A DNA stretch of 64,000 nucleotides, taken from Prochlorococcus sp. AG-355-P16 (GTDB lineage: Bacteria; Cyanobacteriota; Cyanobacteriia; PCC-6307; Cyanobiaceae). A program made the position numbers and the translations under genes. A model generated the notes under the pieces. It had not been told where the DNA came from. It did not search any database and was given only the letters and a program-made list of their open reading frames with translations. How positions within the stretch are numbered: position 1 is the first letter of the stretch; the number at the start of each line of letters is the position of its first letter. Positions 1 to 64,000 of this stretch are shown in pieces. The DNA is taken from positions 62,001-126,000 of the forward strand of contig QCEQ01000002.1 of NCBI GenBank assembly GCA_003278525.1, given 5' to 3'.

Positions 1-3
1 AAT

Positions 4-585
4 TTGCGAGGATTTTATAATCCTTCAAATAAAACGATTTTAATTGAAGAAAATATCTTTGAAATTTCATTTGAGGGATTTCACAATGCTTCAAATTTTT
101 TATTTGCTTATGCAGTTGCCAAAGAGCTAGGCATTGATTTTGTAAGTTTTAATAAATTTGATTTTGCAATTTTAAGTGGAAGGAATAAAATTCTTAAATC
201 AGTAAAAACAACAATATATGATGAATCATATAATGCCTCACCTGAGTCAGTAAAAGCATGTATTAAAAATTTACTTGAAAAACCGAGAAATAAATTTTTC
301 ATATTTGGAAGCATGAAAGAATTGGGAGAAGAATCCGAAAAATATCATAAAGAAATATTCAACTTAATAAATAGTTCAGATATAGAAAAGTGTTTATTTA
401 TTTGTGATAAAAAAAATGAAAAAATTTACATCAATTATCTAAAAGATAAGAAAAAATTTTTAGTTTTCAATAATATTAAAGATATACCTAATGAGATTAA
501 TAAATCTACAAAAAAAGGTGATTCTATTCTTATAAAAGGTAGCCGATGTTGGCAACTTGAAAAAATTATTGAATTAATCAATTAG
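4..585 (+). CDS. murF: UDP-N-acetylmuramoyl-tripeptide--D-alanyl-D-alanine ligase (MurF), C-terminal part, truncated by window start
   Basis: Mur ligase C-terminal motifs 'YDESYNASPESVKA' and 'FIFGSMKELGEES'; ORF open at the window edge. Confidence 0.85.
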   Translation: MRGFYNPSNKTILIEENIFEISFEGFHNASNFLFAYAVAKELGIDFVSFNKFDFAILSGRNKILKSVKTTIYDESYNASPESVKACIKNLLEKPRNKFFIFGSMKELGEESEKYHKEIFNLINSSDIEKCLFICDKKNEKIYINYLKDKKKFLVFNNIKDIPNEINKSTKKGDSILIKGSRCWQLEKIIELIN

Positions 586-586
586 A

Positions 587-1936
587 TCAGGATTTCTTTC
601 TGGACCAATTTTCAATATTTACTTGCTTAGTTCTTGAGATTGCTAATGAATTATCTTTGGAGTCTTTTGTGATGACTGATCCAGCTCCTGTTGTTACTGA
701 TTCCCCTAGATTTATTGGCGCTACAAAAACTGTATTTGCTCCAATACTGGAATTTTTACCAATTTTTGTTTGATATTTTTTCTGACCATCAAAATTTGCA
801 GTAATAGTCCCTGCTCCAATATTTGTAGATCTTCCAATAATAGAATCGCCAATGTAACTTAAATGATTTACTTTAGATTCCTCCTCTAATTGACTATTTT
901 TGATTTCAACAAAATTACCTATTTTGCTAAAGGAAGATATTTTGGAATTAGGTCTTATGTGACTATAAGGACCAATTTTGATATAATCCATTATCTGAGA
1001 AGCATAAACAGTAGAGTTTGAAATTTCACAATTTAATCCCACATTAGAATTCTCAATAAAAGTATTTGGTCCGATAATGCAATGACTATTTATTTTGGTA
1101 TTTCCTCTTATATGTGTATTAGCTTCTATAACTACATCTTTACCAATTTCAGCTTCTTCACTAATTGAACAACTTGCTTTATTTATAAAAGTTACACCAT
1201 TAAGCATATGCTTTTCTTTAATTGAATTCTGAATACTTTCCTCGCACTCTGATAATTGAATTCTGTTATTAATTCCTTGAAGCTCTCCATTATCCTCCAC
1301 CTCTAGACTTAGGGAGTTTTTTAGCAAAGATATTGTATCGGTTAGGTAAATTTCTTTTTGCTTATTATTGCTTTGCAAGGTATTAATTATTTTTGACAAT
1401 TTACCCCAGTTAAAACAGTAAACACCTGCATTTATTAAATGATTTTCTCTTTCTATATCATTGCAATCTTTTTCTTCAACAATTCTCTCTATAAAATCCT
1501 CCTTCAAAAAAACTCTGCCATATCCCTGCGGATTTTTTTTCTTTGTAGTAATTAAAGAAGCATCAGCATTTTTTGAATCGTGTAAATATAAAAGTCTTTT
1601 TAAAGTACTAGGCTTAATGAGTGGCACATCGCCGTTAAGAACCAAAAGTTTCCCTTCATGTTTTTTTACTTCTCTACAAAGTACCTGGATAGCATGACCT
1701 GTTCCTGATTGGGGTTCTTGAATAACAAAATTGATTTTTTTTTCGTTTGGGATTGACTTTTGTACTTCTTTTGATTTGTGTCCAGTAATTATGAAAATTT
1801 GATGAGGTTTCAATTCGACACATGAATTAATTACTCTTTGTAGAAGACTTTTCCCAGAAATTTTATGTAAAACTTTTGGCAACGAGCTTTCCATCCTAGT
1901 GCCCTTGCCTGCAGCTAATATCGCAACGCTTAACAT
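587..1936 (-). CDS. glmU: Bifunctional N-acetylglucosamine-1-phosphate uridyltransferase / glucosamine-1-phosphate acetyltransferase
   Basis: N-term '[20 protein letters not shown]', C-term left-handed beta-helix hexapeptides '[12 protein letters not shown]'. Confidence 0.97.
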
Positions 1937-1961
1937 GTTTATTTGAAATCCTTATTTAAAT

Positions 1962-2936
1962 CTAACTCTTAACGGATAACTTCGTCATTCCCCACTTCTC
2001 TCTCCATTTTTTTGTAGATAAAAGATTTGAGGAAAATTGCTCATCTAATCTTCTTTTGATTATATCGTCTTTACTTGCATTTAAATATTGATCTCTATAT
2101 GGAATACTAGCTTTAGTTAAAAGATGTTCCTCTTCCATTAAAGATAACTTTTCAAAATTCAAATTTGGTTTCAATTTATTCTTATCAAATTTTGATATTG
2201 CGACAGTTCCCTGACTCCAAAAAGTTCTGTTTTTAAAACTTGGCTTAATAGTAAAAATTTCTAATCCAAGATTTCTTAAAGTTTTTCTTACTGCCGCTGA
2301 AGAAGAAAAAGTTATTAAATACCCCTGAGAATTAAGATTTTCTGTGACTTTAGATAAAAATTCAATTGTCCATACTTGTGGGCATTTTTGAGGAGAAAAA
2401 CCATCTAAATAAATCAGATCGAATTTAATAGATGAAGGAATAATGTTGATTTTTTCTCTAGCATCACCCCATAAAACACTGCACTTAAAAAATTGATCCT
2501 CAAAGTAATCTTTTCGATAAAGAGATTCAAATATTGTTCTGACTTTTGGATCCCATAATTTTAAAAAAGATTCATTTCTAAGCGAATATTCAAGAGGCTT
2601 TTTATCAATCTCCAACGCATACAAATTTAAATACGATTTTTGTTTAATTAATTCATCCAACAAAGAAGCGGAATTGTACCCTAACCCAAAACATATATCT
2701 AAAACATTAAGAGATTCCCCCTTAAATCTTTGCAAATTAGAAGTATCTGTAAACTTTGACTTTGTTTCCTCCAATGCGCCCAATAAACTATGGAAGTTCT
2801 CTTGAAAAAACACACTTCTTAAAGAGAAACTGCCATCTTTAGTTAAAACTTCTATTAATTCAGACAAACTTTTTAGGCTAGTTAGTAAGTTTGGCCAGCT
2901 CTTCCCAAAAAGTGGGATATGAGACGCTAGCTGCAT
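1962..2936 (-). CDS. MnmC-like tRNA 5-methylaminomethyl-2-thiouridine methyltransferase domain protein
   Basis: '[13 protein letters not shown]', '[17 protein letters not shown]' typical of MnmC methyltransferase domain; start codon uncertain (overlaps aroA). Confidence 0.8.
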
Positions 2937-4188
2937 CTGCTCTCATAATTTTTGAGGTGCCTTTGGCAAGAAGTGAAGCAATAGCAAGACTCATTGCTAC
3001 TCGATGATCTGTCTCACTGTCTACTTCCGCAGAATGAAATTTTGATTGCCCATTAATAATTAACCCATCCTCTTTTTCTGTTATTTCAGCGCCGAATTTT
3101 TGTAACTGTCGTGCCATGACTTTTAATCGATCTGTCTCCTTAACTCTTAATTCTTGTGCATCCTTAATTTGAGAAACTCCATTACAAAAACAGGCAGCCA
3201 CAGTAAGGATAGGAATTTCATCTATAAGTTTTGGGAGAATATCTCCTTCAATAGTGAATGATCTTAAATTATTTGAAGTCTTTACTTTAATAGATCCAAT
3301 AGGTTCACCTGCAATAGTCGATTTATCTAAAATCTCATAATCACACCCCATTAAATCCATTATATTTAAAATCCCTGTTCTAGTGGGATTTAGTCCTACA
3401 TTCTGAATTAAAACCTCTGAATTTGGAACAATAGATGCAGCAATCATCCAAAAAGAAGCAGAGCTTATGTCTCCAGGAATTAATATTCTCTGGCCAGTTA
3501 AGTTACCCCCTGACTTGATAACTACATTCCTTCCTAATTCTCCTCTGATACTGATGTCTGCTCCAAATGCTTTTAACATTCTTTCAGTATGATCTCTTGA
3601 AGATGCTGGTTCGATAACAGAAGTGGTTCCAGAAGCTTTGAGGCCTGCTAATAAGATTGCAGATTTTACTTGAGCACTCGCTACAGGAGTTCCTATAACA
3701 CACCCTTTTAATTTATTCCCATGAATTGAGATTGGAGCTTTGTTTCCTTTTTCTCTACCAAAAATTTTGCCACCCATCATTGATAACGGTTTTCCAACTC
3801 TCCCCATTGGCCTTTCATTAAGAGAAATATCACCTGTTAAGATGAAATTCTTGCCTTCTTGACCGGCAAGTAACCCCATTAATAATCTCATGGTGGTTCC
3901 CGAATTTCCACAATTCATAATTTCTTTGGGCTCTTTAAATCCATCAAGACCCAATCCTGAAATAGTAAAAGGCTCATTTTTTTTTATTTCTGGTATATTT
4001 ACACCTAACTTTCTTAGACAATCAGCAGTTGAAAGTGGATCTTCAGAATGTAAGAACCCTTCAATAATGGTCTCACCCTTAGCAATACTTCCTATTATTA
4101 AAGCTCTATGAGAAATAGATTTATCTCCAGGTACTTTTACTTTTCCTTTTAAATTAACTCCACCTTTTATTGTGCGGATATTATTCAT
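2878..4188 (-). CDS. aroA: 3-phosphoshikimate 1-carboxyvinyltransferase (EPSP synthase)
   Basis: '[21 protein letters not shown]', '[14 protein letters not shown]', '[13 protein letters not shown]'; start placed at [10 protein letters not shown] rather than upstream track start 4227. Confidence 0.97.
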
Positions 4189-4317
4189 TTTCAAATTAAT
4201 TACTTGATAAGATTTCTGTAAAAACAAATTAGTTTTATATTATCAATAAGTTTGTTTTTAAAAAAAAAATAATCAAATTAAGTAACTGTTTTCTATAATA
4301 AAGCCAGAAAAAAGGAT

Positions 4318-5052
4318 TTGATTATTAATCTTACTTATTATCACGTTGCAAAGGATGTTCCTGAAAATAGTCCAGATATTGCAGTGGTCATTGATGTTTT
4401 AAGAGCTACAACCACAATTTCTTGGGCTTTAAAAAATGGAGCTGATTCAATACAAGTTTTTGCAGATTTAGATTTATTAAAAGAATCTGCAATTAAGTGG
4501 GAAGCTAAAAAGAGACTAATGCTGGGAGAGAGAGGCGGAAAGAAGATTGAGGGCTTTGATTTAGGAAATTCCCCTTTATCGGTTACAAAAAAAGTTGTTA
4601 ATGGTAAAAGACTATTTATGAGTACGACTAATGGGACTAAATCATTGCAAAAAGTTCAAAATGCTAAGCATTTATTTGCTATGGGTCTCCCAAATAGGAA
4701 AGCAGTTGCCGAAAAAATCATTTCATTAAAAAGTGAAAATGTTTTAATACTTGGTAGTGGTTGGGAAGGCTCTTATTCACTTGAGGATTCTCTAGCTGCT
4801 GGTGCTTTAGCCTCATACCTAAAACAGAACTGTGATTTCGAAATTAATATTCTGAATGACGAATTACAAGCTGCTTTGGCACTTTGGGATGTCTGGAAAA
4901 ATGATATTTTGAAATGTTTAAAAACAGCAACCCATGGCAAAAGATTGACAAGTCTTGGAGATTATGAGGATGATTTTAAATGTTGCTCTGAACTTGATTG
5001 CTTAGATATTGTTCCAGCTCAAGTTGAAAGAGGTGTGATTCGTACCTCATGA
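4318..5052 (+). CDS. comB: 2-phosphosulfolactate phosphatase family (ComB)
   Basis: 'DVLRATTTISWALKNGA', 'TTNGTKSL' motifs. Confidence 0.85.
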   Translation: MIINLTYYHVAKDVPENSPDIAVVIDVLRATTTISWALKNGADSIQVFADLDLLKESAIKWEAKKRLMLGERGGKKIEGFDLGNSPLSVTKKVVNGKRLFMSTTNGTKSLQKVQNAKHLFAMGLPNRKAVAEKIISLKSENVLILGSGWEGSYSLEDSLAAGALASYLKQNCDFEINILNDELQAALALWDVWKNDILKCLKTATHGKRLTSLGDYEDDFKCCSELDCLDIVPAQVERGVIRTS

Positions 5053-5082
5053 TTTACGAATTGGTTCATTAGGAGTAAAGTC

Positions 5083-5910
5083 TTGACTGATTTTTTGGTA
5101 GCTGCATTGCAAATTACAAGTACTTCAAATGTTGAAGCAAATTTTACTGAAGCAGAAGAACAGATTGAATTAGCTGCTAGAAGAGGTGCTGAGTTAATAG
5201 GATTGCCTGAAAATTTTGCTTTTTTAGGAGGAGATGATGAAAAACTTAGATTAGCTTCTGAATTGTCAGAGAAGTGTGCAAATTTCCTAAAAACTATGTC
5301 ACAAAGATATCAAGTATTTCTTTTGGGAGGAGGGTATCCTGTCCCTGCCGGTGATGATAGTCATACTTTTAATAGGTCAGTCTTATTTGGGAAAGATGGA
5401 CAGATTTTGGCAAAATACGACAAGATTCACTTGTTTGATGTTGATTTGCCAGATGGAAATTTATATAAGGAATCATCCACTATTTTATCTGGAGCAGAGC
5501 ATCCACCTGTTGTAGATGTCCCAGGTTTATGCAAAATAGGATTATCGATTTGTTACGACGTTAGATTCCCTGAACTCTATAGATACTTGTCTTCTAATGG
5601 TGCAGAGCTAATTATGATTCCCGCAGCTTTTACAGCATTTACTGGAAAAGATCATTGGCAAATCCTATTACAAGCAAGAGCAATTGAGAATACAGCATAT
5701 GTAGTCGCTCCAGCTCAAACTGGGATTCATTATGGAAGAAGGCAAAGTCATGGGCATGCAATGGTAATTGACCCTTGGGGTACAGTTTTATCTGATGCTG
5801 GAAAAACTCAGGGAGCGGCCATAGCACCTGCCGATAAAGAAAGAGTAAAGAAAATTAGGGAGCAGATGCCAAGCCTTAAACATAGAAAAAATAAATTGTT
5901 TTCAAACTAA
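5083..5910 (+). CDS. Carbon-nitrogen hydrolase / nitrilase superfamily amidohydrolase
   Basis: Glu-Lys-Cys triad context: 'GLPENFAF', 'YDKIHLFDVD', 'GLSICYDVRFPELYR'. Confidence 0.92.
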   Translation: MTDFLVAALQITSTSNVEANFTEAEEQIELAARRGAELIGLPENFAFLGGDDEKLRLASELSEKCANFLKTMSQRYQVFLLGGGYPVPAGDDSHTFNRSVLFGKDGQILAKYDKIHLFDVDLPDGNLYKESSTILSGAEHPPVVDVPGLCKIGLSICYDVRFPELYRYLSSNGAELIMIPAAFTAFTGKDHWQILLQARAIENTAYVVAPAQTGIHYGRRQSHGHAMVIDPWGTVLSDAGKTQGAAIAPADKERVKKIREQMPSLKHRKNKLFSN

Positions 5911-6995
5911 TGATAAAGTTTTTAGATAATAAACTTTTTCGTTATTTATCCGTTTTTTTATTTTTAAATTCTTCAATTCTTCCAGTTAAATCTTCAAGTG
6001 CTCTTGCGGCTTGGGGTATAAATACTAATGGGGTTTTAGAATTAAGAACTAAATCAAATACAAATTTAAAGGCATACTTTCAGAAGGCTAACCAAATATC
6101 AGGAGATAGATTCTGGGTAGATTTTCCAGGAGAATTAAAAAATCCTAGAAAAATAAAAGGTAATGGCCCAATAAAAGAAATTAGATTAGGTAAACCAAAT
6201 AAGGGTAAAACAAGACTAGTAATTGAATTTAAGGAAGAGACTTATTTGAAACCTTTGACTTGGCAAATGGTTGGCTTAGATCAAAATAGATGGAGAATTA
6301 AACTATTTAACCCAAAATATTCATTTAAAAAGATTGGTGAAGGTATAGTTGAAAAGAAAAGAAGAAATAACAAGGCAAATCAAAATTTAAATCATAAAAA
6401 GAAAAACAATTATGGGTACTTGAAACTACCAGATGTAAAACTAAACAAGTTTGAGGTTGTAATCGATCCAGGGCATGGAGGACCTGACCCAGGAGCAATA
6501 GGTATTGGTGGTATTAGAGAAACAGATGTTGTTCTAGAGGTTTCAAAAATAGTTAAAAAATTACTTTCTGAAAAAGGTGTCAAAGTAAGGTTGACTAGAA
6601 CAAATGACGTTGATTTGGATTTACCTCCAAGAGTTTCCATTGCTAACAATACGGATGCAGATATTTTTGTAAGTATTCATGCAAATGCCTCAAGAGGGAA
6701 AAGAAGGGATATTAATGGATTGGAAACTTTTTATTACAGAGGGTGGAGAGGAAGATTACTCGCGAAAAGAATTCAAAAACAAATTTTAAGAGTTTCCCCT
6801 GGGAGTCCTGATAGAGGAGTTAAGCAAGGTCGATTTTATGTAATTAAAAATACTAGGATGCCCGCGGTCCTTGTAGAAATTGGTTTTTTAACGGGAAGAT
6901 TAGATGCAAGAAGATTAGAAAAAATAACTCATCGAAAAAGATTAGCCTATGCAATTTCAAAAGGCATCCTCGAATATCTTGATAAAGTAGGGTGA
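5910..6995 (+). CDS. N-acetylmuramoyl-L-alanine amidase (AmiC-like, N-terminal AMIN domain)
   Basis: 'VVIDPGHGGPDPGAIG', 'SIHANAS', 'VLVEIGFLTG'; signal peptide-like N-terminus. Confidence 0.92.
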   Translation: MIKFLDNKLFRYLSVFLFLNSSILPVKSSSALAAWGINTNGVLELRTKSNTNLKAYFQKANQISGDRFWVDFPGELKNPRKIKGNGPIKEIRLGKPNKGKTRLVIEFKEETYLKPLTWQMVGLDQNRWRIKLFNPKYSFKKIGEGIVEKKRRNNKANQNLNHKKKNNYGYLKLPDVKLNKFEVVIDPGHGGPDPGAIGIGGIRETDVVLEVSKIVKKLLSEKGVKVRLTRTNDVDLDLPPRVSIANNTDADIFVSIHANASRGKRRDINGLETFYYRGWRGRLLAKRIQKQILRVSPGSPDRGVKQGRFYVIKNTRMPAVLVEIGFLTGRLDARRLEKITHRKRLAYAISKGILEYLDKVG

Positions 6996-7786
6996 AACTA
7001 AAAATAGGTATATTTGATAGCGGAATAGGTGGTTTTACTATCCTTAATTCTTTACTAAAAACACGTAAAGGTGTAGAAGTTTTTTATTTGGCGGATACAA
7101 AAAGAATACCTTTTGGGAACAAAAATTCTAAAGAGATAAGATTAATTGCAAAGGAGATTTGTACTTTTTTTGTTGATAAGAATTTGGATGCACTTTTAGT
7201 TGCTTGTAACACTACAAATGCGTGTGCGCTTGATATCCTAGAAGATAATCTAAAGGTCCCTTGTTTTGACCTTATAAACTCAGTATCGGAAATAGTTGAT
7301 AAACAAATAATTGGTGTCCTAGCAACACAAACAACTGTTCGATCTTCATTTTACAAGAAAGCTATAAATGCTAAAAAAGAGAATACGATAGTATTTCAGC
7401 AAGAATGTCCAGAATTTGTTTCAGAAATTGAAAAAGAAAAATTAAATCTTGTTAAGTTAAATAGTCTTTCAGACTTATATTTAAGACCACTAATTAACAA
7501 AAAAATTGAAGAATTAATACTTGGTTGTAGTCACTATCCTTTAATTTATGACTTTTTAAGAAAAAAATTAGATTCAAATATAAATATTATTGATCCATCG
7601 GTGGCATTAATAAAAAAATTTAATGAATCTTTTGCTATTCCAGAAAGTGACCGCTATGAGAGTATTTCTTTCGAAAATGTAAAATTTTTTGTTACTTCAG
7701 AAAGAGATGAGTTTTCCAAGAAAGTAAAATTTTGGCTTGGAATTAATAAAGAAATTAGGTTGGTTAACCTCCGAAGTAATGTTTGA
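6992..7786 (+). CDS. murI: Glutamate racemase
   Basis: 'IGIFDSGIGGFTIL', 'VACNTTNA', 'LGCSHYPLI'. Confidence 0.95.
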   Translation: MKLKIGIFDSGIGGFTILNSLLKTRKGVEVFYLADTKRIPFGNKNSKEIRLIAKEICTFFVDKNLDALLVACNTTNACALDILEDNLKVPCFDLINSVSEIVDKQIIGVLATQTTVRSSFYKKAINAKKENTIVFQQECPEFVSEIEKEKLNLVKLNSLSDLYLRPLINKKIEELILGCSHYPLIYDFLRKKLDSNINIIDPSVALIKKFNESFAIPESDRYESISFENVKFFVTSERDEFSKKVKFWLGINKEIRLVNLRSNV

Positions 7787-7813
7787 TTCCTTAAGATATA
7801 TAAGAGGTCAATC

Positions 7814-8785
7814 ATGAACACAGTAACAGAGCTACTACAACCAGTTGAAAATGATCTTGATGATCTTATTTTAGAACTGAAAAATCTTATAGGAGCTGGT
7901 CACCCAATTCTTCAAGCCGCAGCAGAACATCTTTTTAGTGCTGGGGGAAAAAGGTTGAGACCTGGTATTGTTTTATTGATTTCAAAAGCAATATCTCCTG
8001 ACTTTAATTTAACAAGTAAACATAAAAGGCTCGCTGAGATTACTGAAATGATTCATACAGCTTCATTAGTTCATGATGATGTTGTTGATGAGGCTTCTAC
8101 CAGAAGAGGTGTAGATACAGTTCATAGCAGATTTAATACCAGAGTAGCTGTTTTAGCAGGTGATTTCTTATTTGCTCAGGCAAGTTGGCACCTTGCGAAT
8201 CTTGATAATGTAAATGTAGTTAAATTACTCAGCAGAGTAATAATGGATTTAGCTGAAGGTGAAATTAAACAAAATCTGAATAGATTCGACTCTGCTCAAT
8301 CTTTTTCAAAATACATTAATAAAAGCTATTGTAAAACTGCATCATTAATTGCAAATAGCTCTAAAGCTGCTGGAGTTTTGAGTGGTCTTAATGACAAAAA
8401 TTTAACCTCTTTGTACGATTTTGGTAAAAATATTGGCTTGGCTTTTCAAGTCGTAGATGACATACTTGACTTTACTGGAAATGATAAGCAACTTGGAAAA
8501 CCTGCTGTGAGCGATCTTGCAAGTGGTTATCTTACTGCTCCAGTTTTATATGCTCTAGAAGAAAATAAGAAATTGTCTGTTCTTATCAACAGAGAACTTG
8601 CCGAAAAAGATGATTTAGATGATGCCCTGAATATTATTATGAATTCTAAAGCTATCGAAAGTTCCAGAAAACTAGCTGAGGATTTTGCAATGCTTTCTAA
8701 AGAAGCTCTAGTTTGGCTCCCTGATTCTGAATATAAAAGGGCTTTAATGGCTCTTCCAGAATTTGTTCTAAGTCGTATTTATTAG
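7814..8785 (+). CDS. sds: Solanesyl/polyprenyl diphosphate synthase
   Basis: 'GGKRLRPGIV', first DDxxD-type 'LVHDDVVDEASTRRG', second 'FQVVDDILDFTG'. Confidence 0.93.
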   Translation: MNTVTELLQPVENDLDDLILELKNLIGAGHPILQAAAEHLFSAGGKRLRPGIVLLISKAISPDFNLTSKHKRLAEITEMIHTASLVHDDVVDEASTRRGVDTVHSRFNTRVAVLAGDFLFAQASWHLANLDNVNVVKLLSRVIMDLAEGEIKQNLNRFDSAQSFSKYINKSYCKTASLIANSSKAAGVLSGLNDKNLTSLYDFGKNIGLAFQVVDDILDFTGNDKQLGKPAVSDLASGYLTAPVLYALEENKKLSVLINRELAEKDDLDDALNIIMNSKAIESSRKLAEDFAMLSKEALVWLPDSEYKRALMALPEFVLSRIY

Positions 8786-8878
8786 AACTATTAAATAAAT
8801 TATTCCAGCTAAATTAATATTAAAATTTTTGAAAACTATTATTTTTTCGATTAAGTTTACTAAGCATAGATTTATTAA

Positions 8879-10861
8879 ATGTCATTAGATAAAAAAAATT
8901 CAATCAATAACATACTTGAAGAAAAGAGAATTTTCCCTCCATCAAAAAAATTTGCAGAAAACTCAAATATTAGTTCTCAAGAAGAATTACTAAGACTAAA
9001 AAAACAAGCATTAGATAATCCTATTCAATTTTGGGGATCTTTTGCAAAATCTGAATTAGATTGGTTTGAGCCATTTCAAACTGTATTAGATAGCGAAAAT
9101 GCACCCTTTTTTAAATGGTTTAAAGAAGGGAAACTCAATATTACATACAACTGCTTAGATAGACACATTAAGAGAGGGCTCGGAGGAAAGACTGCACTTA
9201 TATGGGAAGGTGAACCCGGAGATAGCAAAAAATATACTTACGAAGAACTTCTAAAAGAGGTATGTAAAGCAGCTAATGCATTAAAGTCAATCGGCGTAAA
9301 AAAAGGAGATTTGGTATGTATTTATATGCCGATGATTCCTGAAGCTATGTTTGCAATGTTAGCTTGTGCAAGAATTGGGGCACCTCATTCAGTTGTCTTT
9401 GGAGGATTTTCTTCAGAAGCTTTAAAAGACAGATTAATTGATGGAAATGCCAGATTTGTTATTACTGCAGATGGTGGCTTTAGAAAAGATAAGGTGATTG
9501 AACTTAAGCAGGCAGTTGATGCGGCAATTAAAAGTGGGGCAGATGAAATTGTTGAAAAAGTAGTTGTTGTTCAAAGAACCAAAAAAAATATTTCTATGGT
9601 TGATGGTAGAGATTTATGGTGGCACGAATTATTAAAAGATCAGAAAGATCAGTGTGAACCAGAAATAATGAATAGCGAAGATAGACTTTTTATTCTTTAT
9701 ACTTCAGGTTCTACTGGGAAGCCCAAGGGTGTAGTTCATACAATAGGTGGTTACAATCTTTGGTCACATTTGACATTCAAATGGATTTTTGATTTAAAAG
9801 ATGATGATATTTACTGGTGTACTGCTGATGTTGGCTGGATTACAGGCCATAGTTACATAGTTTATGGGCCCTTATCTAATAGTGCTACAACCTTAATGTT
9901 TGAGGGAGTGCCAAGACCATCTAATTTAGGGGCTTTTTGGGAAATTGTTCAAAAATACAAGGTTTCTATTTTTTATACTGCCCCAACTGCAATAAGAGCA
10001 TTTATGAAGTCTGGTCGTGAAATCCCTGATAAATATAATCTGGAGAGTCTTAGACTTTTGGGCACAGTTGGAGAACCCATTAATCCTGAAGCATGGATTT
10101 GGTATAAAGATGTTATCGGGAAAAATAAATGCCCTATTGTTGATACTTGGTGGCAAACTGAGACAGGTGGTGTGATGATAAGCCCCTTGCCAGGGGTTAT
10201 TGCTACAAAGCCAGGTTCAGCTACTTACCCTTTACCAGGAATTGAAGTTGAAATTGTTGATAAGAATGGAGAAAAGGTAAAGGAAAATGAGGGCGGTTTT
10301 TTAATTATTAAGAAGCCTTGGCCAGGAATGATGAGAACAATTCATGGAAACCCACAAAGATATTTGGATAGTTATTGGGAATATATTTCCTTTAAAGGAG
10401 AAAAAAATGTTTATTTTGCTGGAGATGGAGCCCGCATTGACGAGGATGGATATATATGGATTATGGGAAGAGTTGATGATGTTATAAATGTTTCTGGACA
10501 TCGATTAGGAACAATGGAAATAGAATCTGCTTTGGTAAGTCATAAATCAGTTGCCGAGTCTGCAGTGGTTGGAAGAAAAGATGATTTAAAAGGTGAAGTT
10601 ATAGTTGCTTTTGTATCTCTAGAGAAAGACGTGAACGGTTCTTCAGAATTGGTTGAGAATTTAATGAAACATGTTGTTAATGAAATTGGAATCATAGCAA
10701 AGCCTGAAAAAATTATAATTTCTGACTCTCTTCCGAAAACACGAAGTGGAAAAATTATGAGGCGAATTTTAAGATCTTTGGCTGCTGGAGAAAAAATTAG
10801 TGGTGATATAAGCACCCTTGAAGATAGCTCTGTTTTGGAAAAGCTGAAAGAATTATCCTAA
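8879..10861 (+). CDS. acs: Acetyl-CoA synthetase
   Basis: '[20 protein letters not shown]', 'WWQTETGG', '[14 protein letters not shown]'. Confidence 0.97.
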
Positions 10862-11580
10862 TAAGATTCATCAATTAAATTGGAAATTTTTTTTATAGTA
10901 TTTCTTTTGAATTCATCATCGGCCCAGTCTCCTAAAAAATTTTCTCTTAGTCCTGCGCTTGCAATTATAGTGTGTGTACCTTTTAATATTACCCCCTTAG
11001 AATTATCTTCTTTTCTTGCTTTCAGACAAGAAAATAATTTATCTGTTTGATCTAATTCGTCAGAGTTGAATTTGATAAGGAAGTTATTTTTTTGATTATA
11101 TGTTTTTTCAATTAATTGCAAAGTTCTTTCAGGGCTTGGGCTAAATTCACTATTAAATTCTAGTTTTTTAGAAATTTGTTTCAATAAAGGAATTGATTTG
11201 TTAGCGCTGAAGTTGTTAAAACTAATTGATATGAACTTTTCGCAATTTCTTCCACCATCAGGGGAGATTAAATGAAGTTTACAGCCTAGACTATGACCAA
11301 TCCTTATTGAAGGAATTGATGCTCCTATCCTCTTGGATAAAGATATTCGGCAATTTTTGAAATCCCTCCATGCTTTTATAGCAAGTTGTTGGTGATCAAA
11401 TTGTGGAGTGTATTTATATGCATGTACTGCATAGTTTTTACTAATTAAACTCTCTATGAATCTTCTATAAGTTAAATCTGGTTTAGAAGCTAAATAACTT
11501 CCACCAATAAATTCAACAATTTTTTTAGGATTTGAAGGCCAATAACAAAAATTGTTAAATTGATATTTTGTAAAAGTCAT
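10858..11580 (-). CDS. DUF1350 family alpha/beta-hydrolase-like protein
   Basis: '[24 protein letters not shown]', '[11 protein letters not shown]'. Confidence 0.75.
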
Positions 11581-11697
11581 CTTTCATAAACTAAAAGTGT
11601 TTTAAAAATTATTTTTTAACCATTTTTCTTAATTTATATTAATTTAAGAGAAATTTTGATTAAATGCGTCAATATAAATGAGAGTGTTTTCAGCTAA

Positions 11698-12477
11698 TTG
11701 GAACTATTTAATAAAAAAGAATTAAATCAATTGGATATTCTTCAAGATCAAGTTATCAGTTATCCAGCTGAAGAGAGTGTTGCTAATAGTAGTAAAAAAA
11801 TTGAAAAAATTTTAATTCTTGATACTGAAACAACAGGTTTAGACGAAAATAAAGATGAAGTGATAGAGATAGGTTGTATTTTGTTTGATGTATCTTTTAA
11901 ATGCGTGCTATCACAAGTTTCTTTTTTATTCCCAGTTAACAATAATGAAGCCGAACATGTTAATGGTATATCTGCTGAAGTAACTAATATTTCTCAACCA
12001 TGGGAAGATGGATTGAACTTCTTTTTGAAACTAGTAGATTATTCCGATTTCATTGTTGCGCATAATGTAGAGTTTGATAAGAAATGGTTTGGGAAAGGAA
12101 GACTGCCAAAAATTAATAAAAAATGGATTTGTAGTTTAGAGGATATTAATTGGTCTTTTCAAAAATCACTAAAAATAAGACCATCAGTAACTGATCTAGC
12201 CCTTTCTTTTTCAATACCAGTTTGGAATTTACATAGAGCTTTATCTGATTGCTTTTACATATCTGAGGTCTTCAAAAAATGCGACAACTTAGAGGAACTT
12301 TTACTTAAAGCTACTGAACCTAGGTTTTTATACAAGGCTTTGGTTAGTTACGAAGATAGGTCTTTAGCTAAAAATGCTGGGTTCAGATGGAATAATCCTG
12401 TGCAAGGAGCTTGGTCAAGAAAATTAACTACTGATGAGGCAAAAAATCTTGATTTTAGAGTAGAGATTTTGAATTAA
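11698..12477 (+). CDS. DnaQ-like 3'-5' exonuclease (DNA pol III epsilon family)
   Basis: ExoI 'ILDTETTGLDENKDEVIEIG', ExoII 'VAHNVEFDKKW', 'HRALSDCFYISEVF'. Confidence 0.9.
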   Translation: MELFNKKELNQLDILQDQVISYPAEESVANSSKKIEKILILDTETTGLDENKDEVIEIGCILFDVSFKCVLSQVSFLFPVNNNEAEHVNGISAEVTNISQPWEDGLNFFLKLVDYSDFIVAHNVEFDKKWFGKGRLPKINKKWICSLEDINWSFQKSLKIRPSVTDLALSFSIPVWNLHRALSDCFYISEVFKKCDNLEELLLKATEPRFLYKALVSYEDRSLAKNAGFRWNNPVQGAWSRKLTTDEAKNLDFRVEILN

Positions 12478-12508
12478 TACTGAATAAATATTTTGACTAG
12501 GTAAATAT

Positions 12509-12931
12509 TTAGTGCATCTTACAAGGCATCCATTTATTACCCATTTTATGTGCTCCAATACTTCCGTATTTTGAGGCAGCTTCTTCAGCCTCTTGTTTAG
12601 TGTTAAATAAATCTGAAATCATATTTTTCTTATTTGAATTTGAAATTTGTTTGGAATGATTATGATGGTTGTTTTGAGAATTAGGCGAATACTCCCATAT
12701 TCCCATAGTAGTAACACCGGCAGAGATAATTCCCATCCCAACTACTGATAAATTGACTATTCCCATTGCTACTGCACCAAAAGAAAATACACCCATTGGT
12801 ACTACCCCAATACTTATTACTCCCATTGGCACTATTCCTATTGAAACTATACCAAGAGGTGCTATTCCAAAAGCAATTTTTTTTGGTTTTGTACCACAAT
12901 GCTGATTCTCTTTACTTTTATTAATTCCCAA
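12509..12931 (-). CDS. Hypothetical protein: hydrophobic glycine pentad repeats plus C-terminal DUF3721-like domain
   Basis: Period-5 repeats [30 protein letters not shown]...; C-term '[29 protein letters not shown]' resembles DUF3721. Confidence 0.7.
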
Positions 12932-12957
12932 TAGTTTTTCAAAATGTTAAATTAAAA

Positions 12958-14310
12958 TTGTCTCACAAAATAACCAATCAAAGATTAATTTCTAGAGGAA
13001 TTAAAAATTTTGAATTATTTTTTAGAACTTTGAATAACTTAAAAAATCTAAGAGGAACAGTAGACTTGTTGCCTGATCAATTAATAAAGTGGCAAAACGT
13101 TGAGAAAATTGTATTGCAACAGCTTTCAAGAGCATCCATCAAAGAAATAAGAACACCAATATTGGAAATGACCGAATTATTTATAAGAGGAATTGGTGAA
13201 GGAACAGATGTTGTCAGTAAGGAAATGTATACATTTCTTGATAGGGGGGAGAGATCCTGTACTCTCAGACCCGAAGGAACAGCCTCAGTTGCACGAGCGT
13301 TAATACAAAATGGAATATCGTCTAATCCTCTTCAAAAACTTTGGTACATGGGTCCTATGTTTCGATATGAAAGACCTCAAGCAGGCAGACAAAGACAGTT
13401 TCATCAGTTAGGCGTTGAGTTTATAGGGCATGATTCAGTTAGAAGTGATGTTGAAATTATTGCTTTAGCCTGGGATATCTTAGGAAAATTAGGAATAAAA
13501 GAACTCAATCTTGAAATAAATACTTTAGGTGATACAAATGACAGATCAAATTTTCAAAAATCCTTTTTAAAATGGCTAGAAATAAATAAAGATTTTCTAG
13601 ATTTAGATTCTCAGAATAGGATTACTAAAAACCCTTTAAGGATTTTGGACTCAAAGAATATTCAAACAAAAAAAGTGCTTGAAAATGCACCAAGATTATT
13701 TGATTTTTTGTCTGAAAAAAGTCATAACAGATATTCAGACTTAAAAAAACAATTGGAAGTTTTAAAAATACCTTACGTGGAAAATTTTAATTTAGTAAGA
13801 GGTTTAGATTATTACACCCATACAGCTTTTGAAATCACTAGTGGTGCTTTAGGTTCTCAAGCTACAGTTTGCGGAGGAGGAAGATACGACAATTTAATAA
13901 AACAAATGGGAGGGCCAAATACCCCGGCAATTGGATTTGCAATTGGTCTAGAAAGATTAATTCTACTAGCAGGAAAGGAGCTTGAAGTTCCAAGAAATAC
14001 TGATATTTATATTATTAATCAAGGCTTAATTGCTGAATCATTAGCTTTGGATTTATCTAGAAAATTAAGAAATTATGATTTGATAGTTGAGTTGGATTTA
14101 AGTGGAGCCTCATTTTCTAAACAATTTAAAAAGGCAAATAAACTAAAATCTAAAAGTATTATCGTAATTGGTGATGATGAGGCAGTTAAAGGTGAATTTA
14201 ATATAAGGCTCTTTGATCAATCAGGTAATGGGAACGAAGGAGAGGTTATATCTTTTGAGAATGATATTAAATTAGAAAATTGGATAAACAATAACTTACT
14301 TGTAAAGTGA
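12958..14310 (+). CDS. hisS: Histidyl-tRNA synthetase (start codon may be internal, near 13031)
   Basis: '[10 protein letters not shown]', '[13 protein letters not shown]', '[13 protein letters not shown]', 'GGGRYDNL'. Confidence 0.97.
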
Positions 14311-14600
14311 TGTTCTTGAAGATAGTGATAATTTTTCTTTTTATAATTATTTTTTTTAATTTAAGGAATTTTCTTAAATTAAATAGAAAACAAAAAGTTT
14401 TTAATTCTAAAAAAGTAACAACTTTCAATAAAAAGAATCTTAATAAGTGGATGAATTTAACTAAAAAAGAAAGATATAACTTAACAAAACAAGATTCTCT
14501 TAATTACATGGATAAAAGAAAAATTTTATTAGACGAAATTAGAAATGAATATAAGAAAATATCTAGAAAAAATTCTGAGGGGAACATTAAGAAAAAATAA
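14307..14600 (+). CDS. Hypothetical protein with N-terminal membrane anchor
   Basis: ORF overlapping hisS stop by 4 nt; hydrophobic N-term then Lys-rich. Confidence 0.5.
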
Positions 14601-14602
14601 TT

Positions 14603-14902
14603 ATGGAAAATTACTGGACTTCTAATAAACCTATAAATGGATTAAGACATTTTGTTTTAGTAAATGAGACTAAGGAAAAAGGAAATATTATTTTTTTAAT
14701 GGTTTCAGTCCTTGATTCTGAAATTAACTTAAAAACTACTTATGAAGAATTAATAAATACTGGAAATTGGCAGAAGGGTTGGATCAATCTTTCAAAGCAT
14801 CAATCGATTACAGAAGAATACGATAACTATAAATCCATCAATCGAGGAAAGGGTATCGATGAGATATTCATTAATGAAGATTCTTTATTTAATATTTCTT
14901 AA
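14603..14902 (+). CDS. TIGR02450-like tryptophan-rich conserved hypothetical protein
   Basis: 'YWTSNKPINGLRHFVLVNE' N-terminal signature. Confidence 0.6.
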   Translation: MENYWTSNKPINGLRHFVLVNETKEKGNIIFLMVSVLDSEINLKTTYEELINTGNWQKGWINLSKHQSITEEYDNYKSINRGKGIDEIFINEDSLFNIS

Positions 14903-15037
14903 TTTGATAAAATCTTTCAAATCTCGTTTCTTTGTAAATACTAGGTTTTTTGTGACTTAATAATTATTTAAAAGTTTTACCCCTTTCAAAAAAATAAAAT
15001 TAACGTTATCAAGGATTAATTATATTTACTTAATTCA

Positions 15038-15271
15038 ATGTTAGGGGATATGTGGAGCTCATCTGAGTTGACCTCTGAAAAACTGGGAATAACTGAAATT
15101 AAACTTTCTTTTTTACGTGAAAATGGAATACTCAAGCCTGGGATTCATTGGAAAAGCTCTCCACTCGGTCAGAAAAAACCTTGGAAACCCAAAGCCCTTT
15201 ACAATGTAAAAATGTGCAGAGAAATAATTAATAAATTTTATTCTGAGGAAAACTATAATATCGCAGCCTAA
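15038..15271 (+). CDS. Small conserved hypothetical, possibly HTH/excisionase-like
   Basis: 'LTSEKLGITEIKLSFLRENGILKPGIHWKSSPLGQKKPW'. Confidence 0.5.
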   Translation: MLGDMWSSSELTSEKLGITEIKLSFLRENGILKPGIHWKSSPLGQKKPWKPKALYNVKMCREIINKFYSEENYNIAA

Positions 15272-15315
15272 AAAATGATATTATCCTGATTAATTTGGGA
15301 AAACATTTAAAATAT

Positions 15316-15492
15316 TTATTCGATTAGATTCTCATCTTTACACTCAATAAGAGTGTTTTGCAAAGTTGGATATAAGTTAACCATATTTATATATTGTTTC
15401 GATTTTCTGTAAGATTTTGCAGCCTTTTTGTAATGAACTTCAGATTTCATTTCTAGTGAAAATTTTCTAGAAGACTCTTGAGAAGTAGTCAT
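15316..15492 (-). CDS. 58-aa hypothetical small protein (below the ORF-track cutoff)
   Basis: Own translation: MTTSQESSRKFSLEMKSEVHYKKAAKSYRKSKQYINMVNLYPTLQNTLIECKDENLIE*; 177 nt, in frame, in the gap upstream of pcb. Confidence 0.5.
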   Translation of the reverse strand: MTTSQESSRKFSLEMKSEVHYKKAAKSYRKSKQYINMVNLYPTLQNTLIECKDENLIE

Positions 15493-15820
15493 AATATTAG
15501 ATGTCTTATCTCATATTTAATAATTGTTTGAGTATGAGGCAATAAAAAGGATGTTTTAATGAAACAAAACATCGTTTAATGTCAGCAAAAAGAAATTTAA
15601 TAAAAAAAAATTAAAATTAAAACTCTTTTAAATTGATATGTAATCTATTCTCTAGCAATAACTTTGCTGTTGAAATCTAACTTATTCTAAATTTAATATT
15701 TTTGGGAAATTAATTAATTTTTTTTTCTTAGGATTACTAATTTTTACAATTTTGTTGTGAATTCAACCGTTTGATGAAAATTAAAGTATTCTCAAAACGT
15801 TTAAGCTAATCATTTCCTAA

Positions 15821-16879
15821 ATGCAAACCTACGGTAATCCAGATACCACTTACGGGTGGTGGGCTGGAAATTCAGGTGTAGCTAATCGCTCAGGAAAATT
15901 TATCGCTGCTCATGTAGCTCATGCAGGATTAATTGTTTTCTGGGCTGGTGCTTTCACCCTTTTTGAACTTTCACGATTCGATCCTAGTGTTCCTATGGGT
16001 CATCAACCTTTAATTGTTCTTCCACACTTAGCCACTCTAGGAATAGGGTTTGACGCTAATGGCGTTGCTATGGGAGATACTAAACCTGTACTTGCGATAG
16101 CAATCGTTCACTTAGTTTCTTCTATGGTTTTAGCTGCTGGTGGACTTTTACACTCTCTACTTCTTCCAGGAAATTTAGAAGATTCAGATATTGCTAGAGC
16201 AAGAAAATTCAATATTGAATGGGATAATCCTGACAAATTGACATTTATTCTTGGACATCATCTCCTCTTCTTAGGATTTGCAGTTATTGCTTTCGTTGAA
16301 TGGGCCAGAGTCCATGGAATTTATGATCCAGCTATTGGCGCTGTAAGACAAGTTGAATACGAATTAAACTTAGCAAAAATTTGGAATCATCAAACAGACT
16401 TTTTGACTATCGATAGTCTGGAAGAGGTTATGGGCGGTCATGCATTCTTAGCTTTTGTAGAGATTACAGGTGGTGCATGGCATATCGCTACTAAGCAGGT
16501 GGGAGAATTTACTAAGTTCAAAGGTAAAGGTCTCCTATCAGCAGAAGCTGTTCTATCTTGGTCATTAGCAGGTATAGGCTGGATGGCTATTATTGCAGCT
16601 TTCTGGAGTGCAGCAAATACAACTGTTTATCCTGTTGAATATTTTGGTGAACCACTTGAATTGAAGTTTAGTATTTCTCCATATTGGATTGATACTGTTG
16701 ATCTTCCTGATGGTGAGTTTACATCAAGGGCATGGTTAGCAAATGTTCACTACTACTTTGGTTTCTTCTTTATTCAAGGCCACCTTTGGCATGCTCTAAG
16801 AGCATTAGGCTTTGATTTCAAGAGAGTTACAAATGCTATTAGTAATATTGATAGTGCCACAATTACTCTTAAGGATTAA
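15821..16879 (+). CDS. pcbA: Divinyl chlorophyll a/b light-harvesting antenna protein Pcb
   Basis: '[56 protein letters not shown]' characteristic of Pcb/IsiA/CP43 family. Confidence 0.97.
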
Positions 16880-16903
16880 ATTCTCAAGTTAATCATTTAT
16901 ATC

Positions 16904-16930
16904 AAGGGCCCTTTTAAAGGGCCTTTTTTA
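16904..16930 (+). terminator. Rho-independent terminator after pcb
   Basis: aaGGGCCCTTTTAAAGGGCCTTTTTT: near-perfect GC stem followed by T-run. Confidence 0.85.
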
Positions 16931-16969
16931 TTTGAAAAATTTTGTTTGCTAATTTAGATTTAGAATTAT

Positions 16970-18358
16970 ATGTTTCTGAAATCATTGAATATTTTTTCTC
17001 TGCAGAATAAAGATATTTTTTCAAATTCTCTATTGATAAGTTTTTTGGGATTATTAATTATATTTTTTTTGTTGATTTTTGGGAGGAAATTAAAACTAGC
17101 TGTTCAACTTGAGAGATTTGGATTGCCAATAGCAGTCATATCAGGGATTTTAGGTATATCTATAGGTCCATTTGGAGCAATACATTTTTTGCCAAAAGAA
17201 ACAATCAATGTTTGGAGTAATTTTCCTACACCTCTTTTATCTTTAGTTTTCGCAACTTTAATGATGGGAAGACCTATTCCAAATATAAATGGTTTAGTTA
17301 AACCAATTTTTAATCAATTTCTATTAGCTCTTTCTCTAGGTTTCGGACAATTTTTTGTTGGCGGTCTAGTTGTTAAATATTTTCTACCTCCATCTATGGA
17401 AGCAAACCCTCTCATGGGATGTCTAATAGAGGTTGGTTTTGAGGGTGGTCATGGAGCTGCATCAATAATCGGTGAAAGTTTTAATAAACTCGGTTTCCCA
17501 AATGGTTTAGATCTTGGTTTGGCTATGGCAACAATGGGTTTATTATCCTCTTCAATATTGGGGAGCATATTTATCTTTATTGGTAGAACTTTAGGCCTTT
17601 CAGATACTGAAGAAATTCTTGAACGAGAAGATACTCTAAATGGAAAAAATAAGATTAAAATTTTTGCAGATTTAAGAATTTTTATAATAAATCTTGGATT
17701 CTCTGGTTTGGCAATTTCTTTTGGTGTTTTGCTTCTTAAATTTTTAAGGTATATTTCAATTTCTTTTGGTGATTTTTCGAGGGAAATTATTTTTTCACTA
17801 CCAGTATTTCCTTTTATCCTTATAGGTTCGCTCCTTATTAGATATATTTTAGAAAAAACCAAAAATACAGAATTTATTTCAAATATTCTGCAAAGGGAGA
17901 TTGGTATTTTATCAACAGACTTATTGATTTTTACAGCTATGGCCAGTTTAGATATTGCAGTTGTTTTTGATAATTGGATACTTATTTTAGTGTTTACTAT
18001 TTTCGGTTTATTTTGGAATTTAATCTGCATTGCTTATTTCGCATACTTTATTTTTGATGATTATTGGTTTGAAAAAAGTTTGATAGAGTTTGGTAATTCC
18101 ACTGGTGTAGTAGCTTCTGGGTTACTTCTTTTAAGGCTTGCAGATCCTAAAAATATTTCTAAGACTTTACCAATTTTTACATCAAAACAGCTATTTGCTC
18201 AATTAATTCTTTCTGGGGGACTGTTCACAGTTCTTGCACCATTAATGATTTCTAAAATTGGGTTAGATTATTGGACAGAAATTTGTGCCTTAATTACATT
18301 CGCAATTCTCTCTATCGCATTGATTTTTAACAAAGTAGAGATGAAAAAGTTTCAATAA
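16970..18358 (+). CDS. gltS: GltS-like sodium/glutamate symporter
   Basis: Multi-TM protein with 'IEVGFEGGHGAASIIGESF' GltS-type motif. Confidence 0.85.
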   Translation: MFLKSLNIFSLQNKDIFSNSLLISFLGLLIIFFLLIFGRKLKLAVQLERFGLPIAVISGILGISIGPFGAIHFLPKETINVWSNFPTPLLSLVFATLMMGRPIPNINGLVKPIFNQFLLALSLGFGQFFVGGLVVKYFLPPSMEANPLMGCLIEVGFEGGHGAASIIGESFNKLGFPNGLDLGLAMATMGLLSSSILGSIFIFIGRTLGLSDTEEILEREDTLNGKNKIKIFADLRIFIINLGFSGLAISFGVLLLKFLRYISISFGDFSREIIFSLPVFPFILIGSLLIRYILEKTKNTEFISNILQREIGILSTDLLIFTAMASLDIAVVFDNWILILVFTIFGLFWNLICIAYFAYFIFDDYWFEKSLIEFGNSTGVVASGLLLLRLADPKNISKTLPIFTSKQLFAQLILSGGLFTVLAPLMISKIGLDYWTEICALITFAILSIALIFNKVEMKKFQ

Positions 18359-18396
18359 AAACCCTAGAATAGTAAAAAGCCTAAATTTTTATTTTA

Positions 18397-18654
18397 ATGT
18401 CATATACACCCTACGATATTCCACCTCAAGAAAATAAAGGTAAGTGGTTTAGGAGTCATTTACTTGGAAGGGAAATCGAACTTGGTGAATTGTATAGTCT
18501 TGGATCAAATGATTTAGATTTGCTTATGGCGGAGACTGCAGAAATCAGAAGCGATCTTGATTTTAAGGAAAAAAATATAGGCAAATTTAGGACCGCAGGA
18601 TATTTTTTGGAGTTAGCAAGAATAATTGAGAAAAGGAAGTTGTTAGAAAGTTAA
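18397..18654 (+). CDS. Conserved hypothetical protein
   Basis: 85-aa ORF, good coding character. Confidence 0.55.
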   Translation: MSYTPYDIPPQENKGKWFRSHLLGREIELGELYSLGSNDLDLLMAETAEIRSDLDFKEKNIGKFRTAGYFLELARIIEKRKLLES

Positions 18655-19310
18655 TTTGATGGGAAATAATTCTTCCTAGAATTTTGTTCCCATAATTCGT
18701 ATTTATACATTAACGACTTAAATTCTCTATTTTTTTCAAACGAATCTAACCAGTTTTTTATTGAGGATTCAAAATAATTTGTTCTTTTTTGACTTTCACA
18801 AGCGATTCTAAATTGTCTTACAAAAGGCCAAATAGACCAATCGGCGATTGTTGGGCTATCTCCAAAAAAGTATTTTTTTTCGGCAAGAAGTTCGTTCCAT
18901 CTCTTTATAAATTTAATCGCATTTGTGAAATGAAATTCTTCATCACTATCTTTATATCTTGTGGCATATTTAAATCGATCTAAATGATATTTGAATTCGT
19001 TATCGTTTTCATTAATTATTTCTAAAATATCTTCCTTTTTGTTCTTAGGAAAATAAAGTAATTTGATGTTTTCCTTTTTTGATTCTGAAAGAGCCCACAG
19101 GATGATTTCAAGACTTTCTTCAATAACTTCACTATTTTTTTTTATAAGAATTGGAACCGTTTTCGTCTTTGAATTATTTAAAAAATCTAGAGGTTTATTT
19201 TTTAAATCAATTTCTCTTATCTCTACTTTTATTTCGCAAATTAACAGGGCCCATCTTGCACGAATTGCATATGGACATCTTCGAAATGAATATAAAATAT
19301 CGTTTTTCAT
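18651..19310 (-). CDS. Glutathione S-transferase-like protein
   Basis: 'LYSFRRCPYAIRARWALL' thioredoxin-fold N-term, 'FGDSPTIADWSIWPFVRQF' C-term. Confidence 0.85.
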   Translation of the reverse strand: MKNDILYSFRRCPYAIRARWALLICEIKVEIREIDLKNKPLDFLNNSKTKTVPILIKKNSEVIEESLEIILWALSESKKENIKLLYFPKNKKEDILEIINENDNEFKYHLDRFKYATRYKDSDEEFHFTNAIKFIKRWNELLAEKKYFFGDSPTIADWSIWPFVRQFRIACESQKRTNYFESSIKNWLDSFEKNREFKSLMYKYELWEQNSRKNYFPSN

Positions 19311-19384
19311 ATTGTAAAAACTTTTAATTTCCTTAATTCTTTTAGTATTATCTAAGTAGGATTGATATTAATTTTACAACGCAA

Positions 19385-19927
19385 ATGTCGGGATATGTTT
19401 ACCTTATTAGAGTAGGAGACCTTTATAGGATTGGGAAAACGGATAATCTAGAAAAGAAAATTAAAAAATTAAAGCCAGATGAATTATTAACATCAATTAT
19501 GACTAAGGAGCCAGAAACTCTTGAAGCAAGATTACTAAGAAAATATAAGTCGCAAAGAATTCCTGAAACTGGCTATTTAAAGCTTTCTAAAAGACAAATT
19601 AGAGAATGTAAAAAGCAATTTGAATTAAAGGGTGCCTTACCTCACACTTTAGATGCTGAAGTTTCCATAACTCTATTTGCATCTTTTTTATTGTTTTCAT
19701 TAAGTTCTTTTATTTTTAATTATTTAAATTTTGGGTTTGTAAAATCTATATCTTATTCTTTCGGAATGGCATCTCTACCAATGCTTATATTATTTATTAC
19801 AGGTAGTTTTGGAGGATACTTTTCTGAAGATTTATCTCTTTTTTCATTATTAACTAATCGAATAAAAGGTTTATTTATTGCAATTGCAATGCTTTCCATG
19901 GCTTACTTAATTTTCAATTTAGGTTAA
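19385..19927 (+). CDS. GIY-YIG/T5orf172-like domain fused to transmembrane helices
   Basis: 'YVYLIRVGDLYRIGKTDNLEKKIKKL...ETLEARLLRKYKSQRIPETGYLKLSKRQI', followed by about 3 hydrophobic segments. Confidence 0.65.
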   Translation: MSGYVYLIRVGDLYRIGKTDNLEKKIKKLKPDELLTSIMTKEPETLEARLLRKYKSQRIPETGYLKLSKRQIRECKKQFELKGALPHTLDAEVSITLFASFLLFSLSSFIFNYLNFGFVKSISYSFGMASLPMLILFITGSFGGYFSEDLSLFSLLTNRIKGLFIAIAMLSMAYLIFNLG

Positions 19928-20631
19928 ATTTCATAATTACAATTTAAGGCAATTTCAAATGGAACTGATTGGGTAGGTAACTTCAGAATAGTTGAGCATA
20001 TTTCTGCAATATCCTCAGGCTGTGTCATGCTTGATTTATCTAGAGAAGAGATATTTTGGGCCATTTCTGTATTAACCCAACTTGGGCAAATTGCAGAAAT
20101 CCTTATATTTTTGTCCCAACCTTTATTTTTCATTGTTTGGCATAATCCCATCAAAGCAAATTTTGAAGAAGAATAAGCGGCTAAATCACCTTTGGATCTT
20201 TTCCCACTCATTGAAACTAAAACAATAATTCTTCCTCTCCCAGAGGTACATAAATGATCCCAAGAAAGCCTACATAAATGCCAAATTGCCAAAAAATTGA
20301 TATTTAATGTATTTAAAATATCTTCTTCATCACTATCTTTGTATAAGAAAGGAACTTTAGATAATACTCCAGAACAATTTATTACTGAATCAAATCCTCC
20401 AAATTCATCTACGGTATTCTTTATCCAATTTTCGGCTGTAATTTTTTTTAAAGCATCATAGTAGTTGATTATAATTTTACCTTCTGGCCATTTTTTTGGA
20501 TCAATAGCACTTCCTTTTAATGATTCTAAATCTCTTATTCCAACACTAATTCTATTGCCTTCTTTTAATTCTTTATGTGCAATATTTAGTCCAATACCTC
20601 TACTGGCTCCACTTATTAATATGGTTCTCAT
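19924..20631 (-). CDS. Short-chain dehydrogenase/reductase
   Basis: 'ILISGASRGIGLNIA', 'YSSSKFALMGLCQ'. Confidence 0.92.
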   Translation of the reverse strand: MRTILISGASRGIGLNIAHKELKEGNRISVGIRDLESLKGSAIDPKKWPEGKIIINYYDALKKITAENWIKNTVDEFGGFDSVINCSGVLSKVPFLYKDSDEEDILNTLNINFLAIWHLCRLSWDHLCTSGRGRIIVLVSMSGKRSKGDLAAYSSSKFALMGLCQTMKNKGWDKNIRISAICPSWVNTEMAQNISSLDKSSMTQPEDIAEICSTILKLPTQSVPFEIALNCNYEI

Positions 20632-20638
20632 TTTTTAA

Positions 20639-21922
20639 CTATATGTTTGGAAATATTATCCTAATTAACATTTTAAATTCTCTTCCATGCATAATCATAA
20701 GACCTTTCTTTACACTCCATGGAGCCTTCATAAACATTACGCACATTGCATATACAATCTCTTTTAAAGAAAGAGTATCAGTTAGAAACCCATACCATTG
20801 ATTTTTAGGTAGTTGGAAAAAACTGCCAAAAAATTCTCTCAATAGTTTCTCATCAAACCTCATGAGTTTTTCTAATCCAAATTGGTAAAGTGATTTCTTC
20901 CTAATTAATTCTTTTGACCATAAAGTTTCCCAACCTTTTCTAGCAATATGATAGGTACTTAGATTTTTGTTTTTAATTGCTTCTGAGACTGCCTTTGCGA
21001 CAAGTGGAGCTCTTCTTAAAACATTACCAATTAAATATCCAGATGCAGGATGTACCATTGAAGCAGCACCACCATATCCAAGTATTTGTTGTTTGAAATC
21101 TGGGATTGGCATATTCATAGGAAGAAATAAGCCAAGCTCTTCGTGCTGCATGCTTGTGATTGATATATTTCGATAAGAAAGCCTCTTCTCTAGTCTCTCT
21201 TTTAAATTTTCCATTGTTAGAGGATTTACCAAACCAAGAGATGTCTCTTCAAGAAAATATTTCCCATCACCCATATCCATGGCATAAAGAAAAGTGGGAG
21301 GTTCTTTTTTTTGCTCATCGTTAAGATGGTCATTTCTATAGTCCATTAATACAAACTGCCCTTTCTTAAGTGGAGGTTTACTAAAATTACCTACTATTCC
21401 ATAACAAGTTTGGACTGCTAAGGGACCACACGATTTTAATTTAAGAAAAACAGGATCATATCCTGTTGCATCTACTACTAATCTTGCAGAGTAAGTCTTG
21501 CCATCTTTTGTAGTTACTATACTTTTGTATTTTTCAAAATGTATTTTGTTTGCAAAGCCTTGATGCCATTTAATAAAAGACTTATTGCATTCATTAAACC
21601 AATAATTGTGGAGTTTCTTCTTATCAAATAGTCCATAATCTAGTGAATGTTCCGTGGCTTTATTCTCGTCATCCTGTTCTTCTAAAGCGCCATGCCCAAA
21701 AAAACTTACGGTATTCTTCCATCTATATTCAAGTAAATCCTGAAGCCCGAGTTGATCAACTTCTTCCCCCCAAATGCCATATGTGTTTGGCCAAGGTTCA
21801 TCAGGCCCATTTGGAGAGAGCACTTCAACATTTAATTTTTCCTTCCCTAAAGCTGAGGCAATTGCCATACCTGCAGGCCCTGCACCCAAAACAAGAATAT
21901 CTGGCATATTTTCTTTTGACAT
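20639..21922 (-). CDS. crtL: Lycopene cyclase, CrtL type (probably epsilon/CrtL-e-like)
   Basis: 'DILVLGAGPAGMAIASALGKEKLNVEVLSP', 'GIWGEEVDQLGL', 'GYGGAASMVHPASGY'; epsilon vs beta assignment based on remembered neighbourhood only. Confidence 0.88.
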   Translation of the reverse strand: MSKENMPDILVLGAGPAGMAIASALGKEKLNVEVLSPNGPDEPWPNTYGIWGEEVDQLGLQDLLEYRWKNTVSFFGHGALEEQDDENKATEHSLDYGLFDKKKLHNYWFNECNKSFIKWHQGFANKIHFEKYKSIVTTKDGKTYSARLVVDATGYDPVFLKLKSCGPLAVQTCYGIVGNFSKPPLKKGQFVLMDYRNDHLNDEQKKEPPTFLYAMDMGDGKYFLEETSLGLVNPLTMENLKERLEKRLSYRNISITSMQHEELGLFLPMNMPIPDFKQQILGYGGAASMVHPASGYLIGNVLRRAPLVAKAVSEAIKNKNLSTYHIARKGWETLWSKELIRKKSLYQFGLEKLMRFDEKLLREFFGSFFQLPKNQWYGFLTDTLSLKEIVYAMCVMFMKAPWSVKKGLMIMHGREFKMLIRIIFPNI

Positions 21923-22146
21923 TAAATATAAATCTTATAATTAAAGAAATTTTTGGAACAAATTATTACTTCTGCTTCAAGTGTTATATATTTCATCCAA
22001 TATTTGTAATGAGAGTAGATTAATAATAATCAAATTACTCAAATACTAGTGACTAAGTTTTCAGTGTTTTAACAATAATTTATAAGATTACAAAATAAAA
22101 AAAACATTATTTATTTTTTTATCATAAAAAAAATAAAGGAATTTTA

Positions 22147-23148
22147 ATGATTAAAAATAAACATATTTTAATTACTGGAGGTAATTCAGGAATAGGGTTT
22201 TTTGCCATTATTAATTTACTGAAGACGAAAAATATTTTATATGTTTTAATAAAAAACGAATTTAGAAAGAATGAATTTCTCAAAAAAATTGAGAAACATT
22301 TTGATAAAAATTACCTTAGTAAATTTTTAAATATTATTGAAAATTGTGATCTTTCAGATCTAGAGAATATTAAAAAAATAAAAGATTACTTTTTTAGTAA
22401 AAAGATTTTTTTAGATGTTCTTGTTTTAAATGCAGGATTACAATATACAGGCTCTTTTTACCCTAAAGTATCAAAACAAGGCATAGAACTAACTTTTGCT
22501 GTAAATCATCTTTCACATTTTTACTTGGTAAATGTACTGCAAGATTTTATTAGAGATAAAGAAGAATCTAGAATCATTATTACATCATCAGATGTTCACG
22601 ACCCCAAAAGTTCAGGTGGCAATATAGGAAAGAAAGCGGGACTTAATAACCTATTTGATTTTAGAAAAAAAGTAACTGGTCAATTTTTAAATTTTAATGC
22701 TGATGAAGCTTATAAAAATAGTAAGTTATGTAATATTTTGTTTGCTAAAGAACTTGAAAAAAAATTAAAAATATCCTCCAGTAAAATTTCTGTAATAACT
22801 TGGGCTCCTGGTCTCGTAATACCAAATGATGATTCGGGTTTTTTTAGATACAGTAAACGTTTTAATCTCTTTGGATATTTAATTTTTTCTAAAGCTGCAA
22901 AAAATATTTTGGGAATTTCTGAAAGTATAGAAAATGCTGGAAAGATTCTTTCTGAGATTGTCCTTGATGCAAATTTAAATAATGTTGGTTTCATATATTT
23001 AAGCAATAAACTTATAGCTAGAAAAAAACATAAATTAGTTGAAAGTAACGTTAGTGATGAAGCAAATAGTGATGAGTTGGCTTCAAAACTTTGGATTTTA
23101 AGTGAAGATATTTGCAGATCATTTGGATTTGTTACTTTCAATATTTAA
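22147..23148 (+). CDS. Short-chain dehydrogenase, POR/retinol-dehydrogenase-like
   Basis: 'ILITGGNSGIGFFAIINLL', 'VLNAGLQYTG', 'YKNSKLCNILFAKEL'. Confidence 0.85.
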   Translation: MIKNKHILITGGNSGIGFFAIINLLKTKNILYVLIKNEFRKNEFLKKIEKHFDKNYLSKFLNIIENCDLSDLENIKKIKDYFFSKKIFLDVLVLNAGLQYTGSFYPKVSKQGIELTFAVNHLSHFYLVNVLQDFIRDKEESRIIITSSDVHDPKSSGGNIGKKAGLNNLFDFRKKVTGQFLNFNADEAYKNSKLCNILFAKELEKKLKISSSKISVITWAPGLVIPNDDSGFFRYSKRFNLFGYLIFSKAAKNILGISESIENAGKILSEIVLDANLNNVGFIYLSNKLIARKKHKLVESNVSDEANSDELASKLWILSEDICRSFGFVTFNI

Positions 23149-24156
23149 GGTTTGTGTTGGGAATGCAAACTCTATATTATTGAGAGCAAATTCCTCAATA
23201 ATTTTTAAATTTATAGATTGTTGAGCTTCCATTGCAGCAAGATAATTATTAGTTGGTATGTAATAAACAAGTTCGAAATTAAGACTGAAGTCACCAAAAT
23301 CTGTGAAATGACACCTATCAAAAGAAGCATCTTTTGTCTCTTCAACTATTTTTTTTATTATTATTGGAATCAATTTCATAAGTTTTGGAGAGGTTTCATA
23401 AACAACTCCTAATTTATGCACTAACCTTCTTTTTTCCATTTGTGCGTAATTTGAAATTATTCCATTTGTAAGGGCGCTGTTGCTCATTACTATAACTTCT
23501 CCATTGATACTTCTTATTCTTGAGGATCTTACTCCGACCCTCTCAACCATTCCAAGGACGCCATCAGATTTTATAAACTCACCTTTTTGAAAAGGTTTAT
23601 CAAGCAAAATCGTTATGTATTCAAAAAACTCCTGAACTGGATCTTTCAAAGCTAATCCTGCTCCAATACCTCCTGCACTGAGTAGAGCCCAAATAGCAGT
23701 CATTTGAACACCTATATTTTGTAAGAAAAAGATTGAACCAATAGTCCATGTAAATGCTTTTATTAATGGAGTAAGTGAAGATATCATTGAACTGATTGAG
23801 GAATCATTAATTTTCAATGTCGATTCTGTTAAAGATCTTATTAAAACTTTATTGAGAGCTTTGATAATTATTATCAATATAAATAATTTCAGAATATTCA
23901 ATAATACAGAGATAAAAGTTATTTCATCAGCAAAAAAATAGTCAATTGAAAAATAAAATGAGAGGAGAAAACCTATTGGTTTAATAATTCCAGAGATGAC
24001 TTCAAAAATAAAATCGTCAAAATTTGTTTTTGTACGTTTGGAGATCTTTTTGAAGAATATTTTTGAAACTTTTGAAATTATTATCGACAATAAAATTCCA
24101 ATAAAAAAAATAGATATTGCCAGAAGGAAGTTTTCAGTAACTAATTTCATATTCAA
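23119..24156 (-). CDS. MscS-family small-conductance mechanosensitive channel
   Basis: 'LLSAGGIGAGLALKDPVQEFFEYITILLDKPFQKGEFIKSDGVLGMVERVGVRSSRIRS'. Confidence 0.93.
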   Translation of the reverse strand: MNMKLVTENFLLAISIFFIGILLSIIISKVSKIFFKKISKRTKTNFDDFIFEVISGIIKPIGFLLSFYFSIDYFFADEITFISVLLNILKLFILIIIIKALNKVLIRSLTESTLKINDSSISSMISSLTPLIKAFTWTIGSIFFLQNIGVQMTAIWALLSAGGIGAGLALKDPVQEFFEYITILLDKPFQKGEFIKSDGVLGMVERVGVRSSRIRSINGEVIVMSNSALTNGIISNYAQMEKRRLVHKLGVVYETSPKLMKLIPIIIKKIVEETKDASFDRCHFTDFGDFSLNFELVYYIPTNNYLAAMEAQQSINLKIIEEFALNNIEFAFPTQTLNIESNKSK

Positions 24157-24228
24157 ATAAAACCTAAAAATTTATCTCTAATAAAATTTTAAATTATCTC
24201 TAAACAACAAACCAGTCTTTATTTTTCT

Positions 24229-24798
24229 TTAACTAATTATTATATTTCTAATTTCTTTAAATTCTTTTCTATCCGCAGTTTTGCATAATTCAAAAATTAT
24301 TGATTCAGTTGTTGTTAAGATCGCCCCACTCTGATTCATTCTTTGTAATGCTATTTCATGATCTACTATATTTCGACTTCCCATGGCATCTGATATGAGA
24401 ATAACTTCAAATCCTTTTTGTAAACAACCTAAGGCAGTTTGTTGAATGCAAATATGCGTTTCGATCCCACAAACTATCAAATTACTAATTTTCTTATTTT
24501 TAAGTTCATTTAAAAAATCTTGTATATTAGCTAAGCTAAATTCCATCTTTTCAATCTTTTTAAATCTAGCTTTGGGTAATAATTCAGGGATCGTTTCTCC
24601 CAATTTGAGTGGGTTCTGTTCAGATATAAATATGTTTTCTTCTAAAATTTCGTAAGCATTTATCAGCTTTTTAATGTTCTTGATTATTGAATCCTTATTA
24701 AAAATTTGCCTTATTATTTTTTCCTGAATATCAATAATTATCAAGGCGTTTACTTTCGATGATAATTTATCAGAAGAGATTTCTTGATCATTCATCAT
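24229..24798 (-). CDS. Isochorismatase-family hydrolase
   Basis: 'ALIIIDIQEKI', 'LIVCGIETHICIQQTALGCLQKGFEVILISDAMGSR'. Confidence 0.9.
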   Translation of the reverse strand: MMNDQEISSDKLSSKVNALIIIDIQEKIIRQIFNKDSIIKNIKKLINAYEILEENIFISEQNPLKLGETIPELLPKARFKKIEKMEFSLANIQDFLNELKNKKISNLIVCGIETHICIQQTALGCLQKGFEVILISDAMGSRNIVDHEIALQRMNQSGAILTTTESIIFELCKTADRKEFKEIRNIIIS

Positions 24799-24914
24799 TT
24801 ATATATAAAGATACATTTAACATAATATTTTGAAGAACTTTAGTAAACATTTTAAATCAATAAGTTGTTTTACTCTCATCTAGAGTTATTATTGAGAATA
24901 GCCATGGGTTAATT

Positions 24915-25367
24915 TTGTCATTATCCTCTCAATACAAAGTCATCACATCTCCTCTTGGTGATGGATTACATAAAGACGGGAAAAGATTAACTCCTCAGAG
25001 GCTAAAAGTTCTTAATTTATTTGAAAATATTGGCTCTGGAAAGCATCTTAGTGCTGAAGAGGTTCATGAAAAGTTAGTTAAAACAAGCTCCAAAGTTTCA
25101 CTAGCAACAATTTATAGAACTTTAAGACTTTTAGTACAAATGGGTTTGCTTCATGAATTAGAACTCAGTGAGGGTGGACACAGATATGAATTGCTTAGTA
25201 ACGACACACCGGACCATCATCATTTGATTTGTATTAGGTGTGGAAGAACAGAAGAATTCGAAAATGAAGAAGTTTTAGAAGCAGGCAAAGTCGCAGCAAA
25301 AGTTAATGGGTTTAAACTAATTGAATCCTCTTTAAATGTAAGAGCTATTTGTCCTAATTGCATTTAG
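24915..25367 (+). CDS. Fur-family metalloregulator
   Basis: 'RLTPQRLKVLNLF', 'VSLATIYRTLRLLVQMGLL', 'PDHHHLICIRCGRTEEF', 'CPNC'. Confidence 0.93.
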   Translation: MSLSSQYKVITSPLGDGLHKDGKRLTPQRLKVLNLFENIGSGKHLSAEEVHEKLVKTSSKVSLATIYRTLRLLVQMGLLHELELSEGGHRYELLSNDTPDHHHLICIRCGRTEEFENEEVLEAGKVAAKVNGFKLIESSLNVRAICPNCI

Positions 25368-25373
25368 TAGGTT

Positions 25374-26306
25374 TTAACTTAAAGTCCCTCCACAACTTGA
25401 CCCAGCACCTGCAGTGCAAGCAAAACAATGTTCTTTTACAGCTACCCCGTAGTCAAAAGTAAATGATTCATCCAATAGATCAAAAAGTGTCTTTGGTCCT
25501 TTATCCTCTCGGAAATTTATTTGTTGGTTAAAGTCACAATCATAAATTTCTCCTAACCAATTAACACTAATTGTCTTTTTACACATAAGATTTTCTAAAT
25601 TCTTTTCATTAAAATTTTCTTTTAGTAATTTGTAATAAGTCTCTAGTTTCCCTTCTCTTCTAAGAGATTCTTCATATCTATTTATCGGCATATTAGTTAT
25701 TGTGTATAAATTATTAAAAACGATATTGTATTTTTCGAATAGTATTTTTTTATAATCCTTCTCCAATATTTCCTGAGAAGGAGGAAGAATTGGGCTTACA
25801 GGATTGTAAACAAGGTTTAACTGTAATCCATTTTCTTTTTTTCCATAGCCTAAATCATTAAGAATTTTTATGGCATTAATACTTTTTTCAAAAACCCCAA
25901 AACCCCTTTGAAAATCAACATTATTTTTTTCATAACACGGTAGTGAAGCAGTAACTATCACTTTATTCTTTGCAAGAAATTGAGGAAGATCTTCATAACC
26001 TTCTTCAAAGAAAATTGTCAAATTGCACCTGTCAATAATATCAATTTGTTTTGTGCTCAAACTGGTTATTAGATTTTTAAATTCTGGGTGAAGTTCTGGC
26101 GCACCACCTGTAATATCTAAAGTCTTGATTTTGTATTTTTGAATTATCTTTGGAATAAGAGATATCATTTCATTGGACATCTTTTCAGTCCTTAGGGGAC
26201 TCGAATTGACATGACAATGCTTACAAGCCTGATTGCATTTATAACCTATATTAATTTGCAATGTTTCTATAGGTTCTTTATATATTGGGGGGAATTTTTC
26301 TTTCAT
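25374..26306 (-). CDS. Radical SAM protein, ArsS-like (DUF3641 C-terminus)
   Basis: 'GYKCNQACKHCHVNSSP' CxxxCxxC, 'LDITGGAPELHPEFK', C-term 'FTFDYGVAVKEHCFACTAGAGSSCGGTLS'. Confidence 0.8.
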   Translation of the reverse strand: MKEKFPPIYKEPIETLQINIGYKCNQACKHCHVNSSPLRTEKMSNEMISLIPKIIQKYKIKTLDITGGAPELHPEFKNLITSLSTKQIDIIDRCNLTIFFEEGYEDLPQFLAKNKVIVTASLPCYEKNNVDFQRGFGVFEKSINAIKILNDLGYGKKENGLQLNLVYNPVSPILPPSQEILEKDYKKILFEKYNIVFNNLYTITNMPINRYEESLRREGKLETYYKLLKENFNEKNLENLMCKKTISVNWLGEIYDCDFNQQINFREDKGPKTLFDLLDESFTFDYGVAVKEHCFACTAGAGSSCGGTLS

Positions 26307-26346
26307 AAATCTATTATTAATAAATTGTCATTCGAAAATTTAAAAG

Positions 26347-27597
26347 TCAACTATTTTTTTTAAAGTTTGATCTCTTATTAGCAAGTTCAATAAACCAACT
26401 TATGTATTCTTTGGGACCATTTTTAAAAATTATGTCAAATTTTAAATTGTCATGAACATCACTGATCCCTATTAAACCAGTTTTTTTTGTAGAGGGTCTT
26501 TCAACTTCACCAGAACTACTATCTACAAAAATTATTTTATTCTTAATCCCAAATTCATCACCTAGTATTTGTATTAATTCTAGAAAAGACCTGTCACTTC
26601 CTCCTCTTGAATAACTTTTTTCATCATTATTTTTTTTTGATGTGACTGTGTCACCAACTCCTACAATCAAAGGCATATCTTCTTTTTGAATAGTTCTTTT
26701 GCATAAATCAATTTTTTCCTTAACAGAATTTGGAGAGTTTCTAAAATTAAAATTTCTCCCAAAAGGAGCTTTACCAGTTTTATCCGCAATAAATTTATTT
26801 AAAAGAAATAAAACTCCAGAATCTTTAACTGCTCCTTTAATAAGTAATTGTATGTCTGTTGATCCAATATCATCTGGAGAAGAAAGTTTAATTGTTTCTC
26901 TGCCATTTTTATTACCTAAATTTGGTGAAATATGAAGGAAAAATGAGTTTTTGAGGCCTTCGGATTCAGCTTTTAAAATGATTTCATTCATCATTTTTTC
27001 AAAACTAATTTGAATAAGCTTTCTTTTATCAGAATCTTCATGAACTAAATCAAATAGACTATTGAAATTAATCGTTGGCGAGAAGCGAGTTTCACAAATT
27101 GATTTTACCGCGTGAAAATTGATATCTTCTGGGCTAAGTTCAGGAAAAATATCTTTAACTATGAAATTAAATTTTGGTCTTATTAAACTAGGTACTTTTG
27201 ATAAAAAATTTAGTTCTTTTTCTGAGACTCCTTCAAAACTTATTTCACCATTGTTGTCTTGATACTCTACTCCACAGGCAGCTAAACCTCTTAAATATAG
27301 TTCTTTGTTTTTAGGCTCAGTAGTGCTCATTAAACTCCTCTCTATTATTCTGTTAACTCCTCTTGGACCTTCATGTTCCCCGCAAGTTAATACAAAGAAT
27401 TCCTCGGCAAATTCTTTTACTGCATAGATATATTTTGATTCTAATTCTCTAGTCATTGGATCTTTAACTAATGGGATACAAACTCCGTCAATGTCTTGAA
27501 TAAATAAGATATTTTTAGAAGAAATTAATTGATTTTGTTCATTTGAATAACTTGCCTTATATTCCATATTTATAATTATTTCCCTTTTAATTTTCAC
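26347..27597 (-). CDS. StpA-like (glucosylglycerol-phosphate phosphatase family) protein
   Basis: 'ILFIQDIDGVCIPLVKDPMTRELESKYIYAVKEFAEEFFVLTCGEHEGPRGVNRIIE' resembles cyanobacterial StpA; start may be MEYKAS. Confidence 0.7.
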   Translation of the reverse strand: MKIKREIIINMEYKASYSNEQNQLISSKNILFIQDIDGVCIPLVKDPMTRELESKYIYAVKEFAEEFFVLTCGEHEGPRGVNRIIERSLMSTTEPKNKELYLRGLAACGVEYQDNNGEISFEGVSEKELNFLSKVPSLIRPKFNFIVKDIFPELSPEDINFHAVKSICETRFSPTINFNSLFDLVHEDSDKRKLIQISFEKMMNEIILKAESEGLKNSFFLHISPNLGNKNGRETIKLSSPDDIGSTDIQLLIKGAVKDSGVLFLLNKFIADKTGKAPFGRNFNFRNSPNSVKEKIDLCKRTIQKEDMPLIVGVGDTVTSKKNNDEKSYSRGGSDRSFLELIQILGDEFGIKNKIIFVDSSSGEVERPSTKKTGLIGISDVHDNLKFDIIFKNGPKEYISWFIELANKRSNFKKNS

Positions 27598-27727
27598 TTT
27601 CTCAGAAATTATAAATTAAAAAACTCAATATTTTCAATAAATAATTTGCTATGGTCAAAAATTGCTTTAATGTAGAAAAATGTTGGTATAGGTAAGAAAT
27701 TAAAAAATTTATCAAGAGTTTCCAAAA

Positions 27728-29236
27728 ATGAAGAATAATTTCGTAGAAAACATCAAAGATGAAAAATATTTTTATTCATTGATTGAAGATATAGAGAATA
27801 GCAAAGTTGGATTTTACAGTGTTGGTTTATATCCTGCATCACTAGCATACAACTGTGCTATGCATGGAAAATCAAATAATATTCTCTTGGCTCCTAGGGA
27901 AGATAGAGATTTGTTAGGTGCTTTCTCAAATGATGTTATTTCTGATATGGATAATGAGATTATTGAAAAGATTAAGAGAATGGGGAATTATTCTTCAGAG
28001 GGGAAAATAAAGTCTTTTGATCTAAAATATCTTCTTTTGAATTGTGAAATGGTTATTCTTGCTTCAAATAGTAATCACATACAAGATGATGTTAAAAATG
28101 CTTTAGAACTTAGAAAAAATTTAAAAAGAGAAAATGTGGTTCTTGGCTGTCTAGTCGGTTCTTTTTGTATTGATAATAAAAATAAAAACCCTTTTATTCT
28201 TTGTAATAAATATCCAGATTTAGCTTTTTTTACAGGATTTCATCGTCACGGAGCTTTACGAAATCCTAATGATAGTTTTACTGCAAATTTCTGCCATCCT
28301 GATGCGCTAACAGCATTAATAGGAGCACGCATTTTGAATCAATTATCACCGAAAATTCAAGTTTCTCCTGGAGTTCACAATATTGAATGTCAATATATAA
28401 AATCAATAAAAAATATCTCATCAATATTTGCAGGTTTTGTAAATAACTTTCATTCCGATAAGCCTGGAATGCTGCCTAGCATTAATACGATTTTGTTAAC
28501 TCAATGTTTAGATCAGGCCGCATCAGTATCAATAAAAGTTAGAAAAGAAAATAAATTAGAGAATAAATATCTTTCATTAAAAGAACTTGGTTATGGTCAA
28601 GAAATAATCTGTGCAAGGGAAATAATTAATGATAAATTTTGCGAAAAAGGAGATTATACATTTTCTCAATTAAATGCTGTTAAGGCTGATGTCTTAGGAA
28701 GTATGACTCTACCAACTGAAGGAAAACCAACACGTAATTTTCAAGCAGGACAAGTTTTATCAGATATGCTTTTGCAACTCAACAGATGTCCAAAAGATGT
28801 CTCAGAATTTGTAAATTGGTGTAATAAATACTCTCTCAGTCAAGGAGGTTTAGAAGGTCTAAAATCTTTAAAATTTTGGCCAGACATTTATAAAGAATTC
28901 AAAATTAAAAATAACAATTGTTCAATGATTAATCTGATTTATTTATGCTTTAATGCTAATTCAGAAGAAAAAAAAGAAATTTATAAGGTTTTAATTAGTT
29001 CAGAAGAAATCACTAATTTTTGCCAAGAATCTGTGAAATCTGAATTATCTTTCGAACTAAATGAAAAATTAAAAGGAGATTATCTTTTTGATGATATTGA
29101 AAACTTTTATAAGAAATTATTTATTGACAAAGAGCAAAATGCCCTTAAAACAAACAAATATATCAATCAAATTTCTAAAAAAAATCCTAGTTATATCAAT
29201 GTATTGAAAATTATTAATAAATATTTTAATAATTGA
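27728..29236 (+). CDS. Conserved hypothetical; glycerol-3-phosphate/6-phosphogluconate dehydrogenase-like fold suspected
   Basis: N-term Rossmann-like 'VGFYSVGLYPASLAYNCAMHGKSNNILLAPRE'; 'VVLGCLVGSFC', helical C-terminal half. Confidence 0.45.
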   Translation: MKNNFVENIKDEKYFYSLIEDIENSKVGFYSVGLYPASLAYNCAMHGKSNNILLAPREDRDLLGAFSNDVISDMDNEIIEKIKRMGNYSSEGKIKSFDLKYLLLNCEMVILASNSNHIQDDVKNALELRKNLKRENVVLGCLVGSFCIDNKNKNPFILCNKYPDLAFFTGFHRHGALRNPNDSFTANFCHPDALTALIGARILNQLSPKIQVSPGVHNIECQYIKSIKNISSIFAGFVNNFHSDKPGMLPSINTILLTQCLDQAASVSIKVRKENKLENKYLSLKELGYGQEIICAREIINDKFCEKGDYTFSQLNAVKADVLGSMTLPTEGKPTRNFQAGQVLSDMLLQLNRCPKDVSEFVNWCNKYSLSQGGLEGLKSLKFWPDIYKEFKIKNNNCSMINLIYLCFNANSEEKKEIYKVLISSEEITNFCQESVKSELSFELNEKLKGDYLFDDIENFYKKLFIDKEQNALKTNKYINQISKKNPSYINVLKIINKYFNN

Positions 29237-29286
29237 TTATTTTTCTAATTTGCTAGAAAGTAAAGTTCTTAATTTATTTACTAATC

Positions 29287-29988
29287 TTGATTGCAGGGTT
29301 AGAATTATTATGGTTTAAAAGGTTTTTTTTGAAAAAGGAATTAACTCATCGTTCTCATGAACTTAAAGCTCTTGGTTGGAATCAAGAAGACTTAACAAGA
29401 TACGAAGATTTATGGGACTACAGTCAAAGATGGGGATTAATAAATTTAGAGAGAGAAGACAGACAGTTTTTAAAGAAGGCAGAAAAGTTACTCCCAAAGA
29501 TCCAAAATAAAAAGATATCCGTTAAAAAAACTATTGAAGAAAAATCTTATTATCTATGGTTAAATTTTTACCTTGATGAAATTAACATTTTTAGCAATTC
29601 TAATCTTCCAAAAAATAAATATGGTGTTTGGACACTCTTAATTGAAGAGGAAATAAAACTTCTCAAGGAATTACAACCAGTTATGGGTCTTCCAGATACT
29701 TTAAAAGCTAAAAATCTATTCAAAAATAGAAAAGAGCTTATAAATAAAGCTTTTAGCGAATTAGATGCTAAAAGTAATGACAAGGTTTTCAACTTTGATG
29801 AAGTTTTAAACAACTCTGAAAAAGATGTTAATAAGAATTGGAAATCAATTGCTGAAAAAGATCCTGAGGCTAATAAAACTTTTCCAATAATTGAATCTGA
29901 AAATATTGAGAAACTCAGATCTGCGATAAAAGAGGATTTGAGTACATATATGAAAGAAAATTACCCCTCATTAAAAAAGGATTTATAA
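29287..29988 (+). CDS. Conserved cyanobacterial hypothetical protein
   Basis: 233-aa ORF, no recognised motif. Confidence 0.6.
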   Translation: MIAGLELLWFKRFFLKKELTHRSHELKALGWNQEDLTRYEDLWDYSQRWGLINLEREDRQFLKKAEKLLPKIQNKKISVKKTIEEKSYYLWLNFYLDEINIFSNSNLPKNKYGVWTLLIEEEIKLLKELQPVMGLPDTLKAKNLFKNRKELINKAFSELDAKSNDKVFNFDEVLNNSEKDVNKNWKSIAEKDPEANKTFPIIESENIEKLRSAIKEDLSTYMKENYPSLKKDL

Positions 29989-30053
29989 ATATTTATCTTT
30001 TTTTTGTTTTTTTTTTGGACTTTTCTAAGTTAAATAGATATAGGTTTATTTAA

Positions 30054-31388
<1,335 letters not shown>

Positions 31389-31401
31389 GAAAGGAGATTT
31401 A

Positions 31402-32292
31402 TTGGCTTTAATAATTCCTAGTAACTATCACAAGATTAGTGATGTTGAGAAAAATCATATCTCTTGGATCGAACCAGAATTGGCAAAAAGACAGGATATA
31501 CGTCCTCTTAGGATTGGAATTTTAAATATCATGCCTTTAGGAAAGCAGTATGAATTTAACTTGCTACATCCACTTGGTTTATCTCCCCTTCAAATTGAGC
31601 CAGTTTGGATAAAGCTTAAAACTCACTCTTATAAAACTTGGGATCTTAATCATCTGAATAATCTATACATTACTTGGGAAGAAGCAAATAATCCAGAACC
31701 GTTAGATGGAATCATTATTACTGGAGCACCTATTGAACACCTTGCCTTTGAGGAGGTTAAGTATTGGGATGAATTTGTAAAAATTGTAAATGAAGCCAGA
31801 AATTCTTGTGCGAGTACTCTTGGATTATGTTGGGCTGGCTTTGCGCTGGCTTATTTGGCAGGGGTCGATAAGAAAGTTTTTGATAGGAAATTATTTGGGG
31901 TATTCCCTTTAAAAAGTCTTGTTCCTGGACACCCTTTGATGGGAACACAAGATGATGAATTTATTTGTCCTCAAAGTAGATTTGCTGGATTATCAGATTT
32001 GGAAATGGAGAAAGCCCAAAAAGAAGGGAAATTGAATTTGTTGGCTTATGGAGAAAAAGTTGGATATACAATATTTGAATCTAAAGATCAAAAACAACTT
32101 ATGCATTTAGGCCATCCTGAATATACGGTGCATAGAATTATTAGTGAAATTGAAAGAGACAAAGAAAAGGGAGATGTTCCTCCTCCTAAAAATTTTGATC
32201 CAAATAGTTCAAAAACCGCTTGGAGGTCTCATAGGAATTTGCTTTTTCAACAATGGCTTTGGTTCTGTTATCAACAAGTTAGTCTTAATTAA
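31402..32292 (+). CDS. metA: Homoserine O-acyltransferase MetA
   Basis: 'IRPLRIGILNIMPLGKQYEFNLL', 'LGLCWAGFALAYLAGV', 'LGHPEY'. Confidence 0.93.
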   Translation: MALIIPSNYHKISDVEKNHISWIEPELAKRQDIRPLRIGILNIMPLGKQYEFNLLHPLGLSPLQIEPVWIKLKTHSYKTWDLNHLNNLYITWEEANNPEPLDGIIITGAPIEHLAFEEVKYWDEFVKIVNEARNSCASTLGLCWAGFALAYLAGVDKKVFDRKLFGVFPLKSLVPGHPLMGTQDDEFICPQSRFAGLSDLEMEKAQKEGKLNLLAYGEKVGYTIFESKDQKQLMHLGHPEYTVHRIISEIERDKEKGDVPPPKNFDPNSSKTAWRSHRNLLFQQWLWFCYQQVSLN

Positions 32293-32295
32293 CTT

Positions 32296-33861
32296 TTAAT
32301 GAGCGCTTTCCACACCACCTAGTCTTTCAAATAAGTTAAGACTTTCTTTATTTAATCCTACAATTTCAACTTTAGAACCACCATTCTGGAACTTTCTAAT
32401 AATTTGCTCAAGAGCAACAACGCCACTTTGATCCCAAATATGAGCTAAAGACATATCAATTACAATATTTTCTGGATGTTCATGAATATCAAATCCTTGT
32501 AAGAAATAAATTTTACTTACAAAAAATAATTGTCCTTTTACTTTGTAGGTAGTCAAATTATTTTCTTTAGTTCTTGAGACAGTTATAACTTTTGCGACTT
32601 TTCTGCTGAAAAGGATTGCAGCTAATGCTACTCCAGCAATAACTCCAAGTGCAAGATTATGAGGTTTTGTGAGCATTGTAACCGCAAAAGTCATAAGCAT
32701 TACTGCAGTATCACTTTTAGGTATCTTTCTAATATTTTTTAATCCATTTATATCTGCTGTACTTATCGCGATCGTTATCATGATTGCTACTAAAGCAGCC
32801 ATTGGTATTGCTCCAATCCAAGACTTCAAGAGGATAATCATAATTAGAAGAGATATACCTGAGGAGAGGGTTGATAATCTAGATTTACCACCATTTTCAG
32901 TATTCATAACAGATTGCCCAACTAAGGCACATCCTGCCATCCCACCAAATAAGGATGCCACAATATTGGCGATTCCCTGTCCTCTTGCTTCTCTATTTTT
33001 ATTAGAACTTGTATCAGTTACATCGTCTAAAATGTCTTGAGTTAAAAAGGTTTCCATTAAACCCACGAGAGATATTGCAAGTGAAGTTGGTAAAATAATC
33101 CCTAATGTTTCAAGACTAAAAGGTACTTTCCCATTTTCTATTGATCCAAAAGGGAGAGAAATACTTGGTAATCCATCAGGTAATTTACCCAAATCGCTGA
33201 CTGTTGGGACATCAAGATTAAAGAATATGCTTATAAGAGTAATTACTACTATTGCGATAAGTTGCGATGGAATGACTTTTGTGATTTTTGGAAGCCCATA
33301 GATAATTACTAATCCTAGTATTACAAGAATCCAAACTACTGGAATCTGAGAGTTAATTGGATATTGACTGATAGTTTGTTCAACTAATCCTTTTGATTCT
33401 TTAATGCCTATTCCTAACTGAGGTAGTTGTGCTTGAAATATTAAAAGTGCCAATGCATTTACAAATCCACTTAATACTCCTGTTGGAACGAACCGCATTT
33501 GGTAGGCAAGTCTTAAATATCCCCAAAGAATTTGGAATATTCCAGTTAATATTCCAGCTGCAATAAGATACGGGACTCCTAATCCAGGAGCTTGTGATTC
33601 TCCATAAGCAACAAGTCCAGTCATTAAAAGAGCTGTTGAACCTGTAGCTGAAGTGATCATCCCCCTTCTTCCTCCAACAATCGCAATTGTTATAGATAAG
33701 CAAAATGCACCAAAAAGGCCAACTTTAGGATCTACTCCAGCTATACCTGAAAAAGCAATAGCTTCTGGGATCATGGCAAAAGCAACAACTAAGCCAGAGA
33801 GAATATTTGACTTTGGGTCATCTAACCAATTTTTAGATAAATATCTTGAGAAATTTGACAT
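32296..33861 (-). CDS. SulP-family anion permease with STAS domain (sulfate/bicarbonate)
   Basis: 'ILSGLVVAFAMIPEAIAFSGIAGVDPKVGLFGAF'; C-term STAS 'NIVIDMSLAHIWDQSGVVALEQII'. Confidence 0.92.
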   Translation of the reverse strand: MSNFSRYLSKNWLDDPKSNILSGLVVAFAMIPEAIAFSGIAGVDPKVGLFGAFCLSITIAIVGGRRGMITSATGSTALLMTGLVAYGESQAPGLGVPYLIAAGILTGIFQILWGYLRLAYQMRFVPTGVLSGFVNALALLIFQAQLPQLGIGIKESKGLVEQTISQYPINSQIPVVWILVILGLVIIYGLPKITKVIPSQLIAIVVITLISIFFNLDVPTVSDLGKLPDGLPSISLPFGSIENGKVPFSLETLGIILPTSLAISLVGLMETFLTQDILDDVTDTSSNKNREARGQGIANIVASLFGGMAGCALVGQSVMNTENGGKSRLSTLSSGISLLIMIILLKSWIGAIPMAALVAIMITIAISTADINGLKNIRKIPKSDTAVMLMTFAVTMLTKPHNLALGVIAGVALAAILFSRKVAKVITVSRTKENNLTTYKVKGQLFFVSKIYFLQGFDIHEHPENIVIDMSLAHIWDQSGVVALEQIIRKFQNGGSKVEIVGLNKESLNLFERLGGVESAH

Positions 33862-33891
33862 TTTAAGTTTCTTTATAATTAAGAAGTTACC

Positions 33892-35166
33892 TCAAAGAGG
33901 AGGCAAAATACCTTGTGGGTCAAAAATATTCTTTAAAGTTTTTAATTCATTCATTCTATTTCCAAAGGCTAATGTAATTTCTTCTTCATGAGAATTCAAA
34001 TGATTATGCAATTGGGCCAAGTGAATATTTGGATAAAACCTTTTTAGCTTGCTCCATGATTTATAAATCCATTCCAGAGCGACTTCTTTTTCTTGAAGAT
34101 CATTTTTTTTCCATGATGCATATATCCATGGTTTCCAAGTACTTTTTCTATGAACAAAAAAGCTTGCTCCATGATTTAACTTTTTAGTTTTGCCACCTAA
34201 TTGTTGACAAGCAATATAACAGGAATTATTTGGTTTATTATCCATTATTTTACTCAAACATTTTATAAAAATTGGGATATCATTTTTTAAATCTTCTCCA
34301 AGAAGACTAATTACCTCAGAATGGTTATTTGCATTCAGCTGATATAAATTCAATTCCTTTGGAAAAAAATTAATTTTGTTAAAGTTTTCATAAAATTGTT
34401 TCTCTAGAGCGGGAAATTTGTCTAAAAGCATTAAGTATTCTTCTGTTTTTTTATCCTCTAAATTATTGAGTTCAGCAAAAATATATATATAAATTTTTTG
34501 GGCATAAATCCATTGAAGACTAATATTTTCTGGAAATTCCTCTGATAGTTTTATTATTTCTGAAAGTTCATTTATATTTACAAATCCTTCAATAACCTTT
34601 ATCGGATTAGATTGGATAGTCTTAAGTTCTATTTCGGTAATAATTGAAAAGAAGGGTGCTGCGCCTTTAATTCCTTCCCAAATTAATTGTTCTTCTGTAT
34701 TTATTTGATTTTTTTTTAAAGAAATAAATGTGCCATTACCCAAGAAACCTTTTATTGATTCTATATTATCAATTGCTAATCCGTAGGTTCTACTGAGAGG
34801 GCTTACTCCACCAGTAAGTATATAGCCTGCTCCAGGAAGTTTAGAGAGTCCGATTGGAAAACTTCGATTATATTTTTGTAAATGATTTAATAGATCCCCC
34901 ATTATTACACCTCCTCCAATTGTTACTAAATTGGTTTTTCTATCTAGATGAATTTTGCTGTGATTTTTTCTTAGATCAAGAGTTGTAAAACCATTTTTTG
35001 CACAGCTAGAAGTTGTACCTCCACTACACACGCAAAGGTGCTCGAATTTTGCGTGAGAATAGTTATCCTCATTAAATAAGGATTCATCCACGTCATAAAT
35101 TAATTTCTTTAATTTTGCATCCTTTGAGTTGGTATTTGGAACTTCAAGCAAGTTATTATTTTTCAC
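33892..35166 (-). CDS. FAD-binding oxidoreductase (FAD_binding_4-like)
   Basis: 'NLVTIGGGVIMGDLLNHLQKYNRSFPIGLSKLPGAGYILTGGVSPLSRTYGLAIDNIESI'. Confidence 0.8.
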   Translation of the reverse strand: MKNNNLLEVPNTNSKDAKLKKLIYDVDESLFNEDNYSHAKFEHLCVCSGGTTSSCAKNGFTTLDLRKNHSKIHLDRKTNLVTIGGGVIMGDLLNHLQKYNRSFPIGLSKLPGAGYILTGGVSPLSRTYGLAIDNIESIKGFLGNGTFISLKKNQINTEEQLIWEGIKGAAPFFSIITEIELKTIQSNPIKVIEGFVNINELSEIIKLSEEFPENISLQWIYAQKIYIYIFAELNNLEDKKTEEYLMLLDKFPALEKQFYENFNKINFFPKELNLYQLNANNHSEVISLLGEDLKNDIPIFIKCLSKIMDNKPNNSCYIACQQLGGKTKKLNHGASFFVHRKSTWKPWIYASWKKNDLQEKEVALEWIYKSWSKLKRFYPNIHLAQLHNHLNSHEEEITLAFGNRMNELKTLKNIFDPQGILPPL

Positions 35167-35207
35167 TACATGATATTGTTCTTTAGTATTATGGTATAAG
35201 TAATAAT

Positions 35208-36338
35208 TTGAAATTGGATAATTTAGATTTGAAGTTAAATAATCAAGTCGCGATACTTATATGTGGACATGGTAGTAGAAATAAATTAGCCATTACTGAA
35301 TTTCAAGAATTAACTAATTTCATCCAAAAAAGATATCCAAACTTTTTAGTTGAATATGGTTTCTTGGAATTTGCTAAACCTTCGATTGTTGATGCTTTAG
35401 ACAAGTTAAAAGATCTTTCTATAAAAAAAGTAATTGCAATACCTGCAATGCTTTTCGCTGCTGGCCATGTGAAAAATGATATACCTAGCCTGCTTATGAA
35501 TTATTCAAGTAAGACAGGAATTGAAATAATTTATGGAAGAGAATTAGGTATTAATAATTTAATGATTAGTGCCGCTTGTGAAAGAGTAAAAGATGTATTT
35601 AAACAAAATAATAATCTCAAACCTGAAGAATCATTATTAGTTGTTGTTGGTAGAGGCTCTTCTGACCCAGATGCAAATTCCAATGTTTCAAAAATTACGA
35701 GAATGATCGTAGAGGGTATTGGTTTAGGGTGGGGGGAAACAGTTTTTTCTGGAGTAACTTTCCCCCTTGTTGAACCTGGCTTGAAAAATGTTGTGAGACT
35801 TGGTTATAAAAATATAATTGTTTTCCCTTATTTCCTTTTCTCAGGTGTCCTTGTCACAAGAATAAAAAGGCAAAGTGATTTAGTTGCGATTAATAATCCA
35901 AATATTTCATTTATACATGCAAAATATCTTTCATCACAGTCTTATGTGGTCGACACTTTTGTAGAAAGGATTGAAGAGATTCTTAATAACGAAGGTAATA
36001 ATTTTATGAATTGCTCAACTTGTAAATATAGATCAAATTTATTTGGCTTTGAAAAAGAAGTTGGAATGGTCCAAGAAAGTCATCATGACCATGTAGAGGG
36101 CTTGGGTATCAGCTGTGATTTATGTGATCCTGAATGTAATGGTGCTTGTGAAATACAAAATCAAATGCCATCTCATAATCAAGAAAAATCAGATATAGAA
36201 GGAGGTGATTACTTAGAACATGAACATTTAGAGGCTCATAAACATGAATATAATCACCATCACCATCATCACAGTATTTATCCAAATTCAAAACATCCTT
36301 TAGGACCTGTCACGCTTCGCTTGCCTAATAAAGACTAA
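35208..36338 (+). CDS. cbiX: CbiX-type sirohydrochlorin/cobalt chelatase with Cys/His-rich C-terminal extension
   Basis: 'VAILICGHGSRNKLAITEFQEL', 'PYFLFSGVLVTRI', C-term 'CSTCKY...CDLCDPECNGAC...HHHHHH'. Confidence 0.9.
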   Translation: MKLDNLDLKLNNQVAILICGHGSRNKLAITEFQELTNFIQKRYPNFLVEYGFLEFAKPSIVDALDKLKDLSIKKVIAIPAMLFAAGHVKNDIPSLLMNYSSKTGIEIIYGRELGINNLMISAACERVKDVFKQNNNLKPEESLLVVVGRGSSDPDANSNVSKITRMIVEGIGLGWGETVFSGVTFPLVEPGLKNVVRLGYKNIIVFPYFLFSGVLVTRIKRQSDLVAINNPNISFIHAKYLSSQSYVVDTFVERIEEILNNEGNNFMNCSTCKYRSNLFGFEKEVGMVQESHHDHVEGLGISCDLCDPECNGACEIQNQMPSHNQEKSDIEGGDYLEHEHLEAHKHEYNHHHHHHSIYPNSKHPLGPVTLRLPNKD

Positions 36339-36456
36339 ATCTTAAGAAAATCCGTTGAAATCAATGAATCACCTGTCTCTTTCTCGAGTTAGTCTTAATA
36401 GACTCAGTATATATAAGCATTCTTAATATAAAATCCTGGAAGTATTTTGAGCTAGA

Positions 36457-36498
36457 TTTTCCACAATTTGCAGGTTGTTTTCCACGTCCAAATCCACA
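36457..36498 (+). promoter_or_regulatory. Cluster of three DnaA-box-like sites
   Basis: TTTTCCACA 36457-36465, TTTTCCACG 36478-36486, AAATCCACA 36490-36498. Confidence 0.35.
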
Positions 36499-36668
36499 CT
36501 GGAATAGAAATGGCAGTATTTTTCAAAAAAAACAGGACTTCAACATTATTGTTGACTTTTTTTTAGGATCTTTTCAATTTCCTTATTTGAAAAAGAAGTT
36601 TTTTAAAATCCCACTTATAACATGAGTCTTATTTGATAATTTGAAAAGTTTACCAGAAGATTTTTCTT

Positions 36669-36690
36669 GATATTTTTAGAGAAAAATATC
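36669..36690. other. Perfect AT-rich inverted repeat upstream of DUF2811 gene
   Basis: GATATTTTT-AGAG-AAAAATATC, 9-bp stem. Confidence 0.5.
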
Positions 36691-36718
36691 ATTATTATTG
36701 ATGTAGAAAAATAAATTA

Positions 36719-36976
36719 ATGGATCAAATTAACAAAAAAAATTTAACTGATAAGAAACTCGTAGAGTGCTCTTCAAATAAAGTCTCATTAGAAACAGAGC
36801 TTTCTGAAACTCTTTATAACACTATGAAAGATTTCGTATTAAGCAACCCGACTTGGGATCAATATAAGCTTATAAATTCAGCATTAGCTACTTTTCTCGT
36901 TCAAAACGGTTGTACAGATAATTCTGTCTCAGAAATTTATTTAAATCAATTATTTACACCCTCTAAGTCTTTTTAA
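36719..36976 (+). CDS. DUF2811-like small protein
   Basis: 'VSLETELSETLYNTMKDFVLSNPTWDQYKLINSALATFLVQNG'. Confidence 0.65.
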   Translation: MDQINKKNLTDKKLVECSSNKVSLETELSETLYNTMKDFVLSNPTWDQYKLINSALATFLVQNGCTDNSVSEIYLNQLFTPSKSF

Positions 36977-38603
36977 TATTTAAACAGGCTCTTCTACTCA
37001 AGGCCATCATTGTAAGTGTGGGGCTTTGCCAAGATGATGTGGGCCAGCAAGCACCATCTAGTACCAGTACATTCTTACATGACCACAATCTGTTAAATTT
37101 ATCAACTACGCTGTTTTCTTCATTTAACCCCATTGGTGCTCCCCCTACCTCATGAATATAATATCCAGGGGGAGGAGGACTATTTGAAAGTGCTATCAAG
37201 TTTTTTGTAAATAAACTCCCTAATGGAATATTCATTAGTTCATCAATATTTTTTATTTTCCCATTTGCAGCTTTGACTGATTTTTGTATTGTTTTTTCCA
37301 TATGTTTTGCCATATTTAACTCATTCTCGCTCCATTCGAATTCAATATAGGGAATTGGTATTCCCCATTCATCTGTTTTTCTTGAGAGAGAAACTGAGTT
37401 TTTCTCTCTAGGAAGGACTTCACCATGGGCGATAAGAAAGCCAATGGATTTGTTTGCGTCTTTTTGTAAAAATTTAGGTATCCCTAATCTATCAATTCCC
37501 CCCCAGATTCCATAACCTCTATGGAAATTTATGTCGTCAATTTCTGGTAAATTTGAGCCAAAAGGAATAAAGAAGCTGCCTGCTCCAGAAAGATCGGGAG
37601 GATTATCTAGTGATTTATCTGAGTTTTTTGCTTTTGGGACTGAAAAAAATCTACAGATAGATATGTGATCCATTAGGTATTTACCTAATTTCCCAGAATT
37701 ATCTTTAAACCCTGCGGAATTTGATTTATGTTCTGAGTTCAGTAGTATTCTCAGTGTTGAAATTGTTGATGCGCAAAGAAGAATCAAATCACAATCCAAT
37801 ACTTTTTTGTGTCCATTTTCTAGGTTTACAATTGTTAGTTTTGAGGCAAGCTTTTTTATCTTGTTAATCTCAAAAGACTCCACTAGGTAATTAGAGATTA
37901 TTTGTACATTTCCAGTATCTAAAGCTTTTTTTAAAGAGCTTCCTACGCTAGAAGACTTTGGCCAATTTTTTTCTTTTACAGATGAATTACGGTCAAATCC
38001 TCTTGATTGGATGAACGGATAGTTTAATTTTGATTTAACTTTGCTGCCAAAAACATTTTCGTTTTCTGTGAGAGGAATTTCACCAATATATTTACCGTTT
38101 GGGACCTCCTTAATATTATCTTTTCGTCCATAAATTCCGCAGAAATTTTCAATAAAATCGTAGTGCGGGGAAATTTCTTCGTAAGAAATAGGCCAGTTTG
38201 GCCCGAATCCGTCTTTTTTAGCCGGATGAAAGTCCTCTGAGGAAAGTCTTAATGTTATACCTCCCCAAGTTAATGATCTCCCCCCATATTGTTTACCTTG
38301 TGTCCAAAGAAATGGCTTTTTTTTTGGGAACTCATAAGGATGCTTCAATTCATTTGAATATAAGTCAGGATTATTTTTCCAATAACCAGGATGTTGGCAC
38401 TGATTGGCATGTTTTTTTGTTATGACTCCTGATAATCTTTTTAATGTATTTTTTGGCTCATGATTACTAGCTTCATCCCTTTTAACTTGAGGCCCTGCTT
38501 CTATTACTAAAACTTTGATGCCTTGTTCTGCCAATGTAAGTGCTGCTATTCCTCCTGTAGCTCCAGAACCAACAACAATTGCATCATAAGGAATTATATC
38601 CAA
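36963..38603 (-). CDS. GMC-family oxidoreductase
   Basis: 'DAIVVGSGATGGIAALTLAEQGIKVLVIEAGP', 'WGGITLRLSSEDF', 'SWQSPTLTMMALSRRA'. Confidence 0.92.
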   Translation of the reverse strand: MDIIPYDAIVVGSGATGGIAALTLAEQGIKVLVIEAGPQVKRDEASNHEPKNTLKRLSGVITKKHANQCQHPGYWKNNPDLYSNELKHPYEFPKKKPFLWTQGKQYGGRSLTWGGITLRLSSEDFHPAKKDGFGPNWPISYEEISPHYDFIENFCGIYGRKDNIKEVPNGKYIGEIPLTENENVFGSKVKSKLNYPFIQSRGFDRNSSVKEKNWPKSSSVGSSLKKALDTGNVQIISNYLVESFEINKIKKLASKLTIVNLENGHKKVLDCDLILLCASTISTLRILLNSEHKSNSAGFKDNSGKLGKYLMDHISICRFFSVPKAKNSDKSLDNPPDLSGAGSFFIPFGSNLPEIDDINFHRGYGIWGGIDRLGIPKFLQKDANKSIGFLIAHGEVLPREKNSVSLSRKTDEWGIPIPYIEFEWSENELNMAKHMEKTIQKSVKAANGKIKNIDELMNIPLGSLFTKNLIALSNSPPPPGYYIHEVGGAPMGLNEENSVVDKFNRLWSCKNVLVLDGACWPTSSWQSPTLTMMALSRRACLNIKKT

Positions 38604-38710
38604 AACCTATTTCGTGATTTGCTATTTCAATAAATATAGCATTCAGTAAATAATTAATTTTTAGATTTCAACTTAAGAAGTTAGAATTTATTGAAATATT
38701 ACTCAAACAA

Positions 38711-39184
38711 ATGAGATTTATAATTTTAACTTTTTTAATAGTTGTTTTAGCCCTCCCTTCTAGAAGCTTCGCTGCGTTGGATTATGGTAAACAATCTTTG
38801 ATAGGGGCTGATTTTTCTGGATCTGATTTAAAAGGAGCAACTTTCTATTTGACTGATTTACAAGACGCAAATTTGTCAGGTTGTGAGCTCCAAAATGCGA
38901 CTCTTTATGGAGCAAAATTGAAAGATACTAATTTAAGTAACTCCAACTTAAGAGAAGTAACTTTAGACTCGGCTGTTTTAGATGGTACAGATTTATCAAA
39001 TACTAACTTGGAGGATTCTTTTGCTTATAGTACCCAGTTTGAAAATGTAAAAATACAAGGCGCAGACTTCACAAATGTTTTTTTGCCAAAAGATATTATT
39101 AGGAAATTTTGTGAAAGTGCTACTGGAACTAATCCAATTACAAATAGAGAAACTAGAGAAACTTTAGAGTGCGATTACATTTAA
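38711..39184 (+). CDS. Secreted pentapeptide-repeat protein
   Basis: Signal peptide then 'ADFSGSDLKGATFYLTDLQDANLSGCELQNATLYGAKLKDTNLSNSNL'. Confidence 0.9.
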   Translation: MRFIILTFLIVVLALPSRSFAALDYGKQSLIGADFSGSDLKGATFYLTDLQDANLSGCELQNATLYGAKLKDTNLSNSNLREVTLDSAVLDGTDLSNTNLEDSFAYSTQFENVKIQGADFTNVFLPKDIIRKFCESATGTNPITNRETRETLECDYI

Positions 39185-39186
39185 AT

Positions 39187-39579
39187 TTATGCACATACAA
39201 GTTCTTTTTTAATCTTTCTTTGTTTATAAAGTGATCTTCCAACAGGCCAACCTAGAGTAGATAAATGTTTCATTAAGGAACCTGAGTATTTGAAATAAAA
39301 ATTGTCTGAATATTTAATGCCAAGTTCATTTAGAGTGGTTATTAATAAACATAGATCTTTCTTTTTGCCTTTTTTCATATCCAATAATATCAACGCTTCA
39401 CTTGATAATTTTTTTTCTAGTACCTTATCATTTTCAGCAAAACCAACTTTAAGTGAATTAAATGCATCAGAATAAAGAGTATAAATTATTCCATCTTCGA
39501 ATTTATTTACAGAATTATCTACATTAAATCTTGATGATATTAAAGTTTTGTATCCTTTAATGATTTTTCTGTTATTCAT
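39187..39579 (-). CDS. Hypothetical protein, possible GIY-YIG/T5orf172-like fold
   Basis: 'IIYTLYSDAFNSLKVGFAENDKVLEKKL...NFYFKYSGSLMKHLSTLGWPVGRSLYKQRKI'; 2 nt from upstream gene. Confidence 0.45.
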   Translation of the reverse strand: MNNRKIIKGYKTLISSRFNVDNSVNKFEDGIIYTLYSDAFNSLKVGFAENDKVLEKKLSSEALILLDMKKGKKKDLCLLITTLNELGIKYSDNFYFKYSGSLMKHLSTLGWPVGRSLYKQRKIKKELVCA

Positions 39580-39581
39580 AA

Positions 39582-40079
39582 TTATTTGATTTCATCATGA
39601 GCTAATTCGTATTTCTCCAATAGATTGTTTACTTCTGCTAGTGCAATCCTCTTTTGACAGGCTGAGTCATATCTATTTACTGCTATTGAAGGTATTGAAC
39701 CTTTGCTTTTCATTTCCCTTATACCAGTTTCTAAACATTGAAAAGCAACACTTGATAGATCTCTTCCTTCTGCTGCGGCCCAAACTTTCAAAAGATAAGT
39801 AAGATTTGATGGTACTGAGATTTGTACTTTGTTTGAATTTGAAGTGTTTAATGCAATATCATCGAGACTAATTTCTTTAGAGGAAATAGTTTCTTTAACC
39901 TTTTTCTTCAAAAATTTTACTTGGCTTAAAGCGTCCTCTTTATTCTTTATTTTTTGTTCTATTTCAAATAACTCTTCTTCAGAATTAATTAAAGCTTCTA
40001 ATGCCCATTTAGCATCATCTTTCGCAACCGCGGTTCTATCAAGCCATTCATCTCTTATTTTTGACCAATTACTGGGCAT
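39582..40079 (-). CDS. Ribbon-helix-helix-like protein with N-terminal coiled coil
   Basis: 'KVQISVPSNLTYLLKVWAAAEGRDLSSVAFQCLETGIREMKSKG' RHH-like beta-helix-helix; coiled-coil 'NSEEELFEIEQKIKNKEDALSQVKFLKKKVKE'. Confidence 0.55.
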   Translation of the reverse strand: MPSNWSKIRDEWLDRTAVAKDDAKWALEALINSEEELFEIEQKIKNKEDALSQVKFLKKKVKETISSKEISLDDIALNTSNSNKVQISVPSNLTYLLKVWAAAEGRDLSSVAFQCLETGIREMKSKGSIPSIAVNRYDSACQKRIALAEVNNLLEKYELAHDEIK

Positions 40080-40114
40080 AAGCTTTATAAGATAATTCTA
40101 TGATATATAAATCC

Positions 40115-40158
40115 ATATAGATTGTCTACTCATTCTATTTAGATTTAATATAGATTGT
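40115..40158. repeat. Two direct repeats ATATAGATTGT upstream of the RHH-like gene
   Basis: ATATAGATTGT at 40115-40125 and 40148-40158, 33-bp period. Confidence 0.7.
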
Positions 40159-40345
40159 TTAAAATTTTAATTTTATTTTTAATAATTCCTCGTCTTAGAA
40201 ATAATCTTTTACAATAATTGAAACAGCAGAATCCATCCAATGTGAACTTAGGGGAATTTTTTCGCTAATTGAAAACGATATATTTGATAATTCAATCTTT
40301 TTAAATTTTAGTTATTTGTTTATTAACTTAAAAATTTCCGGGCTT

Positions 40346-40735
40346 TTAATCTCTTTCAATAAGTTCAATTTTATAACCATCAGGATCCTCAACAAAAGCC
40401 AAGATAGTAGTACTGTTTTTCATTGTTTTAGGTTTGGTTGTTATTTTACAACCATTATTTTCTAATCCTTGGCAAATTAGATGAATATCTTTTACTCCAA
40501 TAGCTATATGACCATATTTATCTCCAAGCTCATAGTCTTCTGACTTTTTGTCCCAGTTATAAGTTAATTCAATTACAGCATTTTCTTTTTCTGAGCCATA
40601 ACCAACAAATGCCAAAGTGAATTTTCCATGAGGGTAATCCTTTTTTCTTAATAGATTCATCCCTAATCTATTGACGTAGAAATCAATGGATTTATCTAAA
40701 TCTCCAACTCTCAGCATTGTATGAAGGATACGCAT
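40346..40735 (-). CDS. gloA: Lactoylglutathione lyase (glyoxalase I)
   Basis: '[46 protein letters not shown]', '[14 protein letters not shown]'. Confidence 0.95.
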
Positions 40736-40867
40736 TTTGAATTATGAACCTAAATTTATTATCTAATATTTAATCACCATATGCCAAAATTCATTTTTCC
40801 GATACTAGGACTTTTGTTAAGTTCAGAAAATTTAGGTTAAAATGTTAATAATTTTTTCAACAATATA

Positions 40868-41302
40868 TTGAATCAGATATTCCAGAGACTCTCATCAGTA
40901 TTTTTATATACTTTGCCATTAAAGGCATCTATACCTTTTGGATATTATTTGTTCTATAAATATTCTTTTTTAAAAATACTATTATTCCTTACTTTTCCAA
41001 TAGCAATAATTGAAAAATCTTTGCCTTTTGGTAGTTTTTTACTATTTATAATTTTGTTTGCTGGATTAGCAAGAAATCCAAAAGTTCCTTATTTCGTAAG
41101 ATACAACGCTTGCCAAGCATTGCTTATTGATATTGCTTTGATAATAATTTCATATCTTTTGAGATTATTTCCCATAGTTGAATTAGGCTCAATTATTTTT
41201 ATATTTACATTATGTATTTTTATTTATTCGATTTCTAGATGCATTTATGGAGTTGAACCTGAAATACCCTTTATTAGTAAATCTGTAAGAATGCAAATTT
41301 AA
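40868..41302 (+). CDS. Tic20-family membrane protein (Ycf60-like)
   Basis: 'LSSVFLYTLPLKASIPFGYYLF', 'VPYFVRYNACQALLIDIALII'. Confidence 0.8.
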   Translation: MNQIFQRLSSVFLYTLPLKASIPFGYYLFYKYSFLKILLFLTFPIAIIEKSLPFGSFLLFIILFAGLARNPKVPYFVRYNACQALLIDIALIIISYLLRLFPIVELGSIIFIFTLCIFIYSISRCIYGVEPEIPFISKSVRMQI

Positions 41303-41329
41303 AAAGATTTATAGACTTACTGACTTTCT

Positions 41330-41659
41330 TCAGCACTCATTCAGAATAGATTCCCATCTTTGTTGACTTGCCTTTATTGCTTGCATTGGCGGATTAGCCC
41401 CCTCTATTTCAAAGGCTTTTATTAATGATTTATTAGCTAATAGACCTAATCTTGCCGCCTCTCTTTGCCTAGAGCATACTTTTTTCCTTGATCCCTCTTT
41501 TAAACTATTTTCGATTTCTTTAAGAATTTGGCTAGCTTCATTCGATTTAGAATAAAAATCATTCATGTAAACATCAAGTGCCGTATCGGCAAAGATTTCA
41601 ATTGGAGAGATTATTGTAACTAAGCATATTATAAAACTTACAAATACAAATATTTTCAT
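41330..41659 (-). CDS. Hypothetical secreted protein
   Basis: Signal peptide; 'CSRQREAARLGLLANKSLIKAFE'. Confidence 0.55.
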   Translation of the reverse strand: MKIFVFVSFIICLVTIISPIEIFADTALDVYMNDFYSKSNEASQILKEIENSLKEGSRKKVCSRQREAARLGLLANKSLIKAFEIEGANPPMQAIKASQQRWESILNEC

Positions 41660-41666
41660 AAGAATC

Positions 41667-42251
41667 TTAAGTAAATTTTTTTTCCGATCTCTTTAATACT
41701 AAATAAAAGGTTAGAACACTAATTGTTCCAGATGGGCCTATTAAAACATGCCAAAATTGATCGCCACTAATTGAAAGCCTTGTGCCAAAGAAAGTCGTAA
41801 AAATAATACCAAATATTGGGTAAAGAATAAAAAGCCAATCTTTAAAAACTTTTTGCCAATTAATAATTAGAAGGATACTTATTATTATTTGAAAAAGAAG
41901 AGCAATATTTTTATCAAATAAAAAATATGAGATTATTGAACATAATGAAATGCAAAAATTAGTTTTTTGAATAAATTTATTTTTTATAACTGATATTGAT
42001 AAACATGTTAGACCTAAAGATAGGAAAGAATAAAATAGCCAATTAAATAAAGAGGAGTGATCTACATAAATCCAAGATGTTTGGGTATGATCTATCATTT
42101 CAGAAATCGATGCCAAGCCTAAAAAAATAAAACCGAAAGGTATTAATTTGTTCTCGCTTATATGTTTGAATTTTTTGATCGATCTAATACCTAATAAAAT
42201 TGGGATGATTGCCGCTTGAAAGTGGGCAAATAATAAAATTGAAAAAAACAA
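41667..42251 (-). CDS. Hypothetical multi-pass membrane protein
   Basis: Several hydrophobic segments. Confidence 0.55.
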   Translation of the reverse strand: MFFSILLFAHFQAAIIPILLGIRSIKKFKHISENKLIPFGFIFLGLASISEMIDHTQTSWIYVDHSSLFNWLFYSFLSLGLTCLSISVIKNKFIQKTNFCISLCSIISYFLFDKNIALLFQIIISILLIINWQKVFKDWLFILYPIFGIIFTTFFGTRLSISGDQFWHVLIGPSGTISVLTFYLVLKRSEKKFT

Positions 42252-42305
42252 AATAAATTCTTAGACTTAATTCATCCTAATTTAAATAAAAAAAAGAGTT
42301 TCGGG

Positions 42306-42506
42306 TCACCTGAGTAGAGAAAGATACCATTGCCCAATTACTATAATCAATATTGTAAGAACAAAAGGGAAAGCAGGATATCGTGTTTGAAAATTAGCTG
42401 GTGGCCAAGGAGACCAAGATATTAATCTTCCTTGAGGTTCATTTGAAATTACTTTTTTTTTCAATTTTTTGGATATTAAAGTATCTGTGGCGAAGCCTTT
42501 ATTCAT
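42306..42506 (-). CDS. Hypothetical single-TM protein
   Basis: 'ISWSPWPPANFQTRYPAFPFVLTILIIVIGQWYLSLL'. Confidence 0.5.
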   Translation of the reverse strand: MNKGFATDTLISKKLKKKVISNEPQGRLISWSPWPPANFQTRYPAFPFVLTILIIVIGQWYLSLLR

Positions 42507-42588
42507 AGTCCAAATAAAAACAATACTAACAAAGACGTACCAAAAGAGCGTTTATTATTCGGTTGAATTATAGTTGCTTTTATTAAAA

Positions 42589-42605
42589 CGGAGGGGGGGG
42601 GGTGA
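42589..42605. repeat. Poly-G tract resembling the tRNA-Ser 3' end (att-like)
   Basis: aCGGAGGGGGGGGGGTGATT vs tRNA-Ser complement aCGGAGGGGGTGGGATT at 43240; G10 run at 42593-42602. Confidence 0.4.
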
Positions 42606-42761
42606 TTTTTATTAAGCTCAAACGGAACTCTATGAATGTATATGGCGATATTTATTGAACTGGATCAACCAAATCCCCCAGTAAATCTCCTAGTAGATTT
42701 GATTCTTTAAATTTAATCTTAAAGATAAGTTTCTTTGCAGATACTTAATTTATCGTTTCAT

Positions 42762-42989
42762 TTAATCTTCTGCATTTTCAAATTCTCTCAGCAAACGAAA
42801 AGTTTTGGAAATAAAAGGGAAGATCCATACTAACAAACCCACTACGGTTATCAAAGCGACAAGAAAGCCCAAAATTGCTAAGAATCCACCTGTTACATCT
42901 CCTTCGTAGAAACGATCAAGCCCAATTGGAGCACCAACTCCTAAAAGGAAGAGTCTTGTTAAAGTTTGTTTTTCTTTTTTTCTCAACAT
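42762..42989 (-). CDS. TM2-domain membrane protein
   Basis: 'FLLGVGAPIGLDRFYEGDVTGGFLAILGFLVALITVVGLLVWIF'. Confidence 0.8.
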   Translation of the reverse strand: MLRKKEKQTLTRLFLLGVGAPIGLDRFYEGDVTGGFLAILGFLVALITVVGLLVWIFPFISKTFRLLREFENAED

Positions 42990-43239
42990 AAATAATTTTA
43001 AAAGAGGATTTATTTCCTCAATTTTAGATCGACTTGTAATTTTGATTCAATCCCCCAGTATTTTTTAATAAATCCCACAGTAAATCCCCCAATAAAAAAT
43101 TGTCCCTACCTGACTGTTTATGGAGGGCTATGACGAGGCTGAGTTTCTTAAATCTTGCAAATATGGCTTTATATCTACGATTAAAATAATTTTGCCTGCT
43201 TATGGTGGAATATGACACCTTGTGCAGGTTCTCTAAATA

Positions 43240-43326
43240 CGGAGGGGGTGGGATTCGAACCCACGGTGCCCTTGCAGACACGCTAGTTTTCAAGACTAGA
43301 GCCTTAAACCACTCGACCACCCCTCC
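43240..43326 (-). tRNA. tRNA-Ser (anticodon UGA)
   Basis: rc: GGAGGGGUGGUCGAGUGGUUUAAGGCUCUAGUCUUGAAAACUAGCGUGUCUGCAAGGGCACCGUGGGUUCGAAUCCCACCCCCUCC; long variable arm, T-loop UUCGAAU, loop CUUGAAA. Confidence 0.95.
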
Positions 43327-43533
43327 TCAGGGCTATTCATTTTTTTGAACTTGATTAGCCTAGCATAGAAAGTTAGTCACAAGCTAGAAAATTTAGCTAC
43401 TGTTTTCCTACTTCAATATTTGAGTATTCTTGAAACAAAGAGAAAAAGAAAATAAAATAAGGGCAATTAAAATATATTTATTCTCAAGAATTATTTTTCT
43501 TGCTACTAATAAATAGACAATATAAAATAAAAA

Positions 43534-43806
43534 ATGCTTTACGTTCAACATTGGTCATTTAAGACTGGATATCATCAAAAAGGTGCGGAAAAATTTCTTG
43601 GTGGAGGCGGAGATTATCCTGGAGTTGAGATGATTGGAAGATATCATGCTCCAGGATCGCTAGAAGGGTGGATAGTCTTAAAAACAGATAATCCAAAAGC
43701 AATATATCAGCATGCAGCTGAATGGGGTGAATTCCTTAATTGGGAAACCACACCGGTATTTACTGATGAAGAAGCTGGTCCAATAGTCGCCAAAGTCTAC
43801 TCATAG
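43534..43806 (+). CDS. DUF3303-family small protein
   Basis: 'MLYVQHWSFKTGYHQKGAEKFLGGGGDYPGVEMIGRYHAPGSLEGWIVLKTD'. Confidence 0.75.
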   Translation: MLYVQHWSFKTGYHQKGAEKFLGGGGDYPGVEMIGRYHAPGSLEGWIVLKTDNPKAIYQHAAEWGEFLNWETTPVFTDEEAGPIVAKVYS

Positions 43807-43831
43807 TTAATGATTGAAATTTGATTTACAG

Positions 43832-43856
43832 TAAGGAGCAATTAGCTCCTTTTTTT
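43832..43856 (+). terminator. Intrinsic terminator-like hairpin abutting next start codon
   Basis: AAGGAGC-AATTA-GCTCCTT followed by TTTTTT, ATG at 43857. Confidence 0.75.
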
Positions 43857-44117
43857 ATGAACACACTCATCATTTCAACTTTTAGTTGCACTTTTGAAGA
43901 ATTCAAAACCGACGTTTCTGGATTTATAACAGCAATGGGTCAAGAAGTAGTTTCAAAATATGAGTTTGTACAAGCGGGCGAACATAAATCTCATTTACTT
44001 ATGAACGTCCTAGATATGGAAGCACTTGAAGCTGAAATGACTTCAGATACAGCTAAAGAGTGGGACAAAAAAAATAATTGTAAGGATACCATCTATGTAA
44101 TTGAGCTTGTTGAATAA
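43857..44117 (+). CDS. DUF3764-family small protein (start refined from track 43821)
   Basis: 'MNTLIISTFSCTFEEFKTDVSGFITAMGQEVVSKYEFVQAGEHKSHLLMNVLDMEALEAEM'. Confidence 0.75.
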   Translation: MNTLIISTFSCTFEEFKTDVSGFITAMGQEVVSKYEFVQAGEHKSHLLMNVLDMEALEAEMTSDTAKEWDKKNNCKDTIYVIELVE

Positions 44118-44140
44118 AAATTAAACGCTTGCTAATACCA

Positions 44141-44290
44141 CTATCCGAAATTCACGTTTTCTTGGAATAAACCAAATAAGTTGTTACCGACTATGGCAGC
44201 AATTATTAAAACAAATGCAACTATAGCAAAAAGAGCACTTACATCTTTTATGTCATAAGGTGCTTTAAATAAAGGTTTCTGGTCTGCCAT
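44141..44290 (-). CDS. 49-aa single-TM small protein not in ORF track
   Basis: Own translation: MADQKPLFKAPYDIKDVSALFAIVAFVLIIAAIVGNNLFGLFQENVNFG*. Confidence 0.65.
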   Translation of the reverse strand: MADQKPLFKAPYDIKDVSALFAIVAFVLIIAAIVGNNLFGLFQENVNFG

Positions 44291-44376
44291 GGTTATCAAA
44301 TCTATAAATGCAATTAATCATATTAGTTTAATGATTATGAGCAGTATTAAGTGATTTTTAGTTTAAGTTTAGACAA

Positions 44377-44407
44377 TAAAAAAGCCACTAAAAGTGGCTT
44401 TTTTTTA
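44377..44407. terminator. Bidirectional-looking intrinsic terminator
   Basis: AAAAAA-AGCCACT-AAA-AGTGGCT-TTTTTTT; lies just downstream of the 33-aa peptide on the minus strand. Confidence 0.85.
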
Positions 44408-44423
44408 TTTTTAAAAAAGTGAA

Positions 44424-44525
44424 CTAACTTGTATAAGCTTTGCCTCTGTAGGTAAGTTCGTTATGCTGCTTCTTAGCAACTTCTTTGTTCTGGACGTACT
44501 TTTGTCCTCTGTAAATTAGAGTCAT
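44424..44525 (-). CDS. 33-aa DUF4278-like peptide downstream of putative glutamine-II riboswitch; not in ORF track
   Basis: Own translation: MTLIYRGQKYVQNKEVAKKQHNELTYRGKAYTS*; two internal YRG..Y motifs. Confidence 0.8.
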   Translation of the reverse strand: MTLIYRGQKYVQNKEVAKKQHNELTYRGKAYTS

Positions 44526-44543
44526 TTTTTTAGCTCCGGTTTC

Positions 44544-44605
44544 GCTTAAGTCCCCGTTCCATGGCCTAAGTCGATTTGCGGCTTGCTACAAGCAAGTTGA
44601 ACGTT
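44544..44605 (-). ncRNA. Putative glutamine-II ('downstream-peptide') riboswitch leader
   Basis: rc: ACGUUCAA-CUUGC-UUGUA-GCAAG-CCGCAAAUCGACUUAGGCCAUGGAACGGGGACUUAAGC; P1 CGUUC/GAACG, P2 CUUGC/GCAAG, pseudoknot CUUAGG/CUUAAG. Confidence 0.65.
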
Positions 44606-44829
44606 TTGGTAGCGGTTGCTACAAAATTATACTAACATTAAGTAAAACTAATTGTCTAGATCTTTAATAAATAAACTTAATACTTTAATAATGAAGCAGG
44701 CACTTACTAAAAAATTTATCTTTTTCTTTGTATAGTTTCTTACAGGTTACATTTTGTTCGTTTTTGAGAAGTATTTTTTTTTTAATGAACTTTTAAATGT
44801 AAAATTCTTAAGATTATAAAATTTGTTTT

Positions 44830-45024
44830 ATGTTTTCTAGAAGCAAAAAACCTACAGTAAAAAAATCCGCAATAGTTGAAGAGACTCCATTATTTGCCCA
44901 ATTATTACCATTCGCAAACAGGATGAATGATAAGGTTCAATTGGTAAATGCTCTGGCTTTTACTTTTATTATGGGATTCTCAATTTTTGGAATTGCTCTA
45001 TGGAAACTATCAGGGCTGACCTAA
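44830..45024 (+). CDS. Hypothetical single-TM small protein
   Basis: 'NRMNDKVQLVNALAFTFIMGFSIFGIALWKLSG'. Confidence 0.55.
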   Translation: MFSRSKKPTVKKSAIVEETPLFAQLLPFANRMNDKVQLVNALAFTFIMGFSIFGIALWKLSGLT

Positions 45025-45287
45025 CTATTTAATTTTTGCAAAGCTTCAATTTTTGATTCTCTGTTTTCAATTATGGTTATTAACCATCTAGAGGCTAGTC
45101 CCCTGGATATTGATCTATTTTTTAGAAATCTACATATATATACGTGTAGATTTTTTTCGTTTTTGGAGTTAAATTTTTCCTCAAAATCTAAGATATCCTC
45201 TTCTGATGTTCTTTTTCTTAGCTCATCCACCAATGCATGACTGGAGGAATCATTAAACAAGTTACCAATATTTAAGCTTAATGTCAT
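45021..45287 (-). CDS. Hypothetical protein
   Basis: 88-aa ORF. Confidence 0.5.
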   Translation of the reverse strand: MTLSLNIGNLFNDSSSHALVDELRKRTSEEDILDFEEKFNSKNEKNLHVYICRFLKNRSISRGLASRWLITIIENRESKIEALQKLNS

Positions 45288-45375
45288 AAATAATTTATGT
45301 CCCTATTTAAGAGGTAGCCATAAATTAAATTTTTAAAAACTAATTTATATTTTTTATTTACAAATTATTCAAAAT

Positions 45376-47709
45376 TTAATCTTTTGGTTTAGCAAGAGGA
45401 AGCAAGCATTTATCTGAATCACAACCCGCTGGTCCTGCTTCAGATAGTTCTCCAACATCATATTTATTAAGAGCGTCAAAGAAATCGTTATTGACTTTCC
45501 TTTCAATTACTTTATTCTGCAATGATATATATTCCTCTTTACTTATTGGTTCAAAGGGTAATCTCGGGAAAGTAGCGTTAGCACTAAATCTAGCCAGCAA
45601 TGCTGCTGAAATATATCCCTCATTATTTTCTATTGCATTATGAATAGCCTTAGCTAAATCCTCGATTTCATTTTCTCTAAATTCTACGGTTGCAGAGGTA
45701 TTATGCTCTGTGTAAAATTTCTGCACTTGCATGTAAAAATCAAATTGAGCTAATGCTGAGAAATTATTGATGTCTATTTGGTCTGCGCCGTCTATATTTG
45801 CCCAACTAACTTCTGTAGGGATTTCAACTAACCATTCTGTACATCTTGGATCAAATGGATTATCGAGCAAGCAACCATTTTCATCTTTATCAGATTGAGA
45901 TGGAACAACTGAGTAACCATAATCCATGCAAGCTAAAGCGATTGGGTCATTTTTCCTGAAAGTTATTCTTCTTATGAATCTTTGAGCCTTTGGAGGATGC
46001 CAACCTGGAGCTGCTCCAGTAAGAAGACTTTTAGTTCCAGCTGGCTGAACTGTTGTGCATCTATTTGGTCTCCTTAGATTATGCTTATCACAATATTCCC
46101 ATATAGTATCTTTTACTATTTTTCTCCAAGAATCTAAGAATTTAGCTTCCTTTTCTTTGAAGGCCTTCCCTTCTTCGCTATTTGGCCTTCCTGCTTCCCA
46201 CCATTTCAACCATGGTGTCCCAAAGGCATGGACACAAAAATCAAATAATCCAGTGAAACTTACTCCTACGATAGGATCATATTCCCTACTTTTTCTGTAA
46301 CGCTCAACTTCAAATTCATGATTAAGTAAGCATGCTACAGAAAGAGCGGCTGCTTTAAAAGCTTTCTTTTGCTCTTCAAAATTTCCTGGATCAATCTGAT
46401 TTAAATGAACTTCAGCTAAATTGCAATGGAAATCATTTCCCAAGATCTCCCCACAAGGGTTAAGTCCATATCGGCTCATCCTGTGGTCTAACTCTTCTTC
46501 TGAGAAAGGACCATAACTACTGTTTATCCAATTTCTCGCCTCATCCTTGCCTTGTTCTGAGTAGATTTCAATAAATTCCTTTCTTAATTCATCATCTTTG
46601 AGAATATCTGCATTTGACCTTGCGATTGCTTCTGGTGCAAATTGAATAGCTCCCTCACCTGAATGGAATTGTTTTGTTACTGCATCCAAAACAGTTTGGT
46701 AAGTGGGTTTTGTATGGTAAACCCTAGTATGATTGGCCATTCTGAGGGCATCTTTTTCAGGATCTATTCTCCAATTACCATTCTCATCTTGACTCCATAA
46801 ATTTTCTTTTGCTGATGCGGCTTCCTTATCATCTGAAGCAAATTGTCTCATTCCAGCACTTCTTCTTATATTCCCAGCAACTATGGTTACTGCAGCTTCA
46901 TCAATTAATAAACAACACTCTACTGTACTTAATTTCCTACCAATTGCCTTTCCAAGAAGTGATGCGACTCTAGAGTAAAGATCTTTCAATTTGATAGGAT
47001 TTGCCATACCACCAAAACCTTTTAATGATTCTCCCGCAGGCCTAATATCTTCCAAATCAATATAAACATCAATTTCTCTTTCAAGACTCTCGTTACTTGA
47101 TGCCTCAAGAAGATATTTATAGCTGTCTACCCATCCTCTTCTGCTATCTCCAACTTTGATATGAAGATCTTTTCCTTTAATTTCTAATGATGACTTTTCT
47201 TCTCTTTTGTCTTTAGGAGTTATTCCAACTTCACTGACTGATTTAATGTTTATTTTGTTAATTACCGTAGGTAGATTATTTATAAAATGAGGCTCAATTA
47301 TTGCACCTGTTCCACATCCCATCATTGCTAAGTCCATCATTAATGCGAAGGCTTCCCAATCAATTAAGTTTGTTGAGGTACAGTTGTATGCTCCTGAGAA
47401 ATTTTGGTTCTTATTAATCCAAGGGGTTCCGCCTATCCATAACCATCTTCCTGAAGGTTGAGCTTTTTGGTTACTTTGCATCTCTCTCATTAGGATTAAT
47501 TCTTCTTCAGAAAGTTTTCCTAATTCTTTTAATCCCGATAAATTCCTTTGGCCTACTTCGCTCCAGTTCTCCCTTTTGCCAGATGAAGTTTTTCTACTAT
47601 AAGATCTGAAAAAAACTGGGTAAGCAGCTGGAGCAGTCTTTGGAAAATCATCTTTTTTAAGATTATTGGAATTGCTCTCTGAAGAAGCTTTATTTGGTGC
47701 AACAGTCAC
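45376..47709 (-). CDS. nrdJ: Adenosylcobalamin-dependent (class II) ribonucleotide reductase
   Basis: 'NPCGEILGNDFHCNLAEV', 'QPAGTKSLLTGAAPGWHPPKAQRFIRRITF', C-term Cys pair 'CDSDKCLLP'. Confidence 0.93.
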   Translation of the reverse strand: MTVAPNKASSESNSNNLKKDDFPKTAPAAYPVFFRSYSRKTSSGKRENWSEVGQRNLSGLKELGKLSEEELILMREMQSNQKAQPSGRWLWIGGTPWINKNQNFSGAYNCTSTNLIDWEAFALMMDLAMMGCGTGAIIEPHFINNLPTVINKINIKSVSEVGITPKDKREEKSSLEIKGKDLHIKVGDSRRGWVDSYKYLLEASSNESLEREIDVYIDLEDIRPAGESLKGFGGMANPIKLKDLYSRVASLLGKAIGRKLSTVECCLLIDEAAVTIVAGNIRRSAGMRQFASDDKEAASAKENLWSQDENGNWRIDPEKDALRMANHTRVYHTKPTYQTVLDAVTKQFHSGEGAIQFAPEAIARSNADILKDDELRKEFIEIYSEQGKDEARNWINSSYGPFSEEELDHRMSRYGLNPCGEILGNDFHCNLAEVHLNQIDPGNFEEQKKAFKAAALSVACLLNHEFEVERYRKSREYDPIVGVSFTGLFDFCVHAFGTPWLKWWEAGRPNSEEGKAFKEKEAKFLDSWRKIVKDTIWEYCDKHNLRRPNRCTTVQPAGTKSLLTGAAPGWHPPKAQRFIRRITFRKNDPIALACMDYGYSVVPSQSDKDENGCLLDNPFDPRCTEWLVEIPTEVSWANIDGADQIDINNFSALAQFDFYMQVQKFYTEHNTSATVEFRENEIEDLAKAIHNAIENNEGYISAALLARFSANATFPRLPFEPISKEEYISLQNKVIERKVNNDFFDALNKYDVGELSEAGPAGCDSDKCLLPLAKPKD

Positions 47710-47844
47710 GATAAAAAAAAACGTATGTAAATAACCCGTACTGGAAGAATAACTCTACCTGTGGCGTCTGCAACTATTCTTACCACTATTTAACGGTTTG
47801 TGTAGAATTATGTTTAATATGAAATCTTTGTTTCAAGAAAGGAT

Positions 47845-48540
47845 ATGGAAAGAGTCCCCGAACCTGAATTAATGGAAGAAAAAGAGCAGGTCATTTCTTA
47901 TGACGAAGCTGATTTTTCAGAAGGGGAAGTTAATCTAATTAATCAAATAAATCAATATCTTTTGAAAAAAAATATTTCTTTAGGTGAAGAAGATTTAATA
48001 GTTGATTTAGGATGTGGCCCAGGAAATATTTCTGAGAAGTTAGCAATAAAATGGCCTAATACTGCAGTCGTAGGAATAGATGGTTCTAAAGAGATGATTT
48101 TGAGAGCAGAATATAATAAAAGAATTTCAAATAATCAAAAAAAATTAAAAAATTTACGCTACATTTGTTCTGACATCAAAGACATTGAATCAAATAATTT
48201 TTTATTTAAAAAAAGAATTAGTTTACTTGTAAGCAACAGTTTGATTCATCACATTACCAATCTTGAAGATTTCTTCAACACAATAAGAATTTTATCTAGT
48301 AATATTACTGTAAATTTTCACAAGGACTTAAAAAGGCCATTAGATGAAAAGTCTGCTTTAGAACTCAAAGCACAATGTTCAACTAAATATAATGAGATTT
48401 TAACTAATGATTATTATGCCTCTTTAAGAGCTTCTTATACTTTTAAAGAGTTAAAAAATTTCATCTTAGAGAATGATCTATCCTCTTTACATGTGTTTGA
48501 GGAAGGTGAAAATTATTTAATAGTCTATGGTAATGTTTAA
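47845..48540 (+). CDS. Class I SAM-dependent methyltransferase
   Basis: 'IVDLGCGPGNISEKLAIKWPNTAVVGIDGSKEMI'. Confidence 0.88.
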   Translation: MERVPEPELMEEKEQVISYDEADFSEGEVNLINQINQYLLKKNISLGEEDLIVDLGCGPGNISEKLAIKWPNTAVVGIDGSKEMILRAEYNKRISNNQKKLKNLRYICSDIKDIESNNFLFKKRISLLVSNSLIHHITNLEDFFNTIRILSSNITVNFHKDLKRPLDEKSALELKAQCSTKYNEILTNDYYASLRASYTFKELKNFILENDLSSLHVFEEGENYLIVYGNV

Positions 48541-48571
48541 GAACTAAGTGAAAGGCCCTTATATTATATAA

Positions 48572-50209
48572 ATGAGCTTAGGTACTAAAATTCTAAATAA
48601 TAAAGAAATACTGGATGCGGTAAATAAAAGAAGAAATTTTGCTATAATCTCACATCCAGATGCTGGGAAAACCACTCTTACCGAGAAGCTTCTTTTGTAT
48701 GGAGGTGCCATTCAACAGGCAGGAGCAGTAAAAGCTAGGGGTAATCAGAGAAAAGCCACCTCAGACTGGATGGAACTTGAGAAACAAAGAGGTATTTCTA
48801 TTACATCAACTGTATTGCAATTTGAATATGAAAGATCTGTAATTAATCTATTAGATACACCAGGACACCAAGACTTCTCCGAAGATACTTATAGAACATT
48901 AGCTGCTGCTGATAATGCAGTTATGTTGGAAGATGCGGCTAAAGGACTAGAACCTCAAACTAGAAAATTGTTTGAAGTTTGCAAGATGCGAAAAATACCA
49001 ATATTTACTTTCATAAATAAAATGGATAGACCAGGAAGAGAGCCATTTTCTTTACTTGATGAAATTGAATCAGAACTTGGATTAAATACCCTACCTATAA
49101 ACTGGCCAATTGGGAGTGGCGAGGAATTTAGAGGGGTCATTGATAGATTTTCAAGAGAGGTTATTTTATTTGATAAAGCTGTGAGAGGGAAACAATCGAA
49201 TGAGAAAAGATTAAGTCTTGAAGATAAAGAGTTATCAAAATATGTAGAGAGAGATTTACTTGAAAACTCACTTGAAGAATTGGAGGTGCTTGATGAGGCA
49301 GGATCGAAATTTGAAAAAGAAAAAGTTTTTAATGGCTCTTTAACCCCAGTTTTCTTTGGATCTGCCATGACTAATTTTGGCGTAAGGCCATTTTTAGATA
49401 GTTTTTTAAAAATGGCACAAAAACCAACTTCAAGAAATAGTAATAAAGGGGATATTGAACCTGCAAGCGATGAATTTAGTGGGTTTGTTTTTAAGCTTCA
49501 GGCAAATATGGATCCAAAGCACAGAGATAGGGTTGCTTTTATAAGAGTTTGTAGTGGCAAATTTGAAAAGGATATGTCAGTTAAACATTCCAGAACTGGG
49601 AAAACAATCAGATTATCAAGACCACAAAAAATATTTGGTCAAGATAGGGAAGTAGTTGATGATGCCTATCCTGGAGATGTTATTGGTTTAAATAATCCAG
49701 GGATGTTTTCTATTGGAGATACTCTTTATACTGGTGCTCATCTGGAATATGAGGGCATACCATCCTTTAGTCCTGAAATATTCAGCTGGCTAAGAAATCC
49801 AAATCCCTCAGCATTTAAAAACTTTAGAAAGGGTGTTAATGAACTTCGAGAAGAAGGAGCTGTTCAGATTCTTTATGACTTTGATGAGAGTAAAAGAGAC
49901 CCTATACTCGCAGCCGTTGGTCAATTGCAGCTGGAGGTAGTAACTCACAGATTAAAAAGTGAATATGGTGTAGATGCAAATCTTGAAGCTTTGCCATATC
50001 AATTGGCTAGATGGATTTCTGATGGATGGCCAGCTATTGAAAAACTAGGCAGAATATTCAACTGTAAAATAGTTAAAGATTGTTGGAATAGGCCAGTTAT
50101 TCTTTTCAAAAATGAGTGGAATCTAAATCAGTTTGTTGAAGATAATAATCAATTAAATTTAAACAAAGTTGCCCCCGTTGTTAGTGGAGTCGAACCAATT
50201 GTTTTATAA
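48572..50209 (+). CDS. prfC: Peptide chain release factor 3
   Basis: '[20 protein letters not shown]', '[12 protein letters not shown]', '[16 protein letters not shown]'. Confidence 0.97.
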
Positions 50210-50260
50210 AGTCCTAATGGATTATAAAATTAGTTAATCTATTAGTATTAGTAAAAAATT

Positions 50261-50935
50261 TTGGATTCAAACAGTAATAAAAATAATAACGAAAAATCAC
50301 CTTATGAAATTTTAGGTGTAAAAGAAGGTGCTGCTTTTGAGGATATTCAGAAGGCTAGAGATATTAAAGTTAAAGAGGCTGGTGAAGACTTAATTTTAAA
50401 AGCGAAAATAGAATCTTCCTTTGATCAATTACTCATGGGTAGTTTAAAAGCCAGGCAATCAGGAAATGTAAGCTATGAAGCTGTGAGTGCCTCAAAAAAA
50501 GAAAAACAAATTAATCAATTTACCAATAATAACTTCCCACTTCTTTCTAAGATAAAAAATTTAAATAATAACTCTAACAATTCAAGTCAGTATAGTCTGC
50601 CAAAAATAACTACCCCCTCATTTGATAATCTTTCAATAAAAATATCTGTTGGGCTATTATTTTTAATTTTGTTATTTATCAGTCCAGACTCTAATAATAG
50701 ACTTTTACTCTCTATCTCAACATTAATACTTACCTATACTCAAATTAAATCAGGGAAAAGATTTATAGGTTCTCTGGGTTGGAGTGTTACCTTTCTCTCG
50801 ATTGGATTAATATTTGGTGGATTGCTTGAAAGTAATTCTTTCATTCAGGAAGTATCAAACAACTCTTTATCAATACAAAAAATTCAAAGTATTCCGGCCA
50901 TGGTTATTTTATGGCTAGGCGTAATTTTTTTATGA
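50261..50935 (+). CDS. CPP1-like/DnaJ-like membrane protein (DUF3353)
   Basis: '[22 protein letters not shown]' J-like N-term plus TM helices. Confidence 0.75.
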
Positions 50936-51838
50936 TTTATTTTCTATCATAGATTTAATTTCTCCATAATTTATAAGATATTTATTTTTACAAAATTCAC
51001 AAACCAACTCTGCTTTGCCATCTTTCTTGAGGATGTCCTCTAACTCGCTCTTATCAAGCATTTTCATCGCATTTAAACTTCTTTGTTTCGAACACTTGCA
51101 TTTAAAACTAACTTCTTGGGAACGGGCTTTTTCAGAGATTGATTTATCGTCAATATCGGGAAATATATTTCTAATTAACTCAAGAAGATTATCTTTTGAA
51201 CTAAATAGATCTTCGCTGAAAGAATTAATTTCTTTGCATCTTTCTTCAAGTAGTGAGACTAGCAGAGGGTCAGTATCTTTTTTAGGTAAAACTTGAGCTA
51301 ATAAGCCACCACTACAAATAACACTTTTATTTTGAATTTTTTCTCCAATAAATACAGCAGAGGGAGTTTGCTCTGAATGATATAAATATGAAGCTAAGTC
51401 TTCAGCAATATTCCCATTTACTAATTCAACAGTGCTTGTAAAGGGTTCTCCAAATCCACTATCTCTAATTACATTTAAATATCCTGTACCTAATGCTTTT
51501 GTAAAATCAAAAGAATATTTATTATAATCTATTTTGACTAGGTCCAATTCTAAATTAGGATTCCCTACATAACCCCTAACTTTCCCGTCTCTACCAGCAT
51601 CAACTAGTAATCCCTTTAAAGGTCCGTCAGATCTAACTCTTAAAGTGACTCTCCCATGCATTATTTTCATTGAGCTTGCTAAAAGGAGTGAAGCACTAAA
51701 TGCTCTGCCTAAGATACAGGTGGTTAAGTAAGAAAGGCCGTGTCTTTTTTTTGCTTCTAAAGAAGATTCTGTTGTTAAGACCGCAACTAATCTTATTCCT
51801 CCATTGGCTGCAGTAGCCCGAACTATCCTATCCTGCAT
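50930..51838 (-). CDS. hslO: Hsp33 redox chaperonin
   Basis: C-term '[10 protein letters not shown]...[10 protein letters not shown]' zinc motif; '[21 protein letters not shown]'. Confidence 0.95.
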
Positions 51839-52475
51839 GATTTTCTTTCATAAAATTTTTGATTTTCCCTTTTTCCAAGAATAATATCCTAGAAGGAATT
51901 CCCTCAAATAAGGCAGGTTCATGAGTAACAATAATAATTGTATTTTTATTTTTTAAATCAAGAATTAAATTCTTCACATCATTTCTCATTGAATAGTCTA
52001 ATCCAGCAGTTGGTTCATCAAGTAAAAGAATTGAGGGGTTTCTAAGTAGTTGAACTGCTACAGCTAACCGCCTTTGTTGCCCGCCACTTAGCTGCTCTGG
52101 TGGTTGAGTCAGATTAAATTTTTTCAAACCAACTTTATTTAAAACTATTTCTATATTTTTTTCTCTTAAAGATTTATGGCCTATTTTTAATTCTTTACCA
52201 ATAGTTGTACCTATAAAGTATCTTTCAGGAAATTGGAATACCACTCCACAAAACCATCTTCTTTGTCTAGAAGACAAAATTTTATTCTTCCAAGTAATTT
52301 TTCCCTTTTGCGGATTTGTTAATCCGCTTATTATTTCGAGTAGTGTTGTTTTCCCAGAACCACTATTGCCGCAAATTAAAATGATTTCATTTTCATGAAC
52401 TTTTAAATTTAAATTGTCTATTATTTTTCTTTCACCAGTTTGGGGTTGATAAGATATTTCTTTTAAATCAAGCAT
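51828..52475 (-). CDS. ABC transporter ATP-binding protein
   Basis: Walker A '[11 protein letters not shown]', '[32 protein letters not shown]'. Confidence 0.93.
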
Positions 52476-52558
52476 TATTAATTAAGTTATAGGTATGAAT
52501 TTGAATCTAGTAATAACTTACTTATAATAGCTGTAGATCTAAAAAGATATTAGTCAAT

Positions 52559-53002
52559 ATGAATATTATTTTTAGGGAAGTTGATCCTTTTAATTGTTGG
52601 ATATGGATCAGGTTTTCAGAATCACCAACTCAAGACGAAAAAAATTATTTAGATGGTGTTTTTGATAGTTGGTACGTTTTAGGAAGGTTAGGTGGATTTA
52701 ATTCTGAAAATTTGCAAACTCATGAAGAGGGTTCCGATCTAAGTTGGATGTCCTATGATAATGACCAAAAAAATGCATCTCTTCCAGCCTTAATGCATAA
52801 TTTAGGAATTATGGAATATCAAAATCTTTGGGGAAGATGTTGGGTTGATTTTGGAACTTCAGACTCCATTTCAATAGACATATTAATTAATTCTTTGAAT
52901 GAGATATCAAATAATTATGTAAAAATTGAAGAGTTAATTATTGGGGGTGAAAATAATGATTGGTCAGTTGAAGAACATGAAGATTTAGTTTTCAAAGATT
53001 AA
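52559..53002 (+). CDS. DUF3531-family protein
   Basis: 'REVDPFNCWIWIRFSESPTQDEKNYLDGVFDSWYVLGRLGGFN'. Confidence 0.75.
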   Translation: MNIIFREVDPFNCWIWIRFSESPTQDEKNYLDGVFDSWYVLGRLGGFNSENLQTHEEGSDLSWMSYDNDQKNASLPALMHNLGIMEYQNLWGRCWVDFGTSDSISIDILINSLNEISNNYVKIEELIIGGENNDWSVEEHEDLVFKD

Positions 53003-53011
53003 GTGTTTTAG

Positions 53012-53785
53012 ATGGAAGACTTAACAAGATTAATTATTTCCCATGAAAGAATTGAAAATATTAAGAACAATAATTTAGAACTTTCTAAAGAAGAGGCTCA
53101 TTATTTAAATAAAGTAATGAGGATAAAAAATGGTAAAAAAATATTTATAGCTAACGGAGAGGGTTCATTATGGAAAGCTATAAAAGTTAAAAATGATTGC
53201 TTAGAAATAATTAAATCAAAAAAACCTTACTTATTTCAAGAACGAGAAATTCACTTATTAGGAATAGCTGTTGTTATACCAAAAAGTGGTTTTGAGGATA
53301 TTTTAAAAATGTGTACTGAAATTGGAATTGATTATATACAGCCATTATTTTCAGAAAGACAGGTAAACAAAAATTTAAATTTTTCTAGAAAACTTTTGAG
53401 ATGGAATTTAATTATCAATGAAGCTGTTGAGCAAAGTGAGAGGTTATGGAAACCTTCTATTTTAAATGGAATGGATATTATTGAATGGCTAAAAAGTAGA
53501 GATAATCAAGAAAGAGTTTCAATTTCTATAACTAGAGAAGAAACACTATATGACTTAAATCAATGGTTAAGAAAACAACCAGAATTTGGAAATAAAAAAG
53601 GAGTTATTTTTTGGAATGTAATTGGCCCTGAAGGAGGTTGGTCCTCTAAAGAAATTGATTTTTTTAAAAAAAATAATATTAACTTTGTTAAGCTTTCAGA
53701 CACTATCTTGAGAACTTCAACGGCTAGTATTAACGCATCATCAATTCTAAATCAGTGGAGAATTAATTTGAAATTAAAGAATTAG
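53012..53785 (+). CDS. rsmE: 16S rRNA m3U1498 methyltransferase
   Basis: 'IGPEGGWSSKEIDFF', 'LRTSTASINASSILNQWR'. Confidence 0.9.
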   Translation: MEDLTRLIISHERIENIKNNNLELSKEEAHYLNKVMRIKNGKKIFIANGEGSLWKAIKVKNDCLEIIKSKKPYLFQEREIHLLGIAVVIPKSGFEDILKMCTEIGIDYIQPLFSERQVNKNLNFSRKLLRWNLIINEAVEQSERLWKPSILNGMDIIEWLKSRDNQERVSISITREETLYDLNQWLRKQPEFGNKKGVIFWNVIGPEGGWSSKEIDFFKKNNINFVKLSDTILRTSTASINASSILNQWRINLKLKN

Positions 53786-53791
53786 ATAAAT

Positions 53792-54535
53792 ATGGATTTA
53801 ATTAGAAATCAATTTTTTATAGGTTTTTGCACTAATTTTAGTTTGATTTATATATTTTGCAGGATTCCTTTGATGACGAAAAGTGGTTGGGTAAGTGCAG
53901 GCATCTTAGGCACAATTTTGTGGGGATGTTTGTCTTGGCAGGGATGGATGTCAGTTGTAATTTATTTATTATTTGGATCTCTCGTTACCAAAATAGGTTT
54001 TAAATTTAAAAAAGCACGAGGAATTGCTGAAAAAAGAGGCGGGAGAAGAGGTCCTGAGAATGTATGGGGCTCAGCAGCTACAGGATTATTTCTTGCCATT
54101 ATGACCAAATTTAATGCTGCTAATGTAGTGATGTTTAAAGTAGGTTTTGCTGCAAGTTTTGCTGCAAAATTGGCGGATACTTTTGGTAGCGAAATTGGGA
54201 AAAGATTTGGTAAAGACACTTACTTAATTACTTCACTTAAAAAGGTGGATAGGGGAACTGAAGGAGGAATAAGTATAGAAGGAACATTAGCTAGTGTTTT
54301 GGGATCAATATTTATGGCTTTTATAATGCTTCGTCTATCAATTATTTCTACAAAATATCATTTTATAGTTGTTGTAGTTTCTGGATTCTTGGCAACACTT
54401 TCTGAAAGTATTATTGGTGCTAAATTTCAAAACAAATATAAATTAAGTAATGAATTGGTAAATGCTATTCAGACAAGTATTGCTTCTGTTTTTGCTATCT
54501 TTGCTCTTATTTTATATTCATATTTTCTAAATTAA
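53792..54535 (+). CDS. DUF92-family membrane protein
   Basis: 'AASFAAKLADTFGSEIGKRFGKDTYLITSLKKVDRGTEGGISIEGTLASVLGS'. Confidence 0.88.
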   Translation: MDLIRNQFFIGFCTNFSLIYIFCRIPLMTKSGWVSAGILGTILWGCLSWQGWMSVVIYLLFGSLVTKIGFKFKKARGIAEKRGGRRGPENVWGSAATGLFLAIMTKFNAANVVMFKVGFAASFAAKLADTFGSEIGKRFGKDTYLITSLKKVDRGTEGGISIEGTLASVLGSIFMAFIMLRLSIISTKYHFIVVVVSGFLATLSESIIGAKFQNKYKLSNELVNAIQTSIASVFAIFALILYSYFLN

Positions 54536-54551
54536 TAATATTTGGAAAGAC

Positions 54552-55196
54552 CTAAGATTCCTTCCATTTTGTTAGAATCTCCCAGCTTTTAAGTCTTTGG
54601 AAAAGCCAGAAATGACCTTCGGAATTTAGATGAATTCCATCATGCGTAATCCAATTTTTACTCCTTTTATCAGAGTATATTTCTTTAAAAGTAGGAAGAA
54701 ATGGGACATTTTGATTGAGGCATACTTCCTCCATTCTCCTTTCATAAGAATTACAAAAATCATTTGAGTACCATAGACATCCTGCGAACGGCATTTTGCT
54801 TTCGTCAACTGGCGTCAAACCAATCACAAATACGTTTGTTTTAGAGTTCATTTCATTAATTAGCCTCTCTAATCCATATTCAAATCCATCTATATCTATT
54901 TGATGTCTTCCATTTATCTGACCAATTGCTGCAGTGTCGTTAAGACCTACATTTAGTAGGATTGCTTTAGGTTTATTTCTTCTTGTTTCTCCTCTAGATG
55001 ACCATTCTTTTTCCCATCTAGATGAAACTTTTTCTATCCCATCTCCCCTAACGCCAAGTTGATAAATAACTGGCCCATTTTGGTTATTACCCCAATCTTT
55101 TCTAAGCCTCTCACACCATCCACCACCCTCATTATCTCCCCATCCATAAACTGAGCTATCTCCAATTACAACAAGCTGTTTTGGTAAACTAATCAC
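54552..55196 (-). CDS. GDSL/SGNH-family hydrolase
   Basis: 'VVIGDSSVYGWGDNEGGGW', 'LLNVGLNDTA', 'DGIHLNSEGH'. Confidence 0.88.
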   Translation of the reverse strand: MISLPKQLVVIGDSSVYGWGDNEGGGWCERLRKDWGNNQNGPVIYQLGVRGDGIEKVSSRWEKEWSSRGETRRNKPKAILLNVGLNDTAAIGQINGRHQIDIDGFEYGLERLINEMNSKTNVFVIGLTPVDESKMPFAGCLWYSNDFCNSYERRMEEVCLNQNVPFLPTFKEIYSDKRSKNWITHDGIHLNSEGHFWLFQRLKSWEILTKWKES

Positions 55197-55245
55197 TATA
55201 ACCGGAAAAAAATAATTACTTGATTTAACAATTTATTCTTACAAA

Positions 55246-56748
55246 TCAAGTTAAACTATTTTTGATTTTACCATTTATTAATTCGCCAACTATTGCAATG
55301 GAGCTATAAGCTATCAAAACTATGGTGACTTCTTGCCATGCGAAGGAACTTAGTGATTCTTGCAATTGCCAACCTAGACCAACACTTCCAATAACCCCAA
55401 CAATTGCAGTTTCTCTAATAATGATGTCAGATCTATAAGCGCAATATGCTAAGTAACTTTTTGCTTGTTGAGAAAATAAACCTAAAAGCCAACTAGTCTT
55501 TTTTGAGATTCCTAGAGATTTCATTGCAATATAATTTCTCTTGTCTTGGCTATCTAGATTTGTAAAAAGTAATTTGCTAGTAATACCAGCGTTATGGAGA
55601 CCTAATGTTAAAGCTGCTAAAGATAAAGAAGGATTATTAAAAGTTAATAGAGTTAGAAGTATTACAGGTGTAGGTATTAAACGTAATAAAAATGCAAAAA
55701 TTTTTATAAAAATTTTAGAACTATTGTTGTTAAAAATTCCTATTACTAATGGAGGTAAACTAATTGCGATTCCTGTTGATAAAAGACTTAAAATTATTGT
55801 TTCTAATATAAGTTTTAAGAAATCAAATAATCCTAAATCTGAACTTGATTTAAAAAGAGAACTAACGGAATTAAAATTTTCAAAATTATTATTAAAAATA
55901 AAATAAAGAAAATATGAAAAAGAAAATAAAATTGTTATAAAAAAAACTGAAATAAAAAAAATAGATAGGATTTTATTTGTATTATTAAATTTTATTTTTT
56001 TGAATATTAATCCAGAAAGAATTATCAAAATTGCTAAGGACCATAAATAAGTCCATAACTCTCTAAAATTCAAAGTTTGGAAAGATAAAAAAATACTGGT
56101 ACCTATTCCTCCAATCCCAAAAAGTCCTAAAATCACAGTACTTCTTATTGAACACTCTAATCGATATAAACCAAAGTTTTTAAATGTATTTATTATTGGA
56201 TTCCATATTAAAGTTAGTAAAGAAGAAAATTTAGGCGCATTTATTTGATTTATAGATTCAAAACTTTTGTAGTCAATAGTTTCTAATTGTTCAGCAAAAA
56301 CTTTTGAGTTTACAGCAATATAAGGTATACATATAGCTATTATTCCTATCGAAAAATTTATTCCATATATTTGCATTAATATTATTCCCCAAACCACTTC
56401 GTGTATAGATCTAATTATTGTTAGAAAATACCTTATTATGCGGTAGAAAAAATTTGGAATATTAAAGATTTTATAAAAAATATTTGAGGAAATTATTCCA
56501 AAAATTGCTCCAAAAATAATACTTACTAACCAACTTAAAAAACCAATTAAAATAGTTTCATTTAATCGCTTAATTACGGTAATAATAATTTCATTATCGA
56601 TCTTGGGATTTAATGCAGAAATTAAGAATTCTTGGAATAATTTAAATCCTCCAAAATGAATATTGTTTATTAATTGATACCCTAGAGGTATGCATACCAA
56701 AATTGGAAGAAAAGATAATGAGGTATAGTTTAATTTTAATTTGTTCAA
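55246..56748 (-). CDS. phnE: Phosphonate/phosphite ABC transporter permease, tandem-domain PhnE
   Basis: Two permease halves: 'SIHEVVWGIILMQIYG...RSTVILGLFGIGGIG' and 'LRLIPTPVILLTLLTF...IIRETAIVGVIGSVGLGWQLQESL'. Confidence 0.85.
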   Translation of the reverse strand: MNKLKLNYTSLSFLPILVCIPLGYQLINNIHFGGFKLFQEFLISALNPKIDNEIIITVIKRLNETILIGFLSWLVSIIFGAIFGIISSNIFYKIFNIPNFFYRIIRYFLTIIRSIHEVVWGIILMQIYGINFSIGIIAICIPYIAVNSKVFAEQLETIDYKSFESINQINAPKFSSLLTLIWNPIINTFKNFGLYRLECSIRSTVILGLFGIGGIGTSIFLSFQTLNFRELWTYLWSLAILIILSGLIFKKIKFNNTNKILSIFFISVFFITILFSFSYFLYFIFNNNFENFNSVSSLFKSSSDLGLFDFLKLILETIILSLLSTGIAISLPPLVIGIFNNNSSKIFIKIFAFLLRLIPTPVILLTLLTFNNPSLSLAALTLGLHNAGITSKLLFTNLDSQDKRNYIAMKSLGISKKTSWLLGLFSQQAKSYLAYCAYRSDIIIRETAIVGVIGSVGLGWQLQESLSSFAWQEVTIVLIAYSSIAIVGELINGKIKNSLT

Positions 56749-56752
56749 CTAA

Positions 56753-57493
56753 TTAATATATTTTCTCTAAATGAATCTTCTTTAAGTTATTTCTTTTGAT
56801 ATTGAAAAAAATTCTACCATCCCTTAATCCAATAACTTTATCGAAATCGTTCAGCAAATCTAATCTATGTAATGCAACTAATGCCGTCTTTGGGGATTTT
56901 TTTGTATTATTTTTATCTACATTTTCTAGCAGAAGGCTTTTAATTGTTGTTATCAATTTGGGATCTAGATTATTAAAAGGCTCATCTGCAAGTAATATAT
57001 TTGATTCTTGAATTAATGATCTAGCTATAGCCACTCTTTGTTTTTGCCCCCCAGATAGTTTTCTGATTTTTTTGTCGTAAATAGAGTTATGAAGTCTACA
57101 TAATTTCATATATTTATGCGCCTTCTTAAAAGAACTTATATTTAGTAAATTTTTAAAAGCGAAATAAAAATTGTTTTCCGCCAGTAGTCCACAATTAACA
57201 TTTTGTTCTGCGGAGAGATCTTCTATTAATCTTAAATCTTGCCATATAGTTGTTATTTTACTTTTCTGCTTTCTATCTAATTCCTCGAAACTTTCATTGA
57301 ATAATTTAACCTCACCTTGAGTTGGCTTTATAGTGCCATTAAGTACTGATATAAGTGTAGTTTTTCCTGAACCGCTTTTACCTAAAAGTGCAATTTTTTC
57401 CCCAGAATTTATTTTTAAATTTATTTTATTTAGGATCAGATCATTTTTATATTTATAAGATATATTTTCTAATTCTAAAACAGTATTATTCAT
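56753..57493 (-). CDS. phnC: Phosphonate/phosphite ABC transporter ATP-binding protein
   Basis: '[19 protein letters not shown]', 'LSGGQKQRVAIARSLIQESNILLADEPFNNLDP'. Confidence 0.92.
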   Translation of the reverse strand: MNNTVLELENISYKYKNDLILNKINLKINSGEKIALLGKSGSGKTTLISVLNGTIKPTQGEVKLFNESFEELDRKQKSKITTIWQDLRLIEDLSAEQNVNCGLLAENNFYFAFKNLLNISSFKKAHKYMKLCRLHNSIYDKKIRKLSGGQKQRVAIARSLIQESNILLADEPFNNLDPKLITTIKSLLLENVDKNNTKKSPKTALVALHRLDLLNDFDKVIGLRDGRIFFNIKRNNLKKIHLEKIY

Positions 57494-58383
57494 CTAATTT
57501 TATTTAATTTCTTCCCGATTTCCTCTATATTTTTATATTGTTTTGATTCTGCCTTTATAAATCTTTTTGCATTGAACATATCTAATATCTGTTTATGTGA
57601 TTTTTGCTTTATATCTAAATTTAGAATTACTGATTTAAGTTCTTTTGTAAACCCTTCCCCGAATCTATTTTCAAGATCACCTTGAGCTACCCAATGATAG
57701 TCAACATATTTTGGTGTGATCCAGAACAATTCTAAATTACTTGTTCTTTTGGGATTATTTTTAAGATTGTTTTCCCAAACCTGTTTATTTAAAGCTCCAG
57801 CATCAAATGCCCCACTATTAACTAAAGCTATAGTGGCATCATGACTCCCACTAAAACCTGCTTTTTTTCCTTTAAAATGTTCAATTTCTACCCCTGCTTG
57901 ATTTAAAAAATATTCTGGCATTAATCTTCCAGAAGTTGAGTTTTCAGAGCCAAAAGTAAATCTTAAATTCCTTAGTTTTTTAAGTCCTTTAATGTTTGAA
58001 ATTGAGTTAAGTTCTAAATTTTTATTTACTATAAAAACACTTTTAAATTCCTTATCGATATCTCTTTGAGCTATGACAATTGATTTAGGTGTTTGTAATC
58101 TTGCTTGAACTCCTGATAAACCGCCAAACCAAACTAAATCTAAATCTTTAGTTCTAAATCCAGTTACTGCTGCAACATAATTAATAACAGGAATGTATTT
58201 AACTTCTACATCTAGTTGTTTGGATAATTCTTTTGAAAATAAATTAAATCTTTTGTCCAAAACATCTTGGTTTTGATCAGGTATTGCTCCAACTTTTAAA
58301 ACTTTGGGATTTGAGAATACAGGTGATGAAAGAACAGAAAATAATAGAGATGAACTTAGGAGGAAATTCTTTAAATTAAACAT
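57490..58383 (-). CDS. phnD: Phosphonate/phosphite-binding protein PhnD
   Basis: 'LKVGAIPDQNQDVLDKRFNLFSKELSKQLDVEVKYIPV', 'DLVWFGGLSGVQARLQ'. Confidence 0.92.
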   Translation of the reverse strand: MFNLKNFLLSSSLLFSVLSSPVFSNPKVLKVGAIPDQNQDVLDKRFNLFSKELSKQLDVEVKYIPVINYVAAVTGFRTKDLDLVWFGGLSGVQARLQTPKSIVIAQRDIDKEFKSVFIVNKNLELNSISNIKGLKKLRNLRFTFGSENSTSGRLMPEYFLNQAGVEIEHFKGKKAGFSGSHDATIALVNSGAFDAGALNKQVWENNLKNNPKRTSNLELFWITPKYVDYHWVAQGDLENRFGEGFTKELKSVILNLDIKQKSHKQILDMFNAKRFIKAESKQYKNIEEIGKKLNKIR

Positions 58384-58395
58384 AACTTAGTTAAA

Positions 58396-59592
58396 TTAAT
58401 AGTATTTAAAGATTGCTTTTTCAATCATCCGAAGTCCATCTTTTATTTTATTCTCTGAAGCTGCACAAGATATTCTTATACATTGATCAGCTCCAAAAGC
58501 TTTTCCAGGTACAACAACTAATCCGTAATCTTGAAGAGCTTTATTGCAGAAATCAACAGAAGTAATTGAGGAGTTGGGTAATTTTGGAAATGCGTAAAAT
58601 GCTCCGTTAGGTTCTTCAATATAAATCCCATTTATATTATTAAGGCCCTCATAGAGAAGTCTTCTTCTTTGATCATAATGGCTATTTATCATTGAGAAAA
58701 ACTCATTTTTAATTTTTAAAGCCTCTAAAGCACCTTTTTGAACAAAAGAGCAAACATTACTTGTACTTTGACTTTGTAATGCTGAGGATGCTTTGATTAC
58801 ATCTTTGGGACCTACTAAATAACCTATCCTCCAGCCAGTCATAGCCCATCCTTTCGCAAACCCATTTATTATAAAAATTCTATCTTTTAAGTCATTTGCT
58901 AATGAAGATAAACTGTAGTGTTTAAATTCTTTTTTAAGGATTAGTTCGTAAATCTCATCAGAAAGAATATTGATATTTGGATTTTCTCTAGTTAAATCGG
59001 CAATTTGTAATAATTCTTCCTTTGACATAACTCTTCCAGTAGGGTTATTAGGAGAATTGATAATTATAAATTTTGTTTTTGAGGAAATTTTAGACTTCAA
59101 ATCTTCTATATTTATTTTGAATCCATCTTCTGCAGAAGAATTTGTAAAAATTGGCTTCCCACCCGCCAACCTAACCATCTGGGGATAACTTAACCAATAT
59201 GGAGAAGGAATAATAACTTCGTCTCCGGTATTTAACAATACTTGGAAAAGATTATATATTGCTTGCTTAGCACCATTTGTGACCATTACATTTTCAAATT
59301 CATAATTTAAATCGTTTTGAATTTGAAGTTTATTTGCAATTGCTTTTCGGAGATCTAAATTCCCTGCTGCGGGCCCGTACTTTGTAAATCCATCAAATAT
59401 AGCTTTACTTGTAGCCTCTATAACTTCTTTTGGGGCATCAAAATCAGGTTCACCTGCACTTAAATTGCAAATATCTACTCCTTCTGCAGATAATTGATTT
59501 GCTTTAGCACTTATCTGCAATGTAAGAGAAGGCTCAATTGAAAGTGCCCGATCAGATAAATTAGCTTGACTCATTGACTTATGACTTTTCAA
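58396..59592 (-). CDS. aspC: Aspartate aminotransferase family
   Basis: 'CNLSAGEPDFDAPKEVIEA', 'NSPNNPTGRVMS', 'INGFAKGWAMTGWRIGYLVGP'. Confidence 0.95.
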   Translation of the reverse strand: MKSHKSMSQANLSDRALSIEPSLTLQISAKANQLSAEGVDICNLSAGEPDFDAPKEVIEATSKAIFDGFTKYGPAAGNLDLRKAIANKLQIQNDLNYEFENVMVTNGAKQAIYNLFQVLLNTGDEVIIPSPYWLSYPQMVRLAGGKPIFTNSSAEDGFKINIEDLKSKISSKTKFIIINSPNNPTGRVMSKEELLQIADLTRENPNINILSDEIYELILKKEFKHYSLSSLANDLKDRIFIINGFAKGWAMTGWRIGYLVGPKDVIKASSALQSQSTSNVCSFVQKGALEALKIKNEFFSMINSHYDQRRRLLYEGLNNINGIYIEEPNGAFYAFPKLPNSSITSVDFCNKALQDYGLVVVPGKAFGADQCIRISCAASENKIKDGLRMIEKAIFKYY

Positions 59593-59735
59593 ATATGACT
59601 TTTAATAATGACAAATGCATAAATTAACAATAAATAAAACTATCACACTATGGTTTAATTTAGTTCATTTTCTTAATCTATTTTATTTTCATGTTTTGAG
59701 TTCTTAAGATAAAAATATTTAAAGTTTTATTTTCG

Positions 59736-60239
59736 GTGAAAAGGTTAGTAATTGGGAGAGGAAGCGTATTTGCAGATTTGTTAGTAATTGGTGAGGCACC
59801 TGGAGCCCAGGAAGATTTAGAGGGAAAACCTTATGTAGGTAAATCTGGTCAGTTATTAAACGAATTATTAATGCAAGCTGGAATTGATTATAAGAAGGAT
59901 GCTTATTTTTGTAATGTAATTAAATGTCGTCCACCAAATAATAGAAAACCCACTGCTAGAGAAATTAATATTCATAAACCTTGGTTATTACAGCAAATAA
60001 ATTTAGTCGATCCAAAATTTATATTACTTACTGGTTCTACTGCTATGAGAGCTATTTTAGAAGTTAAAGATCCTATAAGTAATTTAAGAGGTCAATGGAT
60101 TAAAAAAGATGGGAGAGAAATTATGGTAATTTTTCATCCATCTTATTTGTTGAGATTTCCTTCAAAAGAAATCAATAAACCTTACCATCTAACTTTGAAA
60201 GACCTAGAGAATGTAAGTGGTAAACTATATGCCGTATAA
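59736..60239 (+). CDS. Uracil-DNA glycosylase, family 4-like
   Basis: 'LLVIGEAPGAQEDLEGKPYVGKSGQLLNELL', 'VIKCRPPNNRKPT', 'IFHPSYLLR'. Confidence 0.92.
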   Translation: MKRLVIGRGSVFADLLVIGEAPGAQEDLEGKPYVGKSGQLLNELLMQAGIDYKKDAYFCNVIKCRPPNNRKPTAREINIHKPWLLQQINLVDPKFILLTGSTAMRAILEVKDPISNLRGQWIKKDGREIMVIFHPSYLLRFPSKEINKPYHLTLKDLENVSGKLYAV

Positions 60240-60274
60240 TTTAGTGAAATCCTTTTTGAATATCAAGAATTTTA

Positions 60275-61492
60275 ATGTCATTAACTCAATCTAAAGAGGT
60301 TAATAGTCTCTCCAAAAGATATTCAACTCATATTGAGAGAAGGATAACTAGAACAGTAATGGTGGGTGATATAGCTATTGGAAGTGATTATCCAGTAAGA
60401 GTTCAATCGATGATAAATGAAGATACTATGGATGTCGAGAATGCTTACTTAGCTATCAAAAGACTTCATGATGTGGGTTGTGAAATAGTAAGGTTAACTG
60501 TCCCTTCCTTAGCACATGCCAAAGCAGTAGGAGATATAAAGGCAAAATTACTAGAAAATAATATCAATACCCCCTTGGTGGCTGATGTTCACCATAATGG
60601 TATGAAAATTGCAATGGAAGTTGCAAAACATGTTGATAAAGTAAGAATTAATCCTGGATTGTTTGTTTTTGAAAAATCAGACCCTACAAGAACTGAATAT
60701 ACAGATGAGGAATTTGAAACTATTAAGCAAACAATACTTAAAAGATTTACCCCTTTAGTTGAAGTTTTAAAGGCTGAAAACAAAGCTCTAAGGATTGGAG
60801 TTAATCATGGGTCTCTATCTGAGAGGATGCTTTTTACTTATGGAGATACGCCATTAGGAATGACAGAATCTGCGATGGAGTTCGTCAAAATTTGTGATGA
60901 GCTTGATTTTCATAACATAATTATTTCTATGAAAGCTTCAAGGGCTCCGGTCATGATGGCAGCTTACAGAATGATTGCAGATAGGCTTGACTCAGAAGGA
61001 TATAACTATCCCTTACATTTAGGAGTGACCGAAGCTGGTGATGGTGATTATGGAAGGATTAAAAGTACTGCTGGAATTGGAACGCTTTTAGCAGAGGGAT
61101 TAGGAGATACCATCAGGGTTTCCTTAACAGAAGCTCCAGAAAAGGAAATACCAGTGTGCTATTCAATTTTGCAATCTTTAGGATTAAGAAAAACAATGGT
61201 TGAATACATCAGTTGCCCCAGTTGTGGTAGAACACTTTTCAATCTAGAAGAAGTTGTAGATAAAGTTAGGAACGCTACCTCACATTTGACGGGTCTAGAT
61301 ATAGCAATAATGGGATGTATTGTTAATGGGCCAGGAGAAATGGCAGATGCTGATTATGGTTATGTTGGAAAAGGTAAAGGAACTATTGCCTTATATAGAA
61401 GAAAAGAAGAGATAAAAAGAGTACCTGAAGATGAGGGTGTTAATGCTTTAATCCAACTTATTAAGGATGATGGGAAGTGGATTGATCCTTAA
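60275..61492 (+). CDS. ispG: 4-hydroxy-3-methylbut-2-enyl diphosphate synthase
   Basis: '[17 protein letters not shown]', 'CPSCGRTLF', '[22 protein letters not shown]'. Confidence 0.97.
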
Positions 61493-61544
61493 GGATTTGT
61501 CAAATTTTTGAATTATAAATAAATTCTTTTTATAATAAAAAATA

Positions 61545-62888
61545 TTGAATTATTTGAAGATAAGAAAATTGCTTAAAAAAAAATATATATTTCTGTTTGC
61601 GACATCCTTTTCTGGGTTATTTTTAAATAATTTTGCAGAGGCAACAGTTTTAAATAATAGTTATAAAGAAGTAATTGATCATGTTTGGCAAATTGTATAT
61701 AGGGATTTTCTTGATTCAAACGGCAAATTTCAAAAGTCCAATTGGATTAATCTAAGAAAAGAAGTTTTATCAAAAACATATTCAGACAGCAATGAAGCAT
61801 ATGATGCGATTAGAGATATGCTTTCTAATTTAGATGATTCTTATACAAGATTTTTAGAACCTAAGGAATTTAATCAAATGAGAATTGATACCTCTGGCGA
61901 ATTAACTGGAGTTGGTATCCAAATAGTTAAAGATAAAGAATCTGATGATTTAATAATTATTTCTCCCATAGAGGGCACCCCTGCATTTGATGCTGGAATT
62001 AAAGCTAGAGATAAAATATTATCCATAGATGATATTTCTACTGAAGGTATGAATATTGAGGATGCCGTGAAATTAATAAGAGGACAAAGAGGTACAAAAG
62101 TAAAGCTTGAAATTCTTAGAGGTTCTCAAACCTTTTTTAAGACTTTATCAAGAGAAAAAATTGAAATAAAATCTGTAACAAGTAAAGTCAATCAAACCAA
62201 AAATGGCTTATCAATTGGCTATGTAAGAATTAAACAATTTAATGCAAATGCGTCCAAAGAAACTAGAGATGCTATTAAGGATTTAGAAACAAAAAAAGTC
62301 GCAGGATATGTTCTTGACTTGAGAAGTAATCCTGGAGGTTTATTAGAATCAAGCATTGATATCTCAAGGCACTTCATTAATAAAGGAGTAATAGTAAGTA
62401 CAGTAAGTAAAGATGGTTTAAAAGAAACAAAAAAAGGAAACGGTCAAGCTCTAACAAAAAAGCCCTTAGTTGTCTTAGTTAATGAGGGTTCTGCTAGTGC
62501 TAGTGAAATAGTTTCAGGTGCAATAAAAGATAACAAAAGAGGAAAATTAGTTGGGAAGAAAACATTTGGTAAAGGTCTAGTTCAATCCATGAGAACTTTA
62601 GTTGATGGTTCAGGTCTAACTGTTACAGTCGCTAAGTATTTAACTCCGAACGGCACTGATATAAACAAATCTGGAATTATTCCAGACATAGAAGTAAGAA
62701 TGAATATAAACCCTATACTTCAAAGAGAGATAGGAACTAGAAAAGATAAACAATATAGAGCTGGTGAAAAAGAGCTAATAAATATAATTAATAGAAAGAA
62801 TCAGATAAGCGCATTTAATCCCGACACCACAAACCTTAATGCATTCCTAAAAATTAATAAGGAAGATAAAGTATTTTCATTAAATTAA
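61545..62888 (+). CDS. ctpA: Carboxyl-terminal processing protease (S41, PDZ)
   Basis: 'GVGIQIVKDKESDDLIIISPIEGTPAFDAGIKARDKILSID', 'LVNEGSASASEIVSGAIKDNKRGKLVGKKTFGKGLVQS'. Confidence 0.95.
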   Translation: MNYLKIRKLLKKKYIFLFATSFSGLFLNNFAEATVLNNSYKEVIDHVWQIVYRDFLDSNGKFQKSNWINLRKEVLSKTYSDSNEAYDAIRDMLSNLDDSYTRFLEPKEFNQMRIDTSGELTGVGIQIVKDKESDDLIIISPIEGTPAFDAGIKARDKILSIDDISTEGMNIEDAVKLIRGQRGTKVKLEILRGSQTFFKTLSREKIEIKSVTSKVNQTKNGLSIGYVRIKQFNANASKETRDAIKDLETKKVAGYVLDLRSNPGGLLESSIDISRHFINKGVIVSTVSKDGLKETKKGNGQALTKKPLVVLVNEGSASASEIVSGAIKDNKRGKLVGKKTFGKGLVQSMRTLVDGSGLTVTVAKYLTPNGTDINKSGIIPDIEVRMNINPILQREIGTRKDKQYRAGEKELINIINRKNQISAFNPDTTNLNAFLKINKEDKVFSLN

Positions 62889-63799
62889 TTACTCATATCC
62901 AGCATTCTCTTTATTGGCACATAGGCTCTTCTTATTATTTCTGGGTCTAGTTCAATAGACGGGGAATTATTTTTCAAACAATCAAGAATTTTTTCTAAAG
63001 TATTTAATTTCATATATGGACACTCGTTACATTTACAACCTTCTACATCGGGAACTTCAATAAAAATTTTATTAGGTTCTTTCTTTTTCATTTGATGAAT
63101 TATTCCAGGTTCAGTTAGTACCATGTAAGTTTTAGATGGATCTTTACTTACGAAATCAAGCAGCTTACTTGTTGATCCAATAAAGTCTGAGAGAATTAGT
63201 AAATTTTGACTACATTCAGGATGAGCAATTACTTTTGATCCTGGATTTTGATATTTTAATTTTAGAAGTGCTTCTTCACTAAATGATTCATGAACAATAC
63301 AGCTGCCAGGCCATAATTTAAGATCTCTTCCTGAATTTTTCTGTACCCATCTCCCAAGGTTCTGATCTGGCGCAAATATAATCTTTTTATCTTCAGGTAT
63401 CTTTTTAATTAATGAGACTGCATTACTGCTTGTACATATCAGATCACTTTGAGCTTTTACTTCTGCAGTACAATTTATATAACTTACGACATAGTGATCT
63501 GGATTTTCTTCCCTGAATTTTTGAAATTTATCTGAAGGACAATCATCTGCTAATGAGCATCCCGCGTCAATATCTGGTATTAGGACTGTTTTATTAGGGC
63601 TAAGTATTTTTGCGGTTTCGGCCATAAAGTGCACACCGCAAAAAATTATTATATCTGCGTCATTATTTGAAGCTTTCCTAGATAGATCTAATGAATCGCC
63701 AATAAAATCTGCAATTTCCTGAATCTCTGGGGCTTGATAATAGTGCGCAAGAATAATTGCATTAGCTTTTCCGCAACGCTCCTTTATTTCAGAAATCAA
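62885..63799 (-). CDS. nadA: Quinolinate synthase (start codon uncertain; open frame extends upstream)
   Basis: 'AIILAHYYQAPEIQEIADFIGDSLDLS', 'DAGCSLADDCP', 'HPECSQ', 'CKCNECPYMKLNTLEK'. Confidence 0.95.
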   Translation of the reverse strand: MISEIKERCGKANAIILAHYYQAPEIQEIADFIGDSLDLSRKASNNDADIIIFCGVHFMAETAKILSPNKTVLIPDIDAGCSLADDCPSDKFQKFREENPDHYVVSYINCTAEVKAQSDLICTSSNAVSLIKKIPEDKKIIFAPDQNLGRWVQKNSGRDLKLWPGSCIVHESFSEEALLKLKYQNPGSKVIAHPECSQNLLILSDFIGSTSKLLDFVSKDPSKTYMVLTEPGIIHQMKKKEPNKIFIEVPDVEGCKCNECPYMKLNTLEKILDCLKNNSPSIELDPEIIRRAYVPIKRMLDMSN

Positions 63800-63902
63800 A
63801 TCCTCTTCGTTTTGAACTGATTTCTGTTTTGCAGTAGAAGTTATACTGGTCAGGATTTAGAATATCTCTAAATAGATTATATGCCTTTAAACAGAAAAAA
63901 TT

Positions 63903-64000
63903 CTGACAAATTTAAAAATTGCTATTGTTGGTGACTGTCATGGTCAATGGTCTGAACTAGACTTGAAAGTTTTATCGATTATCAACCCAAATATTGTTTT
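63903..64000 (+). CDS. N-terminus of a metallophosphoesterase-like protein, truncated by window end
   Basis: 'TNLKIAIVGDCHGQWSELDLKVLSIINPNIVF', GDxHG motif; start codon unclear. Confidence 0.6.
   Translation, partial: MTNLKIAIVGDCHGQWSELDLKVLSIINPNIV

Follow-up and report, generated by a model that had tools for sequence, protein, structure and literature searches.

An orthologue of yfr6 in Prochlorococcus sp. AG-355-P16: a glutamine-II leader, a conserved 33-aa DUF4278 peptide and a candidate NtcA box

The window, by which we mean the whole 64,000 nt stretch of contig QCEQ01000002.1 of Prochlorococcus sp. AG-355-P16 that was analysed, has on its minus strand a compact cassette of promoter, glutamine-II leader, ORF for a 33-aa peptide and intrinsic terminator. 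It lies between tRNA-Ser (43240-43326) and a 777-aa ORF (45376-47709) that we take to be nrdJ in view of its sequence and the gene order in MED4. The features are as follows.

44653-44658, minus strand: -35-like TAGACA (from the sequence)
44626-44631, minus strand: -10 element TATAAT of the yfr6 promoter (from the sequence)
44609-44622, minus strand: GTAGCAACCGCTAC, a GTAN8TAC pattern and putative NtcA-type box, +1 to +14 of the predicted transcript and also a 5-bp RNA hairpin
44545-44606, minus strand: glutamine-II aptamer, RF01704 (65.3 bits, E 1.6e-13)
44599-44603, minus strand: 5' strand CGUUC of the PK helix, pairing with 44555-44559 (paired in 68/68 aptamers)
44582-44596, minus strand: P1 hairpin CUUGC-UUGUA-GCAAG (4-7 bp in 68/68 aptamers)
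44577-44581, minus strand: CCGCA, the conserved ls strand (CGCA) plus C44581, with CCG-CGG pairing in the predicted ligand-free fold; putative role
44565-44570, minus strand: 5' strand CUUAGG of P2 (97.5% paired)
44555-44559, minus strand: 3' strand GAACG of the PK helix (paired in 68/68 aptamers)
44545-44550, minus strand: 3' strand CUUAAG of P2 (97.5% paired)
44534-44538, minus strand: Shine-Dalgarno CGGAG, 8 nt before the start codon (from the sequence)
44424-44525, minus strand: 33-aa DUF4278 peptide, the Yfr6 peptide (PF14105 32.7 bits; dN/dS 0.055)
44378-44404, minus strand: intrinsic terminator, 12-bp stem and U tract (-14.4 kcal/mol, z -4.9), with enough symmetry to act on the plus strand too

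We identify the locus as the Prochlorococcus yfr6 orthologue because the leader length, the 33-aa ORF, the transcript length and the nrdJ/tRNA-Ser setting all agree with the description by Axmann (2005). In MED4 yfr6 is a 244-nt RNA that is encoded in the trnS-nrdJ region and whose 33-aa ORF begins at nt 97; its start has been mapped to the G after a TATA element, its half-life is about 2 min, and its signal was termed inconstant in the blots of 2005 (Axmann 2005, PMC1242208). With the start predicted from MED4 at G44622, there are 97 nt to the ATG and about 245 nt to the end of the terminator. The yfr6 leader was placed in the Downstream-peptide motif by Weinberg in 2010 (PMC2864571), and the Downstream-peptide aptamers are described as ON switches that respond to glutamine and are associated with DUF4278 genes (2018 review, PMC6316151). 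The initial annotation had implied that the cassette was new, and this does not stand: with yfr6 and its 33-aa ORF published in 2005, the link to the motif in 2010 and the association of glutamine-II with DUF4278 also reported, the riboswitch call is correct but already known.

The call itself, made from the letters of the sequence, is well supported. RF01704 (Glutamine-II) matches at 44606-44545 on the minus strand with 65.3 bits, twice its gathering cut-off of 33 bits, over model positions 1-60, which is full length and not truncated. At curated cut-offs the Rfam scan of the whole window gave two matches, Glutamine-II and one tRNA, and there was no match at cut-off to glnA/Glutamine-I (RF01739). 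The strands that had been named are all exact: CGUUC with GAACG, the hairpin CUUGC-UUGUA-GCAAG, and CUUAGG with CUUAAG (one G-U pair). We use the published names for the helices, in which the PK helix was previously called P1, P1 was called P2, and P2 was called the pseudoknot. CGUUC/GAACG of PK crosses P2, with the P1 hairpin in between. The leader had also been described as GC-rich, and it has 48.5% GC compared with 31.3% for the window.

Conservation was followed in 68 distinct aptamer sequences from AG-355-P16 and related genomes, across which the strands of each helix either co-vary or remain paired. PK is paired in all 68, with one compensatory change from U-A to C-G, P1 has 13 different end-sequence combinations, and for P2 pairing holds in 97.5% of cells, whereas permuted partners give a mean of 85% and a maximum of 89%. 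The aptamer was said to lie upstream of a short ORF, and indeed the 33-aa ORF begins about 20 nt downstream. Of 400 genomes from the taxonomic family 284 contain Glutamine-II, and the AG-355-P16 genome has four copies. L-glutamine binding and ON behaviour have been reported for other members of glutamine-II (PMC6316151, PMC6698751).

The ORF at 44424-44525 (minus strand), which was found by the ORF lister, reads MTLIYRGQKYVQNKEVAKKQHNELTYRGKAYTS. Its earlier description as DUF4278-like holds, as it matches PF14105 with 32.7 bits against a cut-off of 25.3, over profile positions 1-34 of 57 only, and is conserved across orthologues. The aptamer precedes it in 69/69 orthologous loci, as judged by eye, and these loci gave 62 distinct CDS, every one of them with 33 codons. 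Mean dN is 0.045, mean dS 0.74 and median dN/dS 0.055, and third codon positions hold 70% of the coding differences. The invariant residues are M1, L3, YRG (5-7), QK (8-9), Y10, Q12, K14, KK (18-19), H21, L24, YRG (26-28), K29 and Y31. The peptide is thus under strong purifying selection. Among the 41 genus genomes that are at least 90% complete, 37 have a yfr6-grade match; as the other 4 are without one, the peptide is not essential. A phage origin, or copies in phages, was considered and set aside: in the phage collection the peptide matched only two records, at E 5, and blastn gave no match to the aptamer.

The surroundings of yfr6 have some features of their own. In each of the 70 orthologous loci compared the gene order is conserved and the flanking 64-aa and 88-aa genes are present. 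A block of strong conservation, CTTACAGGTTACATT, is on the plus strand at 44741-44755, in the divergent region that precedes the 64-aa gene (44830-45024), and may be the promoter of that gene. Downstream of yfr6 and on the same strand there is a 49-aa ORF with an ATG start (44141-44290) and a hydrophobic C-terminal half; a small ORF of 49-52 aa is conserved at this position in 67 of the 70 loci compared, and the 49-aa ORF has no family match. The segment between yfr6 and tRNA-Ser (43534-44117) is variable, the DUF3303 gene and 98-aa ORF found there being in 8-9 of 70 orthologous loci, many of which end too early to be judged fully.

In the case of the promoter, a pattern scan gave a TAGACA/TAGTAT pair with an 18-nt spacer, and CTAGACA and TATAA are well conserved in 69 orthologues. 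Between the -10 element and the aptamer, in the promoter region at 44609-44622 as for members of the NtcA regulon, is GTAGCAACCGCTAC, which is missing from the initial annotation. It has the form GTAN8TAC, which we take to be the NtcA consensus. Among 119 glutamine-II leaders from diverse genomes GTAN8TAC with exactly N8 is present in 112, with N7 in 1 and N9 in 0, and the mean for shuffled sequences is 0.9. NtcA motifs at core promoter elements repress gifA and gifB (review, PMC6316151), and the position of the box at the transcription start suggests that NtcA may likewise repress yfr6 through it. The reduced level of Yfr6 on nitrogen depletion in MED4 (PMC1242208) is consistent with NtcA binding and repression.

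The conservation of GTAGCAACCGCTAC might instead be due to its being a hairpin at the 5' end of the RNA, for stability or as part of the switch, and not an NtcA operator. It is transcribed, provided that the MED4 start site applies here, it folds into a 5-bp hairpin of -5.7 kcal/mol, and two leaders without GTAN8TAC have a different hairpin (GTTGA...TCAAC and GTTGAG...CTCAAC). However a DNA palindrome will always yield an RNA hairpin, and the spacing is fixed at N8, although the loop of a hairpin could be of other lengths. In many leaders the fifth pair of the stem is not formed (14 have C-A), and co-variation adds little to the conservation of columns, with 95.0% paired as against 93.5% for permuted partners. 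We consider the hairpin reading unlikely, and have dropped the hairpin as an independent RNA element because its co-variation is weak and an NtcA palindrome is the better account.

With regard to how the switch opens, the terminator that had been placed after the ORF is there, with the 12-bp stem and U tract listed above, and a terminator scan gave none between the aptamer and the start codon. As there is none in that interval, control of yfr6 is most likely translational, which fits the proposal made with the glutamine-II crystal structure (PMC6698751). An SD-like motif is present in 47 of 49 leaders of the HL type. In the free fold of the yfr6 leader the CCG at 44579-44581, which is part of the linker strand that contacts glutamine, pairs with the CGG of the ribosome-binding site (RBS) at 44536-44538, with a probability of 0.67-0.74. 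The classes HL, LL and long are our own labels, based on linker sequence and peptide length, and are not named strains. In three of four leader classes the linker-RBS pairing exceeds that of shuffled controls (HL 1.81 vs 1.05, LL 3.62 vs 1.70, long 5.36 vs 1.55), and in the mixed class it does not (2.02 vs 1.67). When the aptamer is locked in a simple folding model the RBS opens in 15 of 17 LL leaders, 27 of 30 long leaders and 16 of 49 HL leaders. The yfr6 leader of AG-355-P16 belongs to the HL class, and in this model its RBS is not freer with the aptamer locked. A swap of the linker between the glutamine pocket and the RBS is a hypothesis that the folding model supports better for the related leader classes than for yfr6. 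We also considered an OFF-state stem UUAAGC/GCUUAA around the Shine-Dalgarno sequence, which was seen in the consensus; it was rejected as it is broken in the sequence of the window itself and, as judged by eye, absent from deeper yfr6 lineages.

Two sibling glutamine-II loci of AG-355-P16 also have small ORFs. A 56-aa protein, MNELSQIREKITRAKRLYEAQILATKNGEVTPYRR... (C1:44910-45077), is behind the glutamine-II riboswitch at C1:45093-45150 (L004 / L149). It has no Pfam or NCBIfam match above cut-off, its leader is without the GTAN8TAC box, and homologues are present in 27 of 37 genus genomes and, in our sample, in none outside the genus. The other is a second 33-aa peptide, MVNMYFNGKSFVYCRKQEEKVIKLTYRGSIYLK, under the glutamine-II leader at C1:32146-32208 (L003), in which only the second motif is YRG, and which has no Pfam match.

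An NtcA-type box and a riboswitch together would put two nitrogen inputs on one tiny gene, as for gifB, and we infer a two-input control of yfr6, with NtcA acting on transcription and glutamine on translation. When nitrogen is short NtcA on the box at the start site would block transcription of yfr6, and when it is ample NtcA would leave the box and yfr6 would be transcribed. Glutamine would then make the PK helix fold in the leader as it is transcribed, which would free the ribosome-binding site, and peptide would be made only at low 2-oxoglutarate and high glutamine. The peptide would most likely be a small effector of nitrogen surplus, binding a partner and in this way damping ammonium assimilation, a step that we propose because of DUF4278 and the parallel with gifB only. 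Taken as a whole, we think it very probable that yfr6 is an mRNA of about 245 nt, comprising glutamine-II leader, 33-aa DUF4278 CDS and terminator, with a proposed gate by NtcA and glutamine and a putative nitrogen-surplus effector as its product.

A quite different role would be that of a regulatory RNA, dual-function and RNAIII-like, or of a toxin mRNA paired with antisense Yfr14, with the peptide being secondary. This takes up a published suggestion that Yfr14 is antisense to Yfr6 in MED4, where it rises early in phage infection (Steglich 2008, PMC2518516). However the excess of third-position differences and the low dN/dS given above mean that selection acts on the peptide, and the leader is a riboswitch for a metabolite, in an arrangement that recurs before paralogous peptides. 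We regard both the mainly regulatory RNA and the toxin mRNA as very improbable. Projected from MED4 (627811-628062), Yfr14 would span 44461-44712 and hence the beginning of the peptide gene together with the aptamer; by eye, no conserved promoter for Yfr14 was evident. Returning to the peptide as effector, its repeated YRG motif and extreme conservation suggest that it binds a protein. It could be thought a genuine inactivating factor of glutamine synthetase like IF7 and IF17, as DUF4278 is reported to be the N-terminal part of IF17, and the inputs to yfr6, glutamine switch and NtcA-type box, are the two that gifB has. However that N-terminal part is reported to be dispensable for inhibition of glutamine synthetase, the inhibitory part, which resembles IF7, being at the C-terminus (PMC6316151), and a direct inhibitor of the IF type is therefore not our default reading. 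The 33-aa peptide ends after matching DUF4278 positions 1-34, which leaves no room for an IF7-like C-terminal part, and none is present as judged by length and profile. A genuine inactivating factor seems to us improbable.

It is possible, if on balance doubtful, that the peptide is the output of an NtcA-off AND glutamine-on gate used by picocyanobacteria in place of IF7/IF17, that by way of its two YRG motifs it acts on glutamine synthetase, on PII or on some other nitrogen protein, and that the sister leader classes are gated by the linker-strand swap between glutamine pocket and RBS. How marine picocyanobacteria control glutamine synthetase is unclear according to the 2018 review (PMC6316151), and the Yfr6 peptide offers a compact case in which to test this, being a protein of 33 aa that is under purifying selection and whose gene nearly always has both a glutamine switch and an NtcA-type box. 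The locus is old and what we add is modest, namely the NtcA-type box, the coding statistics and the sibling loci; the point of interest is the partner of the peptide.

In comparison with known systems, the leader is a full-length match to RF01704, with the same PK, P1 and P2 and the conserved CGCA linker strand, and differs in having A-C at the base of P1, which frees a C beside the linker strand, a feature shared by other leaders of the yfr6 type. With yfr6 of MED4 and SS120 (PMC1242208, PMC2518516) it shares the 33-aa ORF, the leader of about 97 nt, the RNA of about 244 nt, the trnS-nrdJ setting and the -10 element followed by a G start. Nothing of substance differs from MED4 yfr6, and we have here its orthologue in another genome; on the trnS side there is a DNA-ligase fragment in MED4 and the DUF3303 gene and 98-aa ORF in AG-355-P16. 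PMM1846 of MED4 is also a DUF4278 protein with a glutamine-II leader, and has a reported NtcA motif in its promoter, but at 7 kDa is longer than the Yfr6 peptide; it is likely to be related to a 57-aa paralogue in AG-355-P16. In the case of gifB/IF17 of Synechocystis the aptamer is type 1 (glutamine-I), whereas that of yfr6 is type 2, and IF17 has an IF7-like C-terminal part that the Yfr6 peptide does not, but both genes encode a small DUF4278 protein behind a glutamine riboswitch leader, with an NtcA-type box at the core promoter.
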